Positions 1 to 64,000 of a stretch of DNA of 64,000 bases are shown one piece after another. A program made the position numbers and the translations under genes. The notes under the pieces are model-generated. The model worked only from the letters and a program-made list of their open reading frames with translations, did no database searches and had not been told where the DNA came from. Source of the DNA: an uncultured Acetobacterium sp. (lineage in GTDB: Bacteria; Bacillota; Clostridia; Eubacteriales; Eubacteriaceae); NCBI RefSeq assembly GCF_963664135.1, contig NZ_OY760905.1, forward strand, positions 1,762,736 through 1,826,735. Direction: 5' to 3'. How positions within the stretch are numbered: position 1 is the first letter of the stretch; each line of letters begins with the position of its first letter.

Positions 1-89
1 AAATATTCGGCAATTTCCTGCGCCAATGCGATATTCGAGTTCCCAGCAATAATCTTAATTCCACTATACTTTCCATCCATCTGTTTCAT
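1..89 (-). CDS. prs: Ribose-phosphate pyrophosphokinase, N-terminal fragment
   Basis: The first 29 codons of a gene that continues beyond the left edge. The start of the translation (motif KIIAGNSNIALAQEIAEY) matches the N-terminus of PRPP synthetase, which makes PRPP from ribose-5-phosphate and ATP. Two in-frame ATGs lie 9 bases apart (89 and 80). The AGAGG ribosome site is almost touching the first and about 10 bases from the second, so the second may be used. It follows glmU in the same direction, the usual glmU-prs order in Firmicutes. Only the N-terminus is visible, so the call rests on this motif and synteny. Confidence 0.8.
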   Translation of the reverse strand, partial: MKQMDGKYSGIKIIAGNSNIALAQEIAEY

Positions 90-133
90 ACCTCTTCTTA
101 ATCTTCTCTATTTTCTATTTTGTTGATGATGTG

Positions 134-1492
134 TTACTTTTTTAAATAACCGACTTTATTAACCTGTCTTGCTCTGGCAATCGCCAGACTGTCTTCCGGT
201 ACATCTTCGGTAATGGTGGAACCAGCGGCGATATAGGCGCCTTCCTTAACTGTTACCGGCGCAATCAGATTGGTGTTGCACCCGATAAAGGCATTTTTTT
301 CCACAATGGTTCGATATTTTTTCTTGCCATCGTAATTGACAAAAACAGTGCCGCAACCCAGGTTCACATTTTCGCCAACGTCACCATCGCCAATATAGGT
401 CAGGTGAGAAGCTTTTGCCCCATCAGCCATGGTCGAATTTTTAACTTCCACAAAATCGCCAACCTTGCAATGCTTACCAATTTCGCTGCCTGGGCGAATA
501 TAGGCGTATGGTCCGACGGTCGTATAATCATCGACACCGCTTTCTAAAATTGTGGAACTTTGAATCGTTACATTATTCCCAATTTTTGTGTGGACTAACC
601 GACTATTTGCCCCGATCAGACAATTTTCGCCAATAACCGTTTCGCCTTCGAGGATGACTCCGGGATAGAGAATGGTATCCTGTCCGACCAGCACCCGATT
701 ACCCACGTAGGTTGTTGCCGGATCGATCATCGTTACACCGGCATCCATCAGTTTGTGGTTAATCCGTTTTCGCATCACTGCTTCGGCTTCAGCCAGCTGC
801 ACCCTTGAATTGATGGCCTGAATGTCCTCCGGATCCGGGGTTACATAGGTACCGGCGGTTTTTCCCATTTTTCTCATAATTTCAATAACATCAGTCAGAT
901 AATACTCACCCTGGGAATTATCGGTTTTTAATTCTTGTAAGGCCAGCATAAGCGCCTGGGCATCAAAACAATACATCCCCGAATTAATTTCTTTGATCTG
1001 TTTTTCTTCTGGATTGGCATCCTTCTCTTCCACAATTTTTTGAAGTTCCCCACTTCTGTTTTTGATCATCCGACCATAACCGGTGGGTTCTGCAAATTCG
1101 GCGGTCAGAACCGTTGCTGCATATCCCCCGGTTTCGTGGGCTAAAACCAGTCCTTCGATCGTCTCCGCCTGAATCAGCGGGGCATCTCCAACCAAGACGA
1201 TCAGATTACCCTGAAGGTTTTCAAAAAACGGCAGTGCTTGTAATACCGCATGACCGGTTCCCAGCTGATCTTTCTGATAGTAAGTCTCCAGCTGCGGAGA
1301 AAGACTTTCTTTAACCATCTCCGCTTGAAAACCAACAATGACGGCAATGTCCAAAATCCCTGAATCCCTGCTGGCACCAACCACATAATCGAGAATATTC
1401 TCGCCACATACCTGATGGAGTACTTTCGGTTTTTGTGATCGCATCCGGGTTCCTTCCCCGGCAGCCAATATGAGTGTTTTTGAATGGTTCAT
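134..1492 (-). CDS. glmU: Bifunctional UDP-GlcNAc pyrophosphorylase / glucosamine-1-phosphate acetyltransferase
   Basis: GlmU acetylates glucosamine-1-phosphate and then uridylylates it to UDP-GlcNAc, the cytoplasmic precursor for peptidoglycan. The N-terminal half carries the nucleotidyltransferase signature GEGTRMRSQKPK (about residues 12-23). The C-terminal half is a left-handed beta-helix of hexapeptide repeats, with the acetyltransferase stretch YIRPGSEIG and HLTYIGD. The 452-residue length is normal. I chose the ATG at 1492 because GGAG lies 7 bases upstream; the longer open frame begins 33 bases earlier without a site. It sits between spoVG and prs, and a terminator separates it from spoVG. 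Confidence 0.96.
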   Translation of the reverse strand: MNHSKTLILAAGEGTRMRSQKPKVLHQVCGENILDYVVGASRDSGILDIAVIVGFQAEMVKESLSPQLETYYQKDQLGTGHAVLQALPFFENLQGNLIVLVGDAPLIQAETIEGLVLAHETGGYAATVLTAEFAEPTGYGRMIKNRSGELQKIVEEKDANPEEKQIKEINSGMYCFDAQALMLALQELKTDNSQGEYYLTDVIEIMRKMGKTAGTYVTPDPEDIQAINSRVQLAEAEAVMRKRINHKLMDAGVTMIDPATTYVGNRVLVGQDTILYPGVILEGETVIGENCLIGANSRLVHTKIGNNVTIQSSTILESGVDDYTTVGPYAYIRPGSEIGKHCKVGDFVEVKNSTMADGAKASHLTYIGDGDVGENVNLGCGTVFVNYDGKKKYRTIVEKNAFIGCNTNLIAPVTVKEGAYIAAGSTITEDVPEDSLAIARARQVNKVGYLKK

Positions 1493-1524
1493 TTTCAACT
1501 CCATACATCTATTAATTAACAACA

Positions 1525-1556
1525 AAAAAAGGGAAGCGCTTCCCCTTTTTTTAACT
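1525..1556 (-). terminator. Intrinsic terminator downstream of spoVG
   Basis: A perfect palindrome GGGAAGCGCTTCCC (1531-1544) is flanked by an A run on one side and a T run on the other. Read on the minus strand it forms a short GC-rich hairpin followed by U residues, 16 bases after the spoVG stop. Its symmetry means it could also work on the plus strand. glmU therefore probably depends partly on read-through or on its own promoter. Confidence 0.75.
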
Positions 1557-1571
1557 TTTTCTGTTAAATTT

Positions 1572-1895
1572 TTATTCTTCTTCGTAATCTACTTCTAGTT
1601 CAACTTCTGCTTCTTCTTCATTGGTTACTTGATTATCCTCTGCTATGGCCTTTTCGTAAGCTCGCAGAACACTTTCCTGCATTTCACGACGGGTACCCAT
1701 ATTTATAGGATGTGCAATATCCTTGAATTCGCCATCCGGCGTTTTTCGACTGGGCATCGCAATAAAAAATCCGCTTTGTCCTTCAATTACCTTAATATCA
1801 TGAACAACAAATTGATCATCAAAAGTAACTGAGACAATTGCTCTCATTTTACCCTCTGGATACGTTTTCCGTACTCTTACGTCCGTTATTTCCAT
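1572..1895 (-). CDS. spoVG: SpoVG, RNA/DNA-binding regulator
   Basis: The protein opens with [20 protein letters not shown] and has the conserved core [20 protein letters not shown], both diagnostic of SpoVG. Family members are small nucleic-acid-binding regulators affecting septation, sporulation and cell-envelope genes. At 107 residues it is slightly longer than the roughly 95-residue Bacillus protein because of an acidic, Glu-rich C-terminal tail (about residues 90-107). A strong GGGGAGG site precedes the ATG. A sigma-A-like promoter lies about 40 bases upstream and a terminator follows, so it is probably a short transcript of its own between purR and glmU. Confidence 0.96.
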
Positions 1896-1933
1896 CTCGT
1901 AAGCCTCCCCTTTGAAATAAAGTCACATGTCTG

Positions 1934-1962
1934 ATTCTACGTATATACTAACACAAATTCAA
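1934..1962 (-). promoter_or_regulatory. Probable spoVG promoter
   Basis: On the minus strand TTGAAT (1957-1962) and TAGAAT (1934-1939) are separated by exactly 17 bases, a good sigma-A match. Transcription would start near 1927, leaving about a 30-base leader before spoVG. The rest of the purR-spoVG gap (1896-2103) is very A+T rich and shows no clear hairpin terminator for purR. In Bacillus spoVG uses sigma-H; I did not find a convincing sigma-H site here. Confidence 0.6.
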
Positions 1963-2103
1963 CAATATTAAAACAAAAACCTTAATTTTTTTCTATTCTT
2001 ATTATTTTTAAAAAGGGTTTAAAAAAAATAATGAATTTATTATATTTAATGTTCTGTTTTATTGTTACTATTCGTATTTAATACATACTTTTTACTTAGG
2101 TTT

Positions 2104-2907
2104 TCAGTTATCCGAATACAGTGAAACCCGCAAACCGGTTTCCATATTTTCATCATCCATCCAGATCAGGGGAGTGAAATCATCAACCAATTTTTCCACT
2201 GGGGATCGGGTCACAAAAATAACGCAGATTCCCATAACCCGTGCTCCGACTTCCTCCATCAGATTGGTCATTCCTTTGGCGGTGCCGCCGCCCTTCATAA
2301 AATCATCGATGACTAGTACCTTTTTATCCTTTAAATCAATCCGTCTGCTCAGGTACATGGTTTTGATTTTATTGGACGAGCCGGAAATATAATTCACACT
2401 GGTGGTCGCCCCTTCGGTGACTCGATTGGAACGCCGGATCAAACCCATTGGTACATTTAAATAGTGAGCCGTTTCCATCGCCACCGGGATTCCTTTGGTT
2501 TCGGTGGTGACTACATACTCTATACCCATTTCACCATACTTTGAAGCAATAATCCGACCGATATTTTTAGAATAACGGGGATTTGATAAAATATCGCTGT
2601 AATAGACAAATCCCCCTTGTATTTTTCGGGAAGGTGACTGGAGTTGCTCGGCAATTTCTGTTAAGATGCCAACCTCTTCCGCTTTGGTAACCTTGGGATG
2701 ATAGACCACGCCGCCGGATGCCCCGGAATAGGTTTCAACATAACCGGTACCGGTTAGTTCAATGGCATTTTTGACAATCGCCACATCTTCGCAAACGCTT
2801 GATTTTCCCGCTTCCAGTAAATCGGTAAAATAATTGTAACTGAAAACCTCATTGGGATGGTCTGACAATATTTTTGTAATGACACTGATTCTTTCATTTT
2901 TTTTCAT
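2104..2907 (-). CDS. purR: Purine operon repressor PurR
   Basis: PurR of Gram-positive bacteria binds upstream of purine genes and is released by PRPP. The N-terminal 75 residues fit the winged-helix DNA-binding domain (KNERISVITKILSDHPNEVF). The C-terminal part is a phosphoribosyltransferase fold with the PRPP-binding motif VLVIDDFMKGGGTAKGM at about residues 197-213. The length of 267 residues is close to the family norm. It is divergent from murC with an A+T-rich promoter region between them, and precedes spoVG, an arrangement typical of clostridia. Confidence 0.95.
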   Translation of the reverse strand: MKKNERISVITKILSDHPNEVFSYNYFTDLLEAGKSSVCEDVAIVKNAIELTGTGYVETYSGASGGVVYHPKVTKAEEVGILTEIAEQLQSPSRKIQGGFVYYSDILSNPRYSKNIGRIIASKYGEMGIEYVVTTETKGIPVAMETAHYLNVPMGLIRRSNRVTEGATTSVNYISGSSNKIKTMYLSRRIDLKDKKVLVIDDFMKGGGTAKGMTNLMEEVGARVMGICVIFVTRSPVEKLVDDFTPLIWMDDENMETGLRVSLYSDN

Positions 2908-2961
2908 TTTCCACCTGTGATGGATTTTATTAAAATCCGAACATTTTTCTCAATAACTATA

Positions 2962-2990
2962 ATATTATTCATATTTCGGTGAAAGTGCAA
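2962..2990 (-). promoter_or_regulatory. Possible purR promoter
   Basis: On the minus strand TTGCAC (2985-2990) and TAATAT (2962-2967) are 17 bases apart, about 55 bases before the purR start. Both boxes are only partial matches, so this is tentative. I saw no obvious PurR-box pair in the divergent region. Confidence 0.4.
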
Positions 2991-3003
2991 GTTTTTTTTA
3001 ATC

Positions 3004-3033
3004 TTTACTCGATGGAAACACCTGTGTTATAAT
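3004..3033 (+). promoter_or_regulatory. Probable murC promoter (extended -10)
   Basis: TGTTATAAT (3025-3033) is a perfect extended -10 box, with TTTACT 18 bases upstream as a partial -35 box. Transcription from about 3040 would leave a leader of roughly 130 bases before murC. Confidence 0.55.
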
Positions 3034-3169
3034 TCGTCTTAAAGTGTTTTGCCCAATTTGAATGGTATTTTCGATTATTTCATACTTATTTCAAGTCACT
3101 TACCAGACACTTTCAGATGATTCATTAAGAAATAATTAAGATTTTATTACCGATAAAGGAGCTGATTAT

Positions 3170-4588
3170 TTGAAATCACAACTAGAAAAAAAATTCAACC
3201 GACCCATCAATAAATTATTCTTCATTGGAATTGGCGGAAGCAGCATGAGCGGACTTGCGACAATGTCTTTATCCCAAGGTTTTTCCATTGAAGGTTCTGA
3301 TATGATTGCCTCATCCTACACCGAAAAACTGGAATGTCTGGGGATCAAAATCCACATCGGACACAACTACGAAAATATTCCCACTGATACCGACTGTGTC
3401 GTTTATTCTGCCGCCATCCACGAGGATAATCCCGATATGATTAAAGCGACGGATTTAAATCTTCCTAAAATCGAACGTTCGAGTTTTCTGGGTCTTTTTT
3501 CCCATATCTTCGATAAAACCATCGCCGTTTCCGGCACCCATGGCAAAACCACCACCTCTTCCATGGTTGCCTGTCTGCTCCAACATGCTGAGCTGCGGCC
3601 AAGCCTCAGTATTGGTGGCAAGCTTGATGAATTCGGCGGCAATGCCGTTATTGACGGAAAAGAGTTCTTTGTCGTGGAGGCCTGTGAATATGTGGACAGT
3701 TTCCTGAAAACTTCTCATTCCATTGGTATTATTACCAATATTGAAGAAGATCATCTGGATTATTTCAAAGGCGGACTAAAACAAATCAAGGAATCTTTTA
3801 CCAATTTTGGCAAAATCCTCCCCGCTGGTGGTCTGATGATTGCCTACGGTGATTCTCAGGACGTTCTGGATGTTGTTACCGATTTAGCCTGCCTGGTGAT
3901 CACCTATGGTTTAAATAAAACCAATGACTGGTACCCGGAAAATATTGAATATGACAAGGTTGGGAAACCCAGCTTTGACGTTTATAAAAAAGGCACCTTT
4001 TATGGCCACTACCAATTGGTGATTCCTGGGGAACACAATGTTCTTAACGCCCTCTCAGCCATTATCTGCGGTGACTTTCTGGAAATTCCGGTTGCTACTT
4101 CCATCAGTGGCATGGCAAAATTCACCGGCGCCAAACGCCGTTTTGAATTCCGGGGCGAAGTCAACGGGATCAATGTTTACGAAGATTATGCCCATCATCC
4201 AACCGAACTGAAGGTCGTGGTTGATGCCTGTCTGAATTATGATCATCACAAACTTTGGGTTGTCTTTCAACCTCACACCTATTCCCGAACTTTCTTTTTC
4301 TTTGATGATTTTGTGGATGCCTTTGCAAAGGCTGATTACGTTATTCTCAATGACATTTATTCAGATCGGGAAGGCAATGACTGGAATATTTATTCCGAAG
4401 ATCTACAAAAAGCCATAGCAGAAAAATATGGCATTCCAACTGTTACAATTTCAGCTTTTGGCGATATTGTCGACTATCTAACCAGCCATTTATGTGCAAA
4501 TGATATGGTCTTGGTGGCCGGTTCTCAGACCATCAATCATGTTGCCTTTGATCTAGTGGATAAGTTAAAAGAGATTCATAAATCTTGA
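3170..4588 (+). CDS. murC: UDP-N-acetylmuramate--L-alanine ligase
   Basis: MurC adds L-alanine to UDP-N-acetylmuramic acid using ATP, the first amino-acid step of cytoplasmic peptidoglycan synthesis. The N-terminal Rossmann motif FFIGIGGSSMSGLA (about 17-30) and the Mur-ligase ATP loop GTHGKTTT (122-129) are intact, as are EACEY and the C-terminal YEDYAHHPTE segment. The length of 472 residues is normal. The start is TTG at 3170, supported by AAGGAG about 9 bases upstream. It stands alone on the plus strand, divergent from purR, rather than in a dcw cluster. Confidence 0.96.
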   Translation: MKSQLEKKFNRPINKLFFIGIGGSSMSGLATMSLSQGFSIEGSDMIASSYTEKLECLGIKIHIGHNYENIPTDTDCVVYSAAIHEDNPDMIKATDLNLPKIERSSFLGLFSHIFDKTIAVSGTHGKTTTSSMVACLLQHAELRPSLSIGGKLDEFGGNAVIDGKEFFVVEACEYVDSFLKTSHSIGIITNIEEDHLDYFKGGLKQIKESFTNFGKILPAGGLMIAYGDSQDVLDVVTDLACLVITYGLNKTNDWYPENIEYDKVGKPSFDVYKKGTFYGHYQLVIPGEHNVLNALSAIICGDFLEIPVATSISGMAKFTGAKRRFEFRGEVNGINVYEDYAHHPTELKVVVDACLNYDHHKLWVVFQPHTYSRTFFFFDDFVDAFAKADYVILNDIYSDREGNDWNIYSEDLQKAIAEKYGIPTVTISAFGDIVDYLTSHLCANDMVLVAGSQTINHVAFDLVDKLKEIHKS

Positions 4589-4647
4589 CATTTTTTCCCA
4601 ATAGGAGTATTCTAAAGATAGAAATAATTTAACTTTAGGAGGCTAAT

Positions 4648-4935
4648 ATGGAACAGTATAACAATAAGGCCATTGCTTCCCTTGTATTGGGAATCGTATC
4701 CTTGGTTTGTATCTTTTTGGGCTATTTTACCATTATTGGTATTGTTTGCGCCATTATCGGGTTGATCTTTGCCATTCAAATTCGCAAAGCCGGAGAATTG
4801 GAAGGATTTAAACCAAGTGGCATGGCCACTGCCGGTTTAGTACTCAATATCATTGGTCTCGGATTATGTGCACTGGCATTTATTGCCTGTGTGGCTTGTG
4901 TGGGAATCATCGGCACTGCCGGACTTTACTCCTGA
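4648..4935 (+). CDS. Small DUF4190-type membrane protein
   Basis: A 95-residue protein with two long hydrophobic segments (about 10-45 and 60-92) joined by a short polar stretch ending in a SGMATAGL-like motif. This pattern matches the DUF4190 family of small Firmicute membrane proteins of unknown function. A good AGGAGG site precedes the ATG, and an intrinsic terminator follows directly, so it may be transcribed alone. The C-terminal half resembles the end of the 5832-6698 protein on the other side of lgt, suggesting related proteins flank that gene. Confidence 0.75.
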   Translation: MEQYNNKAIASLVLGIVSLVCIFLGYFTIIGIVCAIIGLIFAIQIRKAGELEGFKPSGMATAGLVLNIIGLGLCALAFIACVACVGIIGTAGLYS

Positions 4936-4952
4936 GCGACGCAATTTTTAAG

Positions 4953-4977
4953 AAGGACGAGCATTCGTCCTTTTTTT
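4953..4977 (+). terminator. Intrinsic terminator after the DUF4190 gene
   Basis: AAGGACGA and TCGTCCTT pair perfectly over 8 bases around a GCAT loop, followed by seven T residues. This ends the transcript of the 4648-4935 gene just before lgt. Confidence 0.9.
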
Positions 4978-5002
4978 ATATAAAAAATCAAGGGAGCAGA
5001 AC

Positions 5003-5773
5003 ATGTATCCAATTATTCATTTTTTAAATTATTCCATCCCAACTTTTGGCATTTTGTTTTTAATCGGAACTGGAGCGGCTTTTTTGTTGGCACTGATAAC
5101 CGCTAAAAAGTATGACATAACCACCATGGATGCCATGTTTTTCGGACTCTTTGGCATCATCGGTGGCATTATTGGTGCCAAACTGCTATTTATTATTGTT
5201 GATTTTCCCAATCTGATCGCCCATCCCGAAACTACGCTGATCCGACTCGCCACAGGTGGGGCCGTTTTCTATGGCGGTCTGATTGGCGGGATTTTCGGCG
5301 GCTTTTTTTATACCCATATTTATAAACTGCATACCATTAAATTTTTTGACATCGCCGTCCCCTGCCTGACCCTTGCTCAGGCTTTTGGACGCATCGGTTG
5401 TTTTTTCAATGGTTGCTGCTACGGCATTCCCTATGAAGGATTCGGTGCCGTTCACTACCCGGTGGGTGCCTATCCCCCCGCTGGTATTGGACTTTTTCCG
5501 GCTCAGTTAACCGAATCAGCCTTTCTTTTTATCCTGACCCTGATTCTGCTGACGGTTTTATGGAAAAGTAAAAACCCCGGTTTTACTACTGGTTTCTATC
5601 TGATCGGCTATGGCATCTTTCGCTTTATTAATGAATTTTTCCGATCCGATCCCCGGGGTATTGTCGGATTTCTCTCTACATCTCAGGCTATCAGCCTTAT
5701 AGTTATTGTTTTTGGTTTGCTTTTTTTGCTTAAAATTCCCCAAAAGCTTTATGAAAAACATTTGAAATATTAG
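5003..5773 (+). CDS. lgt: Prolipoprotein diacylglyceryl transferase
   Basis: Lgt transfers diacylglycerol from phosphatidylglycerol to the lipobox cysteine of prelipoproteins at the outer face of the membrane. The 256-residue protein has about seven hydrophobic segments. The N-terminus (HFLNYSIPTFGILFLIG), the glycine-rich FYGGLIGG segment and the signature GRIGCFFNGCCYG are recognisable. The cysteine-rich form of the signature is a variant seen in some anaerobes, in place of the GNFxN type. The window encodes at least three likely substrates (lipoproteins at 8690, 43138 and btuF). Confidence 0.9.
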   Translation: MYPIIHFLNYSIPTFGILFLIGTGAAFLLALITAKKYDITTMDAMFFGLFGIIGGIIGAKLLFIIVDFPNLIAHPETTLIRLATGGAVFYGGLIGGIFGGFFYTHIYKLHTIKFFDIAVPCLTLAQAFGRIGCFFNGCCYGIPYEGFGAVHYPVGAYPPAGIGLFPAQLTESAFLFILTLILLTVLWKSKNPGFTTGFYLIGYGIFRFINEFFRSDPRGIVGFLSTSQAISLIVIVFGLLFLLKIPQKLYEKHLKY

Positions 5774-5831
5774 TTATTCAAAAGGCTTTAGGGTATAATT
5801 AAGGTATTAAAACTATTTAGGAGGTTTTGTT

Positions 5832-6698
5832 ATGCACATGTATGATGATTATTTGGGAAATGTCTCACCATATTCTTCCCAATCTGACAGTTTCTGGGCG
5901 ATTATGCCCGTAATTATGTCCATTCTCGGTATTATTCTTGTTGTCGCTCTTGTTATTGGGCTTGTCTGCTATGTTTTTAATGCTATCGGGCTTTACACCA
6001 TGGCTAAAAACAGAAATATTGAACATGCCTGGTTGGCCTGGATTCCCCTTGCCAGCAGCTATCTCATGGGTGAACTGATCAATGATGATGTCTCCATCAG
6101 CACCTGGCATATTCCCTATGCCAAGCTTTTTCTGCCCCTGATGGGTCTTGCCTTAACACTGGTGATGACCATTCTCGGTTTCATTCCTTATCTTGGTGCC
6201 TTTATGGGCATTATTCTTTCGCTGGCACTGGGCTTCTATTATTATGCCGCTCAATTCTGGCTTTATAGTATCTATGATAAGAACCACCGAGTGCTTTATC
6301 TGGTCCTCAGCATTATCTTCCCTTTCCTGGGACCTATTTTTATCTTCATTATCCGAAATCGTGATGCCTACGATGAGCGACATCCCGAAGCCGTCATTGC
6401 ACCGACTTACGATGCCAAGTCCATCCTGGCGCTTTGTCTGGGGATCTTCTCAATTGTCAGCTTTATTACCTTAATGGGTAGTGGTCTGATTACTGGCGCC
6501 GTTGGTCTGATCTTTGGGATCATCTCGATGAAAGAACTGAAACTGCAAGGTAAACCCACTGGTATGGCAATGGCCGGCTTGATCTGTTCCATTGTTGGAA
6601 TGGCCTTTACAGTACTGATGGTATTTGCCTGTATCCTCTGTATCGGTGTCGGCGGCATGGGAATGCTGGGCGGACTGATGAACGGTATGTACTACTAA
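5832..6698 (+). CDS. Multi-pass membrane protein, DUF5684-like plus DUF4190-like
   Basis: The 288-residue protein has about six to seven hydrophobic segments. The N-terminal part carries the motif GLYTMAKNRNIEHAWLAWIP, which resembles DUF5684/signal-peptidase-I-associated membrane domains. The C-terminal 90 residues, with AGLICSIVGMA, resemble the small DUF4190 protein at 4648. AGGAGG 7 bases before the ATG at 5832 fixes the start. No function is known. Its position directly after lgt and before a patatin-like lipase is compatible with an envelope or lipid role, but that is inference. Confidence 0.65.
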   Translation: MHMYDDYLGNVSPYSSQSDSFWAIMPVIMSILGIILVVALVIGLVCYVFNAIGLYTMAKNRNIEHAWLAWIPLASSYLMGELINDDVSISTWHIPYAKLFLPLMGLALTLVMTILGFIPYLGAFMGIILSLALGFYYYAAQFWLYSIYDKNHRVLYLVLSIIFPFLGPIFIFIIRNRDAYDERHPEAVIAPTYDAKSILALCLGIFSIVSFITLMGSGLITGAVGLIFGIISMKELKLQGKPTGMAMAGLICSIVGMAFTVLMVFACILCIGVGGMGMLGGLMNGMYY

Positions 6699-6750
6699 TC
6701 CCTTAAATTTTTTAGCAAGCATTTCTTAATAACAGAGAGGTGAACATTAA

Positions 6751-8076
6751 ATGTCGCAGCAACAGTACGGCCTGGTTCTTAGTGGCGGCGGTGCCAAAGG
6801 AGCCTTTGAAATGGGTGTTTGGAAGGCACTCAGAGAGTGTGATTACTCTCTGGGTGCTGTCATTGGCACTTCAGTGGGGGCCCTAAATGCCGCCATGATC
6901 GCCCAGGATAATTACAGTATTGCCATGGAATTCTGGGTTAATCTTACCATTAATCAGGTTCTTGACCTCAATAAAAAAATGACCAACACCTATGTCGATG
7001 AATGGTCTAACGCAAATTTTGATGTTTTTAGAGATGGTTTTTTGAATATCCTTTTTTCAGACGGTCTGGATATTTCGCCACTGCGCGATAATCTTACCAA
7101 GTTGATATCAGAAGAAGCCATTCGTAGTGCCCCGATCCGCTTTGGTCTGGTTACCGTCGATATTACCAGCCTCAAACCACGACAATTAATGATCGAAGAT
7201 ATTCCCGAAGGGCAACTCATTGACTATCTGCTGGCCAGTGCCGCCCTGCCGATTTTTCAAAAACAGGAAATTGACGGAAAAACCTATATTGATGGCGGAT
7301 TTTTCGACAATGTTCCAATTAATTTTATGCTCGAACAGAATTTTAAAGAGATCATCTCGGTTGAATTTCCGGCTCCTGGCATGCGGAAATGGGTTCGGGA
7401 TAAAAATGCTGAAATCATTACCGTCAATAACTCCGAATTTCTTGGCGGTATCATGAATTTCGATGCCAAACAAATCGAGCAGAATATCAGGCTAGGCTAC
7501 CTGGATGCCATGAAGGTATTTGGATTTTTAAGTGGTAAGCATTATTATCTGAATACACAAAAAAGCAATGTTTTTTATCAAAAATTCGTTAACACCTTGG
7601 GCCAGCCACTTTCGAATCATAAACAATTACAAAAAATGCTGGCGCTACTCAACTTACCCTACGACGCCAGTCAAAGTGATGTTTTAAGACAACTTGAAAA
7701 TTTGCTGAAGAAAACCGCATTCAAAAACCAGCCACTTGCCCTTGCGATGCTGGAAATTGCCGGAAAAAGCATGGGTGTGTCCCGATTGGAAAATTATTCC
7801 ATTGATTTTTTCATTCAGGCCATTCTAAAAGAACTGAACCGGCTTTTGGATGAAAATCTCAACCTGCTGGATAACCCTAAAATTATCGGAACTTTTTTGA
7901 CCCCTTCCAATTCAAATTTTCTTCGGTATAATTTCATTACCTTTTATATCGTATTTTTGAGTATCCGGGGTGATCTCAGTCCCGAGCGCATGTCGACATT
8001 TTTGAGTAAATTTTCACCGGACATCGCCCTTTCCATGATTTCTGTTTTCTATATTCATGAAATTATCAACCACTAA
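6751..8076 (+). CDS. Patatin-like phospholipase
   Basis: A serine lipid acyl hydrolase of the patatin/RssA type. The oxyanion-hole motif GGGAKG (12-17), the nucleophile elbow GTSVG with Ser41, and the catalytic Asp in DGG (181-183) are all present, so the Ser-Asp dyad is intact. The catalytic domain covers about residues 5-260. The remaining C-terminal 180 residues are helical with no recognised domain, and make the protein (441 residues) longer than minimal RssA proteins. There is no signal peptide, so it is probably cytoplasmic or membrane-associated. It ends at a terminator shared with the convergent SEC-C gene. Confidence 0.9.
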   Translation: MSQQQYGLVLSGGGAKGAFEMGVWKALRECDYSLGAVIGTSVGALNAAMIAQDNYSIAMEFWVNLTINQVLDLNKKMTNTYVDEWSNANFDVFRDGFLNILFSDGLDISPLRDNLTKLISEEAIRSAPIRFGLVTVDITSLKPRQLMIEDIPEGQLIDYLLASAALPIFQKQEIDGKTYIDGGFFDNVPINFMLEQNFKEIISVEFPAPGMRKWVRDKNAEIITVNNSEFLGGIMNFDAKQIEQNIRLGYLDAMKVFGFLSGKHYYLNTQKSNVFYQKFVNTLGQPLSNHKQLQKMLALLNLPYDASQSDVLRQLENLLKKTAFKNQPLALAMLEIAGKSMGVSRLENYSIDFFIQAILKELNRLLDENLNLLDNPKIIGTFLTPSNSNFLRYNFITFYIVFLSIRGDLSPERMSTFLSKFSPDIALSMISVFYIHEIINH

Positions 8077-8101
8077 AAAAAGAGCTTTCGCTCTTTTTTT
8101 A
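8075..8101. terminator. Bidirectional intrinsic terminator
   Basis: AGAGC-TTTC-GCTCT is flanked by seven A residues on the left and seven T residues on the right. It lies in the 30-base gap between the convergent patatin gene (plus) and SEC-C gene (minus), and can end both transcripts. Confidence 0.9.
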
Positions 8102-8106
8102 GTATG

Positions 8107-8607
8107 CTACTGACCGCAACACTTTTTATATTTTTTTCCGGAACCGCAAGGACAGGGATCGTTTCGACCAACCTTCACTTCATTTACCACGGTTTTTGAA
8201 CGTTTAAATTCTTTTTCCAACTCAACACGTTCGTCTTCCGAAAAGAAATTATCCCACTCTTTTAATGTATATAGCCATTCAGCGGGAACTGCCAGCATAT
8301 TTTTATAAAGCTTGGCAAAGTCAATCTCCAATTTGATTTCAGAATCCAGTTCAATGGAATCCAGTTCAATCGGAGTTGTCAGACTGTCACTGATCCCGTC
8401 GATAAATCCCATATATTGGGCGGGGATCATATTGCTTTCTTTTGCCAGTTCTTCAACCTTGCCTGAAATGGTTGTGATTTTTTCGCCGAGAATCTTTTGG
8501 TATAAGACCTGTTCCTCAGCACAGTACTTTTCCCAAAACTCATTTTGTTGTTCCTGCGTGCTGCAATTCTCTTCTATGTAGTTTTTCCACGTTTCATATA
8601 AACTCAT
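8107..8607 (-). CDS. SEC-C motif protein
   Basis: A 166-residue soluble protein ending in the SEC-C zinc-binding motif [19 protein letters not shown] (last 20 residues), the metal-binding tail also found at the end of SecA. The N-terminal 140 residues are acidic and helical, and I do not recognise them. SEC-C proteins are often ribosome- or chaperone-associated, but the role here is unknown. An RBS (GGAG) lies just before the ATG. It is convergent with the patatin gene. Confidence 0.75.
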
Positions 8608-8689
8608 TCAATTTCTCCTCATAGTAATCTAGTTTTATTATAGCCTAAAAGTATCGGGAGTTAAACCATTTTCTGACAAACCCCTTAAA

Positions 8690-9016
8690 TTACTTCACCA
8701 ATTCCATCGTAATCGGATTCACAAAGGGTGGCATACTCATACCGACCTGGTTTTTAATGGTCAGTTTAATCGTCTGACCCTTCGCCGGCACAAAATCCAG
8801 GCTGTCAAATCCCTGCATGTTAACCCGAGCCTGGTCAAAATTTTCATTATCCAGCACGGTTACCAACAATTCTGTATCACTGACTTCATCGATGGTTGCA
8901 GTAAAGCTGATGCTGTCTGCCATTTCATTCGTCATTGTCTTGGCACTCGGAGTGCATCCTGCAACCAATCCCATTACCAAAAGTACCGTTACCATCAAAC
9001 CGATTCGCTTTTTCAT
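8690..9016 (-). CDS. Small lipoprotein of unknown function
   Basis: The N-terminus is a lipoprotein signal: two lysines, a hydrophobic stretch and the lipobox LVAGC at about residues 17-21. The mature part of roughly 88 residues looks beta-rich (SFTATIDEVSDTELLV and a TIKLTIKN strand), like a small OB- or Ig-like domain. I do not recognise a family. It is followed by about 80 bases before the SEC-C gene in the same direction. Upstream lies repeat copy A. Confidence 0.65.
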   Translation of the reverse strand: MKKRIGLMVTVLLVMGLVAGCTPSAKTMTNEMADSISFTATIDEVSDTELLVTVLDNENFDQARVNMQGFDSLDFVPAKGQTIKLTIKNQVGMSMPPFVNPITMELVK

Positions 9017-9159
9017 TTTCTGCTCCTAAACATTTTATTTAATTAAAAAATTAATTTATATTAACAGCCATATGCTGTTTTTTATTAAGAAGATTTTAAC
9101 CTCTTGTTGATTATAATAGCATTACAGTTTACAATGATTGTATGATCAAACACATAGGT

Positions 9160-9320
9160 AATTGCGAAAGTGCCGTGAGCTTCGAGCCCAGTTTCGCACG
9201 AAACAATTTCTACACTGTACGGCGGACAGTTCGATGAACTGTTCGCCTACACGTTACGAAATTGTTTGTGGAAACTGCACCCAAAGCAACTGTTGTTCGA
9301 TGTTTTTAATTTCGCAAATT
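9160..9320 (+). repeat. Nested-hairpin intergenic repeat, copy A
   Basis: This copy occupies about half of the 338-base gap between divergent genes. Outer arms AATTGCGAA and TTCGCAAATT enclose CAGTTTC/GAAACTG, then AAACAATTT/AAATTGTTT, then GGCGGACAG/CTGTTCGCC, with an apical hairpin ACAGTTC-GAT-GAACTGT (9226-9242). The apical stem sequence differs from other copies (ACAGGC/GCCTGT) but still pairs. The rest of the gap holds A+T-rich sequence and the ribosome site of the following gene. Confidence 0.85.
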
Positions 9321-9354
9321 CCTATAATAAAAACACGTTGAAAGGAATAGCAAC

Positions 9355-10407
9355 TTGAAAAATAACAAACCAAAACAGACCAAAGCTAAAATTATAAAAA
9401 ATAAACCAAATGAGGAATTGGTCTCTACCCTCATAAAATATTTGAGTTTGGCTTTAGTTGGCGCAGTTATTTTAAATATTATTCTTAATCTTTTTCTGTT
9501 GCCAATTTTTGACTATAACCCCTGGTTAAATATGTTGTTCATTATTATACCCAACATTCTTGTGTTTATTAGTCTCTCCTATCTACTTCGAAAAAAATTA
9601 AGTTATCTTAAAACGCTGCAAAAAGGATCCGAACAAGTTGCTGAAGAAAATTTTGAAGCTTATATTCCCCTTCAGGGAAATAACGAGCTCACCGATATCG
9701 CCAACAATGTAAATCTGATTCATGATTTATATGAAGCAAAAAACAAGGCTGAAGCGCTTGCCAAGATGGAAAACCATCATATTATCACCTCAATATCAAA
9801 TAAAATACATGCCCCGCTGACTGGCATTATTGGTTATCTGGAGCGTATTCAAAACCCCGATGACCACGACTTTGCCAAAAAAGAAACCTATTTAAAAACA
9901 GCACTGCATAAAACCTATCAGGTTATCAACTTTATTGACGATCTTTTTGAGCATGCTTTTACCGATAATGGTAAAGGTTACTACCAGTTTAAAGTCTATA
10001 ACGGAAAACCCTTGATTCATCAACTGCTTGATTCTTGCAGTAAAGCCATTGAAGAAGCGGGATTTGATGTGGTACTGGAAAATTGCATCGAACGTGATTT
10101 CACCCTTTGGGTAGATCTGGAACAACTTCAACGAATTTTTGATTATCTGATCTCCAACATTATTAAATATGCCGACCCCGCCAAGCCAGTGGATTTTGGG
10201 CTGATTCTCAATAAAAACGAACTCTGTATTATTCTCCGTAATAAAACCATCAGTAACCCGGATAACTCAGGTAAAACCGTTATTGATGCCGAGGGTTCCA
10301 GTTTGGATTCCTGCCGAAAAATCATCACCCGTCACCAGGGTCGCATCGACTACTATCAACTTAACCAGTTATTCAAGGTGGAGCTGATCCTGCCGATCCA
10401 TCAATAA
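9355..10407 (+). CDS. Degenerate sensor histidine kinase-like membrane protein
   Basis: Two transmembrane segments (about 28-50 and 58-78), a HAMP-like stretch and a kinase core are visible. The H-box aligns well with SHEIRTPLNGIIGFLE but reads SNKIHAPLTGIIGYLE, so Asn149 replaces the phosphoacceptor His. An N-box-like segment (YLISNIIKYA) remains, but the DxGxG ATP-lid motif is missing. It is therefore probably a pseudokinase or a binding-only sensor. No response regulator is adjacent. The start is TTG at 9355 with AAAGGAA 8 bases upstream; a terminator follows. The family is clear; the function is not. Confidence 0.75.
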   Translation: MKNNKPKQTKAKIIKNKPNEELVSTLIKYLSLALVGAVILNIILNLFLLPIFDYNPWLNMLFIIIPNILVFISLSYLLRKKLSYLKTLQKGSEQVAEENFEAYIPLQGNNELTDIANNVNLIHDLYEAKNKAEALAKMENHHIITSISNKIHAPLTGIIGYLERIQNPDDHDFAKKETYLKTALHKTYQVINFIDDLFEHAFTDNGKGYYQFKVYNGKPLIHQLLDSCSKAIEEAGFDVVLENCIERDFTLWVDLEQLQRIFDYLISNIIKYADPAKPVDFGLILNKNELCIILRNKTISNPDNSGKTVIDAEGSSLDSCRKIITRHQGRIDYYQLNQLFKVELILPIHQ

Positions 10408-10420
10408 CATGTGTACTTCA

Positions 10421-10446
10421 GAACCCCAATCGGGGTTTTTTTATTT
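10421..10446 (+). terminator. Intrinsic terminator after the pseudokinase
   Basis: AACCCC-AATC-GGGGTT followed by a run of T, about 15 bases after the stop codon. Confidence 0.88.
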
Positions 10447-10584
10447 TTGTCAAAAAGTCTTAAGAATTTAGGTAACCTGATCTTCATATTTTACGCTTAT
10501 ACTTAAACTATCCGATCGATCCTATCAAAAGATCTCAATAAATTATAAATCGAGCCATCACTAAGTAAAATTAAATAAAGTGCT

Positions 10585-10648
10585 TGACAATCATCATTAC
10601 TTGTATTATTGTATCAAGTGGTTAATACAATAATACAAGTAATGATTG
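10585..10648 (+). promoter_or_regulatory. Promoter overlapped by a 24-base-pair palindromic operator
   Basis: TTGACA (10585-10590), a 17-base spacer and TATTGT (10608-10613) form a promoter reading towards the efflux operon. From 10588 to 10648 a near-perfect inverted repeat covers the spacer and -10: the left arm (10588-10614) pairs with the right arm (10625-10648) over 24 bases, with one 3-base bulge and a 10-base loop. The core TTGTATTATTGTAT itself contains a repeated TTGTAT/TTGTAT-like unit. This looks like a repressor operator (GntR/YtrA-like or TetR-like would fit), but no regulator gene is nearby. The remaining 10450-10584 sequence is A+T rich without features. Confidence 0.7.
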
Positions 10649-10699
10649 CAAGTAATTATTTTTTAAATTCCAATATCAAAAAGAAAAAAAGGAGAAGTT

Positions 10700-11617
10700 A
10701 TGAAGAAAAAAGGAATTATTCTATGTGTTGTGATTGGGGTCGCCCTACTCGTTGGTGGAGGTGCCTATGTTTATGCGAATTCCCAGAAAACGTCTGTTAT
10801 TTCAGTCAAAACATCCCCCCTGGCCAAGGCCACCCTTCAAAATACGATTTCGGCTACCGGCGTCGTTGAAAGTTATACCAAAGTCAAAGTCAGCGACACC
10901 AGCAATGACAACATTGAAAAACTCTATGTGTCCGTTGGTCAGGCCGTGGCTAAAGGCGACTGGTTATGCCAATTGTACAACAAAACGGATGATAGCTACA
11001 GCTATGTTAAAGCCTCAACCGGTGGAACGATTACGGCCGTTAATGCCGTTAAAGGGAACCCCGCCAATGGTGAGCTTTTTACCATTGAAGACACCAACGA
11101 CCTTAAAGTTCGCGGCAAGGTTAAAGAAGCTGATTTGAATCACATTCATGAAAACATGCCGGTGCTGGTAAAAGCTGATGCCACCGGGGATAAGGTATTC
11201 CCGGGTAATCTGACCAAAATAGCCCCAACTGCAATCAAAAGCGAGGCGACCACCACCGCAACCACCAACAAAGCAGAATTTGAAGTTGAGGTTGATCTTC
11301 CCAGTGATGCAACCGGATTAAAAATCGGGATGAATACCCGTTTAAGTATCGTCAGTGAAGAGCGTGCTGATGTTTTCTGTGTTCCTTTTGAAGCACTGGT
11401 TGTCGATAGTGCCGGTCAGTCCAGCATTTACATTGCTAAAGAAAACCCCGTCGAACAAGGATCTTTTACGGTTGAATCCATTCCCGTAACAACTGGTCTG
11501 GAAACTGATTCGTTAATTGAAATCGCCGGTGATCAACTCAGCGCCGGAATGTCAGTTATTACCCAACCACAAACCGTTTCGCCAGGTACGCTTGTTTCTG
11601 TGGAAGCTGGGGCATAA
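10700..11617 (+). CDS. Periplasmic adaptor (MacA/HlyD-like) of an ABC efflux system
   Basis: A 305-residue membrane-fusion protein. One N-terminal transmembrane segment (about 5-25) is followed by a biotinyl-lipoyl-like domain (SATGVVESYTKVKVS, SVGQAVAKGDWLCQL) and beta-barrel segments (KVREADLNHIHENMPV-like). In Gram-positive bacteria such adaptors work with MacB-type transporters to export peptides or drugs. It starts with a good GGAG site, is first in a three-gene operon, and its stop abuts the ATPase start. Confidence 0.85.
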   Translation: MKKKGIILCVVIGVALLVGGGAYVYANSQKTSVISVKTSPLAKATLQNTISATGVVESYTKVKVSDTSNDNIEKLYVSVGQAVAKGDWLCQLYNKTDDSYSYVKASTGGTITAVNAVKGNPANGELFTIEDTNDLKVRGKVKEADLNHIHENMPVLVKADATGDKVFPGNLTKIAPTAIKSEATTTATTNKAEFEVEVDLPSDATGLKIGMNTRLSIVSEERADVFCVPFEALVVDSAGQSSIYIAKENPVEQGSFTVESIPVTTGLETDSLIEIAGDQLSAGMSVITQPQTVSPGTLVSVEAGA

Positions 11618-12349
11618 ATGATGGGCAATAAAATTATCGAAATGCGCGGTATCGTCAAATCCTACTATCTGGGAACCCCCAATGAACTGGAAATTCTCCA
11701 TGGCATTGATCTCGACGTTTACGAGGGCGAATTTCTATCCATTGTCGGCGCTTCCGGTTCCGGCAAATCTACCTTAATGAATATCCTTGGCGCGTTGGAT
11801 CGTCCCACTAAAGGTCATTATTATCTGGATCATCTGCCCATGGAAAACGTCAAAGATGATGGTTTATCACAAATACGGAACAAAAAAATTGGCTTTGTCT
11901 TCCAAACCTTTAATCTCATTCCTCGTTCCACTGCCTTAAAAAACGTCGCCTTGCCAATGCTTTACGGTGGGGTATCCCGCAGTGAGCGGTCTCGGCGAGC
12001 TACCGAATTGCTTCAATTGGTCGAAATGGGCGGTCGCTCCCATCATCGCCCCAATGAATTATCCGGTGGTCAAAAACAGCGGGTAGCGATTGCCAGGGCC
12101 ATGGCCAACGACCCGGCGATTATTCTGGCCGATGAGCCCACCGGCGCACTAGACACCCATACCGGTCGTTTAGTGATGGATATCTTTCACCGGCTCCATC
12201 AGGAACAGGGCAAAACCATTATTCTGATTACGCATAATTCGGAGCTTGCCGAAGAAACCCAGCGAACCATTCGGCTTCGGGATGGTTCGATTGTCGAAAA
12301 CCGCAAAAATGGTCATTATCAGTTGGAGGGTTGCTATGAATCTGTTTGA
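11618..12349 (+). CDS. MacB-like ABC transporter ATPase
   Basis: The 243-residue ATPase carries Walker A GASGSGKST, Q-loop VFQTFNLIP, signature LSGGQKQRVAIARA and Walker B ILADEPTGALD, all canonical for the LolD/MacB type-VII group. It directly follows the adaptor stop, so translation is probably coupled; either of two adjacent ATGs (11618, 11621) could start it. Its last 14 bases overlap the permease gene. It would drive mechanotransmission to the FtsX-like permease rather than import. Confidence 0.92.
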   Translation: MMGNKIIEMRGIVKSYYLGTPNELEILHGIDLDVYEGEFLSIVGASGSGKSTLMNILGALDRPTKGHYYLDHLPMENVKDDGLSQIRNKKIGFVFQTFNLIPRSTALKNVALPMLYGGVSRSERSRRATELLQLVEMGGRSHHRPNELSGGQKQRVAIARAMANDPAIILADEPTGALDTHTGRLVMDIFHRLHQEQGKTIILITHNSELAEETQRTIRLRDGSIVENRKNGHYQLEGCYESV

Positions 12350-13586
12350 AAATATTCGCCTGGCGCTGGAAGGTTTAAGAGCGAACAAGATGCGGGCCCT
12401 GTTAACGATGCTGGGCATCATCATTGGGATCGCTTCAGTTATGGCCATCTCCACTTTGGGTTCGGCTATGACCGGCTCAGTCACAAAAACCATGGATAAA
12501 ATCGGGGGGAAAAATATTATTGTTTCCCTGTCACCCAAAAATTATGATACCCAGTCCACCCTTCAGGAAGGCGATTTGATCACTCAAGAAGAACTTAACG
12601 ATTTTAGAAGCACCTATACTGATCAGATCAAGGCCATCAGCTTTTCCACCGGGATGGGGTCGGGTCAACTTAACAGCGGATTCATACATAAAGACGTGAG
12701 CATTACTGGCGCCAGCCCTGATTATGGTCTGGTCAACAACATCAATCTGGTTCAGGGGCGCTTTATCAATGAACGGGATATCGATGGGACCCGAAATGTC
12801 ATCATCATTGATACCACCCTGCGAAACAGCTTGGTCGGTGTTGACGGTGATGTGATCGGTAAGGAAATCCAGGTGGATACCAAGTCCACCAATGAAACTT
12901 ACACCGTTATCGGTGTCTACGAAAAACTGGTGATTGATAACCCCTTGTTCTACATGGGCGATGACACCCGAATTGAATGCTTTATTCCCATTACCACCGC
13001 CAAATCCTTGAATCCGGATACGGCTAATCAGAATGGCTATGAGAACTTTACCATTATGGCCACTTCCAATACCGACTCAGCTGCCTTCGCCCTGACCACT
13101 AAGGATTATTTTGTTAAGGGGTTGGGCGCCTTATCCGACTATACTATTCAGGCAGAAAGCCTGGAAGCTATGGCCAGTGAAGCGACCGGCATGCTCGCCA
13201 CCTTATCTCTTGGCATCTCGGTTATTGCCGGAATTTCGCTGTTAGTCGGTGGGATTGGGGTGATGAACATCATGCTGGTCTCCGTCACCGAACGAACCAA
13301 AGAAATCGGTATCCGAAAGGCCCTTGGTGCTCGTAATTCAGCCATCCGTAGCCAGTTTATCATTGAGGCGATCATTATCTGCCTAATCGGCGGAATCATT
13401 GGCGTCGGACTTGGCTCCGCTCTGGGAATAATGGGTAGCACCTTGATGAAATTCCCGACGAATCCGCCATTTTTACCGATGATCATCGCACTCTGCTTTT
13501 CCATGGCCATTGGCGTCTTCTTTGGCTTTTATCCGGCCAATAAGGCTGCTAAACTGGATCCAATTGATGCGTTGCGATATGAGTAA
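12336..13586 (+). CDS. MacB/FtsX-type ABC permease
   Basis: This is the third gene of the efflux operon. An N-terminal transmembrane helix (GLRANKMRALLTMLGIIIGI) is followed by a large extracellular MacB-like domain (about 50-270) and three C-terminal helices carrying the FtsX motif TERTKEIGIRKALGA. The start at 12336 is chosen because GGAGGG lies 5 bases upstream and the protein then starts MNLFENIRLALE, the usual MacB N-terminus; the longer open frame lies inside the ATPase gene. The length of 416 residues is typical. Confidence 0.92.
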   Translation: MNLFENIRLALEGLRANKMRALLTMLGIIIGIASVMAISTLGSAMTGSVTKTMDKIGGKNIIVSLSPKNYDTQSTLQEGDLITQEELNDFRSTYTDQIKAISFSTGMGSGQLNSGFIHKDVSITGASPDYGLVNNINLVQGRFINERDIDGTRNVIIIDTTLRNSLVGVDGDVIGKEIQVDTKSTNETYTVIGVYEKLVIDNPLFYMGDDTRIECFIPITTAKSLNPDTANQNGYENFTIMATSNTDSAAFALTTKDYFVKGLGALSDYTIQAESLEAMASEATGMLATLSLGISVIAGISLLVGGIGVMNIMLVSVTERTKEIGIRKALGARNSAIRSQFIIEAIIICLIGGIIGVGLGSALGIMGSTLMKFPTNPPFLPMIIALCFSMAIGVFFGFYPANKAAKLDPIDALRYE

Positions 13587-13587
13587 G

Positions 13588-14280
13588 CTATTTCTTTTTT
13601 CGTTTCATGCTGCGAATCCGCACCTTCATCTCCAGATTCACCAGTCGTGATTCGGTGATTTTCTGCAAGGCTTTATTATAGGTAAACTCGTCAAGATCAT
13701 TGGCTTTCAGATAAATCATGGTCATCTCCGGAAAAGCCGTAAAGCAGCTGGTGATGGCCCAGGCAACTGCCATTTTCACATAATAGTTGTCGCAGCCAAT
13801 GGCATTGAAATTTCGAAACATTGGTTCCAGATAACGGTCTTCTACGAAATAGCTAATAAACATCACCACCCCAAAACGGATCTCATAAGCTTCTTTTGAC
13901 TGGAGGTATGGCTGTAAAAACTGCCATACCTCCTTTTTATGGTCTTTTGTGAATTTCAGACCCGTACAAAAGCTGTCGCAGATTGACCAGTTGTCAATCT
14001 TGGGGATATATGCTTTGATCAGCGTCAACCGCTCTGGCAGTTCCATACCGGCATAACCAATTACCATCCCCTGGAGCAGGGTTTCCTCAAAGCTGTCATC
14101 CCGGGCTGTTTTTAGATAGCTCTGCCAGTCGGCTTTGGCAATCTTTTTTCCAATCTTCCTAAGCGCTGGCAAGCGCACCCCTAAGATCGTATCCGTTCCC
14201 GGTGTCAAAGAACTGGAAAATTTCCGGTATTTTTCATCGGCCAAAGCCAGCAACTCATCTTTCAAAATATTTTGATTCAT
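13588..14280 (-). CDS. AlkD-like DNA alkylation repair protein
   Basis: A 230-residue all-helical protein with the family motifs RKFSSSLTPGTDTILGVRLPALRKIGK and NWSICDSFC. AlkD-type HEAT-repeat glycosylases remove bulky or cationic alkylated bases. It is convergent with the efflux operon (2-base gap) and lies downstream of cobU. An Arg/Lys-rich tail ends the protein. The family is clear; glycosylase activity is inferred. Confidence 0.88.
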   Translation of the reverse strand: MNQNILKDELLALADEKYRKFSSSLTPGTDTILGVRLPALRKIGKKIAKADWQSYLKTARDDSFEETLLQGMVIGYAGMELPERLTLIKAYIPKIDNWSICDSFCTGLKFTKDHKKEVWQFLQPYLQSKEAYEIRFGVVMFISYFVEDRYLEPMFRNFNAIGCDNYYVKMAVAWAITSCFTAFPEMTMIYLKANDLDEFTYNKALQKITESRLVNLEMKVRIRSMKRKKK

Positions 14281-14380
14281 CGTATTCTCTCCCTGTTATT
14301 TTACATCATTGCGACATTTATAAACATCGAATGGCACTTTCCTAAATTACTGTCAGCTAAAATAAAAGCCCTTCTCAGCA

Positions 14381-14397
14381 GGCAATCGTGGATTGCC
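14381..14397 (-). terminator. Possible hairpin ending the corrinoid operon
   Basis: GGCAATC-GTG-GATTGCC is a perfect 7-base-pair stem 24 bases after the cobU stop. A U-rich stretch appears only after a further 20 bases on the minus strand, so it is a weak terminator candidate. Confidence 0.35.
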
Positions 14398-14420
14398 GCC
14401 AAAAATAGGCTTGTCTGTTA

Positions 14421-14975
14421 TTATTTTAATTTCATTGGTAAGCCGGCAACCAGCAGATAGGCTTCGTCCGCCCGGCCAGCCACCAGCTGATTCATGCGCC
14501 CGGCAATGTCCCGAAAATAGCTACCCAGCTTGTAGGCTGGAACCAGACCCAAACCCACTTCGTTGGAGACAATAATCAGGATTTTATCCTGACAGACGTC
14601 CAGCAATTTCTCCACTTCCAACTTAATGGCAGCTTCGATTTCGCCCACCTTTTCCATGGTGCAGGTGTCATAATCCACTGGAAAGTCCAGCATATTATTG
14701 GTGGTCATCACCGTCAGACAGTCAAACAGGACAATCTCGGCATTTTGAAAAACAGGATTTTCCGTGATGGTCTGAAAATCTTTATACTGCTCAATGGTTC
14801 CCCAATGATCCGGACGCTGCGCCTGATGCTTGGCGATGCGGTCCTTCATTCCATCGTCAAAAGCGATCGCCGTGGCAATGTACGCCACTGGTTTATCTAA
14901 CTGATGGGCAATGTTTTCGGCATACGTACTTTTTCCGCTGCGAGCACCCCCGGTGACAAATATTAACTGACCCAT
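14421..14975 (-). CDS. cobU: Adenosylcobinamide kinase / guanylyltransferase
   Basis: CobU phosphorylates adenosylcobinamide and then forms adenosylcobinamide-GDP for nucleotide-loop assembly. The P-loop FVTGGARSGKS (about 5-15) and downstream motifs VAYIATA and EIVLFDCLTVMTTN match the family. The length of 184 residues is normal. It is the last gene of the long corrinoid operon, 2 bases after cobD. Its partner CobS is not in the window. Confidence 0.95.
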   Translation of the reverse strand: MGQLIFVTGGARSGKSTYAENIAHQLDKPVAYIATAIAFDDGMKDRIAKHQAQRPDHWGTIEQYKDFQTITENPVFQNAEIVLFDCLTVMTTNNMLDFPVDYDTCTMEKVGEIEAAIKLEVEKLLDVCQDKILIIVSNEVGLGLVPAYKLGSYFRDIAGRMNQLVAGRADEAYLLVAGLPMKLK

Positions 14976-14977
14976 TT

Positions 14978-16021
14978 CTAACTCCTCCAGTTTTTAAGAA
15001 ACATTAAAAGCTTCGTATTATCGGTTTCTTTTTTAATTGCAATGCGAAAATATGAATGGTCCAGGCCCATAAAATCTTCACAGGTTCGCAGGGACATGCC
15101 ATCTTTCTCCAAAGCATTCTGCAAATCCGCCACCGTTCCGGTTAACAACCGACAAAGATGAAAATCGGCCCCACTTGGGTAAACCTTAAGGGTTTTGATT
15201 TGACTTAAGGCGTTAAAAACCCGCAGGCGCTCCCCATGAATATAGGTTTTGCTCTTTTGGGCATAGTCTTTTTCATTATATACTTCGGTCGCTGCAATCA
15301 GCCCCAGGGCATTGATGGTCCAGGGCTCCTTAAAGCTTTCCATTTTTTTGATAATTGAGGCGACCCCAATCCCATAGCCAATTCGCAGCCCGGGCAGGGC
15401 ATAGAACTTCGTCAGGGATTTCAGGATAAATACCGATTGTTTTGTTTCCTTTATTAATGAAAGGCTGCCCGTTTCTTCAGAAAAATCCATGAAGGATTCA
15501 TCCAGAAACCAGGTGATTTCCGAAGACGAATGCTCTAACATTTCTCTGATAAAATCCTTAGCATAAACACGACCAGTGGGGTTATTGGGATTGCATAAAA
15601 ACACCGCCTGGGGCTTTTCGTTTTTGATGGCCGTCGCCAATGATTCTGGGTTAATCGTAAAATTATCTTCCTCGTTTAAGACATGATGGACTACCTCCCA
15701 GCCATAAAGCTTCAGTGCCCGCTCATATTCATTGAAGGTTGGCTGAACAATCAGCGCTTTTCCCGGCCCCATGCTTCGGGCAAAAAGATAGATCAGCTCA
15801 ATGGCCCCATTCCCGAGAATAATGTTGTCTGGTAGCACCGCCAGATCATCGGCAATCTTCTGAATCGCCGAAACACCGGTAATCTCTGGATATTTCACCA
15901 GCTCATCGATGCCTGCGATCAGTTTTTCCCGGATTCCCTCAGGAATTCCCAAAGGATTAATATTGACGCTGAAATCCAGCATTTTTTTATCTTTTCCTTG
16001 ATAGCCGCCGTGTTTATTCAT
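14978..16021 (-). CDS. cobD: L-threonine-O-3-phosphate decarboxylase (CobD)
   Basis: A PLP-dependent class I/II aminotransferase-fold enzyme that decarboxylates threonine phosphate to aminopropanol phosphate, the linker of cobalamin. It opens HGGYQGKDKKMLDFSVNINPLG, a CobD/HisC hallmark, and carries the PLP lysine in LKSLTKFYALPGLRIGYG. I chose the ATG at 16021 (347 residues), preceded by GGAG at 6 bases, over the ATG 12 bases upstream. Its substrate would come from the threonine kinase at 50675 in operon 2. Confidence 0.93.
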   Translation of the reverse strand: MNKHGGYQGKDKKMLDFSVNINPLGIPEGIREKLIAGIDELVKYPEITGVSAIQKIADDLAVLPDNIILGNGAIELIYLFARSMGPGKALIVQPTFNEYERALKLYGWEVVHHVLNEEDNFTINPESLATAIKNEKPQAVFLCNPNNPTGRVYAKDFIREMLEHSSSEITWFLDESFMDFSEETGSLSLIKETKQSVFILKSLTKFYALPGLRIGYGIGVASIIKKMESFKEPWTINALGLIAATEVYNEKDYAQKSKTYIHGERLRVFNALSQIKTLKVYPSGADFHLCRLLTGTVADLQNALEKDGMSLRTCEDFMGLDHSYFRIAIKKETDNTKLLMFLKNWRS

Positions 16022-16070
16022 CGCACACTCCATTTATTTTTTTGATTATCCTTTTCTCAAATCCGATGTT

Positions 16071-17087
16071 TTACTTAATCGTATAAATGAGAACTGCCAT
16101 TAAGGTACTAAAGATCATTACTACAACCTCACTGCCATACATAATGGTGATGGTTTCCCGGATATCCAGAATTTCCAGCGGCGTTTTCGCATCACCGATG
16201 GTGGGTTTTTCCAGAATTTCACCGAAATACTGGTTGGTTCCCCCGAGTTGTATCCCCAACAGGCCAGCAACCACCGATTCCGGATGCGCCGAGTTAGGAC
16301 TCTTGTGATTCAAGCGATCCCGCTTGAAGATGCGGCAGCCGTCATTAAACGTATATCCCAAAAACATCCCGGCAATCAACATAAAAACACTGCCGACTCT
16401 GGCCGGAATCAAATTGACCAGATCATCAAATTTTGCTGAGGCATAGCCAAAATCTTTATAGGGCTCCTGAACATATCCTACCATCGAGTCCAGGGTATTG
16501 GTGGCTTTATAAAGCATCACCAGCATCACCGGATTCAGCCAGGGTACCGGAATCAGCGCACCCAAGAGCATATAGAAAATCGGTGCCAAAACGCCATCAA
16601 TGGTATTTTCGGCGGTGGTCTCCACCGTCGCCCGAATGATCTCTTTTTCTTTGAGTTCTGAAGTATCCCGACCAACGAGATAACCCACCTGAACCCGGGA
16701 AACTTCAATATCGCCACCCATTAAAGCGGTCATCACTTTTTGCACTTCAACTGCCAGTGTTTTTGCTGCCAGCGAGGTTACAATCAGATAAAGGTTAAAG
16801 GCGATGTATAAATAGATGTTAATGCTGTACAATAACCATTGCAGACCAAAGACAATCGCGCCGGTCAGACCCAGAACTAAAAATAAAAGCAAAAATCCTT
16901 TTGCCTTGCGATGTTTTCCACGATTCAGTTTTTTATTTAAAAAGCCGATGGTTTTACCCATGGCAATGATGGGATGTGGCAGCCAGGGCGGATCCCCGAT
17001 GAGCCAATCCAGCAACACGCCAGCAAGGATGAGTAAAAACCAAAAGCCTCCCCCTAAACCTAGGGGAAGTCCTTCAATTAAATTCAC
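16071..17087 (-). CDS. cbiB: Adenosylcobinamide-phosphate synthase
   Basis: CbiB joins aminopropanol phosphate to adenosylcobyric acid at the membrane. The protein has 338 residues with several hydrophobic segments. It carries the family motifs LLDWLIGDPPWLPHPI near the N-terminus and VETTAENTIDGVLAPIFY in the middle. Its ATG overlaps the end of cbiP by 4 bases, indicating translational coupling within the operon. Confidence 0.95.
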   Translation of the reverse strand: MNLIEGLPLGLGGGFWFLLILAGVLLDWLIGDPPWLPHPIIAMGKTIGFLNKKLNRGKHRKAKGFLLLFLVLGLTGAIVFGLQWLLYSINIYLYIAFNLYLIVTSLAAKTLAVEVQKVMTALMGGDIEVSRVQVGYLVGRDTSELKEKEIIRATVETTAENTIDGVLAPIFYMLLGALIPVPWLNPVMLVMLYKATNTLDSMVGYVQEPYKDFGYASAKFDDLVNLIPARVGSVFMLIAGMFLGYTFNDGCRIFKRDRLNHKSPNSAHPESVVAGLLGIQLGGTNQYFGEILEKPTIGDAKTPLEILDIRETITIMYGSEVVVMIFSTLMAVLIYTIK

Positions 17088-18586
17088 TTTTCTATGTCTC
17101 CAATGATTTCCATTATTTTTTTCATATCCAGATTCGCTTCCACCGTCTCGGCCAGAAGATCATATTGCTCTTCTTTAAAAGCCTTAAAATCAAAAGCCGT
17201 CGGACCGGCTTCGAGATTCTTTTTAACCCTGAGGGCTTCAATGATTTTTTCTCGTAATCCATCGTTGTCAAAAATCCCATGAAGGTAGGTTCCCATGACG
17301 GTGCCATCTTCGGCAATCACGCCATCCACGGTACCATCTTCGAGAATCGCAAAGGGTTTGGCATTATCCAGTGCTTCACTGGTACCCATGTGAATTTCGT
17401 AACCTTCCACTTCCATGTCAGTCAGATCCATGCCCATAAAGTTTCCCTGAACCTTGCCGGAAGTCCGGACGGTTCGCTTTTCTTCTTCAATGGTCGTCAC
17501 GATATTTAAAAGTCCCAGACCTTCAATGCTGCCTCGGGTTGATTCCACCTGGAAGGGATCCTTTATTTCTTTGCCAAGCAGCTGATAGCCACCGCAGATC
17601 CCCACAATCGGTACGCCACAGTCGTGAATTCGACGGATTTCATCGCCCATTTTGCTATTGATGACATGACAGGTGTCATCAATGGTATTTTTACTGCCGG
17701 GAATCACCAGCAAATCCGGGTTGGCCAATTGCAGGTCCCGCTGGTTACGGTAATATTCCACTTTTACCTCGGGGTGCATTTCAAAGGCGGTACAGTCGGT
17801 AAAGTTAGAAAGGTGCGGTAAGTAGACCACGCCGATCGTGATCAGGCCTTCGGAATTATTATCAAACCGTTCACTGACACTGTCTTCATCATCAATGACA
17901 AAGCGTTTATACGGGATCACACCCAGACAGGGCACATTAACCATGTCTTCAATCATTTTGATACCGGGCTTTAACAATTCTACATCACCCCGGAATTTAT
18001 TGATAATAAAGCCTTTAATCCGAGCCCGTTCTTCGGGCTGCAGCAGCATAATCGTACCATAAATGGAGGCAAAAACGCCACCCTTGTCGATGTCTCCGAT
18101 CAACACCACCGGGGTATCCACCAATTCGGCCAGTCCCATGTTGACAATGTCGTTGTCCCGCAGGTTGATTTCAGCCGGGCTGCCAGCCCCTTCGATGACA
18201 ATCACATCTTTGCCTTCAGCCAGCGAATTGTAAGCCGAAACCACAATTTCCACCAGCTTTGGTTTATGGGCGTGATAATCCATGGCGTCCATATTAAATT
18301 CGGCTTTGCCCATCAGGATTACCTGACAACCAACATCAGAGTTTGGCTTTAACAGCACCGGGTTCATTTCTACCTGTGGTTCCATCCGGGCGCACTCAGC
18401 CTGAACCACCTGAGCCCGGCCCATTTCCTTGCCATCTTTGGTGATAAACGAATTAAGGGCCATATTCTGGGATTTATAGGGTGCCACATGATAGCCGTGG
18501 TTATCGAGTATCCGGCACATAGCAGCAGTGATCAGACTTTTTCCGACTGATGACCCGGTACCCATAAACATAATATTTTTTGCCAT
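17084..18586 (-). CDS. cbiP: Cobyric acid synthase
   Basis: The enzyme amidates four side chains (b, d, e and g) of adenosylcobyrinic acid a,c-diamide using glutamine and ATP. The N-terminal dethiobiotin-synthetase-like domain has the P-loop GTGSSVGKS (about 10-18); the C-terminal glutamine amidotransferase domain has the nucleophile Cys in IVGICGGYQLLG. The 500-residue length is normal and, unlike cbiA in this genome, the frame is intact. An RBS (GGAG) precedes the ATG. Confidence 0.96.
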   Translation of the reverse strand: MAKNIMFMGTGSSVGKSLITAAMCRILDNHGYHVAPYKSQNMALNSFITKDGKEMGRAQVVQAECARMEPQVEMNPVLLKPNSDVGCQVILMGKAEFNMDAMDYHAHKPKLVEIVVSAYNSLAEGKDVIVIEGAGSPAEINLRDNDIVNMGLAELVDTPVVLIGDIDKGGVFASIYGTIMLLQPEERARIKGFIINKFRGDVELLKPGIKMIEDMVNVPCLGVIPYKRFVIDDEDSVSERFDNNSEGLITIGVVYLPHLSNFTDCTAFEMHPEVKVEYYRNQRDLQLANPDLLVIPGSKNTIDDTCHVINSKMGDEIRRIHDCGVPIVGICGGYQLLGKEIKDPFQVESTRGSIEGLGLLNIVTTIEEEKRTVRTSGKVQGNFMGMDLTDMEVEGYEIHMGTSEALDNAKPFAILEDGTVDGVIAEDGTVMGTYLHGIFDNDGLREKIIEALRVKKNLEAGPTAFDFKAFKEEQYDLLAETVEANLDMKKIMEIIGDIEK

Positions 18587-18623
18587 GTTTTCTCCTTTTT
18601 TCTTAACTTTGTAAAGCTGAATT

Positions 18624-19388
18624 CTAATGATTTTTCAGTGCGCAAACCACGGCGTCTTCGACTGTACAGACAGACCGGGGATAGGCAACGGCGGGACGGC
18701 GAATGAACAGGATTTTGGCATTGACCAGTCGGGCGGCTTCGACCTTTTCACGGATTCCGCCAACATCGCCACTGTCTTTGGTAACGACAAAACCGATGTT
18801 ATATTCTTTCATGGTCGCCACATTCATTTCCACCGAGAAAGGACCTTGAAGGGCGAGGATATGTCGGGGTTTGTAACCCAGGTTTTCGCATTTTTTCAGC
18901 ACCCCTGCGGTGGGCAACACCCGGATATAGGTGCGGTCTTTGGGCAGTCCGTCGAAGGCTTCCAGTTGACGGCTACCGGTGGTTAACAGAATATTGCGGT
19001 CACTTTTCCCCATGGCGCCGCTCAGATAATCACGGGCTTCTTCATAGGTATTGTAGGCGACAATGTCTGTTCCTTCATCGATATTTGATGGTCTTTCCAA
19101 CCGGATATAGTCCACATTTAAGGCATCACACGCCCAAATCGCATTTTCTGAAATTTCCCGGGCATAGGGGTGGGTGGCATCAATGCAAAGATTGATATTA
19201 TAAATGGTGATGGTTTCCCGCAGAGTGCCGGCATCCAATTGTCCTGAAATCTTTGTCAGAAGGGGGTTTTCAGAGATCTGATCCGCAGCAATATTAGTCA
19301 GTGACGAATAGCAGACCTCTTTCCCTTCTTCAAGCAGAAGATCGGTTAATAAGCGGCTGTCGAGGGTTCCTCCCAATACCAGAATCAA
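18624..19388 (-). CDS. cbiJ: Precorrin-6A / cobalt-precorrin-6A reductase
   Basis: CbiJ reduces the corrin ring using NADPH. The N-terminal motif MILVLGGTLDSRLL and the central ATHPYA signature are diagnostic of the CbiJ/CobK family. The 254 residues match the usual length. The gene overlaps cbiH by 4 bases (ATGA), typical of coupled translation here. Confidence 0.92.
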   Translation of the reverse strand: MILVLGGTLDSRLLTDLLLEEGKEVCYSSLTNIAADQISENPLLTKISGQLDAGTLRETITIYNINLCIDATHPYAREISENAIWACDALNVDYIRLERPSNIDEGTDIVAYNTYEEARDYLSGAMGKSDRNILLTTGSRQLEAFDGLPKDRTYIRVLPTAGVLKKCENLGYKPRHILALQGPFSVEMNVATMKEYNIGFVVTKDSGDVGGIREKVEAARLVNAKILFIRRPAVAYPRSVCTVEDAVVCALKNH

Positions 19389-20122
19389 AGCTGGTAACCT
19401 CTCGGGGTAATCATTTTTAGTTGATCGCGGGTCACATAGGTTTTGGAATTGCCGATAATAACCATGGAAAACATATCAATATCTGCTTCGTTCATTTTTT
19501 TCAGGGTGGTAATCACATAGGATTCATCTTTTCGCTTGGCATTACGGACAATCCCCACTGGGGTTTCTGGCGCTTTATATTTCAGCAGAATTTCCTGGGC
19601 ACTTTCGATGTTGTGGGGACGGCCCTTGCTTTTAGGGTTATACAGGGTGATGATAAAGTCGCCTTCGCCGGCACAGTGAAGACGTTTTTCAATCACTGCC
19701 CAATCGGTGAGTAGATCACTTAGGCTGATGACGGCATAGTCATGCATCAATGGCGCGCCCAATGTTGATGCGGCCGCATTGGCGGCTGAAATACCGGGAA
19801 TAATTTCAACTTCCACATCGCTGTTTTTTGCTTCAACAATTTCCAGCATGATGCCGGCCATCCCGAAAACACCGGCATCACCGCTGCTGACCAGACAGAT
19901 TTTTTTGCCTTGTTCAGCCAGTTCCAATGCTTTTTCGCAACGGTCAATCTCCCGCCGCATTCCGGAAGAAAGCACTTCCTTGTCACCAATTAAATCGGCA
20001 ATAATATCGATGTAGGTTTTATAACCGACAATAATGTCAGCATCTTCCAGGCTGGCTTTGGCCGCCTCGGTCATATGTTCATACAGTCCGGGACCAATCC
20101 CTGTGACATAAATTTTGCTCAT
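19385..20122 (-). CDS. cbiH: Cobalt-precorrin-3B C17-methyltransferase
   Basis: CbiH is the ring-contracting, SAM-dependent methylase of the anaerobic pathway. It begins KIYVTGIGPGLYEHMTEAA, and has the SAM-binding VSSGDAGVFGMAG and GISAANAAAS motifs. The start at 20122 (245 residues) is chosen because AAAGGAG lies 5 bases upstream; the open frame extends 21 bases more from a TTG. About 125 bases separate it from cbiG, with no clear feature. Confidence 0.93.
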   Translation of the reverse strand: MSKIYVTGIGPGLYEHMTEAAKASLEDADIIVGYKTYIDIIADLIGDKEVLSSGMRREIDRCEKALELAEQGKKICLVSSGDAGVFGMAGIMLEIVEAKNSDVEVEIIPGISAANAAASTLGAPLMHDYAVISLSDLLTDWAVIEKRLHCAGEGDFIITLYNPKSKGRPHNIESAQEILLKYKAPETPVGIVRNAKRKDESYVITTLKKMNEADIDMFSMVIIGNSKTYVTRDQLKMITPRGYQL

Positions 20123-20247
20123 TTTTTCTCCTTTGTTTAACAAGGTTTTTGTTATTTCAATATTAACATTAGCTTTATTATCCGTTTGTGCGAAAAAGAT
20201 AGCAACGCAATTATTGTTCTCATTTATAATTATTCAATTTCTTTTTG

Positions 20248-21312
20248 TTAATTTTCATCCAGCCACACCGACAGGGTAATCCCGCCCAGTTTTTGTTTTT
20301 CCAGCAGACATTTTCCAAAACCGGAAGCCACAAAACCACAGGGTTCCGAAACCGCATAGAGGCCAGTTGTTTTAAAAACAAACTCCGATGATTCAAAACG
20401 GCTTTGAACCATTTGGACCATTTCATCGAGAATGATGATTTTTTTTGCTTTAAAGAACGTACAGGCTTCGATAATTCCCGGTTCATCGGCTTTCAGCCCA
20501 ATGGTCGCCAGGGATTTGATACCTTTTTCATTCAGATTCAGTGACGCTAAAGTCTCCTGAATGGCCTGAATGATCCGCTCTCCCGGGGTATCCCGGCGAC
20601 AGCCCACTCCCAGTACCAGTTTCCGGGGAACCAGCTTAACACTGGGAATTGACAGCTCTGTTTTTTTTGTATCCAGTGTTGTCATGATGACGCCCTGATA
20701 TTTATTTAAATTATTTAGATCAGTTAAATCGGCCACCACTTCGATGTTCTTGGGCAGAACAACTGCATCCAAGTCGCAATTTTCCTGATTAACTAAGGCG
20801 ATCGGATCGCCATGTAAAATCAGTGCGGTTACATCTTTAGCATCGGTAAAATTATCAATGGTGCAACTGATTTTTTGCGCCAACACGTCTACCGCCATCG
20901 TCCCTTTAACATCAGTACCGGTGGTAATAACCGCCTGGGCCTTCAGTCGTTTGGCTACCAGCCGGGCGCCGTCATTCGCACCGCCCAAATGGCCGGATAA
21001 GAGACTGATGACAAACTCGCCTTTGGTATCCATCACCAAAATCCCCGGATCGGAGGATTTATGTTCCAGATGGGGGGCAATGGCCCGAACCACAATGCCG
21101 GTTGCCATAATGCAACAGATAATCTGGTATTCATCCATGATACTGCCCATAAAGCTGGCAATATCGGTGGTGATTATTTTTGTGGTTTCGTTGGCGTATT
21201 TCTCTTTGGTGTAGATGTGACATTCCCGGTCATCCAGATAGTCTGCCAGCCGGTTTGCCAAAACCATGCCATCCTGCGACAGGGTGACAATGGCCCACTT
21301 TTCTATTTTCAC
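20248..21312 (-). CDS. cbiG: Cobalt-precorrin-5A hydrolase
   Basis: CbiG opens the delta-lactone of cobalt-precorrin-5A and releases acetaldehyde. It has the conserved core LLSGHLGGANDGARLVAKRL and a C-terminal GVGCRRDTPGERI block, both typical of the family. The length is 354 residues. Translation starts at a GTG 3 bases after the cbiF stop; the purine-rich ribosome site is rather far upstream, suggesting coupling to cbiF. Confidence 0.93.
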   Translation of the reverse strand: MKIEKWAIVTLSQDGMVLANRLADYLDDRECHIYTKEKYANETTKIITTDIASFMGSIMDEYQIICCIMATGIVVRAIAPHLEHKSSDPGILVMDTKGEFVISLLSGHLGGANDGARLVAKRLKAQAVITTGTDVKGTMAVDVLAQKISCTIDNFTDAKDVTALILHGDPIALVNQENCDLDAVVLPKNIEVVADLTDLNNLNKYQGVIMTTLDTKKTELSIPSVKLVPRKLVLGVGCRRDTPGERIIQAIQETLASLNLNEKGIKSLATIGLKADEPGIIEACTFFKAKKIIILDEMVQMVQSRFESSEFVFKTTGLYAVSEPCGFVASGFGKCLLEKQKLGGITLSVWLDEN

Positions 21313-21315
21313 GTT

Positions 21316-22074
21316 TTATTCAACCCCTTGACGGTATTCGTGAGTGAAGCTTGGATCATAAAGCTTGGATAAGCTGTATTCGTCTCCCAGGAAATCACCA
21401 ACTAAAATTTGAGCAGTTTTTGTGATATCTTCATCTTTAACCTTCTGGGCAATGGTTTCCAAGGTTCCCATAACAATTTTCTGGTCTTCCCAGGTTGCCC
21501 GTTGGATTATCGCAATGGGGGTGGTTGGCGCATAGTGTTTCATTAATCGCTTAACCACATCGTCGATCATTTGAACCGACAGGAAGATGCACATGGATGC
21601 CTGATGTGATGCCAGATCTTCTAGTTTTTCTTTTTCCGGGACCGGAGTTCGACCTTCCAAGCGGGTTAAAATAACGGTTTGGGAGACATCCGGTAGGGTA
21701 AATTCTTTTTTAAGCGCCGCTGCCGATGCCACAAAGGAGCTAACCCCAGGGATCACATCAAAAGGAATTCCCAATTCGTCCAATCGGTCCATCTGCTCAC
21801 GGATCGCGCCATAAATGGATGGATCACCAGTATGAACCCGGGCAATTTTTTTGCCTTCTTCAGTTCCCCGTTTAATCACGGCGATAACATCGTCTAAAGT
21901 CATTGACGCTGAATTAAAAATTTCGGCATCCGGTTTGTGTCCGGCAATAATCGCTTTGTTCACCAAAGAACCGGCATAAATAATAATATCTGCTTCGTTG
22001 ACAATTCGTTGACCCTTAACGGTAATCAGTTCTGGATCTCCTGGGCCTGCACCCACCATATACACTGTATTCAT
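21316..22074 (-). CDS. cbiF: Cobalt-precorrin-4 C11-methyltransferase
   Basis: A SAM-dependent tetrapyrrole methylase. The N-terminus VYMVGAGPGDPELITVKG and the motifs ARVHTGDPSIYGA and VIPGVSSFVASAAAL are those of CbiF/CobM. The 252-residue length is normal. It is followed closely by cbiG and preceded by cbiK in the operon. Confidence 0.95.
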   Translation of the reverse strand: MNTVYMVGAGPGDPELITVKGQRIVNEADIIIYAGSLVNKAIIAGHKPDAEIFNSASMTLDDVIAVIKRGTEEGKKIARVHTGDPSIYGAIREQMDRLDELGIPFDVIPGVSSFVASAAALKKEFTLPDVSQTVILTRLEGRTPVPEKEKLEDLASHQASMCIFLSVQMIDDVVKRLMKHYAPTTPIAIIQRATWEDQKIVMGTLETIAQKVKDEDITKTAQILVGDFLGDEYSLSKLYDPSFTHEYRQGVE

Positions 22075-22104
22075 AAATAATTTCTCCTCAACTATATAAT
22101 GTCC

Positions 22105-22896
22105 CTACATTTCTGTAACGGGTTGTGCTTTCTTCAAATGATCTAAAAACATGTTCTGAATGCCGGCATATTCGCCCAGGCCTTCCAGGATACATTCGAC
22201 TTTAAATCGTTCATCTTCTAAAACGGTTTTCCAGGAATCTTCTTCATCACTGGCCATGTCATTAATGGCGTGATCCCCGGCCACCAGCATAAAGGGTGCC
22301 AGATAAATCTTTTTATATTTCTTTTCCTGTAACAGCGGCACAATGTTCTCCAGCTCCGGAAATCCTTCCACTGTTCCCACATAAACATCCTCATAGCCCT
22401 TCATTTTAAACATGTAATCCAGACAGGGATAGGTAGAATTGGCGTGATGGTCGCTGCCGTGGCCCATATAAACCAGAGCTTCGCCTTTTTTGAGCTTGGG
22501 CATATGTTTCATCACGATGTCCACGGTTTCTTCGTAATCTTCCACCGTGGTTAACAGCGGTCGTCCCAGGGTCAGGGATGCAAAATCTTTTTCAAAGGCC
22601 TTTAGTTCTTTTAACGTAATGTCGTATTCATAGCCATTGATGATATGGGTGGTTTGACACTGTACGTGGGTATAGCCGGCTGCTTTAAGCTTTTTAAGGA
22701 CTTCTTGCGGGGTATCCACGCTTTCGTTGTCCCGGGTCTTCAGTTTGTTGATGATCATCCGGGATGTAAAGGCTCGATAAAAATCATGGTCCGGGAATGC
22801 TTCTTTTAAGCGGTTCTCGGTTGCCTCGATGGTTTTTTTTCGGGTCTCAGGGTAAGATGTACCAAAACTGATGACCAGTAACGCTTTCTTTTCCAT
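22105..22896 (-). CDS. cbiK: Anaerobic sirohydrochlorin cobaltochelatase
   Basis: CbiK inserts cobalt into sirohydrochlorin, committing uroporphyrinogen-derived precorrin-2 to corrinoids. The N-terminal LLVISFGTSYPETRKKTIEA and the metal-binding MGHGSDHHANSTY block are characteristic. There are 263 residues and no signal peptide. Repeat copy B separates it from hemL, which may affect expression between the porphyrin and corrin halves of the operon. Confidence 0.95.
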   Translation of the reverse strand: MEKKALLVISFGTSYPETRKKTIEATENRLKEAFPDHDFYRAFTSRMIINKLKTRDNESVDTPQEVLKKLKAAGYTHVQCQTTHIINGYEYDITLKELKAFEKDFASLTLGRPLLTTVEDYEETVDIVMKHMPKLKKGEALVYMGHGSDHHANSTYPCLDYMFKMKGYEDVYVGTVEGFPELENIVPLLQEKKYKKIYLAPFMLVAGDHAINDMASDEEDSWKTVLEDERFKVECILEGLGEYAGIQNMFLDHLKKAQPVTEM

Positions 22897-22940
22897 TCAA
22901 TGGTTCTCCTATTTATGTTATTATTTTAATCCATTCCATA

Positions 22941-23073
22941 AGTTCGATGAGCTTTCCTGCCTGTTTACATCAAACAATTTTTGCACTGTACGTCGGACAG
23001 GCTACCGCCTGTTCGCCTACACGTTACAAAATTGTTTATGAAAACAGACATTAAAGCAATATACTCTTGCTTT
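22941..23073 (+). repeat. Nested-hairpin intergenic repeat, copy B
   Basis: It lies inside the corrinoid operon between hemL and cbiK. The core spans 22961-23046. The outer stem reads CTGTTT/AAACAG where most copies read CAGTTT/AAACTG: an A-to-T change matched by T-to-A on the other arm. Inner stems AAACAATTT/AAATTGTTT and the apical ACAGGC-TACC-GCCTGT are kept. Confidence 0.85.
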
Positions 23074-23094
23074 ATTTAAATTAGGATCGCTTCT

Positions 23095-24381
23095 TTATAG
23101 ATTTTTTAATGCCTGGTAGTGATCCTCGATGGTTTTTTCAATGTCCGCTTTGGTGTGGGCGGAGGAAAGGAAGATCCCTTCAAATTGAGCTGGGGGCATG
23201 AGGTTGCCGGCATCCAGCATGGCTTTAAAATATTTGGTGTAAGCCTTGGTGTCTGAGGTCATGACAGCGGCGTAGCCATCGATGGGGACGTCGGTAAAGA
23301 AGCAGCAGGTCATTCCTTTGAAACGGACCATCTGGGCTTTGACACCGGTTTTTTCGATGTTAGCCTTAAAACCAGCTTCCAGAAGCTTGGCATTTTCTTC
23401 CATTTCGGTGTAAACTTCCGGGTGATCCCGCAGGTAGGTCAGGGTGTTTAATCCCATTTTCATAGCAATGGGATTTCCAGACAGGGTTCCAGCCTGATAA
23501 ACGCCACCCAGAGGTGCCACGGTTTCCATGATATCCCGACGTCCGCCATAGGCGCCAACGGGCATACCGCCGCCGATGATCTTCCCTAATGTAGTCATGT
23601 CTGGTTTAATATCCAGGACTTCTTGGGCTCCGCCATAAGCTAACCGGAATCCGGTGATGACTTCATCAAAAATCAGCACGGTTCCTTCGGCCGCGGTGAT
23701 TTCTCGCAGCGCTTTCATAAAATCCAGATCCGGGGCGACCACGCCCATGTTACCGGCTACCGGTTCCACGATAACGGCGGCAATTTCGCCGGGATTTTCG
23801 GTAAAGAGAGCTTTGACGCTGGCAATGTCATTATAGGTTGCCACCAAAGTGTCCTTGGCAGTCCCCGGCGTCACTCCAGAACTGGTAGGCACTCCAAAGG
23901 TCAGAGTACCGGATCCGGATTTAACCAATAATCCGTCAGCATGGCCGTGGTAGCAACCTTCAAATTTAATAATCTTATCCCGTCCGGTATAGCCTCTGGC
24001 GACTCGCAACGCACTCATGGTGGCTTCGGTTCCGGAGCTGACCATCCGCACCATTTCCATTGACGGATAGGCTTCGGTGATCAGTTTGGCAACCTCTACC
24101 TCAATGGCTGTTGGGGCTCCAAAGCTAGTTCCTTTTTCCAGAGCTTCCTGAATCCCTTCAAAGTAAACCGGTGAGGCATGACCTAAAATCAGGGGACCCC
24201 AGGAACAGATATAGTCGGTATATTCGTTGCCGTCTACATCATAAATCTTGGCGCCTTTGCCATGGTCAATAAAGACCGGTGGCATTTCCACCGATTTGAA
24301 CGCCCGCACTGGGCTATTGACGCCGCCGGGTATATATTTTTCTGCTTCGATAAATAATTTTTCTGATTTTTCTCGCTTCAT
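23095..24381 (-). CDS. hemL: Glutamate-1-semialdehyde 2,1-aminomutase
   Basis: HemL converts glutamate-1-semialdehyde to 5-aminolevulinate with PLP. The N-terminal motif YIPGGVNSPVRAF, the aminotransferase core SSGTEATMSALRVARG and the PLP lysine in LGKIIGGGMPVGA are intact. The length of 428 residues is normal. It belongs to the C5 tetrapyrrole route with hemA and hemB in the same operon. Confidence 0.97.
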   Translation of the reverse strand: MKREKSEKLFIEAEKYIPGGVNSPVRAFKSVEMPPVFIDHGKGAKIYDVDGNEYTDYICSWGPLILGHASPVYFEGIQEALEKGTSFGAPTAIEVEVAKLITEAYPSMEMVRMVSSGTEATMSALRVARGYTGRDKIIKFEGCYHGHADGLLVKSGSGTLTFGVPTSSGVTPGTAKDTLVATYNDIASVKALFTENPGEIAAVIVEPVAGNMGVVAPDLDFMKALREITAAEGTVLIFDEVITGFRLAYGGAQEVLDIKPDMTTLGKIIGGGMPVGAYGGRRDIMETVAPLGGVYQAGTLSGNPIAMKMGLNTLTYLRDHPEVYTEMEENAKLLEAGFKANIEKTGVKAQMVRFKGMTCCFFTDVPIDGYAAVMTSDTKAYTKYFKAMLDAGNLMPPAQFEGIFLSSAHTKADIEKTIEDHYQALKNL

Positions 24382-24460
24382 AATATCTCCAATATATGAT
24401 CATATTTTTCGTCTGAATTCTCGATTTTTTAAAGGATGAATTCAGCCCAAAATTACGTTA

Positions 24461-24526
24461 GTTTTTACACCAGCCACACGCTCACGCTTAGTGACTTACC
24501 AAATTTTAAAAAATTTGGGTAAAAAC
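24461..24526. repeat. Intercistronic stem-loop between hemB and hemL
   Basis: GTTTTTAC (24461-24468) pairs with GTAAAAAC (24519-24526). Inside is a perfect palindrome CCAAATTTT-AA-AAAATTTGG (24499-24518). It lies in a 146-base gap within the operon and could modulate read-through or message stability. It is unrelated in sequence to the dispersed repeat family. Confidence 0.55.
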
Positions 24527-24527
24527 G

Positions 24528-25493
24528 TTATTGATAATCCTTCAGCATGGCCTGTAATTCTTTGGCAAAATAGGTGATGATGATGTCTGCTCCGGCTCGT
24601 TTGATGCTAATCAGACTTTCAAAAATAGCCCAGCGATCCATCAGATCGGCATCCACGGCATTTCTGATCATCGCGTATTCGCCGCTGACCTGGTAAGCGG
24701 CCATCGGTAAATAGGACAATTCCTTACCTTTGGCAATAATATCCAGATACGGCATGGCTGGTTTCACCATCACAATATCAGCGCCTTCATCGATGTCCAG
24801 AACCATTTCTTTTAAGGCTTCCCGGGAATTGGCCGAGTCCATCTGATAGCTGCGCCGGTCGCCGAAAGATGGTGCCGAATTGGCGGCATCCCGGAAGGGG
24901 CCATAAAAACTGGAAGCAAATTTAGCCGAGTAAGCCATAATCGGAATCGATTCATAACCGGCCCGATCCAGAGTTTCTCGCATGTGATCGATGCGGCCAT
25001 CCATCATATCCGAAGGAGCCACCATATCGGCTCCGGCTTCGGCATGGCTGAGCGCTGTTTTGCTTAAGGTTTCCAATGTCTGTGCTCGTCTGATCTCGCC
25101 GTTTTCTTCAAAGAAACAGCAATGACCGTCGCTTTTATATTCGCACAGGCAGACATCAGTAATGACATACATTTCCGGATCAACTTTTTTGATCACGCGA
25201 ATGCCTTCCTGGATCAGACCGTCCGTCACAAAGGCGGGCGTGGCGGCGCTGTCCTTTTCGTCGGGAACACCAAACAAAATAACATAACGGATCCCCAGTT
25301 CTTTTAGTGCCAGGGTTTCCGCCCCCAGCATGTCCAAAGACAGGTGATACTGATCTTTCATTGAGCCGATTTCTTTGCGCACTCCCTGCCCATCGACAAT
25401 AAACAGCGGATAAACCACATCATTCATGGAAAGCTGGGTTTCCCGGATTAAATTTCGAACCGCCGCATTTTTTCGTAATCGTGTTGGCAACAT
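24528..25493 (-). CDS. hemB: Delta-aminolevulinic acid dehydratase (porphobilinogen synthase)
   Basis: HemB condenses two 5-aminolevulinates to porphobilinogen. The N-terminus PTRLRKNAAVRNLIRET, the metal-binding cysteine segment DVCLCEYKSDGHCCFF and the Schiff-base motifs (AYSAKFASSFYGPFR; MVKPAMPYLDI) are intact. The cysteines indicate a zinc-dependent type. The length is 321 residues. It lies 17 bases after the hemC/cobA/hemD fusion gene. Confidence 0.97.
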   Translation of the reverse strand: MLPTRLRKNAAVRNLIRETQLSMNDVVYPLFIVDGQGVRKEIGSMKDQYHLSLDMLGAETLALKELGIRYVILFGVPDEKDSAATPAFVTDGLIQEGIRVIKKVDPEMYVITDVCLCEYKSDGHCCFFEENGEIRRAQTLETLSKTALSHAEAGADMVAPSDMMDGRIDHMRETLDRAGYESIPIMAYSAKFASSFYGPFRDAANSAPSFGDRRSYQMDSANSREALKEMVLDIDEGADIVMVKPAMPYLDIIAKGKELSYLPMAAYQVSGEYAMIRNAVDADLMDRWAIFESLISIKRAGADIIITYFAKELQAMLKDYQ

Positions 25494-25510
25494 ATGGTCA
25501 ACCTCCTAAT

Positions 25511-27928
25511 TTACTTTTCTGAATCCTGCAAAATCGCGTCCAGCATTCCCTGGATGGTATATGTTTCGGCTTCGATGTCCACATCAATGCCCAGTTCCTG
25601 ACATTTCTTTGAGGTTTGGGGGCCGATGGAGACACATTTTGCCGTGTTAATCGCATCAATATGGGCAGCTCCGATTTTTTCCACAAAAAACTGGACGGTG
25701 GTAGAGCTGGTAAAGGTAATATAATCAATTTCTTTGTTATTTAGCATTTCCAGTGGGTCAACCGTGGCGTGATCTTCTCGGATGGTTTCGTAGCATTGGA
25801 CCTCATCCACCGGACAGATTTTAGATAATTCTTCGACCACATAGATCCGGGCATTTTTTGATCGCGGGATCAATACCCGACTATCTTTATTAAGCAACGG
25901 GGTCAGACCGCTGACCAGTTCTTCACCGACATATTTATCTGGCACAAAATCGGCCTGGAGGCCTCGGGCTAAGAGGGCATTTTTGGTACCTTCGCCAATG
26001 GCAGTAATGTGAAGATTGCCAAAGGCTCTGGCATCTTTGCCACAACGCACTAATGAATCAAAGAAGATTTCGACGCCGTTGATGCTGGTAAAAATAATAT
26101 GGCTGTAGTCGTTGAGGACTTTTACTTTTTCGTCACAAGCCACTTCGTTGATGGGGACAATTTTGATGGTTGGGAATTCAATGGCATTGCCGCCCAGTTC
26201 GCTGATTTTTTCGACCATCTGGGAGCTCTGTTCCCGAGATCGGGTAACGATGATGTTTTTCCCGAACAATGGTTTTTCATCAAAGAACCGCAGTTTTTGT
26301 CGTTTATTCACGACTTCACCCACCACAATCAGGCTGGGGGCGGTGATTTTTGCTTCGGTAGCAATGTCATAGATAGTCTTCAGGTTTCCGGTCACCACCC
26401 GCTGATAAGGGGTGGACGCCCGATGCACCACTGCCACCGGCATTTCTGGGTTCATGCCATTTTTAACCAGTTCGTCGCAAATCTTTTCCAGATTTTTAAC
26501 GCCCATTAAAAAGACGATGGTGCCCTTGAGTTTGCCCAATACCGGCCAGTCCAGATCGGACGAGCCGTCATAGGCGTTGGATTTTAAATGTCCGGTGATG
26601 ACATGAAAGGATGACACACAATCCCGGTGGGTAATGGGAATCCCGGCATAGGCCAGTCCACCGATAACCGAGGTGATTCCGGGGATTACTTCAAACGGCA
26701 CCCCGGCATCATACAGGTCTTCGCCTTCTTCGCCACCCCGGCCAAAGACATAGGGATCGCCGCCTTTTAAGCGCAGTACCAGTTTGCCTTCCTGACCTTT
26801 TTGGACTAATAAAGCATTGATCTCTTCCTGACGCATGGCATGATTGCCAGCCCGTTTGCCCACATAGATGATTTCCGCATCTGCTCGGGCATCATTTAAA
26901 AAACTTTCATTAACCAGAGCATCGTAGACCACTACATCGGCTTTGGTTAAAATATCCTTGGCTTTAACGGTTAAGAGACCGGGATCGCCGCAACCGCCGC
27001 CGGCCAGATAAACCTTTCCCGGTTTTGTATGCACCGCTGTATAACATGCTGCTGCTAATTGTTTTCCCAAATTTTCTGCCTCCTCGGGTAATCCTTCAAT
27101 GGATTGGGTTACCACATGACTGCCGTCTTCCAGACCATAAAGTCCGTACAGTACAATGGTGTCTTTTTTTATTTCACAAAATGCGCCAACCGGAATATGA
27201 CAGCTACCGTTAAGGGCATTTAGAAAACTTCGCTCTGCGTTCATCTGAATGATGGTATTTTGATCACTGATGGCGGCCATCAGCTCTTTGACCGTTTCAT
27301 TGTCTTCCCGCACTTCCACCGCCAGGATGCCCTGGGCTGGTGCCGGGATAAAGGTGTTCTCTGGCAAGGTCACGGTTTGGTAGGCTGAATCTGCCAAGCG
27401 GCCAATCCGTTTCAGGCCGGCAGCGGCCAGAATGATGCCATCCAGTTTCTGTTCCTGCATCTTGCGAATCCGGGTATCGATATTACCGCGAATCCCCACT
27501 ATTTCAACATCCGGCCGCAGCTTTTGCAGCTGACAGATCCGTCGTTTGCTGCCAGTTGCCACGACCGCACCCTTGGGCAACTCATCCAATGACGTGATTT
27601 GATGTGGTGTCAGCAGGACATCCCGGGGATCTTCCCGAACGGTTGGAACTGTCAATACCAGTCCTTCCGGCAGTTTTGATGGCATATCCTTCATACTGTG
27701 AATCGCCATATGGATCTCACCGGATAGCAGGGCGTCTTCCAGTTCCTTGGTAAACAGTCCCTTATCGCCAATTTTATCCAAAGGTTTATCCTGAACCAGA
27801 TCACCTTTTGTTTTAATGATGACCATTTCGAAATTTATCTGGGGATGGGCTTTGGCCAGGACATCAATCAGCCACTGGCTTTGGGTTCGGGCCAGCGTAC
27901 TGCCCCTTGTTCCAACTTTTATATTCAT
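25511..27928 (-). CDS. Trifunctional HemC-CobA-HemD fusion
   Basis: A single 805-residue frame holds three enzymes. Residues 1-300 are porphobilinogen deaminase (RGSTLARTQSQW; dipyrromethane-cofactor Cys243 in NGSCHIPVGAF). About 305-545 are uroporphyrinogen-III C-methyltransferase (VYLAGGGCGDPGLLT, LRLKGGDPYVFGRGGEE). About 550-805 are uroporphyrinogen-III synthase (NIIVTRSREQSSQM, ITFTSSTTVQFF). Together they turn porphobilinogen into precorrin-2. CobA-HemD fusions are common in clostridia; including HemC in the chain is less common. Linking these steps should commit uroporphyrinogen III to corrinoid or siroheme. Confidence 0.95.
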   Translation of the reverse strand: MNIKVGTRGSTLARTQSQWLIDVLAKAHPQINFEMVIIKTKGDLVQDKPLDKIGDKGLFTKELEDALLSGEIHMAIHSMKDMPSKLPEGLVLTVPTVREDPRDVLLTPHQITSLDELPKGAVVATGSKRRICQLQKLRPDVEIVGIRGNIDTRIRKMQEQKLDGIILAAAGLKRIGRLADSAYQTVTLPENTFIPAPAQGILAVEVREDNETVKELMAAISDQNTIIQMNAERSFLNALNGSCHIPVGAFCEIKKDTIVLYGLYGLEDGSHVVTQSIEGLPEEAENLGKQLAAACYTAVHTKPGKVYLAGGGCGDPGLLTVKAKDILTKADVVVYDALVNESFLNDARADAEIIYVGKRAGNHAMRQEEINALLVQKGQEGKLVLRLKGGDPYVFGRGGEEGEDLYDAGVPFEVIPGITSVIGGLAYAGIPITHRDCVSSFHVITGHLKSNAYDGSSDLDWPVLGKLKGTIVFLMGVKNLEKICDELVKNGMNPEMPVAVVHRASTPYQRVVTGNLKTIYDIATEAKITAPSLIVVGEVVNKRQKLRFFDEKPLFGKNIIVTRSREQSSQMVEKISELGGNAIEFPTIKIVPINEVACDEKVKVLNDYSHIIFTSINGVEIFFDSLVRCGKDARAFGNLHITAIGEGTKNALLARGLQADFVPDKYVGEELVSGLTPLLNKDSRVLIPRSKNARIYVVEELSKICPVDEVQCYETIREDHATVDPLEMLNNKEIDYITFTSSTTVQFFVEKIGAAHIDAINTAKCVSIGPQTSKKCQELGIDVDIEAETYTIQGMLDAILQDSEK

Positions 27929-27946
27929 TTATCTTATCTCCAATTG

Positions 27947-28534
27947 TCAGTTATTTCCTAGTTTTGACCTAAGTTCCGCATTGGAACAGTTGGACAATTC
28001 TTTAAGTTTTTCGGTTTTTTCCTTCTGTGAACCGGCTCCAGCTAAAATTGTCTGTCGCAGCGATCGCAATAAGGCAGTTTTTTCAGTATAACTCTCATCA
28101 TAGCGATTTGCCAGCTCGTCAACAATGTTTTTCGTTAAAAAAGGACTGGCTCCTTCGGTACAAACCGACAGGGTTAAATCCCCCCGGCGGATGACGCTGG
28201 GAAAAATGAAGTCCGAATCCTCCGGATCATCCACCCGGTTGCACCAAATTTTAAGAGACGCGCAGTCTGTTCTAATTTGGTGATTTAACTCGCGGTTGTC
28301 GGTTGCAGCGACTGCCAAATCGATATCGGTGAGTTGATCCTTGTGATAACCGGCATGGATCAGGGTCAGCTGACAGTTCTCGGTTTTGATGATCGTCTCG
28401 GAAAAATCGGGACTCACCGCGATAACCTGCATGCAGTTTTCCAATAAGGTGACAATCCGTCTGGCGGCAACCTTACCACCGCCAACCACCAGGACCTTTT
28501 TATTTTTCAAGTTAAATAACAGCGGCGTCATCAT
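27947..28534 (-). CDS. Precorrin-2 dehydrogenase (Met8/CysG N-domain type)
   Basis: A 195-residue NAD-dependent enzyme that oxidises precorrin-2 to sirohydrochlorin. The N-terminal Rossmann motif KKVLVVGGGKVAARRI is clear, followed by VAATDNRELN and the conserved FPSVIRRGDLTLSVCTEGASP block. It is short and lacks the methylase half of CysG, which here resides in the neighbouring fusion. Its start overlaps hemA by 23 bases. In this operon it feeds CbiK. Confidence 0.9.
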   Translation of the reverse strand: MMTPLLFNLKNKKVLVVGGGKVAARRIVTLLENCMQVIAVSPDFSETIIKTENCQLTLIHAGYHKDQLTDIDLAVAATDNRELNHQIRTDCASLKIWCNRVDDPEDSDFIFPSVIRRGDLTLSVCTEGASPFLTKNIVDELANRYDESYTEKTALLRSLRQTILAGAGSQKEKTEKLKELSNCSNAELRSKLGNN

Positions 28535-29804
28535 TTTCTTGAGCCTCCGGGATGGTTTTATCCTGAATTCCCGGAAAAAGGTAGGTCACCGTCTTTTCAA
28601 TGCCAATAATTTGAGCTTCATCGTCTAACGATTTCAATTGTTTAATCGGCGGCATGACCATTTCTCGGAATTTGGAGCGGATCACCTTGGTCAGATAGAT
28701 TTCTTCTTTTTCGGTCAGGTTTAACCGGCCACAGAGGTTTTCAATAGTTTCCTCGGCCAATTGCCGGGAGGTTTCATTTAAATCCCGAACCATATTATCC
28801 ACCTTGGCGTGGGTTACCCAGGAAAGCAATCCATCGATTTCATCCTGAATTTCCGCGGCAATCTTTTCAGCAATCTTGACCCGATAGGTCATTTTTTCGT
28901 CCATGATGTTTTTGAAATCATCAATGGTCAGCAATTCGACCTTGTCCAGATTGCCCACCGCTTCTTCGACATCCCGGGGCAGGGCTAAATCGATCACTAT
29001 CAGCGGTTTGCCTTGTGGCTTCATTTCATCGGCTTTCAAAATAACATGTGGCGATGCGGTGGCGGTAATGATCACATCCATCTCTGGAATAATGTCGTAG
29101 CGGTCTTCATAGTGGATCATCTGGACGTTTTCGTGAATGGCTTCGCATTCATGCATATTATGAAAGGTTCGGTTCGTCATATAAGGATTTTGAAAGCCTT
29201 CTGCCTTCATGTAGCGCAGTGCCAGCACACCCATTTTTCCAGAACCGATGATTAATATTTTTTTATCCCCATAGTCTTCAGGATACTCCCGTTTGATATG
29301 CTTTACAGCAGTTGAACTTAAGGATAACGGCGTTTCTGAGATTTTGTAGTCCGTTTTCACTTTTTTGGTAAAGGTGATGGCTTCGCGGAACATTTTCGTC
29401 AGATATTTTCCACAGCCCTTGATCGCCTGGGATTTTTCCAGCGCATCTTTGACCTGTCCCAAAATCTGGTCTTCACCCAAAATCATGGAGTCCAGACCGG
29501 TGACCACCTCATAAAGGTGAACCATTGCTTCCCGCTCTTTTTTCACAAAAAGATAAGGCGCCAGTTCTGCTGATTTCTCATGGAGATAAAAGTCTGTCAA
29601 TATTTTTCCGGCCGCATCTTCATTGCGGGTGGACACATAGATCTCACTGCGGTTGCAAGTCGACAGAATAATCACCTCGGCAATGTCGGCTTCATTTAAA
29701 ATCGTCCGGATGGCCTCATTCAGGGTGCGATGAAGAAATGCCCCTTTTTCTCGAATCTCTAAAGGTGTATCCTTATGATTGATTCCTGCTACTACCAGTT
29801 TCAT
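28512..29804 (-). CDS. hemA: Glutamyl-tRNA reductase
   Basis: HemA reduces glutamyl-tRNA to glutamate-1-semialdehyde, the first step of the C5 route. The catalytic Cys50 is in ILSTCNRSEIYV, and the NADPH-binding IIGSGKMGVLALRYM follows. The length of 430 residues is normal. The gene overlaps cbiO by 32 bases and the dehydrogenase gene by 23, so translation is tightly packed. Being inside a riboswitch-led operon, heme-precursor supply is tied to cobalamin status. Confidence 0.96.
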   Translation of the reverse strand: MKLVVAGINHKDTPLEIREKGAFLHRTLNEAIRTILNEADIAEVIILSTCNRSEIYVSTRNEDAAGKILTDFYLHEKSAELAPYLFVKKEREAMVHLYEVVTGLDSMILGEDQILGQVKDALEKSQAIKGCGKYLTKMFREAITFTKKVKTDYKISETPLSLSSTAVKHIKREYPEDYGDKKILIIGSGKMGVLALRYMKAEGFQNPYMTNRTFHNMHECEAIHENVQMIHYEDRYDIIPEMDVIITATASPHVILKADEMKPQGKPLIVIDLALPRDVEEAVGNLDKVELLTIDDFKNIMDEKMTYRVKIAEKIAAEIQDEIDGLLSWVTHAKVDNMVRDLNETSRQLAEETIENLCGRLNLTEKEEIYLTKVIRSKFREMVMPPIKQLKSLDDEAQIIGIEKTVTYLFPGIQDKTIPEAQENDDAAVI

Positions 29805-30621
29805 CCGCTTGAACCTCCTTTTTCTGATTCCTGATCGCTTCTTCCAGAGCGGTAATGCTGCGAAACCCCTTAATTCCCAGACACTGTTCCAGGCGGGTCA
29901 TCGTTGCTTGTTCCAGACTGGCTGTTTCCAGCGCTTCGGTATTCTTGAAAACCTCAGTGGTTTCGCCTTCCACCAACACCCCACCATGATGGAGTACGTA
30001 GGTATAATCACAAAATTCATAAATAAAATCCATGTCATGGCTGGATAAAATAATCTTAATGCCTTTGGATAAGGCGCCTTTGATAATGGCTTTGACACCG
30101 GCCTTACTTTTGGGGTCCAACCCTAAAGTCGGTTCATCCATCAGAATAATCTCCGGTTCCACCGCTAAAACACCCGCCATGGCCACTCGTTTCTTTTGTC
30201 CATAACTAAGGTAATGCACTGGCCGATCTGCCAACAGGGTAATGCCAGTAGCTTCCATCGCCGCTTTCACCCGCTGATCGATAACATCAACTTCCATGCC
30301 CATATTTCGCAGTGCAAAGGCCACATCATCATATATTCCGGAATAAAAGACTTGTTTATCGGACTCCTGAATCACCAACCCAATTGATTTTCTAAATTCA
30401 TAGAGATATTTTTTCTTATAAGATAAGGGTTCTTCTTTAAAGAATACCTTTCCCTCGGTTGGTTTGATCAGCCCGATCAAGGCTGACATCAGGGTGGATT
30501 TACCGGCACCGTTTTCACCGATGAGGGCGATGCAATTTCCCTTGGTTCCGTCAATGGACACGTTGTTCAAGGCTTTGGTGCCATCTGGATATTGATAGGT
30601 TAAATTTTCTGTTTTAATCAT
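29773..30621 (-). CDS. cbiO: Cobalt ECF transporter ATPase
   Basis: The energising ATPase of the CbiMNQO cobalt importer. Walker A IGENGAGKST, signature LSYGQKKRVAMAGVL and Walker B IILMDEPTLGLD are all present. The 282-residue length is typical. It overlaps cbiQ by 8 bases and hemA by 32. Confidence 0.95.
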   Translation of the reverse strand: MIKTENLTYQYPDGTKALNNVSIDGTKGNCIALIGENGAGKSTLMSALIGLIKPTEGKVFFKEEPLSYKKKYLYEFRKSIGLVIQESDKQVFYSGIYDDVAFALRNMGMEVDVIDQRVKAAMEATGITLLADRPVHYLSYGQKKRVAMAGVLAVEPEIILMDEPTLGLDPKSKAGVKAIIKGALSKGIKIILSSHDMDFIYEFCDYTYVLHHGGVLVEGETTEVFKNTEALETASLEQATMTRLEQCLGIKGFRSITALEEAIRNQKKEVQADETGSSRNQS

Positions 30622-31315
30622 GTTTATGACCTTTCCTATAGCTCACATGAAAGTCTCCCTGGTATTGTTTTAATTCCAGGGTTTGTGTCATCTCCTCGTA
30701 GCTCTGGATGGCCATGAGAAATAAATTGCTTAACATCATTGCGACGGATTGAATGGCGACTTTAAAACTGCGATAACCAAAACGCAGTTCCTGGGCGGTT
30801 GCCATGAGTTTTATTTTTTCCCAGTAATCAAAGATGAAGCGATAGGTTAAAATAAATATTTCTAAAAAAGTATTGCTGATATGGGCTTTTTTCATGACTC
30901 CCGCAATTTGCATCACCGGGGTTGTGTAAATTAAAAAAAGCATACAGGAGACACCCGACATCGCCCTGCAAAAGACCAGACTGGCTAAAATAAGATTGGT
31001 GGTTGTGATTCCAATCGTAAATTGAAAAAAGTTAAATGCAAAGATGAAGTCCCCCTCTCCCTGAGAGATGGTAAACAATAACGCAATCGCTCCGGGAATG
31101 ATAAACAGGGAGTCAAAAATCAGAGTATGCAGATAAATACGTACCGGAATTTTTGCCCACAACAGGGTACATCCCACCATGACACCAAAAACCCCTGCCA
31201 TATACAGGGGTTGATTGATAAAAAAAACCGACAGGAGCATGACTAATGAAACCACTACTTTAACAGTAGGATTGGCATTGCTGAGTTTATTGGTATGGGC
31301 AAAACGATCAATCAT
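30614..31315 (-). CDS. cbiQ: Cobalt ECF transporter transmembrane subunit
   Basis: CbiQ is the T-component coupling the CbiO ATPase to CbiM. The protein has 233 residues with about five hydrophobic segments. It carries the family helix motif RALLTYRFIFDYWEKIKLM-like (ILTYRFIFDYWEK) and ARG-type coupling residues near AQELRFGYRSF. It is cotranscribed between cbiN and cbiO. Confidence 0.92.
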   Translation of the reverse strand: MIDRFAHTNKLSNANPTVKVVVSLVMLLSVFFINQPLYMAGVFGVMVGCTLLWAKIPVRIYLHTLIFDSLFIIPGAIALLFTISQGEGDFIFAFNFFQFTIGITTTNLILASLVFCRAMSGVSCMLFLIYTTPVMQIAGVMKKAHISNTFLEIFILTYRFIFDYWEKIKLMATAQELRFGYRSFKVAIQSVAMMLSNLFLMAIQSYEEMTQTLELKQYQGDFHVSYRKGHKHD

Positions 31316-31349
31316 GTTCGTCTCCTTCTAAGATGCTGTTAGTATTTTT

Positions 31350-31649
31350 TTAAGCCGACTTGTCAGCTTTTTCATTTTTTTTTGACTTTTTATAGAGGTA
31401 GAAAAAGCAGATTCCCAGTCCGCCAACGCCTAATATTTGTTGAAGATGGAATAAGTTTCCTTCCATATCGCCGGGATCAAAGATATTTTGAAACCAGGGG
31501 ACATAGTTTTCGTCAATTGAGGTAATAGCCGTTTTGGCACCATCATCCGCACCGGAAAACTCGGCGTTCGGCAAAGCAATCTGCGGAACCACAATCAGTG
31601 CGCCAATGATTAAAATCAGAATAACTTTAGTTATCGGTGAGAGTTTCAT
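31350..31649 (-). CDS. cbiN: Cobalt transport accessory protein CbiN
   Basis: A 99-residue membrane protein with an N-terminal helix ([17 protein letters not shown]), an extracellular [12 protein letters not shown] stretch that is conserved in CbiN, and a second helix near the C-terminus. CbiN assists cobalt loading into CbiM. I chose the ATG at 31649, with AAGGGGA upstream, over an ATG 45 bases earlier; it overlaps the end of cbiM by 23 bases. Confidence 0.92.
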
Positions 31650-32373
31650 TTGAAATAATCCCCTTTTCTTTATATTGGTAGATGGCATTGACAACCAGAA
31701 CGGTTAAAATGCCCTCAATGATTGCCAGCGGTATCTGGGTAATGGCAAAGATACTCAAGAATTTGATAACGGATGCGGTTACCCCACCGACGGGATCCGG
31801 AAAGGCCAGTCCCAGTTGAACGGATGTGGTCACATAGGTCATCAGATCGCCGATAAATGCTGCTAAAAAGACGGTTAATGCCTTGGGCACATTGAGTTTT
31901 GACAGCCCTTTATAAATTCCGTAAGCTGTAAAAGATCCCACAATCGCCATCGAAAAGGCGTTGGCTCCCAAAGTTGTCAGCCCGCCATGGGCCAGCAAAA
32001 GTGCCTGAAACAACAAGGCGATGGTACCAACCACCACGGTTGCAAAGGGGCCCAGAACAATGGCACCTAAACCAATTCCGGTCATATGAGATGAACTGCC
32101 AGTTACCGACGGCAGCTTAAACGCTGATAAGGCAAAGGTAAACGCTGTTGCAATGGCTAAAAGAACTTTTTGCTCAGGTTTATCTTTAAATATTTTGCCC
32201 ACCTGATACAACCCGAAGGCGATAAACGGCAGTGATAAAACCCACCAAAAGACAGCCCAGCCAATGGGCAGAAAACCTTCCATAATATGCATGGCGTTCA
32301 CCGGCTGCGATGCCAAAACGACCATAAAAAATACAATCCCCACAATGGTCATGCTTCTTTTTGCCTTTTTCAT
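31627..32373 (-). CDS. cbiM: Cobalt-binding ECF component CbiM
   Basis: CbiM is the substrate-binding membrane component of the cobalt importer. A signal peptide precedes the family N-terminus MHIMEGFLP; cleavage after VNA would expose Met-His, whose N-terminal amino group and His ligate Co(II) in this family. About seven hydrophobic segments follow. The ATG at 32373 has GGAGG 5 bases upstream and is preferred to the TTG 12 bases earlier. It is the first gene after the cobalamin riboswitch. Confidence 0.95.
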
Positions 32374-32442
32374 TTTTACCTCCAATTATTTTATGCCAAC
32401 CAGTAAAAAGAGCGCTACTCAATTCATTCACTGCCCGAAAAA

Positions 32443-32482
32443 AAAACCTTTCACCCACATTACAATGGGAAAAAAGGTTTTA
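32443..32482 (-). terminator. Riboswitch-linked terminator before cbiM
   Basis: On the minus strand AAAACCTTT and AAAGGTTTT pair, with CCCA/TGGG continuing the stem, and eight T residues follow. It lies between the cobalamin aptamer and cbiM and is the likely expression platform: ligand binding should favour termination. Confidence 0.85.
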
Positions 32483-32576
32483 TCATTACACGTATCCATT
32501 GATTCCTATCACGTCAAAGAACCAACTTTTGTTAATGTTACTAACTTCCCTTTTCCCTGGAAGGACACTTTAGCAC

Positions 32577-32735
32577 ATCATTTTAGTAGGTTTCCTGACT
32601 TATAGCTTTTATTCTCCTCGCCTTCCCAGACAAAACGTGCCCAGTGACATAATAAGGAGACATAACTAATTACAGTGACCGGATCGTTCTGGATTCTAAC
32701 CAGATTCCCTCAATGAAAATTATTCATCCTAAATG
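32577..32735 (-). promoter_or_regulatory. Cobalamin riboswitch upstream of cbiM
   Basis: Read on the minus strand, the region shows the conserved parts of the cobalamin aptamer in order: GAGGGAA, GAATCC, a CACTG segment, CTGGGAAGGCGA, and the B12-box-like AAGTCAGGAAACCT (about 32585-32600). CATTT.AG and CTAAAATG at its ends can form P1. It would repress cobalt import and the whole first corrinoid operon when adenosylcobalamin is abundant. Confidence 0.93.
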
Positions 32736-32766
32736 ATTTTTTACATTTCTATTTAATTGTGTTTAT

Positions 32767-32795
32767 ATTATAACATGGATATGATAAAAGTACAG
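32767..32795 (-). promoter_or_regulatory. Probable promoter of corrinoid operon 1
   Basis: On the minus strand TGTTATAAT gives a perfect extended -10 box (TATAAT at 32767-32772). The -35 region at 17 bases (CTGTAC) is a poor match, which an extended -10 can tolerate. It sits about 30 bases before the riboswitch. Confidence 0.6.
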
Positions 32796-32949
32796 GTTTT
32801 TTTGTATGCTTTAAGGCTAAAAAACAGCTTCTCTAAATTGCTATTCCATTTTTTATTTTTTAAGTTGTACTTCAACTCTCGCAATAAAACCGGGAAAATG
32901 CTACAATAGAACAAAATGATTTTAATCCTTTACATCGAGAGGTAGTGTG

Positions 32950-34989
32950 ATGAATGACATTAAATTTAAGCGAACCATCCCTGCGATGTTCGATTTATTA
33001 AACGCCGAGGATGATCCTGCTCAAATACTCTATTATCAAACGATTATCAGCTGTATGTTGGCTTCACCCCTTTTATTTCTTGGCGCCCTTGCGAATGTCA
33101 TCGTCGTTTACTTTTTTTGGGGTAGTAATTTAACCGAAGTGCTGTTAAACAGCGGGATTTTTTTATTACTGGGGATCAGCTTTGAATTTATTTCCCGGAA
33201 AAAATTAGCGGTCAATTTATTTGATCATCTGGTTTCCCTTACACAATCCATCTGTCTGGCTTTTATCGTCGTTCGATATTATAACATCATTGGTCCGGCA
33301 GTATGGTCGGTTTCGTTTGTCATGATTATTCTTTCTCTGATGCGCCTAAAAATAACCATGTTGTATTATATTGCCGTAACCACCTTTGTCTGCGGTTTAT
33401 ATGTGACCTTTCTACTGCCCACAGATGGCTTTCTGTTTAGCCCGGTTTATTTTTTAATGCAAAACATTTTATTCTTTTTTGTTTTCAGTCTGGCCACCGC
33501 CTCTTTTTACCTGAATTTAAATCGCTATGACAAAGCCATGGAACGCCTGAATGCAGTGATTTCTCAAAAAGAAAAAATTGCACTGCTATATAAAAAACTG
33601 AATCTGACCAAAAAAACGCTGGCAAGTCAGAATCAGGAACTGCAGGCATTTAATGAAGAAATACGAAAAAATGAAGAACGCCTTCATTTTCTGGCATATT
33701 ATGACAGTTTAACCGAGCTGCCCAATCGAAAAATGATTATGGAACGCTTACAGCTACTGGTCAAGCTATCTGAAAGTGAAAAGTCAAACTTTTTTATTGT
33801 CTTCATAGACCTGGATAATTTCAAAAAAATCAATGATACCATGGGGCATCTTTATGGCGATGACTATTTAAAATACACTGCCATGCGCTTGCAGGAACTT
33901 ATCCATGAAGATGATTTACTGGGCCGCCTTGGCGGCGATGAATTTGCCCTGATTATTCAAAGAAATATCAAAGAAAATGCTGCTTATAGCTATGTTGAAG
34001 GGTTACGAACCCAACTTTGTGATAAAATCAAAACCACTTGTTCCGAATTCCGGGTCAGTGCCAGTTTTGGTATTTCGGTCTTTCCTCAAGACGGCAAAGA
34101 TCCGACTGAATTATTGAAAAGCGCCGATACCTCCATGTATAAGGCCAAAGAGCTGGGACGGAACAATATCCAGTTTTTCAGACCCGATATGAAAGAAGCG
34201 ATCCTCAACAAAATCCAAATGGAATCCCTGCTTCTGAACGCCTATGAAAACGAGGAATTCTTTATCGAATATCAGCCTCAGTTCAATGCCGAAGACCACA
34301 GCATTCGCGGCTTTGAGGCGCTGATTCGATGGGACTCCCCCCATTATGGTCGCGTAGCCCCGCTGAGTTTCATCCCGTTGGCCGAAGAAATGGGGTTAAT
34401 TATCGGCATTGGCGAGTGGGTATTGTTAACAGCCTGCCACAAATTTAAAGAGCTGGATGATCGCTTTAACCAGGATCTGTGCATTTCGGTAAATGTATCG
34501 GCTGTTCAAATGCGGGACAAAAATTTTGTTGAGATTGTCAAAGCGGTTCTTTTGAAAACCAATATTGATCCCAAGCAATTGGAATTGGAAATAACCGAAT
34601 CGCTTTTTATTGATGACATGGAAGAAACCATTAAGATGCTCAATGAAATAAAAGCATTGAATGTCCGGATTTCTCTGGATGATTTTGGTACCGGTTTTTC
34701 GTCTTTGAGTTACTTGAGACGCCTTCCCATTGACACTTTGAAAATTGATAAATCCTTTATCGATGATCTCTCTGATCAGGATGCTTCCATTCGCATCGTC
34801 GGTGATATCATTTCTCTGGGTCATAACCTGGACGCCAGTATTGTTGCCGAAGGCATCGAAAACAGCACCCAACTGGAATATCTAAAAAACAATCACTGCG
34901 ATTGTATCCAGGGCTTTATGTTTGGCAAACCGATGTGTGTCAAAGATGTTGAAACGCTGCTCACCCAAAATGACAATCTCAAAAAATAA
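32950..34989 (+). CDS. Membrane GGDEF-EAL protein (cyclic di-GMP turnover)
   Basis: A 679-residue protein. About five or six transmembrane helices (residues 30-190) are followed by a short coiled coil (195-245), a diguanylate cyclase domain with intact GGDEF (about 328-332), and an EAL phosphodiesterase domain with FEALIRW, ITESLF, DDFGTGFSSLSYL and AEGIE. Both catalytic motifs look intact. The inhibitory RxxD site before GGDEF reads HEDD, so product inhibition may be lost. The ATG at 32950 sits 7 bases after AGAGG. Net activity cannot be told from sequence. Confidence 0.93.
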   Translation: MNDIKFKRTIPAMFDLLNAEDDPAQILYYQTIISCMLASPLLFLGALANVIVVYFFWGSNLTEVLLNSGIFLLLGISFEFISRKKLAVNLFDHLVSLTQSICLAFIVVRYYNIIGPAVWSVSFVMIILSLMRLKITMLYYIAVTTFVCGLYVTFLLPTDGFLFSPVYFLMQNILFFFVFSLATASFYLNLNRYDKAMERLNAVISQKEKIALLYKKLNLTKKTLASQNQELQAFNEEIRKNEERLHFLAYYDSLTELPNRKMIMERLQLLVKLSESEKSNFFIVFIDLDNFKKINDTMGHLYGDDYLKYTAMRLQELIHEDDLLGRLGGDEFALIIQRNIKENAAYSYVEGLRTQLCDKIKTTCSEFRVSASFGISVFPQDGKDPTELLKSADTSMYKAKELGRNNIQFFRPDMKEAILNKIQMESLLLNAYENEEFFIEYQPQFNAEDHSIRGFEALIRWDSPHYGRVAPLSFIPLAEEMGLIIGIGEWVLLTACHKFKELDDRFNQDLCISVNVSAVQMRDKNFVEIVKAVLLKTNIDPKQLELEITESLFIDDMEETIKMLNEIKALNVRISLDDFGTGFSSLSYLRRLPIDTLKIDKSFIDDLSDQDASIRIVGDIISLGHNLDASIVAEGIENSTQLEYLKNNHCDCIQGFMFGKPMCVKDVETLLTQNDNLKK

Positions 34990-35020
34990 AATCAACAAGT
35001 CAAACCGATTATTAATCAAA

Positions 35021-35057
35021 AAAACAACAGTAGTCTTTTATGGCTGCTGTTGTTTTT
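35021..35057 (+). terminator. Terminator after the GGDEF-EAL gene
   Basis: AACAACAG (35023-35030) pairs with CTGTTGTT (35047-35054), followed by T residues. The A run on the left would also give some termination on the opposite strand. Confidence 0.8.
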
Positions 35058-35090
35058 CGCGTTGCATTTCTTCCATTAAATGCCTGCCGA

Positions 35091-36806
35091 TTATTTTATT
35101 TTTTCCCGGTCGATAATTGAATCATACACGACCTTAGAAATATTTTTGGGGTTTTGAGCCTTGATGATCGCATAGGCATAATGCGGTGAAAAAGGTTTTG
35201 GATAATAAGCCAGGTAGCGTTCTTCCCAATCGGTTGGTGCATATTTTTCTTTGGCATGATGGAGCGCCTTAAAATGATAGGCACTATTCATGTTGTCATA
35301 AATATAGGCAAAGAGTTTTTCATTGATCGTCATCTTATCTCCAGATGCCACATTAAATAGCGGCGAAAGACCCATATTTGCAATGCGGATTCCCTCATCC
35401 CTCATTAGCATAAATGCTTCATAAATAATTTTTTCTAGCACCCCCTGGGGGGCGTCACTTTTTCTGCGGGTGACATCAGCAAGATAGCCCTGTCCACTCA
35501 AATAGGGCAAAAAAACAACAAATCCCAACATTTTCCCCTGCGCGTCCCGGGCATAAAAATATCGCCGGTCAAGCGGATTGTCCAGGCCGACGCCGCCCAG
35601 CATAAATGTCATTTCTGAGGTTGTTTTGCTTTTTAACCACTCTTCTGATATTTCTAATATTTCTTTTTCGATTTCCAGATTCTGTTGTTTTAGCGGCTGG
35701 TATTCCTGAACAATGATTCCGGCTTTGTTGGCATGATTGATCGCAGCTCGAACTTTTGCAACTTTGCCACCAGCCAGATTGTATTTTGAAAGTTCAAAGC
35801 AGGCGTCTTCTCCGTATTTTACAACCCCAAACTGAGCCGTTTGATATAATTCAAGAAAGCACTCCGTAACATTGAGCAGGAGTATATCCCAGCCATTTTG
35901 TCTGGAAAAAGTCAGCAACTCTGTTAAAAACTCGAAACCATCATTTTTATGGCAGATGATATCGCCACAGCAAACTAAAACCTTTCCCGCAATGGTATAG
36001 GCACAGACCCCTTCCACGTTTTTACTGAAAAAATAACGTTTGTCATTTTCAAGTGACAAATAAGACATGGGATTTTGTCCATGGGCAAGCACAATCTTCC
36101 GAACTTTTTCCTTATCGTATTTATCATGAATATAGTCATAAACAAGGGGCTTCATCAGTAGCAGCACGGAAGCAAAAATACAAATCCAATTCATGATGAT
36201 TAACGAGTCGGCATACATCTGACCCAGGTTATTTTTGATATCCAATACATTGGTATCCATAAAGATTAACAGATTAATTGAATTTAACACTGCCTGATAG
36301 ATTGAATGCACATCATTGATATGCGCTCTCATAATATATAAACCAAACGAAGCATTGATTAGCAGCAGCATAAATGAAATGCCAATAAAGATAAATGCCA
36401 ATTTCAAAGTAACCCGGTTGGGCAACCGGTGAAAGTCCTTATATGAAACTAACAGCACGATTAACACAAACAACTCGATGATCACAATGGGAACCGTAAA
36501 TCGGTGAAAGTGAACAATTTGCAAAACCAGCGTGGCCACCAGCACAATCACCTCAACAAACCAGGCACTACGGACTCGTTTGTACAAGCTATAGGCAAGC
36601 AGAAGCATCAGCAGACCCAACATAAATGACAATATCCCATGGGTTGCCATAACATTGGGATCGACCATGTTTTTATAAATATTTTCAAACGCTTTAGCAA
36701 ATTTTAAAGGCAAAGCCGCAAATAAGTTCCCAAATCCGATCATAATCACCAGAAAAATAGCAACGTTCTGGATCTGTCTTCTGATAAATATATTCAAGCC
36801 TGACAT
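35091..36806 (-). CDS. MprF-like phosphatidylglycerol lysyltransferase domain protein (DUF2156)
   Basis: The 571-residue protein has an N-terminal membrane part with about six to seven helices (residues 10-235). A cytosolic C-terminal GNAT-type domain of the LPG-synthase/DUF2156 family follows (about 250-565), including MLGGVGLDNPLDRRYFYARD and the VTRRKSDAPQGVLEKIIYEA motif. MprF enzymes attach lysine or alanine to phosphatidylglycerol and reduce killing by cationic peptides. The membrane part is shorter than in full MprF, so flippase activity is uncertain. Its neighbour is a Bce-type peptide-resistance module. Confidence 0.8.
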   Translation of the reverse strand: MSGLNIFIRRQIQNVAIFLVIMIGFGNLFAALPLKFAKAFENIYKNMVDPNVMATHGILSFMLGLLMLLLAYSLYKRVRSAWFVEVIVLVATLVLQIVHFHRFTVPIVIIELFVLIVLLVSYKDFHRLPNRVTLKLAFIFIGISFMLLLINASFGLYIMRAHINDVHSIYQAVLNSINLLIFMDTNVLDIKNNLGQMYADSLIIMNWICIFASVLLLMKPLVYDYIHDKYDKEKVRKIVLAHGQNPMSYLSLENDKRYFFSKNVEGVCAYTIAGKVLVCCGDIICHKNDGFEFLTELLTFSRQNGWDILLLNVTECFLELYQTAQFGVVKYGEDACFELSKYNLAGGKVAKVRAAINHANKAGIIVQEYQPLKQQNLEIEKEILEISEEWLKSKTTSEMTFMLGGVGLDNPLDRRYFYARDAQGKMLGFVVFLPYLSGQGYLADVTRRKSDAPQGVLEKIIYEAFMLMRDEGIRIANMGLSPLFNVASGDKMTINEKLFAYIYDNMNSAYHFKALHHAKEKYAPTDWEERYLAYYPKPFSPHYAYAIIKAQNPKNISKVVYDSIIDREKIK

Positions 36807-36830
36807 CCTTTCAATTTTTAATTAAACGAG

Positions 36831-36896
36831 CTAATTGCGAACGTACCGTGAGCTTTGTGTCCAGTTTCGCACGAAACAATTTTTCACTGTTTCACG
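36831..36896 (+). repeat. Nested-hairpin repeat, copy C (left half only)
   Basis: This copy keeps AATTGCGAA, the CCGTGAGCTT block and CAGTTTCGCACGAAACAATTT-type arm (split here: CAGTTTCGCACG, AAACAATTT), then stops after ACTGT. The right half is absent, and the stop codon of the Bce-type permease lies 2 bases beyond its end, so part of the repeat may have been lost by deletion. Confidence 0.7.
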
Positions 36897-36897
36897 T

Positions 36898-38904
36898 TTA
36901 TTTTATCATCTTATAATAGGATCTGGCGGTGAGTAGATAAACCGCCGTATAAACCAATGCATAAACCACAACACCAACAAGCGTGCATAAAAAAATGAGA
37001 GTCGTGTTGGTAAGCCGGAAGGCTGCCAGCATCTTGGTGATAACCGGGAAAGCAAAGGCCACATGCACAATGGCACCAGCCAGTGGCAGAAAGAAGACCA
37101 TCAGAATCTGCTTGCCGATGGTTTTTTTAACCTCGGTTTTGTCCATCCCCACCTTCTGCATGATTTCAAACCGTTCGCTGTCTTCGTACCCTTCAGAAAT
37201 TTGCTTGAAATAGATAATGAGTACCGTGGCCATCATAAACAGGGAGCCCAGAAAGACGCCTAGGAATAAGAAGCCGCCGAATATTCCATAAAGTTCCGCC
37301 AGCGATTCATAAATGTTTCGCACCTCAGTATTTGGATCAAGCTGACCAACCGAAGCTTTCATTTGCTCTGAAAAAAGGTTAATGTTATTTTCACTGCCAT
37401 TTAAATTAAACATCAAGGCGTGATTAATCGCCGCTGACTCGCCGTCACCATTATCTTTGTTGGCATTCATTTCGTCATAAATAGCCATCATCGTCTGCTC
37501 GTCCTTAACAATGATATAGTAGCTACTCCCAGTAATCAGTTTCTTTTTAAAATCCATCGGTATCGATGCTAGCTGTTCAACCACCAGAAATTGATTTTCG
37601 CCAAAAACCACTGTTTGTTCTTGATAATTCTCACCGGCTGAAAAAATCAGCACCTCATTATCAGCTAACGTTTTATTTTGATTGGTCATGTGATTATAAT
37701 CAGCCAGCGGGATGGTGATAATTTTGCTGACCGTATTATAATATTCTAAATCCAAGTGTTCATCGGTTACCATATCCGGCAGAAAATGACTACCCTCCTG
37801 AAAGGCCGTAAAAGTACTCATATCAAAAGACAGTTCATCAGTCGTTTCCACCTTTGTATTGATCTTTTCAGCTGAAACAATTTTTTCAATCTCAGAAAAA
37901 TCGGTGGTCTCGGCCGCACCGATAATACTCACATCGATAGGATAATAATCCCGCCGCATACTTTCCTGACCGATGTATAGCGAGACGGTAGTCGAAATTG
38001 TGACGAGTACCATGGTACTGAGGATACAGATATTTGCCAGACCAACAGCGTTTTGTTTCATCCGATAAATCATCCCGGAAACTGAAACAAAATTGCGGGG
38101 CTGATAGTAGAATTGCTTATTCTTTTTTAAAGATTTTAGCAGCGTGACACTCCCCGCAGTAAACAAAGCGTAGGTTCCGATGATGACAAATATAACGGCA
38201 ACAAAGAAAAGAATTATTGCTTCAACCGGATCTACCACTGTTAAAGCAATCGCATAGCCGATTCCAAGCGAAATCACGCCGATAAGCGTTATCAACCAAG
38301 AGGATTTTGGTTCTTTTTCCCCTTTCTCGCTCCCTCTTAATAAATCGATGGGGTTGGTCAACTTCACTTGTAAGAAATTGGTAAACAGGGTCAAGCCAAA
38401 AATCGCTAAAAATACCACCGTTGTATACAACAAACCCATTTGATCAATCTTAAAAGCAAGTGGACTTTTAATATGAGCAAGATTAAGGAGAATTAGAAAC
38501 AACAGTTTTCCAATCAGAACTCCACCAAGGAGCCCCAAACTCAAACTGATGACCGTAACAAATAAGGTTTCATAAAATAGCACCTTGGCGATATGTTTCT
38601 TTTCCAGACCCAGAATACTATATAACCCCAGCTCTTTTTTCCGTCGTTTAATCAGAAAACTGTTGGTATAGAAAAGAAAAATCACCGCAAAAATTCCGAT
38701 GACGATAATTCCTAGAAATAATAATGTTTTCAGACTTTCTGAACCTTGCATTACATCCAACCCCTTATTGTTCTGGATCGAAACCATGGTATAAAAAGCA
38801 ATGATTGAGCCAATACAGGTAAGAATATAGGGCACATAGGTGCTGCTGTTTTTCTTGAGATTAAGCAGTGCCAGTTTAGGATAGAATAGTTTATTCAAGG
38901 TCAT
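36898..38904 (-). CDS. BceB-type ABC transporter permease
   Basis: About 668 residues with ten predicted helices: an N-terminal one (YVPILTCIGSIIAFYTMVSI region), FtsX-like bundles carrying KKELGLYSILGLEKKHIAKV, a large extracellular domain between helices 7 and 8 (about 330-540), and a C-terminal bundle. This is the BceB architecture, used in resistance to and sensing of cell-wall-active peptides. The start at 38904 gives the N-terminus MTLNKLFYPKLALLNLKKN and overlaps the ATPase gene by 14 bases; a longer frame upstream lacks support. Confidence 0.9.
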   Translation of the reverse strand: MTLNKLFYPKLALLNLKKNSSTYVPYILTCIGSIIAFYTMVSIQNNKGLDVMQGSESLKTLLFLGIIVIGIFAVIFLFYTNSFLIKRRKKELGLYSILGLEKKHIAKVLFYETLFVTVISLSLGLLGGVLIGKLLFLILLNLAHIKSPLAFKIDQMGLLYTTVVFLAIFGLTLFTNFLQVKLTNPIDLLRGSEKGEKEPKSSWLITLIGVISLGIGYAIALTVVDPVEAIILFFVAVIFVIIGTYALFTAGSVTLLKSLKKNKQFYYQPRNFVSVSGMIYRMKQNAVGLANICILSTMVLVTISTTVSLYIGQESMRRDYYPIDVSIIGAAETTDFSEIEKIVSAEKINTKVETTDELSFDMSTFTAFQEGSHFLPDMVTDEHLDLEYYNTVSKIITIPLADYNHMTNQNKTLADNEVLIFSAGENYQEQTVVFGENQFLVVEQLASIPMDFKKKLITGSSYYIIVKDEQTMMAIYDEMNANKDNGDGESAAINHALMFNLNGSENNINLFSEQMKASVGQLDPNTEVRNIYESLAELYGIFGGFLFLGVFLGSLFMMATVLIIYFKQISEGYEDSERFEIMQKVGMDKTEVKKTIGKQILMVFFLPLAGAIVHVAFAFPVITKMLAAFRLTNTTLIFLCTLVGVVVYALVYTAVYLLTARSYYKMIK

Positions 38905-39658
38905 CACCCCCGGATGCCAGTACCGATAAGGTGTATGAGATCTTCTGATACATATCATCATTGCTCATCGATCCCCGATAAATCTGGTTGAAAATTTCAC
39001 CATCCTTAATAAACAAAACTCGGTTGGCATGGCTGGCTGCCGCCACGGAATGGGTCACCATCAGGATCGTCTGTCCCAGATCATTGATGCCAGAAAAGAT
39101 CTTCAGCAGATTCATGGCTGCCTTAGAATCCAATGCCCCGGTGGGTTCATCTGCCAGTACCAGTTTGGGCTGAGTAATCAGCGCTCGAGCAACCGCGGCT
39201 CGCTGTTTTTGCCCCCCCGAAACCTCATATGGGAATTTTTGGAGAATATCTTCAATTTCTAATCGTTTGGCCAGCGGTTGGAGTCGACCGTTCATTTCCT
39301 CGTAATTTTTCTGGGCTAGCACTAACGGTAAAAAGATATTATCCTGAAGTGAAAAGGTATCCAGTAAATTAAAGTCCTGAAAAACAAAACCCAGATTGTC
39401 CCGTCGGAAAGCCGAGATTTCACTGTCCAGAATGGTGACAATGTTTTTACCATCCAAAAGCACTTCCCCACTGGTAGGTTTATCTAACGAGGCCAAAATA
39501 TTGAGGAGGGTTGTTTTCCCGGAACCGGATTCCCCCATGATGGCGACGTATTCGCCCTGTTCCACCGAGAAGCTGACATTGGCAAGCGCCTGAACCTGGT
39601 TTCCGCCAAACCGGGTGGTATAAATCTTTTTTAAATTCTTTACTTCGAGTAATCGCAT
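38891..39658 (-). CDS. BceA-type ABC transporter ATPase
   Basis: The 255-residue ATPase has Walker A GESGSGKTT, Q-loop VFQDFNLLD, signature VSGGQKQRAAVARAL and Walker B LVLADEPTGALD. It pairs with the downstream overlapping BceB-type permease. With the adjacent two-component genes it forms a complete Bce module, predicted to respond to bacitracin-like or lantibiotic peptides. Confidence 0.93.
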   Translation of the reverse strand: MRLLEVKNLKKIYTTRFGGNQVQALANVSFSVEQGEYVAIMGESGSGKTTLLNILASLDKPTSGEVLLDGKNIVTILDSEISAFRRDNLGFVFQDFNLLDTFSLQDNIFLPLVLAQKNYEEMNGRLQPLAKRLEIEDILQKFPYEVSGGQKQRAAVARALITQPKLVLADEPTGALDSKAAMNLLKIFSGINDLGQTILMVTHSVAAASHANRVLFIKDGEIFNQIYRGSMSNDDMYQKISYTLSVLASGGDDLE

Positions 39659-39709
39659 TGTTTTCTCCCTCTATGATCTGAAATTTATTTAATTACAAAA
39701 TTCTAAAGA

Positions 39710-39860
39710 AACGAACAATGATTGCTTTGATGTCAGTTTTCACAAAGAATTTTGTAACGTGTAGGCGAACAGGCGATAGCCTGTACGACATACAGTGTAA
39801 AAATTGTTTGGTGTAAACTGGCAGCGAAGCTCTGAGCACTTTCTTGATGATCTATTTAGA
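39710..39860 (-). repeat. Nested-hairpin repeat, copy D (inverted)
   Basis: The only copy in opposite orientation. Its core (39733-39818) reads on the minus strand CAGTTT, AAACAATTT, GTACAGGC-TATC-GCCTGT, then the right arm with AAAACTG. Outer arms TTCTAAA and TTTAGAA add a further stem. It fills most of the 307-base gap between the BceA-type gene and the histidine kinase; the remaining bases (39861-39965) are featureless A+T-rich sequence. Confidence 0.85.
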
Positions 39861-39965
39861 ATTTCACAATTTTATCTACAACCAAAGTATAGCGAAAAAG
39901 AAAATGTCCGGCCATCGCTTTGGCTTACATTTCCGCTGTTAATCTTACACTTTTGTAAGGTTGTC

Positions 39966-40994
39966 TTATAAAGCTTCAAACCGCTGGGTTGATAAATCAA
40001 TGCTCACTTTTGTACCCTTCCCGACCTGGGAGGTCACCGTGATGGAATGGGATAATTTGTTTAACACCTGCTGACACAGATAAAGACCAATGCCGGTGGA
40101 TTTTTTATCCATTCTGCCGTTATAACCAGTGAAACCCCGGTCAAAAATCCGGGCAATGTCTTCTGCTCGGATGCCAACCCCGGTGTCTTCAATGATCAGG
40201 GTTTTGTCTTTCTGATCATCCAGATAAATCGAAATTTTGCCCTGATTGGTATATTTCAAGGCATTGGAGATAATCTGCTCCAGCACAAAAACCAACCATT
40301 TTTCATCGGTTAGAACCCGGCAATTCATTTCATCCAAATCCAGAGATATTTTTTTATTGATAAAAATAATGCTATATTTTTTTACCGCCTGTCTAACAAT
40401 GTCCGCCAAATCATATTCTACCAAAATCAAATCAGCGGACATGCTTTCCAGTCGCAGATACTGGAGCACCATCTCCACATATTGTTCGATTTTAAATAGC
40501 TCCTGCTGATAGGATCGGGTCTGTTCGCTGGCACCCTCTTCGGTCTGCAGCAGTAGCCCCATGGCCGATATGGGCGTTTTAATCTGATGCGCCCAGAGGG
40601 TGTAATAATCAATCATATCGGTTTGTCGGTTATCAAACTGGGAGATCAGCTCGGCTCGGTTTTCGGCCAGGTCTTTTACCAGATTTTGATAGTCCCTTTC
40701 CAGTAAATTTCGGGATCGGGGTAATTCACCAACGCCCACCGATGCCGCATTGATCAGATCAGACAGACGCAAGTGCTTTTGATAAAACCGCATAAAATCC
40801 AGACATGCAAAAACAAAGGCCAAGGCCACTACTAATTCTGAACTATAAACGGCGGGCTCCAACGGCAGATGGTACAGCGCATAGACGATCGCAAATACCA
40901 ACATAAATAAAGTAAAGGCGATCATTACCCTGATCCGGGCTTCCAGGTAAGCTTTAAATACAAATCCAAATGATGTTTTCATTTCATCTATCAT
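39966..40994 (-). CDS. BceS-type intramembrane-sensing histidine kinase
   Basis: A 342-residue kinase with two closely spaced N-terminal helices (about 20-38 and 48-66) and almost no extracellular loop, the hallmark of intramembrane-sensing kinases that read the state of a Bce transporter. The H-box YYTLWAHQIKTPISAM, N-box ISNALKYT, and ATP-binding DTGVGI and TGIGLYLC are all intact. It lies 24 bases after the response regulator and upstream of the transporter genes. Confidence 0.93.
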   Translation of the reverse strand: MIDEMKTSFGFVFKAYLEARIRVMIAFTLFMLVFAIVYALYHLPLEPAVYSSELVVALAFVFACLDFMRFYQKHLRLSDLINAASVGVGELPRSRNLLERDYQNLVKDLAENRAELISQFDNRQTDMIDYYTLWAHQIKTPISAMGLLLQTEEGASEQTRSYQQELFKIEQYVEMVLQYLRLESMSADLILVEYDLADIVRQAVKKYSIIFINKKISLDLDEMNCRVLTDEKWLVFVLEQIISNALKYTNQGKISIYLDDQKDKTLIIEDTGVGIRAEDIARIFDRGFTGYNGRMDKKSTGIGLYLCQQVLNKLSHSITVTSQVGKGTKVSIDLSTQRFEAL

Positions 40995-41018
40995 TACTCT
41001 TTTACCATTACACTTCCA

Positions 41019-41693
41019 TTAATCTCCAATTAAATAGCCAATGCCCTTTTTGGTGGCAATAAAATCGGTAAGTCCAGCCTCATCCAATTTTTTGCGGAGC
41101 CTGGCAATGTTGACGGTCAGGGTATTATCATCCACAAAACAGTCGCTGTCCCAAAGCCGTTTCATAATCACATCCCGGGACACCACCTTGCCCTTGTTTT
41201 CCAACAGAATCTGGAGGGTCTTAAACTCATTCTTGCTCAGTTCCAGTTTCTGGTCATTGAAGGTAATACTAGCATCACCCAAATTCAGAATTGCCCCCTT
41301 ATGTTCCAACAGATTGACCTGACCCTGAAAAGAATAGGTTCGTCTTAGCAGCGCTTGGATTTTTGCCACCACCACGGCTAAATCAAAGGGCTTGGCAATA
41401 AAGTCGTCCCCGCCCATATTCATCGCCATGACGATATTCATATTGTCACTGGTGGAGGAAATAAAAATAATCGGCACCTTGGAAATCTTACGGATTTCGC
41501 TGCACCAGTGGTAACCATTAAAAAATGGCAGGGAGATATCCAGCAAAACGAGCTGGGGATCATAGGCCACAAACGCATCCAGAATATGATGAAAATCTTC
41601 GATGGCCGCTGCTTCAAGTCCCCATTTGTCCAAGTGATTTTTTAGCGAAGTTGCAATAATCTGATCATCTTCTACAATTAGTATTTTATACAT
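41019..41693 (-). CDS. BceR-type OmpR-family response regulator
   Basis: A 224-residue regulator. The receiver domain begins MYKILIVEDDQIIA, has the phosphoacceptor Asp in LVLLDISLPFFNG, and the switch lysine in DDFIAKPFDL. A winged-helix DNA-binding domain follows (LSKNEFKTLQILLEN, DNTLTVNIARLRKKL). The ATG at 41693 gives the standard N-terminus; the frame extends 36 bases upstream without support. It should activate the transporter genes. Confidence 0.93.
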   Translation of the reverse strand: MYKILIVEDDQIIATSLKNHLDKWGLEAAAIEDFHHILDAFVAYDPQLVLLDISLPFFNGYHWCSEIRKISKVPIIFISSTSDNMNIVMAMNMGGDDFIAKPFDLAVVVAKIQALLRRTYSFQGQVNLLEHKGAILNLGDASITFNDQKLELSKNEFKTLQILLENKGKVVSRDVIMKRLWDSDCFVDDNTLTVNIARLRKKLDEAGLTDFIATKKGIGYLIGD

Positions 41694-41833
41694 ACTGATC
41701 CGTCCTATCATTTTTTTGTTCTCAGGCACTGTTAAGCACTCACGCTTCGTTGCCTGTTATGCACCATTATAAATCAAATCAACCGAATTTCAAAATCCAA
41801 TTGATCATTGTACTTATTTCTATAAATTTATCA

Positions 41834-41862
41834 TTGTTTACTATATAAATACTTGGTATTAT
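41834..41862 (+). promoter_or_regulatory. Possible promoter for the 41988 gene
   Basis: TTGTTT (41834-41839) and TATTAT (41857-41862) with a 17-base spacer, about 120 bases before the start codon in the 294-base divergent region. A small CAGGCA/TGCCTG dyad lies at 41723-41756; otherwise this region is plain A+T-rich sequence. Confidence 0.45.
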
Positions 41863-41987
41863 GGGTATAGATTAACAATAAACCTATTTTTAGTTTCAAT
41901 GACCCATTTCTTGAAGTTTGTCTGAAAATATAGCAACCCATAATTAATATTATTTTTCGATTCTAACCTAGTTAAGGAGAGTTAAAA

Positions 41988-43055
41988 ATGACTGATCACG
42001 AACACCGATCTGACAACAATGAAGCTAAACCAGCTAACGACGAATTAAATTGGGCTGAACTGGAGCGAACTGATGTTGATTCAAATCAAAATAGTCCGCC
42101 TCCGAATAGTCCACCACCGGAAAAAAACAAAAAAAAATTGATCATCATCCTGGCAATTATTGGCGGTATTTTGATTCTCGGTGCACTCACTTTTTTCCTT
42201 TACAATCAGTTTGCCACCAGTAATCTGACCAGTGAAGAAAAAATAGAAAAAACCACGGATCAGAAAGAACTAAAAAAACTCTATGATGAATTAATCAGTT
42301 CCTATCTTACTTCCGGAAAATCCGAAGCTGAAATTATCGCCTTACTGGAACGGGCCGCCAAAGAAACCGGAGATCAAAGCTATCTCGAGAACAAGGACAG
42401 CTATCTGGTTAAAGCACCCAGCTTTAACCTGGCGCCAGGAACCTATGAAGGTCCCCAGAATCTTGAAATTATCAAGAGTAACGCCAGTGATACGGTTTAT
42501 TATACCATCGATGGCAGTGTTCCCACTCAAACCTCAGTTAAATATACCAGTGCCATTCCTCTGGCCGTTGGTGAAACCACGGTTAAAGCCATGGCGGTGA
42601 GTGCTAAAGGTTTTTCCAGCCCAACGGTCGAAGGCAAGTATATTCTGACCACCGGTTCTCAAACCAATATCCAATCCGTCCTTACTCCGGAAGCGTTCAT
42701 CAATAAACTATATGGGGTATGGTATAAAACCGACTATGGCAATTCATTATCCATTTCTCAAACAACTTACACTGAGCATATCCCCAAGCCCCTCAGTAAT
42801 GCAACTGGTGATTATATTGTTGTTTCAACCACTGAAAATGGCGGTACCATCAAAGTTCTGAATTTCACGGTTGAAGGATATAATGCTGGTGATACCCTGA
42901 TTGAATTTGATTTTGGAGCCCCCGGGGATAATCAAATGCGACTCCGCCATGAAGGCAAACCCTGGTGGGACTATGCTGCCGCCGAATATATCGGCAACGG
43001 TCAGTACCACTTGCCTTTCCAATTTGCCGGATCGGATATTATTACCCTGAACTAG
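41988..43055 (+). CDS. Membrane-anchored protein with chitobiase C-terminal-like domain
   Basis: A 355-residue protein. A hydrophilic, proline- and asparagine-rich N-terminus (1-47) lies inside the cell, followed by KNKKKLIIIL and one transmembrane helix (about 50-72). Outside are a short helical part and an Ig-like domain of the CHB_HEX_C type (about 140-220, with DTVYYTIDGSVPT). A beta-rich C-terminal domain (about 230-355) is not recognised. No enzyme motif is seen. A GGAG site supports the start and a strong terminator follows. The role may be in surface recognition. Confidence 0.7.
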   Translation: MTDHEHRSDNNEAKPANDELNWAELERTDVDSNQNSPPPNSPPPEKNKKKLIIILAIIGGILILGALTFFLYNQFATSNLTSEEKIEKTTDQKELKKLYDELISSYLTSGKSEAEIIALLERAAKETGDQSYLENKDSYLVKAPSFNLAPGTYEGPQNLEIIKSNASDTVYYTIDGSVPTQTSVKYTSAIPLAVGETTVKAMAVSAKGFSSPTVEGKYILTTGSQTNIQSVLTPEAFINKLYGVWYKTDYGNSLSISQTTYTEHIPKPLSNATGDYIVVSTTENGGTIKVLNFTVEGYNAGDTLIEFDFGAPGDNQMRLRHEGKPWWDYAAAEYIGNGQYHLPFQFAGSDIITLN

Positions 43056-43074
43056 ATTACCGCCCCCAAACACT

Positions 43075-43109
43075 AGAAACTCCCAGTCTTTTGCTGACTG
43101 GGAGTTTCT
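43075..43109. terminator. Strong bidirectional terminator hairpin
   Basis: GAAACTCCCAGTC (43076-43088) and GACTGGGAGTTTC (43096-43108) pair perfectly over 13 bases around a 7-base loop, between convergent genes. U-tracts are short on both sides. Confidence 0.8.
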
Positions 43110-43137
43110 ACATAATCTACATATCCGTATTTATTTT

Positions 43138-43986
43138 TTACTCCACGCTCCAAGCTTCCACATTCGGCACCGTATATTCCACACCGCCATCGGTAGTATA
43201 AGTATAGAGATATTCAACTGTTCCCCAGACCGTTACCATTTGATTTTCAGCTAAGGGTTTTTCGCCCGAGTTTAATCGATAATAAACCTGAACCATCTGA
43301 TTGGGATCGTCATTTAAATCCATCAGAAAATCACAAAAGTACTGCTGATTTTCATAGTTTTCATAAACCTGATAAACCCGCCCGGTCATCTTCACTACTT
43401 TTCCGGTTTGATTTTTAGCATTGTCATAAATTTCAGCATAGGTCAACTCCGATGCTTGAGCCTTAAAGGGATCCAGTCGGACTTTTCTTTCAGCCAAAGT
43501 TTCGTTATAATAACCCATGTTAAACTCACCCGAGTAAATTACATCGCCATTATAATTATAAAGGGTGCCTTGTCCATCATATTTATTGTCAGTATAATTA
43601 CCTTCATAAACCAGTTGGTTTTCATCGAGATATTCTTTTCCCTCGCCGTTTAAAAGGTCATCCTGGTAGTATCCTTCCTGAACAAATCCGTCTTCCCAGG
43701 TCGTTTCTCCCGCTCCTTGAAAATGCCCTTTTTCCCATTGCCCATCATAGGTCCAGGCGATCTTATCATCCGTGGCCGCTACCGTAAATACACCCTCACC
43801 CTGGGGCAAACCCTGCACTAATTTTCCGGTATAGGTTCCGGTCTCTTCTCCAAATGCCAAAGACAAGGTCATCGTCTCATTTTTTACCGATTGACCCTTA
43901 TTACCAAAAATCCCCGGTATCAGCGAACATCCTGAAAGAGAAATCGCTAAACAAACGGTTAACAGTAATACCACTATTTTTTTCAT
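43138..43986 (-). CDS. Lipoprotein with MORN repeats
   Basis: A signal with lipobox ISLSGC (about residue 20) precedes a series of at least four MORN-type repeats (about 50-150), seen as YTGKLVQGLPQGEG, YDGQWEKGHFQGAGE, QEGYYQDDLLNGEGK and YEGNYTDNKYDGQG. The C-terminal 100 residues form an unrecognised domain resembling an OB-fold region (VKMTGRVYQVYENY, VTVWGTVEYLYTY). MORN repeats are structural and often membrane-linked. No catalytic residues can be named. It is a monocistronic gene facing the 41988 gene. Confidence 0.8.
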   Translation of the reverse strand: MKKIVVLLLTVCLAISLSGCSLIPGIFGNKGQSVKNETMTLSLAFGEETGTYTGKLVQGLPQGEGVFTVAATDDKIAWTYDGQWEKGHFQGAGETTWEDGFVQEGYYQDDLLNGEGKEYLDENQLVYEGNYTDNKYDGQGTLYNYNGDVIYSGEFNMGYYNETLAERKVRLDPFKAQASELTYAEIYDNAKNQTGKVVKMTGRVYQVYENYENQQYFCDFLMDLNDDPNQMVQVYYRLNSGEKPLAENQMVTVWGTVEYLYTYTTDGGVEYTVPNVEAWSVE

Positions 43987-44056
43987 GGTTATCCCACCTC
44001 TTTTCTTTTTGTCTTAGATTAAGCTAATCGCTTTTCTTAGAATGCAACTCATAAAT

Positions 44057-44821
44057 TTAATATTCCCAACCCCGCTGATTCATCTCTTCAATGGCACTGG
44101 CAACCAGATCAACAAAGATTTCCAGCATCTGCTCGCCTTTTTCAATGCTGGCTTTGGTGGGATCACCGGTGGCACCGGTGGCAGTTAGTTCCTTGATATC
44201 CCAGATAATGTCCACCTTTTCATTAATTTTGATGACGTTTTCCGGCACTTGTGATGTGGCATCTTCCAGCTTGACCAGTTCCGGGCGCAAAGCCATCATG
44301 ATCGAGGTTTCACCTTCGCCACCATGCCCCAGTCCGTTCCAGACCTCAAAACGGTCGCCCATAATCGGTCCAACTTTGGTCCACCAATCCGGCAGATACA
44401 GAAATTTTGCCTCTCGATGGCGATTTTTAACCTTATGAGCGGCAATTTCCAGCGCCGGGATATTGCCATCATGACCATTTAAAATATAAATGTGCTTGAT
44501 CCCGTTGTTAATCAGACTCTCGAAAATATCCTCGGCTATGGCAATTTCTGTTTCATACCGCAGGGTAATCGACATCGGGTAACGGTTGTAATGGATGGAT
44601 GTGCCAAACGGCACGCAGGGCAGCACCACCACATTGTTAAGCTTCTCGGCCACCCGTTTGGCAACCTCTGAGGGCACGAAAAAATCTGGCCCCAGACAGC
44701 AATGCCAGCCATGGCTCTCGCAGGACCCAAAGGTCACTATAGCAGTTACCTGATCGGCATTTTTTAACATCTCCTGAACTTCCAGCGCAGTCATTTCGTT
44801 AAGCATTACCTTTTTCATCAT
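44057..44821 (-). CDS. Creatininase-family metal-dependent amidohydrolase
   Basis: The family includes creatininase, FAPy deformylase and MftE-type peptidases. Metal ligands are seen in FGSCESHGWHCCLGPDFFV (Glu, His, Asp), ILNGHDGN and GHGGEGETS. The length is about 254 residues from the ATG at 44821, supported by AAAGGA 5-7 bases upstream; a second ATG follows at once. The longer frame upstream would begin inside repeat copy E and is rejected. The substrate is unknown, and the neighbours give no clue. Confidence 0.85.
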   Translation of the reverse strand: MMKKVMLNEMTALEVQEMLKNADQVTAIVTFGSCESHGWHCCLGPDFFVPSEVAKRVAEKLNNVVVLPCVPFGTSIHYNRYPMSITLRYETEIAIAEDIFESLINNGIKHIYILNGHDGNIPALEIAAHKVKNRHREAKFLYLPDWWTKVGPIMGDRFEVWNGLGHGGEGETSIMMALRPELVKLEDATSQVPENVIKINEKVDIIWDIKELTATGATGDPTKASIEKGEQMLEIFVDLVASAIEEMNQRGWEY

Positions 44822-44844
44822 ACAATTCCTTTCAAACAAAATGT

Positions 44845-45112
44845 TTTTTAGGCATTCGCCCAAGTTCCGTGAACTTTGCATTCAGTTTCGCACGAAACAA
44901 TTTTTACACTGTACGTCGTACAGGCTATCGCCTGTTCGCCTACACGTTACAAAATTGTTTTCGTGAAGGCAATGAGCCAATCACAAGCTTGCTTGTAGTT
45001 GGCGACTGCCCGCGAACAATAAGAAATTCGCATAGCGATTTCTTATTGTTGTGGAAACTAAACGCAAAGTAACTTTCGTTCGACTCTTTTGAATTTTTTA
45101 ATCGCCTAAAAA
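44845..45112 (+). repeat. Nested-hairpin repeat, copy E (long form)
   Basis: This copy fills the 352-base gap before the creatininase gene. Outer arms TTTTTAGGC (44845-44853) and GCCTAAAAA (45104-45112) pair perfectly. The core is as in copy A, with apical ACAGGC-TATC-GCCTGT. A 90-base insert (44961-45050) lies within the right arm; it holds its own hairpins GGCAxTGAGCCAA/TTGGCGACTGCC and AACAATAAGAAAT/ATTTCTTATTGTT. The remaining bases to 45173 are featureless. Confidence 0.85.
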
Positions 45113-45173
45113 TTATTATGGTTTATATTTACCCAATTTTTGACCAGTCATTTGTTGTAAAAGATAATTTTTA

Positions 45174-45887
45174 TTAAATCCGGCCAGCCTCATCCAGCTG
45201 TTTGAGTTGGTCTAGAAATGCTGCCATCCATTGATTATCCTGAAGCATATACTCCGGATGGGATAGTACCTCCTGTGGCGACTGCACATAATCCCCGGGA
45301 ATCATTTCATCGCCGCAGTTTGTGATGAGATCTTCGATAATCGGCAAGGTATTTTCTAAATGAAATTGAAACCCAAAGACTCTTTGCTGGTAGACAAAGG
45401 CCTGGTTTTTACAGGCCGCGTTTTCAGCAATGGTCGTGGCCTTCTGGGGCAGGTCGACAAAGGTATCGCCATGCCAGTGAAAGACCACTGGATTGTCCGG
45501 AAAAAATGAAAACAATGGTGATGCTTTCGCTTTTTCCGAAAACATAATCGGGAACCAGCCGATTTCTTTTTGTTTGTTTTGAACGACTTTTCCGCCGATG
45601 ATATCGGCAATCAACTGACTGCCCAGGCACATGCCGATGACTACCTTGTTGGCGGCAATGGCGGCTTTGATCAATTCTTTTTCGGCCTTCAGCCAGGGGT
45701 ATTGATCTTCTTCATAAATATTCATTGGTCCCCCCATAACCACTAACCAGTCAAATTCGTCCACTTCCGGTAAAGCTTCATCGTTATACAAGTGTGTCGA
45801 GGTGACATCACATTGATTGGTTTTTGCCCATGCTAAAATACTCCCCGGATTTTCAAAGGGGACATGTTGTAAATAATGAATTCTCAT
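45174..45887 (-). CDS. Class I glutamine amidotransferase-like protein
   Basis: A 237-residue stand-alone GATase domain of the GuaA-like group. The nucleophile Cys is in VIGMCLGSQLIA and the catalytic His in FGFQFHLENT; the usual HPE reads HLE, a small departure. The N-terminus MRIHYLQHVPFENPG matches the many stand-alone proteins annotated as GMP-synthase-like. The partner and substrate are unknown. It lies downstream of the orphan riboswitch region but behind a terminator, so control by that riboswitch is doubtful. Confidence 0.88.
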   Translation of the reverse strand: MRIHYLQHVPFENPGSILAWAKTNQCDVTSTHLYNDEALPEVDEFDWLVVMGGPMNIYEEDQYPWLKAEKELIKAAIAANKVVIGMCLGSQLIADIIGGKVVQNKQKEIGWFPIMFSEKAKASPLFSFFPDNPVVFHWHGDTFVDLPQKATTIAENAACKNQAFVYQQRVFGFQFHLENTLPIIEDLITNCGDEMIPGDYVQSPQEVLSHPEYMLQDNQWMAAFLDQLKQLDEAGRI

Positions 45888-46026
45888 TTGCTACCTTCCC
45901 ATTCTATTACTAGTGTCGCTGATCAAGCTGATCATCTTTTTATGAAAGTATACCATTCTAAGCCCGTTTTTTATAATTATTTTATCATTTTTTCTGACTT
46001 TTTTAGTTTTGCACAACGATTCGCCA

Positions 46027-46067
46027 ATAAAAAAAGCCTATCCAGAATCGAATACGCTTTTTCTAAT
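46027..46067 (-). terminator. Terminator-like hairpin at the end of the orphan riboswitch unit
   Basis: AAAAAGC-C-TAT pairs with ATA-C-GCTTTTT, and on the minus strand seven U residues follow. It would stop transcripts coming from the 46.6-kb promoter before they reach the glutamine amidotransferase gene at 45887. Confidence 0.6.
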
Positions 46068-46144
46068 GGTACTTAAATTTTTGACCAGCAAAAATCTAAG
46101 CGGGAAGTGTTTTCTATATAAATGTAAATCAATGAAAGCAAGAT

Positions 46145-46330
46145 AAATTCGGGGATGTCACACACCATCCCCGAGGAAGGGTATTAAATACTGACTTGGA
46201 GATGTCCTTGTATTCGAAGTGATTCTTCTATTAACTGTTGGTCAGGAGAAATACCAACCCCAGGCTACACACAATTGCCCGGGTTCTCAGGTGATGACCA
46301 ATAACATGTCAGTATTAAGCGGGCTCACCG
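46145..46330 (-). ncRNA. Candidate structured small RNA downstream of an orphan cobalamin riboswitch
   Basis: No convincing gene exists between 45888 and 46914. This stretch folds on the minus strand: P1 AATACTGAC/GTCAGTATT (46308-46316 with 46187-46195), P2 TTGGTCA/TGACCAA (46295-46301 with 46238-46244), P3 AACCC(G)GGGC with GCCTGGGGTT (46277-46285 with 46256-46265), and a 9-base-pair hairpin TCGGGGATG/CATCCCCGA (46149-46174). The P3 and last loops both contain GTGTGT. I do not recognise a known RNA family. The opposite strand would fold too, so the sense is inferred from the riboswitch orientation. Confidence 0.45.
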
Positions 46331-46336
46331 GAAAAC

Positions 46337-46367
46337 GAAAAAAAATCCTTCTCCAATGGAGAAGGAT
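46337..46367 (-). terminator. Terminator of the orphan cobalamin riboswitch
   Basis: ATCCTTCTCC-ATT-GGAGAAGGAT on the minus strand is a perfect 10-base-pair stem followed by eight T residues, about 80 bases after the aptamer. It is a textbook riboswitch expression platform. Confidence 0.9.
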
Positions 46368-46439
46368 AAAAGAATCATACTTAGAAATTTAAATATAATG
46401 CTCTTACAGTCCTCTAAATCGGAGGTTTTTATAAGAAAT

Positions 46440-46590
46440 CACTACAAACAGGTCTTCTGGCTCAACAATCAACTTTCCATCTGCCTTCCCGTTAATTACT
46501 TAACAGTGGCTCTGAGACGGTCATCATGTTTTACAGCTGCGATTACAGCAAAGGATTTACACCTTTTTCCCTTGAATATAGGACAAGTTC
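46440..46590 (-). promoter_or_regulatory. Orphan cobalamin riboswitch
   Basis: On the minus strand the cobalamin aptamer elements appear in order: AAGGGAAAAAGGTG, AATCC, GCTGTAATCGCAGCTGT, GAGCCACTG, CGGGAAGGCAGAT and GAGCCAGAAGACCTG (the B12-box position, about 46447-46462). It starts about 20 bases after a strong promoter, and is followed by a terminator and no gene. It lies just beyond the end of corrinoid operon 2, in the same direction. Confidence 0.92.
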
Positions 46591-46607
46591 ACTATTTAAT
46601 TAATTTT

Positions 46608-46636
46608 ATTCTACACTAACAATTTCTCTTTGTCAA
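46608..46636 (-). promoter_or_regulatory. Strong promoter of the orphan riboswitch
   Basis: On the minus strand a consensus -35 TTGACA (46631-46636), exactly 17 bases, and TAGAAT (46608-46613). Transcription would start near 46600, just before the aptamer. Confidence 0.85.
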
Positions 46637-46654
46637 GAGCAGTTTTTCTTCAAT

Positions 46655-46885
46655 ACCGAAAGTGTCGCGAGCTTGCCGAGTAGTTTCGCACGAAACAATT
46701 TCTACACTGTACGGCGGACATGCTATCGCCTGTTCGCCTACACGTTACAAAATTGTTTTCGTGAAGGCAACAAGCCAATCACAAGCTTGCTTGTAGTTGG
46801 CGACTGCCCGCGAACAAGAAGAAATTCGCTTTGCGATTTCTTCTTGTTGTGGAAACTGCTCGGACGCAATCATTGTTCGTGGTTA
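46655..46885 (+). repeat. Nested-hairpin repeat, copy F (long form)
   Basis: It lies between cbiT and the orphan riboswitch promoter. It has the same design as copy E, with a 90-base insert at the same point (46759-46848). The insert hairpin reads AACAAGAAGAAAT/ATTTCTTCTTGTT, against AACAATAAGAAAT/ATTTCTTATTGTT in copy E: T-A becomes G-C on both arms. The apical stem has one mismatch (ACATGC/GCCTGT). Confidence 0.85.
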
Positions 46886-46914
46886 TAGAAATTCGCTAGT
46901 ACTAACACGGTTTT

Positions 46915-47493
46915 TTATTTAACATCACCGGTGATAATAAAAATCGGGTTGGAGGCTTTCAGCATGGTTAAACCGCCGATGCCTTCGCCCCGACTGATAC
47001 CCACCTGAATCAGTTCCACATTGTCAAAATACTGGTTCATCAAAGTCGTTGCCTGGGCTGCGTTCTCCAGGGTAACAAAGTTGGCAATCACCCGGCCGCC
47101 AGCTCGGATATTGGCTGTGCACCATTGGAAGAGACCTTCCATGTTACCGCCGGAGCCGCCGATAATGACCCGATCCACTGGTTCTTTGATTTCGGCCAGT
47201 GCCTCTGGCGCTTTGCCGGAGATAATCACCACATGGTCGGCGTTAAAATGTTCTTTATTTCTTTGAACCAGTTCCAGGGCCGTTTCCTTGGCTTCCACGG
47301 CATAGACTTTGCCATGGTCAGCAGCATAGGCCGCTTCCATCGTGAGACCGCCGGTACCGGCACCGATATCCACCACCACATCGCCGGGTTCAATTCCCAG
47401 CAACGAAATCGTGAGAATGCGGATTTCCCGTTTGGTCATCGGGGCCTTCCCCCGAATATAGGCGTCATCCTTGTATCCTGCTATCTTACTCAT
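46915..47493 (-). CDS. cbiT: Cobalt-precorrin-6B C15-methyltransferase (decarboxylating subunit)
   Basis: CbiT methylates C15 and decarboxylates the C12 acetate side chain. The N-terminus begins DDAYIRGKAPMTKREIR and the SAM motif VVDIGAGTGGLTMEAA follows, both characteristic. It has 192 residues and overlaps cbiE by 8 bases. CbiE and CbiT are separate proteins here, as in Salmonella, not fused as CobL. It is the last gene of corrinoid operon 2. Confidence 0.95.
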   Translation of the reverse strand: MSKIAGYKDDAYIRGKAPMTKREIRILTISLLGIEPGDVVVDIGAGTGGLTMEAAYAADHGKVYAVEAKETALELVQRNKEHFNADHVVIISGKAPEALAEIKEPVDRVIIGGSGGNMEGLFQWCTANIRAGGRVIANFVTLENAAQATTLMNQYFDNVELIQVGISRGEGIGGLTMLKASNPIFIITGDVK

Positions 47494-48112
47494 TAATTAC
47501 CACCACGACTGCCAGTCCTTCCTCCTGATACGTCAGGGCTTCTGCCACCGTTAAGCGGATTACTTTTTCATTGGGATAAGATAACTCTTCGCCCACGTAA
47601 AGGATGCTGTTCTCACAACCTGCTGTTTGGAGTATTCTAGCAATAAACGCGGTATTATTATTTTTGTCGGTAAGAATACCCAGCTTTTTATTTTCAGCCA
47701 GGGCGGACGCCAAGTCCTGATCTCGGCCGTGAAGACTCATCAGCTTGGCATCCTCCCAGCTGATTGCCAGTTTGGCAAAAAAATACTGCAGCGAACTGAT
47801 TCCGGGAATACAGACGATGTCTTCTGCCGGAACCACTTTTTTGGCATAGGTCAGCAGACTGTAAAATCCGCTGTCACCGGAAACAACCAGCGCAGTTTTC
47901 TTACCCTTATATACTTGAGCAACCTTTTCCATCAGCTCGCTTAGAGGTGTTCCCTTGCCAATAAAAAGCATTTCTTTACCGCTGACATCAAAGCTTTCCG
48001 CATGGCGGGTGCCACAGAGGATCACTTCAGCCGCTTCAATTTCTTTTAAGGCGATGGGCAATATATAATCCGGATGTCCCGGTCCCAGTCCAATAATTTT
48101 TAATGGGTACAT
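47486..48112 (-). CDS. cbiE: Cobalt-precorrin-7 C5-methyltransferase
   Basis: A 208-residue SAM-dependent tetrapyrrole methylase. It begins PLKIIGLGPGHPDYILPIAL and carries VVSGDSGFYSLLTYAKK and PGISSLQYFFAKL, typical of CbiE. It overlaps cbiD by 13 bases and cbiT by 8, consistent with translational coupling. Confidence 0.94.
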   Translation of the reverse strand: MYPLKIIGLGPGHPDYILPIALKEIEAAEVILCGTRHAESFDVSGKEMLFIGKGTPLSELMEKVAQVYKGKKTALVVSGDSGFYSLLTYAKKVVPAEDIVCIPGISSLQYFFAKLAISWEDAKLMSLHGRDQDLASALAENKKLGILTDKNNNTAFIARILQTAGCENSILYVGEELSYPNEKVIRLTVAEALTYQEEGLAVVVVINE

Positions 48113-49248
48113 AATCGTTTCCTCAACTCTTCTGCGTCTTTGCTTTGTCCTAAAAAGCCATGGATTTTTGAAAACAGAACTACTTCTATTGCAATGGTTC
48201 CATAAACCCGATCCGTCACTTTTTTCTTGACGACCTCGGCCAGATGATTAAAATAGTCCGGCAAGTTTTCAGCCAGAATAATATCGGTCGCTTCATCAGT
48301 GGTTTTAGACGCCATGATTTTTTCCATGGTTTCCCGGGTTGCCCCCAATATCCCAGCATGGGCGGTGAGAATTTCCATCCGGCCGTCGGCGACACTGCTG
48401 TGGGTATTAAAGATCCCGCCAGCCAGCTTCACCAGTTTTCCCAGATGACCGATTAACAGTATTTTCTCAAAACCCATCTGTTCGGCCTCATCCAACATAA
48501 AGCCCATAAAATTGCTGGTCTTCACCAGCACAGTTTCATCCAGTCCCAATTCGTCTGAGAAATCTTTCCCATAATTGCCGGGAACAAAGATAATTTCTTT
48601 AAAGCCTCGGGCATGCAAAACCGACAGTTCCAGTTTCAATGAAGCTTTCCAGGCATCTTCGCTCATCGGCTCGACAATTCCGGTGGTGCCGATAATGGAC
48701 AAGCCACCAATAATCCCCAGCTTGGGATTAAAGGTGCGCTTGGCCAGTTCCACGCCCTGGGGAATCGACAGCTCCACCCGCCAGCCTTTAGGCAAATTTG
48801 CCATCTGCTTGACCCTATCAGAATTCAAAATCGTGTTAATCTCCCGGGCGATCATTTCTCTGGGGGTGGGATTAATGGCCGGTTCTCCTGGTGGAATGCT
48901 AAGTCCCACCGAGGTCACGGTGCCGACGCCAATGCCGGCGGCAAACACAATCCCTTTCTGATTGGATGGGGTGATCTTCGAAAAGATCTTGACGCCGTTG
49001 GTCACATCCGGGTCATCCCCCGAGTCTTTAACCACCGAACAGGAGGCTTCACTTTCTGAAAAAGTCTGATCGTGCAGCGCCAGATCCAGAACCCAGCCCT
49101 TGGGCGTATTGATTTCAATGGTTTCCCATTTCTGCTGATTTAAAAACATTAACAGCGCTGCCTTGGTTGCCGCCGTGGCACAGGAACCAGTGGTATAACC
49201 ATAGCGCAGGGTTTTGCCATTTTTTTCAATGGTTTTATTTAACATCAT
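48100..49248 (-). CDS. cbiD: Cobalt-precorrin-5B C1-methyltransferase
   Basis: CbiD methylates C1 of the corrin ring in the anaerobic pathway. The N-terminal LRYGYTTGSCATAATKAAL signature, GSGDDPDVTNG-like KDSGDDPDVTNG block and IGTTGIVEPMSEDAW are diagnostic. The length is 382 residues. Two adjacent ATGs are possible; the second has the better distance from GGGAGG. Its presence marks the cobalt-early route. Confidence 0.95.
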   Translation of the reverse strand: MMLNKTIEKNGKTLRYGYTTGSCATAATKAALLMFLNQQKWETIEINTPKGWVLDLALHDQTFSESEASCSVVKDSGDDPDVTNGVKIFSKITPSNQKGIVFAAGIGVGTVTSVGLSIPPGEPAINPTPREMIAREINTILNSDRVKQMANLPKGWRVELSIPQGVELAKRTFNPKLGIIGGLSIIGTTGIVEPMSEDAWKASLKLELSVLHARGFKEIIFVPGNYGKDFSDELGLDETVLVKTSNFMGFMLDEAEQMGFEKILLIGHLGKLVKLAGGIFNTHSSVADGRMEILTAHAGILGATRETMEKIMASKTTDEATDIILAENLPDYFNHLAEVVKKKVTDRVYGTIAIEVVLFSKIHGFLGQSKDAEELRKRLCTH

Positions 49249-49257
49249 TTACCTCCC

Positions 49258-49998
49258 TTACTGAAGGGGATAATTCTTTTTGATTAATAGGGTCGATAAA
49301 TAGGGAATCTTGCCTTTTAACACATCAATATCCCGAACCACCTGCTGGGTTTCCATGCCGATGTTGGATACCAGTACAAAGCTTTTTTCCAGACCGCGGG
49401 CTTCCAGTTCTTCAGCCATCCAGGCATTATTAGCGGAAATTTTCATCACCACGATGTTCTGGTGGGCATCCAGAATCGCCCGGATTTCTTCTACCGGCTG
49501 AGTCATCGCCACAACACCCAACGATTCTTCACCCTGGGTCAGCGGAATATTCAGTTGCGCACCCAAATTACAGAATGATGGTACCCCAGACAGGGTTATT
49601 ATTTCAATATTACGTTTCAATAGATATTCCATCACATAAGAATAGGTGCTGAAAACCATGGGATCACCCAGGGTAATAAAGGCGACGTCCTTGCCTTCAT
49701 TTAAAAGCACTTCAATTTCGTCGGCATTTTCTTTCCATTGTTTTTCCAATGCTTCCCGTTCCTGAGATAAGGAAATCATCGGAAAGTTCATTTCCACGAC
49801 CTTCGACAGATCAGAAATATGACTTTTGACAATTTCAAAGGCCACACTGGTACTGCCCATTTTTTTCACCGGGGTAATCACCACGTCGCAGGCATCTAAA
49901 ACCTTGGCGGCTTTAACGGTAAGCAGATCTGGATCTCCGGGACCAACCCCAATACCATAAAAAATTCCTTTTTTTGCTGCGCTCATCGTACTTACCAT
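49258..49998 (-). CDS. cbiL: Cobalt-precorrin-2 C20-methyltransferase
   Basis: A SAM-dependent methylase with the N-terminus FYGIGVGPGDPDLLTVKA and the motifs ITLGDPMVFSTYSYV and SGVPSFCNLGAQ, matching CbiL/CobI. It has up to 246 residues; an internal ATG at residue 5 is an alternative start. It overlaps the end of cbiC by 7 bases. It acts first after cobalt insertion by CbiK. Confidence 0.94.
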   Translation of the reverse strand: MVSTMSAAKKGIFYGIGVGPGDPDLLTVKAAKVLDACDVVITPVKKMGSTSVAFEIVKSHISDLSKVVEMNFPMISLSQEREALEKQWKENADEIEVLLNEGKDVAFITLGDPMVFSTYSYVMEYLLKRNIEIITLSGVPSFCNLGAQLNIPLTQGEESLGVVAMTQPVEEIRAILDAHQNIVVMKISANNAWMAEELEARGLEKSFVLVSNIGMETQQVVRDIDVLKGKIPYLSTLLIKKNYPLQ

Positions 49999-50621
49999 TC
50001 TCTTCCCAGTTGATAAAGCATGGCGTTAAGGATCGCTGCCACCACTGGGCTGCCGCCTTTACGTCCGTTGATCCGAATAATTGGGCTATCAATCTGATCC
50101 AAGGCTTCCTTGGATTCTGCCGCTCCGACAAAACCGATCGGTGCACCAATAATCAGGGCTGGTTTAGCATTGCCAAGCTTGACTTGTTCGATCAAGGTAT
50201 ACAGAGCGGTGGGGGCATTACCGATGGCAAAGATGCCCACGCTGTCGTCTTTTAGTGCTTTTTCCATGCTGACAGTCGAGCGGGTCACGCCTCGTTCTTT
50301 GGCTTCTGCGGCCACATCAGCATCGTGAACAAAATTAACGATTTCAAGGCCGTGATCAGCCAGCGCTTTTTTATTAACGGCGACCTGAATCATCCGGGTA
50401 TCAGCATAAATTTTCTTGCCTTGTTTCAGGGCTTCCATCCCACTTTCATAGCCGTCGTTCAGAATTTCCAGTAAATCCGCATATTCAAAATCAGCGGTGG
50501 TATGAATGATCCGTTTAACCATTGGGGCAATCGCTTCGGGGAAAACCTTGTCTCCCAGTTCTTCGGTGATAATCTCAAAACTACGCTCTTCAATTTCTCG
50601 GGGGTTATTAATATATTCCAT
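49992..50621 (-). CDS. cbiC: Cobalt-precorrin-8 methylmutase
   Basis: CbiC moves the methyl group from C11 to C12 to give cobyrinic acid. The N-terminal PREIEERSFEIITEE, HTTADFEYADLL with the catalytic His, and the GAPIGFVGAAESKEAL and NGRKGGSPVVAA blocks are all conserved. The 209 residues are the usual length. Confidence 0.96.
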   Translation of the reverse strand: MEYINNPREIEERSFEIITEELGDKVFPEAIAPMVKRIIHTTADFEYADLLEILNDGYESGMEALKQGKKIYADTRMIQVAVNKKALADHGLEIVNFVHDADVAAEAKERGVTRSTVSMEKALKDDSVGIFAIGNAPTALYTLIEQVKLGNAKPALIIGAPIGFVGAAESKEALDQIDSPIIRINGRKGGSPVVAAILNAMLYQLGREW

Positions 50622-50674
50622 ATTTTCTCACTTTCTTGAATGCATTTTTGTATTTATTTACTAATAATATATGA

Positions 50675-51559
50675 TTACACCGGGTCGGTGGTAATTTTTA
50701 TGCCGCCCGGTATCAGGCGGTTCTTGTATCGTTCGGCGTAGGCATTCTCAGGAATATACTGCTCGAATGCGTTGATAAAACCATCTTCCTGAAAATCGCC
50801 GTTGTCATACATAATGCCGATCACCGTACCGCTATGGCCGATGACGGTTCCCAATCCGCCAAAATCCCGGGACAGACTGATCAGACAATCCAAATAGTTC
50901 TTTTTTAACCGTTTCTGGTTGAGGATGGCACTTTTGGTGCAGGCGTCGCCAATGTCTTTGAGACTCTTGGTGCGAACCCCTTTTTCAAATTGAGTGACAA
51001 TTTCGGCAAAAGTTTCTAAATCCTCTGGGGAATAGTCATCCTGGGTTTCATTAAAGGTCATGGTATCAATTCCGCCATTAAAATCAATGATCAGGATATC
51101 CGCTTCCACGGTGCCATCGAATTCTTTTAATACCGAACCATTGATGTGATTAAACAAGTTCAAACGCTCAAACATCAGATTATCGGACGGCTCAATGGCG
51201 GTACAAAGCGAGCCGATATCACGTTGAGTCAGATCCAAACCAAAATAAGCTGAAAGCCCGGCGGCCATTCCGGCAATGTCAGCGGTGCTGCTGGCCATCC
51301 CTTTTTCCAGGGGAATGTCGCTGTCCATGGTAAAATGCAGATGCTCCATTTCCGGCTGGGGAATTGCAAAGCGCCGAAAAACCGCTTCGACCTGTTTTTG
51401 AGTTTTGGGCTTTAACTTTTCCAGATTCCCCGGGCCTTCGGCGATGGTAATCCGGGAATACCGGTCAATCGGGCTGGATACCAGGCAGGGACTGCCATCA
51501 TACCAGCCCTGAATATATTCGCCGCAGGTTCCCGGGGTTTCAACCGTAACCCGCTTCAT
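50675..51559 (-). CDS. PduX-type L-threonine kinase (GHMP family)
   Basis: A 294-residue GHMP kinase. It begins VETPGTCGEYIQGWYDG and has the ATP-binding motif PLEKGMASSTADIAG (about 82-96). PduX-type kinases make L-threonine phosphate, the substrate of CobD. Its place inside the corrinoid operon supports this role rather than another GHMP activity. Its ATG overlaps the downstream cbiA fragment stop by 4 bases. Confidence 0.9.
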   Translation of the reverse strand: MKRVTVETPGTCGEYIQGWYDGSPCLVSSPIDRYSRITIAEGPGNLEKLKPKTQKQVEAVFRRFAIPQPEMEHLHFTMDSDIPLEKGMASSTADIAGMAAGLSAYFGLDLTQRDIGSLCTAIEPSDNLMFERLNLFNHINGSVLKEFDGTVEADILIIDFNGGIDTMTFNETQDDYSPEDLETFAEIVTQFEKGVRTKSLKDIGDACTKSAILNQKRLKKNYLDCLISLSRDFGGLGTVIGHSGTVIGIMYDNGDFQEDGFINAFEQYIPENAYAERYKNRLIPGGIKITTDPV

Positions 51560-51837
51560 GCCTGCCCCGCTTGATGCTCCAGAACGGCATTTAAAAGACT
51601 GGTTAAAAACAGCGGATTGCTGTAAAAATGGATGTGCGGATAGCCGGCCAGGACATTTTTCTGGCGGTACCCGCAGGTCCAGGTTTTGCCTTTTTTGGTC
51701 ATCACATAGGCGGTGGGTAGTTCTTCCGTGGTTTCAACTAAACTGTGATGAAATTCATGACCACGTACTTCAATTGTCTTGCCGCAAAGATAGGCATTGA
51801 TTTTCACATAGCCAAATCGCTGCAGCCGTTTGGTCAT
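51556..51837 (-). CDS. cbiA: CbiA C-terminal fragment (second part of split cobyrinate a,c-diamide synthase)
   Basis: This 93-residue frame begins MTKRLQRFGYV and contains RGHEFHHS, which is the C-terminal end of CbiA including the catalytic His of its glutamine amidotransferase domain. The preceding frame lacks this part. The two frames overlap by 4 bases (ATGA). A -1 shift on the A-AAA just before the TGA would join them as PKMTKRLQ with nothing missing. It may be made by frameshifting, by coupled re-initiation as a separate chain, or reflect a one-base deletion. There is no clear ribosome site. Confidence 0.88.
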   Translation of the reverse strand: MTKRLQRFGYVKINAYLCGKTIEVRGHEFHHSLVETTEELPTAYVMTKKGKTWTCGYRQKNVLAGYPHIHFYSNPLFLTSLLNAVLEHQAGQA

Positions 51838-52919
51838 TTTGGAATCGGCATTAAAAAGCCGACAGCCGGATTGGTTTCACCGCTGTTTAAGGTCATCGAG
51901 TTGGTCAGGTACATCAGACCCCCACACTCGGCATAGCAGGGCAGCCCGGCTTCCAGTTTATTTTTGATGTCGGCAATCATCGCCATGTTGACAGCCAGTT
52001 CAGCACCGAAAATTTCCGGAAAGCCGCCACCAATATAAAGGCCGTCTAAATTCTCAGGCAAGGCGATGTCATTTAAGGGACTAAAGGTAACTACTTCCAC
52101 CCCGGCGTTTTCCAGGGCGCTGAAATTATCTTCGTAGTAAAAATTAAAGGCTCGGTCTTTGGGCACGCCAATCCGCAGTCCCTGATATTTGTCACCATAA
52201 CCTGAAAAGGGATCCGCAAAAGGAATCACCGCCTGGTCGTGCTGGCTGATTTCCCATAGTTTATCCAGATCAATGTAGGTTTCGGCCAGTTCCCCGGCTT
52301 TGTCCACCTTTTCCCGGAAATCGGCAATTTCTTCAACCGGTACCAGTCCCAAATGACGGCTGTCCATGACGATATCGGGATTGTTGGGAAAATACCCCAG
52401 ACAAGTCACATCGTTATAGGCTTCAATCATTTCTTTTAGCAAATGATAGTGCGATTCCGATGAGATGCGATTAATGATAACCCCGACAATATTGGTGTCG
52501 GGATCAAAATCCACATAGCCTTTGACCAGCGCGGCGGCACTTTTGGCCATGCCCCGACCATCAATGATCAGAATGACCGGCGCTTCAATGGTTTTGGACA
52601 GATAGGCACTGCTGCCGACATCCGATTCCAGACTATGGCCATCATAAAGACCCATCACCCCTTCGACGATTCCCAGATCATTTTCTGCCAGGCGACGGGA
52701 AAAAAGTCCTCGGATTGTTTCTTCATCCAACATCCAGGTGTCCAAATTAATGGAGGGCTCTCCGGTTACAAAGCGATGAAACATCGGATCAATGTAATCC
52801 GGTCCGGTTTTAAACGGTTTTACCCGCAGACCCCGTTTCTTGAATGCCGCCATGATGCCCATGGTGACGGTTGTTTTGCCAACGTTGCTGCTGGCTCCAG
52901 CCAGCATAAAGTAATTCAT
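51834..52919 (-). CDS. cbiA: CbiA N-terminal part (cobyrinate a,c-diamide synthase, split)
   Basis: CbiA amidates the a and c acetates of cobyrinic acid with glutamine and ATP. The N-terminal ATP-binding domain has MLAGASSNVGKTTVTMG; the amidotransferase domain begins near 235 and contains the nucleophile Cys332 in CYAECGGLMYL. The frame ends at residue 361 (MPIPK then TGA), about 90 residues short of the usual 450-460. The missing C-terminus with the catalytic His is the next frame. Alone this protein should lack glutaminase activity. AAAGGAGG precedes the ATG. Confidence 0.92.
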   Translation of the reverse strand: MNYFMLAGASSNVGKTTVTMGIMAAFKKRGLRVKPFKTGPDYIDPMFHRFVTGEPSINLDTWMLDEETIRGLFSRRLAENDLGIVEGVMGLYDGHSLESDVGSSAYLSKTIEAPVILIIDGRGMAKSAAALVKGYVDFDPDTNIVGVIINRISSESHYHLLKEMIEAYNDVTCLGYFPNNPDIVMDSRHLGLVPVEEIADFREKVDKAGELAETYIDLDKLWEISQHDQAVIPFADPFSGYGDKYQGLRIGVPKDRAFNFYYEDNFSALENAGVEVVTFSPLNDIALPENLDGLYIGGGFPEIFGAELAVNMAMIADIKNKLEAGLPCYAECGGLMYLTNSMTLNSGETNPAVGFLMPIPK

Positions 52920-53007
52920 AATTCTGCCTCCTTTTTCAATGACGCGTATCTATCGTAGCAATTTCATTGATCGGTTACTACTAACAGCATCCCGACCAAA
53001 TACGAAA

Positions 53008-54285
53008 CTATTTTTCTTCAATAAGAGTCAATTCTCTGACCATTTTTATAAATTCCTGATGATCACTGATTTCATTGACCGTCTTTTTCTTTTTAATCAC
53101 CGCTAACTGCTTTTTTAGCTGGCCTTCGGTAAAATCATTGTTCAGACAATTCCGGTGGAAATAAATTTCGCCCTTCAAGTTTTCCAACCCGAACAGATTA
53201 TTAATGTTGCCGTGGCCAAAAGGCAGATCTGAAATCAGAATCAGATCACTTTTCGCCATCACTGCCAGGTTTTCTGCCTGTTTTTCGCTGCTGATGGCAG
53301 TAAAGGGGCTTTCTTCAATCATCGGAATCCCCAGCACATCACAGATATCCCAGTCATCACTGCCCTGATTGATCACTCCGGCAGTGACCTGATGACCCAT
53401 GGCCTCCAATTCTTCCAGTACCTGGGAAGCCTTGTTCCCGCCGCAGATAACATGTATCCGCAAACTGCGGTAATCTTCTGATTCTTTGATCACCCGGAGC
53501 GGAATAATCTCCGGTTTTCCAAACAGCTTATTCTCCTGAATAAACATTTTCATTTCATAGACTTTTTTGAGATTTTCTTCAGTAATCACGTCTTTGGGGG
53601 TACCGTCCACAATCACCCTTCCGTCTTTCATTAAAATAAGTCGGTTGCAGTAACGAGCGGCCAGATTAATATCATGAAGCACGGCCACCACGGTCATCGA
53701 TTTTTTCAAATTCAGATTGCGAATCAACTCCATCACTTCAATCTGATGGTGGATATCCAGGGCTGAGGTGGGTTCATCCAACAGAATAATATCCGGTTCC
53801 TGGGCAATCGCCCGGGCAATAATCACCCGCTGTTTTTCGCCGCCACTGAGATTATTATACAGCCGTTTTCTAAATGTGAGGGTCTTGGTAGCCCGCATCG
53901 CCTCGGTCACAATCGTGTAATCATTCTGACTTTCCTTGGTCCGATAACTCAGATAAGGGTTTCTTCCCATCAGGACAATGTCCTCAACGGTAAAATCGTA
54001 GTCGATATCAAAGGACTGGGGCACCACCGCGATCATTTGGGCGCGTTCCCGTTGGGTATAGCTGGTATTGTCCTTTTCTTCCAGGATAATGACCCCGGAT
54101 TTCACCGGCAACAGTCCCGATAAACATTTTAACAGGGTTGACTTCCCGGTGCCATTGGGACCGATCAGGCCGACAAACTCGCCCTGGCAGATGGTCGCGT
54201 TGAATCCCTGCAGGATATTTTTTTCGCCATAGCCGGATACCACATCCTTGAAATCCAGCATGATTCTTGGCATTAACCGTTCCAT
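53008..54285 (-). CDS. btuD: Cobalamin/corrinoid ABC importer ATPase with C-terminal extension
   Basis: The first 255 residues are a BtuD/FecE-type ATPase: Walker A GPNGTGKST, signature LSGGEKQRVIIARA and Walker B IILLDEPTSALD. A further 170 residues, beginning near LRIHVICGGNKASQVLEEL, form an extra domain with a Rossmann-like GG motif and the stretch SDLILISDLPFGHGN. I do not know its function. I chose the ATG at 54285, just after the btuC stop and about 7 bases from GGGGG; a GTG 9 bases earlier is also possible. It works with the btuC and btuF neighbours. Confidence 0.88.
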   Translation of the reverse strand: MERLMPRIMLDFKDVVSGYGEKNILQGFNATICQGEFVGLIGPNGTGKSTLLKCLSGLLPVKSGVIILEEKDNTSYTQRERAQMIAVVPQSFDIDYDFTVEDIVLMGRNPYLSYRTKESQNDYTIVTEAMRATKTLTFRKRLYNNLSGGEKQRVIIARAIAQEPDIILLDEPTSALDIHHQIEVMELIRNLNLKKSMTVVAVLHDINLAARYCNRLILMKDGRVIVDGTPKDVITEENLKKVYEMKMFIQENKLFGKPEIIPLRVIKESEDYRSLRIHVICGGNKASQVLEELEAMGHQVTAGVINQGSDDWDICDVLGIPMIEESPFTAISSEKQAENLAVMAKSDLILISDLPFGHGNINNLFGLENLKGEIYFHRNCLNNDFTEGQLKKQLAVIKKKKTVNEISDHQEFIKMVRELTLIEEK

Positions 54286-54286
54286 C

Positions 54287-55318
54287 TCAGACACCCCCTT
54301 GCTTACGTTTTCTCAAAAGATAGACAAAGAAGGGCCCCCCGAAGGCGGCGGTGATGATCCCGACTGGAATTTCCTGAGACATCAAGGTTCGTGAAATGGT
54401 ATCGCATAGAATCAGAAATGCGCCGCCAAACAACAACGAAAATGGTACTAATGTACGGTGCTTTGGACCAGTCACCATTCGGACAATATGGGGAACAATC
54501 AACCCGACAAATCCAATAATCCCGGTAACTGCTACGACTGCGGCGGTGATGAGTGATGATGAAAAAAGGATTTTCTTTTTCAGGGCTTCGGTATCCACAC
54601 CCAGCTGAGTTGCTGTTTCTTCTCCCAAAAGCATAATATCTAACTCTCTCACCGATGTCAGCATAATAATACAACCGATTATCACATAGGGTAAAACAAC
54701 AATCACCTGATTCCAGCCTTTTCCATTGAGACTTCCCATGATCCAGAAAATGATCTGATTCATACTTTCATTATTAAATAGCATTAACAGGGACATAAAA
54801 GCGCCCAGTGACTGTCCAATTGCTATCCCACTCAGCAGCAGGGTCGCCACCGGTACTTTCCGTCCGACGCGGGATATATTATAGACCAGCAGGATTGTTA
54901 AAAAAGCCCCGGCAAAAGCTAATAGCGCAATGCCGTTGAGACCTAAAAAGCTACTGGATAGATTCATCACAATGCCAATGGCGGCGCCGAGTGCGGCCCC
55001 TGATGAAACCCCTAAGATATAGGGATCGGCCATCGGATTTTTGAAAATCCCTTGATATGCTGCTCCGCAAAGGGCTAACGCGCCACCGGTAAGAAATGCC
55101 AAAACAACCCGCGGCAGACGAACATTCCAGATAATCGCCATCGCGCCTTCACTGATATTTTCCATTCCGACGTTGATATGAAAAATTTGATTCAATAGGA
55201 TTTTATTTGCATCGACAAAAGAGATTGCCGTAATGCCAGTCAAGGTGCACAGATAAATGATTAAGATGCAGCTTACAATGGACAATGGTAAAGCGTATTT
55301 TTTGAGTTTTTTTTTCAT
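54287..55318 (-). CDS. btuC: Cobalamin/corrinoid ABC importer permease
   Basis: A 343-residue FecCD/BtuC-family permease with about ten transmembrane helices. Typical motifs are RLPRVVLAFLTGGALALCGAAYQGIFKNP, DPYILGVSSGAALGA and GFVGLIVPHIVRM. It follows btuF and precedes btuD. Corrinoid rather than iron-siderophore specificity is inferred from the operon and its riboswitch. Confidence 0.92.
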   Translation of the reverse strand: MKKKLKKYALPLSIVSCILIIYLCTLTGITAISFVDANKILLNQIFHINVGMENISEGAMAIIWNVRLPRVVLAFLTGGALALCGAAYQGIFKNPMADPYILGVSSGAALGAAIGIVMNLSSSFLGLNGIALLAFAGAFLTILLVYNISRVGRKVPVATLLLSGIAIGQSLGAFMSLLMLFNNESMNQIIFWIMGSLNGKGWNQVIVVLPYVIIGCIIMLTSVRELDIMLLGEETATQLGVDTEALKKKILFSSSLITAAVVAVTGIIGFVGLIVPHIVRMVTGPKHRTLVPFSLLFGGAFLILCDTISRTLMSQEIPVGIITAAFGGPFFVYLLRKRKQGGV

Positions 55319-55419
55319 AATTGCTCCTGCTTCTATTTTTATCTGCTCACTCCTGGTTTCACTGTCTAAACAGTGCAGAAAAACCAGGGGCGAACAGATT
55401 CCGCCCCAAAATGACTATT

Positions 55420-56376
55420 TTATTTTGAAAACAGCTCCGGATAAACATCTTTTGCCAAGAGCGCCAGCCCTTCAACAATACGTGGTCCTGGTCGTTGGAC
55501 CAAATCACTATTTGGTGATAAAAATTCGTAATAGACAATCTGATTGTTTTTAATGGCTGCAATCTTGTCAAAACCGGGTGTTGCTTTTATCTGTTCAGGT
55601 GTACTATACAATGAAATATATACATCGGGGTTGCTCGTAATAATCTGTTCGGTACTCAGTTGTGGCCACGGTGTGGCAGCATCCGCTGCAATATTCTTGG
55701 CATTAATATCAGTCAGCATTGAATCGAGCATCGAACCGGGTCCGGCACTAAAGAAATCACCCACATCAATAAAAACTGATTTTTGAGCAGCCGCCGTTTT
55801 GACCGTGTCGATGATCGTCTGCCGATCGGCGATCATTTTTGTCACCACTTGGCTCGCTTGATTATTGGTGTTTGTTACTTCACCAACCGTAATAATATCA
55901 TTCATAATCCCATCAATACTCACCGGACTGAAGACCAGTACTTTCGCCCCGGTTGCTTCCAATTGTTGACGGATATCATCGGAAATAAAATTGGAAGCCA
56001 ATACCAAATCGGGTGTCAAGGCAATTATTTTTTCCACATTCGGGGCATTGAAATCGCCGATACTGGGGACCGCCAATGCCGCTTCGGGATAATTATCATA
56101 ATCCGTTCGTCCCACAACTTTGTCACCAGCATCAACAGCAAAAAGGATTTCAGTCGTTGCCGGTGACAATGACACAATTTTCTGCGGCTCCTTATCAATG
56201 GTTACCATATTCCCCATATCATCAGTAACGGTTAATGGGTACGTGACGGCGCCATTTTTCATTTCAACTGCCGAAGTCACTTGGGTCCCACTACTTTGTT
56301 GACAGCCAGTAAAGGATACCATCAAGGTCAATATGACAAAAATTACTAACAGACTTTGCATTCTTTTCTTTTTCAT
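55420..56376 (-). CDS. btuF: Cobalamin/corrinoid-binding lipoprotein
   Basis: A substrate-binding protein (318 residues) with a lipobox VSFTGC near residue 24. The BtuF-like domain includes KIVSLSPATTEILFAVDAGDKVVGRTDY-type start (SLSPATTEILFA, VVGRTDYDNYP) and PDLVLAS. It captures corrinoid outside the membrane for BtuCD. It is the first gene after the cobalamin riboswitch at 56.5 kb, so uptake is repressed when cobalamin is abundant. Confidence 0.92.
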   Translation of the reverse strand: MKKKRMQSLLVIFVILTLMVSFTGCQQSSGTQVTSAVEMKNGAVTYPLTVTDDMGNMVTIDKEPQKIVSLSPATTEILFAVDAGDKVVGRTDYDNYPEAALAVPSIGDFNAPNVEKIIALTPDLVLASNFISDDIRQQLEATGAKVLVFSPVSIDGIMNDIITVGEVTNTNNQASQVVTKMIADRQTIIDTVKTAAAQKSVFIDVGDFFSAGPGSMLDSMLTDINAKNIAADAATPWPQLSTEQIITSNPDVYISLYSTPEQIKATPGFDKIAAIKNNQIVYYEFLSPNSDLVQRPGPRIVEGLALLAKDVYPELFSK

Positions 56377-56423
56377 TTGTTTTCTTCCTCTTCCTGCTTC
56401 TTTATTTTTTTTGCATTTTTTGC

Positions 56424-56456
56424 AAAAATAAATCCAGCTTCCTGTGGAGGCTGGAT
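56424..56456 (-). terminator. Riboswitch-linked terminator before btuF
   Basis: ATCCAGC and GCTGGAT form the stem (56432-56456), followed on the minus strand by TTTATTTTT. It sits between the cobalamin aptamer and btuF, and is the likely expression platform. Confidence 0.8.
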
Positions 56457-56499
56457 ACTAAACAAAAGGTTTAATCCTGTTCTTCCCACCGAAGAATTT

Positions 56500-56635
56500 C
56501 AATGATTATGAGTGTCCTGACTTTTGCTTCATCCTTGGTTCTCCCTTCCCATCCTTAAGACAGTGGTACAAGAACCGCGTTGGCAATTACAGTAGCGGGG
56601 GCTGTAGGGGTCTTCCACCCCTTTCCTCATCAATT
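56500..56635 (-). promoter_or_regulatory. Cobalamin riboswitch upstream of btuF
   Basis: On the minus strand: GGAAAGGGGTGGAAG, CAGCCCCCGCTACTGTAA, GATGGGAAGG and the B12-box-like AAAAGTCAGGA (about 56513-56525). This is the second riboswitch-controlled corrinoid operon leader. It fills, with the terminator, the 309-base gap before btuF. Confidence 0.93.
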
Positions 56636-56652
56636 TTTATTATATTAGTGGA

Positions 56653-56681
56653 AGTGTATCACAGAATCGGCAACTTTTCAA
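56653..56681 (-). promoter_or_regulatory. Probable promoter of corrinoid operon 2
   Basis: On the minus strand TTGAAA (56676-56681), a 17-base spacer and TACACT (56653-56658) preceded by TGA (extended -10). Its -35 box overlaps the region just before the stop codon of the 56686 gene. Confidence 0.6.
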
Positions 56682-56685
56682 TTGA

Positions 56686-57492
56686 TTATTTTTGCTGTGG
56701 TTTGTCCGCTTTTAACGCCAGACTCTCCCGCACCGCCCGGGCAAAATCCAGTGGCTCTTTTTCCCGCCAGATTTCATTAGCGACGACCTCATAAGAGATC
56801 GTTGTAATGGTTGGCACGGTCAGAATCTCGGTCAGAATCTCATCCAGCGGAATGCTGCCTTCGCCGGGAATCCAATGACGGTCGGCCTGAAAATCATTGT
56901 CCGATAAATGGAGGGCTTTGATCCGCTGCTTGTATTTTTTTAAAATCCGGCCACAGTTTTGCTCTTCCAGAAAATCGTGAGAACTATCGTAACACATCCC
57001 AAACCGGGGGGCATCGATTTCGTCCAGCAGATAAACCAGCAGATGCTGACGGGAGACATTTTCCACGGCCAGATTGACACCATGTTTTTCGGCGGCATCA
57101 GCCAGCTCCGAGAAAAAAGCCAAGCCCTTATCCAGATCCGGCTGGAATTCATCCAGATCATTGGTGTGCATCACCATCGCCGGAATATCAAAAGCCTGGC
57201 AATCTTTGAGATAATCCTTAAACATCTGCAGTTTGGGCTGGATTTCCATTCGGGAGGCCGTCCAGATATCGCTGTAGCCAATAAAAGGCGCATGGATATT
57301 GGTGATATCCAGACCATTCTTTCTGACGATCTCGGGAAAATTTTCTTTTCTGATCGCCCAGGGTTCTTGCTCATCCTCCCAGGAAATCATGGCGGCATCA
57401 AAACCCGCATCGGCGATGATTTTAATCCGATCCTCAAAATTCATAAAATAACCAAACCAGGAAAACATGCTGTAATTCATGTCCGATTTCAT
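56686..57492 (-). CDS. Sugar phosphate isomerase/epimerase-like TIM barrel protein
   Basis: A 268-residue member of the AP-endonuclease-2/xylose-isomerase-like superfamily. Putative metal ligands are in NLAVENVSRQ (Glu), MCYDSSHDF (Asp and His), ALHLSDND and SYEVVANE. The family includes isomerases and epimerases of sugars, so the exact reaction is unknown. GGAG lies 5 bases before the ATG. It is the last gene of the glycan cluster. Confidence 0.8.
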   Translation of the reverse strand: MKSDMNYSMFSWFGYFMNFEDRIKIIADAGFDAAMISWEDEQEPWAIRKENFPEIVRKNGLDITNIHAPFIGYSDIWTASRMEIQPKLQMFKDYLKDCQAFDIPAMVMHTNDLDEFQPDLDKGLAFFSELADAAEKHGVNLAVENVSRQHLLVYLLDEIDAPRFGMCYDSSHDFLEEQNCGRILKKYKQRIKALHLSDNDFQADRHWIPGEGSIPLDEILTEILTVPTITTISYEVVANEIWREKEPLDFARAVRESLALKADKPQQK

Positions 57493-57508
57493 AAAAACTC
57501 CATTTCTC

Positions 57509-58477
57509 TTATTCGCTGATGGTTTCCACCGACTCGATGGTATATTTCTGTTTACTGAAAACCAGCTCCATCAGCATCGATAAATACTTGATGATCACGG
57601 CCAAAATGACAAAGACACCGAAAAAGCCAAAGACGATCACCAGCATCATCGAGGTGTAGCCGGAAACCACATCTTCATAAACATAACTGAACAGTGTATA
57701 AATCCCGATACCAAAAGTCGCCATCATCATAAAGACAGCGGCCGCAATGGTTATTTTATAAGCAACATTAGTAAATAAAATCAGTGAGTCGGTGGCCATT
57801 TCTTTACGCTGATTTTTTGTTTCAGCATTATAAGCTTTGGTGCAGGATAAATCATTGTGATATTCGATGGTATCAATTTTCAAACCGCAGTTGGCATAAA
57901 CCGCCTTCCGATAGGGAATTGTTTTGCTCATCGAATGAACCCGGTTAATCGCCCGCCGTGACAGCACCCGAAAATTTTCGGTTCTAAGAGGATTTGGGCT
58001 GTGGGAATAACGGTTAAACACCGAGTAAAACAGCCACGAGGTTTTGCGTCCCGGTCTTTTCGGTGCAGCATTAACAATGTCATAACCGGTTAAGCTGTGA
58101 TTATAGACTTCCATCATCAGCTTCGGATCATAATCCATCACCATGTTGTCAAACTCAAAGACAAAATCACCAATGGAAAGATCGATCCCGGCATTCATGG
58201 AAAGCTCAACCCCTTGGTAAAAGCTCATATTGACGATATTGATGACTGTACCTTTGACGGTTTTTCCCATTTCCCGGATCATCGCCAGGCTGTTGTCGTC
58301 GGAGGCGTCATTGACACAGATAATCTGATAGTGTTCAAAATTGGCGTTTAAAACGTCATTAATTTTTCCCAGAAAATCCCTGATTCGATCTTCATCATTA
58401 TAAATGTAGATGACCGCCGAGACAAAGTTCTTTTCTTTATCTGGAGTTGCTATTTTATTTGTTTGCTGTTCAGTCAT
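57509..58477 (-). CDS. Family 2 glycosyltransferase with C-terminal membrane helices
   Basis: A 322-residue GtrB/DPM-like protein. The N-terminal GT-A domain has FVSAVIYIYNDEDRIRDFL and CVNDASDDNSLAMI; the DXD-like site reads FEFDN, so the first acidic residue differs from the canonical DxD. Two transmembrane helices lie near residues 235-260 and 270-295. Such enzymes load a sugar onto a polyprenyl-phosphate carrier. It overlaps the oxidoreductase gene by 8 bases. Confidence 0.85.
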   Translation of the reverse strand: MTEQQTNKIATPDKEKNFVSAVIYIYNDEDRIRDFLGKINDVLNANFEHYQIICVNDASDDNSLAMIREMGKTVKGTVINIVNMSFYQGVELSMNAGIDLSIGDFVFEFDNMVMDYDPKLMMEVYNHSLTGYDIVNAAPKRPGRKTSWLFYSVFNRYSHSPNPLRTENFRVLSRRAINRVHSMSKTIPYRKAVYANCGLKIDTIEYHNDLSCTKAYNAETKNQRKEMATDSLILFTNVAYKITIAAAVFMMMATFGIGIYTLFSYVYEDVVSGYTSMMLVIVFGFFGVFVILAVIIKYLSMLMELVFSKQKYTIESVETISE

Positions 58478-59624
58478 TTTTCAATACCTCATCCAAATCG
58501 TAAACCGTATTTATTTTCCCGGATAACACCGAAACAAAGGTTGGTTTTTCGCTGACCTTCCGAACCACTGTCGGCCGGGAGTCATCCACTTCCGATGCCT
58601 TAAGAATCGGTTTCATGGAAAACAGCGATCCAGCATAGCTAAAGCCATACTCTTCCTTTAAATATTTCTCCGCCATATTAGACATATAGGGCCAGGCGGA
58701 GTTTGGCTTGGCGATGCAATCATTGCAGTTCCCCAGTTGTTTGGGGCTGCAATAACCCTGACTCTTTTCCTGACAGTTAAATTTAGGCAGACTGTCAAAA
58801 GAAGATACATGGGGGGTAAAGGTCACCGAGGTCAACGAATGATTTCCCGTTTTGCCAAAGGGCATCACCGAAAAAAAAGGCCCGTCCATAACGGTAATAC
58901 CCACATCCAGCAGCTTGTTTTGGGGTTTGCAGAGAATGATTTCACACAGTTCATACTTAATTTTAAATGGCTCATAACCGGCCAGATCGAGGATCTGATT
59001 GGTTGACCCATAGGTGGCATTTAAGAGAAAACCGGTTTCCACAACCTCGCCGTTTTCCAGGGTTAAGGCATAAACATCACTGCCCTTTTCGATCTCCTGA
59101 AGTCTGACCCCATAATTGATTTCAACATTCGACATTTTTTCCAATGCGTCCATAAAAAACTGACCCAGAATCCCGGCGTCGTAGGTATATTCTTTGGTCA
59201 GGTAGGCACCGTCACAGAGTCCTTTTTTAAAGTATTTCTCGGGCATCAGTTCTTCACAGGGAATTTCAGCAGCCTGACAAAACTGGGTAAACTGTTCCCG
59301 GTTGGTCCAGCTGAAGCTGCCGCTGGTGGCGTAAACTTGCTCAAATTCACTGTGAATGCAGAAATCATAATCTTTGATAAAGCGATTAAAGTAATGGGCC
59401 GATTTGATCGCCGTGGCATAGGATCGGGGGTAATGGTAACCCATATGGACCCGGGCCTGGTTGATATAGGTAGCCCGCTTAAAGGGCGCATCTTCCCATT
59501 CCAGCACCAGCACTCGCTCGCCCCGGTCGCCGCAGGTCTTGGCGGCATAAAGCCCATAAAGACCGGCACCGATAATTATTTTGTCCCACATGATTTTGTT
59601 TGATTTTTTTTTGTTATGGGTCAT
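58470..59624 (-). CDS. FAD-dependent oxidoreductase (DAO-like) with cysteine cluster
   Basis: A protein of about 384 residues. The dinucleotide-binding motif IIGAGLYGLYAAKTC near the N-terminus and a DAO-type substrate domain (NQARVHMGYHYPRSY) are seen. In its C-terminal third four Cys are close together: FNCQEKSQGYC, then GNCNDC. This could bind zinc or an iron-sulfur cluster, which is unusual in this family. The ATG at 59624 follows the aminotransferase stop by one base and has GGAG at 7 bases. The substrate is unknown; a sugar or amino sugar is likely by context. Confidence 0.75.
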   Translation of the reverse strand: MTHNKKKSNKIMWDKIIIGAGLYGLYAAKTCGDRGERVLVLEWEDAPFKRATYINQARVHMGYHYPRSYATAIKSAHYFNRFIKDYDFCIHSEFEQVYATSGSFSWTNREQFTQFCQAAEIPCEELMPEKYFKKGLCDGAYLTKEYTYDAGILGQFFMDALEKMSNVEINYGVRLQEIEKGSDVYALTLENGEVVETGFLLNATYGSTNQILDLAGYEPFKIKYELCEIILCKPQNKLLDVGITVMDGPFFSVMPFGKTGNHSLTSVTFTPHVSSFDSLPKFNCQEKSQGYCSPKQLGNCNDCIAKPNSAWPYMSNMAEKYLKEEYGFSYAGSLFSMKPILKASEVDDSRPTVVRKVSEKPTFVSVLSGKINTVYDLDEVLKND

Positions 59625-59625
59625 C

Positions 59626-60738
59626 TTATTGCTCCAGCGCCTTTGGCACAAAGGCATTGATGGCGGCAACGACGGTTTCGATTTCGGCATCAGTCATCCC
59701 ATAGAATAACGGCAGGGATAATACCTCGTCCGCCAGTTTTTCGGTAATCGGCAGACTGCCCCTGCCAATCTTCAGGTAAGCATAAGCTTCCGACAAATGA
59801 GGTGGAATCGGATAATGAATAATACTGCCAATCCCCGCTGCCTCCAGATAATCCTTCACTTCATCCCGATAGGGGGTGGTAATGACAAACTGATGCCAGA
59901 CGGTGGTGGCATGATCCCGCAGTTTGGGCAACTGAATCACCGGGTTGTTCATCTTGTTAAGATATACCGCGCAAACCCGGTTGCGGTCAGCATTGAGCTC
60001 GTCCAGATAATTCAGCTTCACATTAAGCAGCCCAGCCTGGATTTCGTCCAACCGGGAATTGGTGCCCACGACCTTATTATAATAACGCTTTTCACTGCCA
60101 TAGAACCGGTACATCCGAAACGCCTTATCCAGTTCCGGGCTGTTGGTGGTAATGGCGCCGCCATCACCAAAAGCGCCGAGATTTTTTGACGGATAAAAGC
60201 TGAAACAACCAATATCGCCAAAGGAACCGGTGACCTTGCCCTGATAAGTCGCCCCATGGCTTTGGGCGCAATCTTCCACCAGGCGGAGATTGTGTTTTTT
60301 GGCAATGGCGACGATTTTATCCATTTCGCAACTTGTTCCATAAAGGTGAACCACCAGAATGGCCTTGGTCTTTTCGGTTATTTTTTCTTCAATTTTAGCC
60401 GCATCAATGCTATGAAACGCATCCGGTTCCACAAACACCGGGGTGGCATCATTAATGGTGATCCCCATCACGCTGGCGATATAGGTATTGGCCTGAACGA
60501 TGACCTCGTCGCCGGCACCAATGCCTAAAACACGAAAAGAAAGCCACAGAGCATCTAAACAGTTCCCCAGGCCGACACAATAGTCGGTGCCGATATATTT
60601 TGCAAAATCCCTTTCAAAGCGGTCCACTTCATTCCCCAGAACATAGCTTCCGCTTCTTAGAATTTCCAGTGCTTTGGTTTCGTATTCTTCCTGATGTTCT
60701 TGATAGTGTCGTAATAAATTATTTGCCGGTACCTTCAT
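59626..60738 (-). CDS. DegT/DnrJ/EryC1/StrS-family sugar aminotransferase
   Basis: A 370-residue PLP enzyme. The PLP lysine (Lys185) is in [16 protein letters not shown], and [10 protein letters not shown] precedes it. The family converts nucleotide-linked keto-sugars to amino sugars, often for surface glycans or antibiotics. The start is supported by a good GAGG site. Neighbouring glycosyltransferases and an oxidoreductase fit a modified-sugar pathway. Confidence 0.93.
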
Positions 60739-60773
60739 CTTGCCTCCTCTGCTGTCAGGATTTGTATCGGATC

Positions 60774-61511
60774 TTAACTCAATCTTTTTTGACGATCTTC
60801 TTTGATAAATTCTGACTTTAAAAATTTGATTTGTTTGAGATAGGATACCACAGTTTTAACAACCTTTACCTTAGTATCATAATCATCTTCCCAGATCACC
60901 GGAATATCGTGGACTTCGATGCCCTTACGTTCGGCTCTAAGTAATAGCTCAACGCAATAAAACCAGCCATTGTCCTGGCTGGAAGCAGCGATCAAGTCGT
61001 CAAAGGTCTCTTTTCGATAAAAATCAAATCCACAGAGGGCATCGGTAAACTGATTGTTAAAAACCACATGCAAGAGTCCGTTTAACCCCCGGGAGGTAAA
61101 TTCTCGGGAGGGTTTGCGTCCCTTCACGGCCGAATTTTTCATCAGTCGGGAGCCCTTAATAATTTTTACCTCCGGCTGGTTTTCAAAAATATCCTTCACT
61201 TGCTTCAGATGTTCGATGTTGGTGGAAAGATCGATGTCCATATAGCCGATAATATCACAGCTATTGTCAGCGGCGCCGGTTCGCAATGCTACGCCCACGC
61301 CCCGTTCTGAGGTTTTCAGATAATGCACCTCGGGATGCTTTTCGCACAGCCGTCGGCTGATGGCCTCGGTAGCGTCGGTTGAGCCATTATCAATGATGGT
61401 CAGCTGATAATCAAACAGCTTATTTTTTTTGAGGAAAACCAGGGTTTTTAAAATCCCTTTTTCCAGTCGCCGCTCTTCATCAAGAACGGGAAATAATATA
61501 TTTACTTTCAT
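60774..61511 (-). CDS. Family 2 glycosyltransferase
   Basis: A 245-residue GT-A enzyme of the dolichyl-phosphate glucosyltransferase type. The N-terminus [28 protein letters not shown] and the DxD-like [10 protein letters not shown] are clear. No membrane helix is seen. It is the first of the glycan genes after mtnA. Confidence 0.9.
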
Positions 61512-61548
61512 GATTCATCCTTTGGGTTTATTCTTTTTTCTTATTCTT

Positions 61549-62589
61549 TCAGTTTGGGAACTCTTTAAGCTTAGGTATATTGATATCATAGGGCGGATAG
61601 ACCACACCCTTTTCGGTGATGATGGCGGTCACATTCTGGTGTGGGGTGACGTCAAAAGCCGGGTTTTCCATGGCTACACCGTCCGGTGCCACCTGAATCC
61701 CACAGATATGACTAATTTCCCGGCAATCCCGTTGTTCAATGACAATTTCATCGCCGGATTTCATGGCAAAATCAATGGTGGATGTCGGTGCTGCCACATA
61801 CATCGGGATACCGTGCGCTTTGGCTAACACCGAAACCGAATAGGTACCAATTTTATTGGCCACATCGCCGTTTGAAGCAATCCGATCCGCTCCCACAATG
61901 ACCCCGTCAATTTTGCCCTGCTTCATCATCCAGCCAGCCATGTTGTCAGTGATCAAGGTTACCGGGATGCCATCGGCATGAAGCTCATACGCCGTCAGCC
62001 GGGCACCCTGTAAAAAAGGCCGGGTCTCGTCGGCATAAACGGAAATATTTTTGCCAGCTTCATGGGCTGCCCGGATTACGCCCAGGGCCGTCCCATAATC
62101 GGCGGTCGCCAAGGCACCGGCGTTGCAGTGGGTCAAAATGGTATCATTCGGATGGATCAACTCGGCACCATGTTTTCCCATATCCCGGCACATTTGAATG
62201 TCTTCAGCGCAGATGGCCTGGGCTTCATGCTTTAATATCTCAACCAGTTCTACCGGCTCTTTATCCGCATTGGCCGCCATCACATCTTCCATCCGTTTAA
62301 TCGCCCAGAATAAATTCACGGCGGTGGGACGGGTAGAAGCCAATAATTCGCAAACTTTTTTCATTTTACCATAAAAAACGTCTTTTGGCTCATTTTCATA
62401 TTCCAATGCACCAAAATAAACACCGTAGCCAGCGGTTACCCCGATGGCCGGTGCTCCTCGAACGATCATATCCACAATGGCTTTGGCAATTTCCCGATAA
62501 TCGGTATACGAATGGATGATAAACTCGGTGGGAAGCTTGGTCTGATCAATCAGCTTCAGCTCCCCATCTTCAAAATAAACTGGTTTCAA
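61549..62589 (-). CDS. mtnA: 5-methylthioribose-1-phosphate isomerase
   Basis: MtnA isomerises methylthioribose-1-phosphate to methylthioribulose-1-phosphate in methylthioadenosine recycling. The catalytic Cys in THCNAGALATADYGTALGV and Asp in GADRIASNGDVANKIGTY are intact. The 346 residues are normal. It lies 2 bases after mtnP, so the two are coupled. The later methionine-salvage genes are not here; some anaerobes divert the product to a shunt. Confidence 0.95.
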   Translation of the reverse strand: MKPVYFEDGELKLIDQTKLPTEFIIHSYTDYREIAKAIVDMIVRGAPAIGVTAGYGVYFGALEYENEPKDVFYGKMKKVCELLASTRPTAVNLFWAIKRMEDVMAANADKEPVELVEILKHEAQAICAEDIQMCRDMGKHGAELIHPNDTILTHCNAGALATADYGTALGVIRAAHEAGKNISVYADETRPFLQGARLTAYELHADGIPVTLITDNMAGWMMKQGKIDGVIVGADRIASNGDVANKIGTYSVSVLAKAHGIPMYVAAPTSTIDFAMKSGDEIVIEQRDCREISHICGIQVAPDGVAMENPAFDVTPHQNVTAIITEKGVVYPPYDINIPKLKEFPN

Positions 62590-62591
62590 GC

Positions 62592-63347
62592 CTACACCTC
62601 TAATTTTTCGATGAGCTTGAAGATCAGTGCTTTTACTTTTTCTTCATTTTCTTTTAAAACCCGGATGACATCCTCGTTAGTTACCGGTTTAATATCCGGA
62701 TGGTCTTCCAACCCGGCATCGTAATCGGTGGTCAGGGCAATGTTTACGACCGGTATTTCCTGTTCCATACAGAGATAGCCTTCAGGATACTGGGTCATAT
62801 TGACCACATCAGCGCCCATCATGGCAAACATCCGGCTTTCGGCCACGGTTGAGAAACGGGGGCCGTTGATAACAATTACGGTGCCGCCAAAATGAGCGGT
62901 AATGCCACATTCCTTAGCCGCTTCCATGGCCAGGACGCGCAGGTTCTGATCATAGGGGTGAGCCGAGCTGAGATGATTGACCTTGGGTTTTTCAAAAAAC
63001 GTATCTTTACGACCGGAGGTCATGTTGATAAACTGATCGGTTACCACAAAATCGCCGGGTTTGATTTCAAATTTTAGACTACCAACGCAACAAGGCGAAA
63101 TGATCGCTTTTACGCCCAGGCTTTTTAAGGCATAGATATTCGCCCGATAATTAATCTCTGAAGGATTCAAAGTATGTTCTTTACCATGTCGTGGTAAAAA
63201 AGCCACGGTTTTTTCGCCCACTTTTACCAGACTGATATCATCTGATGGCTTACCATAGGGGGTATCCACTTCAATCTTTTTCACATCTGCACTTAATTCA
63301 TAGAGACCTGAACCACCAATAACGCCAATATCTGCTGAATAATACAT
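62592..63347 (-). CDS. mtnP: S-methyl-5'-thioadenosine phosphorylase
   Basis: It splits methylthioadenosine with phosphate into adenine and methylthioribose-1-phosphate. The N-terminus IGVIGGSGLYEL, FLPRHGKEHTLNPSEINYRA and VINGPRFSTVAESRMF are conserved. The 251 residues are slightly short but complete. It has an AGAGA ribosome site. Confidence 0.94.
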   Translation of the reverse strand: MYYSADIGVIGGSGLYELSADVKKIEVDTPYGKPSDDISLVKVGEKTVAFLPRHGKEHTLNPSEINYRANIYALKSLGVKAIISPCCVGSLKFEIKPGDFVVTDQFINMTSGRKDTFFEKPKVNHLSSAHPYDQNLRVLAMEAAKECGITAHFGGTVIVINGPRFSTVAESRMFAMMGADVVNMTQYPEGYLCMEQEIPVVNIALTTDYDAGLEDHPDIKPVTNEDVIRVLKENEEKVKALIFKLIEKLEV

Positions 63348-63389
63348 GATTTCTCTCCTTCAAATTGTTTTATTTAGGTAATTTCAAAC

Positions 63390-63432
63390 TACTACCGTGA
63401 GCTTTGCGCTCAGTTTCGTACGAACTAATTGT
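63390..63432 (+). repeat. Nested-hairpin repeat, copy G (remnant)
   Basis: This remnant keeps only CTACCGTGAGCTTTGCGCT and CAGTTTCGTACGAAC. The right arm is missing. It lies before mtnP. The rest of the gap holds a hairpin at 63495-63536. Confidence 0.6.
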
Positions 63433-63494
63433 TCAATATTACGCACTTTATTCTCCGTTTATCTAAGCTGGTGACGACTGCTTTAGCGCAAATT

Positions 63495-63536
63495 AGATTG
63501 TGCCCGGGACGGTAAAACCCATCCCAAACACAATCT
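63495..63536 (-). terminator. Long hairpin after the acidic repeat gene
   Basis: AGATTGTG pairs with CACAATCT, with GGGACGGT/ACCCATCCC continuing inside. It is 18 bases after the stop of the 63554 gene on the minus strand. There is little U-tract, so it may be a weak terminator or a stability hairpin. Confidence 0.5.
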
Positions 63537-63553
63537 AGATTATCACCATTATT

Positions 63554-64000
63554 TTATTCGGGTATTTTTAGGGTAGACAACGTGGACTTTTTAACAATCG
63601 GTTCATCGTCATCAAGGGGTGCTTTAAAGCCCAACCACTGATATTTAGAGTCGTCCTCTTCTTCAACTGGCTCTTCTGCCAGCTCTTCAACTACTTCCTC
63701 AACTACATCTTCAACTACTGCCAAACTTTCGGCGGGTTTTGAATGAGCTACTTCATCAGCTGCCAGTTCCGCTTCCGTTTGATCATAATAGGGGGTGCAA
63801 TCCTCTTCTGAGACGACTTCCGGAGCGGCTTCAACTGCCGGTATTTCTTCCCCATCCAAAACCAGTTCGGTCATTTTGGGGATCGGGCGTTTGACAATTT
63901 CATCATCGTCAAGAGAAGCCTTAAAGCCCAGCCAATGATAGTTGCTATTGTCCTCTTCTTCAACGATTTCTACCGGTTCATCTTCCGGCTCAGGTGCTTC
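63554..64000 (-). CDS. Acidic repeat protein, C-terminal part (runs off the window)
   Basis: The frame stays open to the right edge: no stop lies between 63554 and 64000 in this frame, so the ATG at 63874 is probably internal. It is strongly acidic, with Glu/Val/Pro-rich stretches. A repeated unit is seen twice: EEEDNSNYHWLGFKASLDDD and EEEDDSKYQWLGFKAPLDDD, about 105 residues apart, with acidic spacers between. I do not recognise the family. At least 148 residues are visible; the start lies outside the window. Confidence 0.7.
   Translation of the reverse strand, partial: EAPEPEDEPVEIVEEEDNSNYHWLGFKASLDDDEIVKRPIPKMTELVLDGEEIPAVEAAPEVVSEEDCTPYYDQTEAELAADEVAHSKPAESLAVVEDVVEEVVEELAEEPVEEEDDSKYQWLGFKAPLDDDEPIVKKSTLSTLKIPE

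Follow-up and report, generated by a model that had tools for sequence, protein, structure and literature searches.

A cobalamin riboswitch that appears to control a conserved small RNA in Acetobacterium and relatives of Eubacterium limosum

A cobalamin (B12) riboswitch in an uncultured Acetobacterium sp. appears to control a conserved small RNA (sRNA), common to Acetobacterium and relatives of Eubacterium limosum, and not a protein gene. From the sequence it is highly probable that the locus encodes a B12-gated non-coding RNA. The fuller explanation, in which a cobalamin-OFF terminating riboswitch drives a stand-alone sRNA that would be released at low corrinoid and act in trans by base pairing, is given a probability of about 0.56, its base-pairing half being graded well below the half concerning the B12-gated RNA. 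The promoter, the aptamer, the complementarity of the switch, the covarying and conserved RNA, the changing neighbours and the lack of an open reading frame (ORF) were read from the DNA, while transcription and the B12 response in vivo, the base-pairing mode and the target class are what we infer. Double-sided changes in four helices, a hairpin loop (H3) kept on a new stem, and the persistence of the unit among different neighbours argue that the RNA is functional. An earlier reading of the same DNA (the sequence-only reading) had proposed a corrinoid-responsive sRNA at this place, and the comparative data support this: the RNA is conserved, stands alone and is preceded by a cobalamin riboswitch of the terminator type. 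The locus suggests that in acetogens, which depend on B12, an RNA serves to adjust other genes to a shortage of the vitamin.

All parts of the unit are found on the minus strand of the window, which is the whole stretch of 64,000 nucleotides that was analysed, from a genome of 4.08 Mb in a single contig. They are ordered as promoter, RF00174 aptamer, P13 hairpin, terminator 1, structured RNA and terminator 2, without a gene. The sigma-70-type promoter, TTGACA-17-TAGAAT at 46608-46636, has 11 of the 12 consensus bases, and all 16 aligned loci carry TTGACA and a TANAAT box; promoter-like sites overall were not enriched in the pattern scan (6 found vs 5.4 expected). The aptamer at 46430-46614 matches the full RF00174 model (1-189) with 85.2 bits, the gathering score being 31.5. 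Terminator 1 with its T-run covers 46338-46367 (stem 46367-46345 by pattern scan), and it was found in all 15 Acetobacterium loci that have the aptamer as well as in all six loci from the genera g5 and g2 described below. The consensus promoter, the complete aptamer and the perfect terminator of the sequence-only reading were thereby all recovered. A dispersed repeat is found in two copies (87%) at 44845-45059 and 46643-46857, one of which begins 7 nt upstream of the -35 box of the unit. The repeat has 48 matches in this genome, and in a search of 21 genomes it was found in 13 of 13 from the same genus and in none of the eight others.

The P13 hairpin (CCUCCGAUUUAGAGG, 46411-46425) carries the loop GAUUUA, which is complementary to UAAAUC in L5 of the aptamer and would form a kissing loop with it. 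All 21 loci examined share this same L13 sequence, and the complementarity of L5 to it is complete in 13 of them and partial in the remaining eight. The 5' strand of an antiterminator (46400-46415) includes the 3' arm of P13, and its 3' strand (46358-46373) overlaps the 5' arm of terminator 1. The resulting duplex, 46415-46400 with 46373-46358, is predicted, and an equivalent is found in all 21 loci with energies from -7.3 to -11.2 kcal/mol. Judged by sequence complementarity, the locus has the L5-L13 kissing loop and the mutually exclusive antiterminator and terminator of an RF00174 riboswitch, and its layout is the one predicted for a ligand-OFF switch of the terminator type. With corrinoid bound, the kissing loop would hold P13 and allow terminator 1 to form, so that transcription would stop after a leader of about 270 nt. 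When corrinoid is scarce, the 3' arm of P13 would pair with the 5' arm of terminator 1, and the polymerase would then continue into a structured RNA of 230-310 nt and stop at terminator 2.

Nine RF00174 matches are found in the genome, and for eight of these the distance to the start of an ORF on the same strand is about 60-200 nt. For L149, L150, L151, L154 and L156 the ORF was called by script; the others are L152, followed by what is presumably an ABC ATPase-like gene, L155, and L157, whose ORF at 56376 in the window was taken from a btu search. L155 (G000:C1:2721050-2721230) is situated ahead of an ORF that we take to encode an NrdD-like anaerobic ribonucleotide reductase. The orphan riboswitch is the only one of the nine that lacks a close gene, the first one beginning 542 nt on and past terminator 2. 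No conserved ORF was found in the core of the RNA at this locus or among the 18 loci scanned, which agrees with the earlier statement that no convincing gene follows, and which also bears on the decayed protein gene in orthologous loci that the same reading had named as counter-evidence. In several species an ATG within H3 (46126-46166, minus strand) does start a brief reading frame, MVCDIPEF..., as might be expected from a short coding sequence or the remnant of a decayed gene. The stop of this frame differs between species, the script detected no Shine-Dalgarno sequence, genus g5 has no ATG and the base pairs are preserved; a coding origin is the least probable of the explanations considered here, and a gene or short ORF was rejected as none is conserved in the 18 loci. 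When it comes to known RNAs, the core (46260-46030) has no Rfam 15 family above the gathering score but weak sub-threshold matches only. For the unit as a whole, RF00174 was the only family to reach its gathering score; sub-threshold matches to PyrR (29.6 bits vs 54, in the expression platform), to tsr26 and to others were judged to be chance.

Behind terminator 1 the RNA begins with a variable insert (46262-46337), which is absent or different in other species and has a mean pairwise identity of 0.22. The conserved core follows at 46030-46260 and scores 214 bits in the window with R1, a covariance model of the core built from 15 loci. Folding and alignment place hairpin H1 at 46237-46258, with the Shine-Dalgarno complement AUUUCUCCUG in its loop, and hairpin H2 at 46186-46215, where GAAUAC/GUAUUU encloses GAC/GUC and the loop is AUCUCCAA. 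Hairpin H3 (46149-46174) has the octaloop GUGUGUGA and is followed by a linker, GCUUUCAUURAUUU (46126-46139), that is conserved in the alignment. Hairpin H4 (46072-46100) has CUGGU in its loop here, most species having CUGGCC instead, and five pairs of its stem have double-sided changes. Terminator 2, at about 46030-46064 by folding and by helices 6 and 7 of the alignment, is the predicted end of the transcription unit.

This arrangement differs in part from the one first proposed, namely a structured region at 46145-46330 with a closed P1 stem and a GC-rich hairpin, followed by another terminator. A structured RNA is indeed present, but the conserved one is 46260-46030 and not 46330-46145. 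The GC-rich hairpin was found by pattern scan at 46174-46149, and the second terminator is seen at about 46064-46030 by folding and alignment, but not in the pattern scan. The arms of the P1 stem, AATACTGAC and GTCAGTATT, are complementary and pair in the minimum free energy (MFE) fold of the plus strand, but not in that of the transcribed strand. Its 5' arm belongs to the variable insert and is carried only by this genome and G005 among the 15 aptamer-bearing loci aligned, and the stem was rejected as not conserved.

The consensus structure of the 17 aligned loci consists of H1-H4 and terminator 2, and 90.7% of its cells pair; helix 7, the upper part of terminator 2, is poorly aligned with 61.6% of cells paired. 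Double-sided changes affect 13 pairs in H1, H3, H4 and terminator 2, compared to 5.6 in shuffles, none of 500 reaching 13, and no more than 7 in slid controls, but relatedness inflates the shuffle test, and fitting of the alignment to the model biases these counts in favour of the structure. In an alignment of 16 loci made with plain MAFFT, RNAalifold recovered H2, H3, H4 and terminator 2 as consensus, but not H1, and 13 of 37 pairs had double changes. The stems of H2 are nearly invariant, as 24 of the 36 columns in the H2 block, including the inner stem, do not vary. Mean pairwise identity over 15 loci is 0.91 for the aptamer, 0.90 for the H2 block and 0.95 for H3, while H1 (0.67), H4 (0.75) and terminator 2 (0.62) are more variable. 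When terminator 2, which contributes to the value, is included, the RNA behind terminator 1 folds better than shuffled sequences (z -3.76 here and -5.31, -5.69 and -4.58 in three relatives). For 46135-46340 alone the difference is moderate, with z -2.19 on the minus strand and -2.36 on the plus strand.

A DNA query with 46450-46010 matched 17 of 18 genomes from the genus, this one included, and two of 43 others. These two are G036, a relative from genus g5 that was matched in its P13-terminator stretch, and G042 from another family of the order, where 31 nt (L019, G042:C77:56715-56745) match part of the expression platform with 90% identity, probably by chance. The sequence-only reading had also suggested a covariance search for homologues; run with R1, it gave a single copy in each of 18 of 19 genomes from the genus, one of them from the same species, and none in 21 other genomes of the family. 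The genome without a match, G004, is 87% complete. A pattern scan of named genomes gave 14 records, which are Acetobacterium isolates and metagenome-assembled genomes labelled Acetobacterium, Eubacteriaceae, Bacillota or Firmicutes; among the species named are A. paludosum, A. bakii, A. wieringae, A. fimetarium, A. dehalogenans and A. tundrae. The riboswitch-sRNA unit of A. bakii has another cobalamin aptamer (L015:1157-1351, minus strand, 98 bits) just downstream. In G010 the TSS (transcription start site) is predicted at about 3,504,670 on the minus strand, with terminator 1 near 3,504,409 and terminator 2 near 3,504,108. Some copies lack hairpins: H1 is not seen in G009 and G007, and H4 is deleted in G005. 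In the G007 copy (L018:519-665, minus strand) a shortened core is joined to the promoter and the few bases next to it, and no RF00174 match is left. This copy may be decaying or rewired, and it is weak evidence because the core scores 89 bits, H4 and terminator 2 are not recognisable, and the fold is barely above shuffles (z -1.18), with UUUUUUU following soon after.

Upstream of the unit a corrin biosynthesis operon ends with genes for TP_methylase, CbiD, CbiC and CbiA-type proteins, and downstream is a gene for a class I glutamine amidotransferase (GATase). The position at the end of a corrinoid operon, which had been taken as a clue to the function, is thus correct for this genome, but it is not essential, as five of 17 loci continue directly into other sequence, with an antisense gene next in L004 and L008 and a different neighbour in L015, L017 and L018. 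In the remaining 12 loci the GATase gene is directly adjoining on the same strand, as would be the case if the RNA were a second cis-acting leader giving tandem regulation of that gene. Such a role is very unlikely and was rejected since the neighbours change between loci while the RNA persists, also in G036 of genus g5 where the next gene is convergent.

Genus g5 is, judged by relatedness, presumably a group of E. limosum-like organisms. By eye and by pattern, all five g5 genomes and G018 of genus g2 have the orthologous aptamer, P13 and terminator, and then a related but diverged RNA. The RNA of G018, representing a third genus, is partial and has no H3 octaloop. Shared with the Acetobacterium RNA are ACAUCUCCAA, found in five of five g5 loci, and CARUAUUURA. 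H3 reads CGGGGAUG-GUGUGUGA-CAUCCCCG in Acetobacterium, slightly altered in G016, G009 and G007, and AAAGGGGUG-GUGUGUAA-CACCCCUUU in four g5 genomes, while G062 has GCAAAACG-GUGUGUAA-CGUUUUGC. Between the genera the octaloop is retained and the stem exchanged. The H3 pattern occurs in 20 of 67 genomes of the order (16 Acetobacterium and four g5), and the reversed pattern in two. R1 does not reach g5 or g2, and the orthology therefore rests on the aptamer, the layout and motifs judged by eye. A query with the g5 RNA (L057) against 291 genomes of the class gave eight weak matches, six on the terminator/T-run stretch and two of 24-25 nt in loci without a cobalamin aptamer; it missed Acetobacterium and G018 as well, and thus detects close kin only.

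Riboswitch leaders are known to act in trans, as does SreA in Listeria, and the active product could likewise be the short, terminated RNA with the aptamer, which would form when corrinoid is plentiful, the read-through RNA being incidental. There is only a slim chance of this, as parts of the core (H2 block and H3) are conserved like the aptamer, and G007 keeps a shortened core after loss of the aptamer. The main rival of base pairing is sequestration of a regulatory protein through the H3 octaloop GUGUGURA, or alternatively through the invariant H2 block with its inner stem, which would resemble the mode of EutX and Rli55 but involve another protein. This is possible, though rather doubtful. 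It has a precedent in a cobalamin-controlled sRNA described as titrating EutV (PMC8934654), and the octaloop, retained while its stem was replaced, is better conserved than H1 and hence fits protein binding at least as well as base pairing. Against it, CU-rich loops predicted to be accessible are present too, and the hexaloops are not those of ANTAR-binding RNAs. The rule for the dual hexaloops calls for A as the first and G as the fourth base (PMC8934654); here CUGGCC of H4 is the only conserved hexaloop and the loop of terminator 2 varies. An ANTAR RNA was rejected on these grounds, and the RNA is, as first claimed, a different one.

EutX of Enterococcus faecalis and Rli55 of Listeria monocytogenes resemble this unit in that a cobalamin riboswitch is described as controlling a non-coding RNA which is active without cobalamin (PMC8934654). 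They differ in carrying ANTAR dual hexaloops that sequester EutV, while the RNA described here breaks the hexaloop rule and its core matches no Rfam family. RCd11 and RCd12 of Clostridioides difficile are antisense RNAs listed under c-di-GMP riboswitches (PMC11477304); they share the riboswitch-controlled non-coding RNA, but respond to another ligand and are type I antitoxins acting as antisense. In the open-access literature searched no description of the present RNA was found. The main text of a paper on transcription start sites (TSS) in A. woodii mentions neither riboswitch, sRNA nor cobalamin, 'small RNA' appearing only as the name of a kit (PMC8407422). For E. limosum, 93 regulatory RNAs with a TSS are reported, including seven cobalamin riboswitches with intergenic TSS (PMC5651825). 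The orthologous locus may be among these seven, and published TSS maps may already hold the transcript.

AspocR of Listeria is a cis-antisense RNA to pocR behind a cobalamin riboswitch. It too has the riboswitch before a non-coding transcript, but it is antisense, whereas no ORF of at least 80 amino acids is found opposite 46030-46355. Both the carbon fixation and the methyl-group metabolism of acetogens depend on corrinoid proteins, and cultivable species with genetic tools exist. If the proposed explanation is true, a conserved B12-gated sRNA in model acetogens would show how a costly cofactor is allocated, and a riboswitch-to-sRNA relay without the ANTAR motif, unlike Rli55 and EutX, would be added to those known.

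In the base-pairing explanation, which we prefer, the CU-rich loops (UUUCUCCU in H1, AUCUCCAA in H2 and UUCUCCUCCUU in g5) would pair with Shine-Dalgarno regions of mRNAs and cause repression. This could plausibly spare cobalamin by reducing the synthesis of corrinoid-using proteins. More tentatively still, one B12 sensor might shut a whole corrinoid-consuming regulon in trans, as RyhB, FsrA and IsrR do for iron. C-rich loops are described as the target-binding parts of Staphylococcus IsrR, and Bacillus FsrA as binding the Shine-Dalgarno sequence via a C-rich motif (PMC9410917). Like here, these RNAs have C-rich single-stranded Shine-Dalgarno complements, and in IsrR hairpins are followed by an intrinsic terminator (PMC9410917). 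Both are however controlled by iron and Fur and not by a riboswitch, and the likeness is one of motif and layout. C-rich loop motifs predicted to be accessible and an intrinsic terminator are both found in the present RNA. CUCCU is predicted to be unpaired with a probability of 0.50-1.00 in all 15 Acetobacterium loci with an aptamer, and CAUCUCC with one of 0.28-0.83 in the 14 of these loci that carry it. The ribosome-binding motif reported for E. limosum is GGAGR (PMC5651825), which the CU-rich loops match.

The exact 10-mer complement TTGGAGATGT has 47 matches in five genomes, and no convincing shared ribosome-binding site was found among the 29 examined, four of which are the antisense of the RNA itself. 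The 18 left out comprise 17 without a retrieved locus and L117, which fell outside the range scanned. One pair common to L108 and L120 resembles coding sequence. Start regions of corrinoid-protein genes were further compared in G010, where 24 of 26 loci had a start called by script (L129 and L140 were dropped). A first pass tried seven segments, with 88 background genes taken from these loci and from the window, and its best p was 0.033, uncorrected, with 0.056 for H2. In a second pass the corrinoid genes scored better than 165 background genes, with p 0.019 for H1 and 0.0099 for H2, these being the best two of the seven segments and the same 24 genes being reused. Shuffled flanks did as well in 24 of 100 cases for H1 and in none of 100 for H2. 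The signal was gone when paralogs were collapsed (p 0.14-0.31); with upstream bases only and paralogs kept, p was 0.016 for H1 and 0.23 for H2. The H2 signal largely tracks shared AUGUC starts, present in 10 of 24 corrinoid genes vs seven of 165 background genes. As the signal is lost on collapsing paralogs, base pairing is preferred but unproven, and we infer both targets and mechanism. In the window itself, the H2 loop region has a predicted 10-bp pairing (-16.2 kcal/mol) with 54288-54299 on the minus strand, before the start of a btuD-like ABC ATPase gene (AGGGGGTGTCTG).
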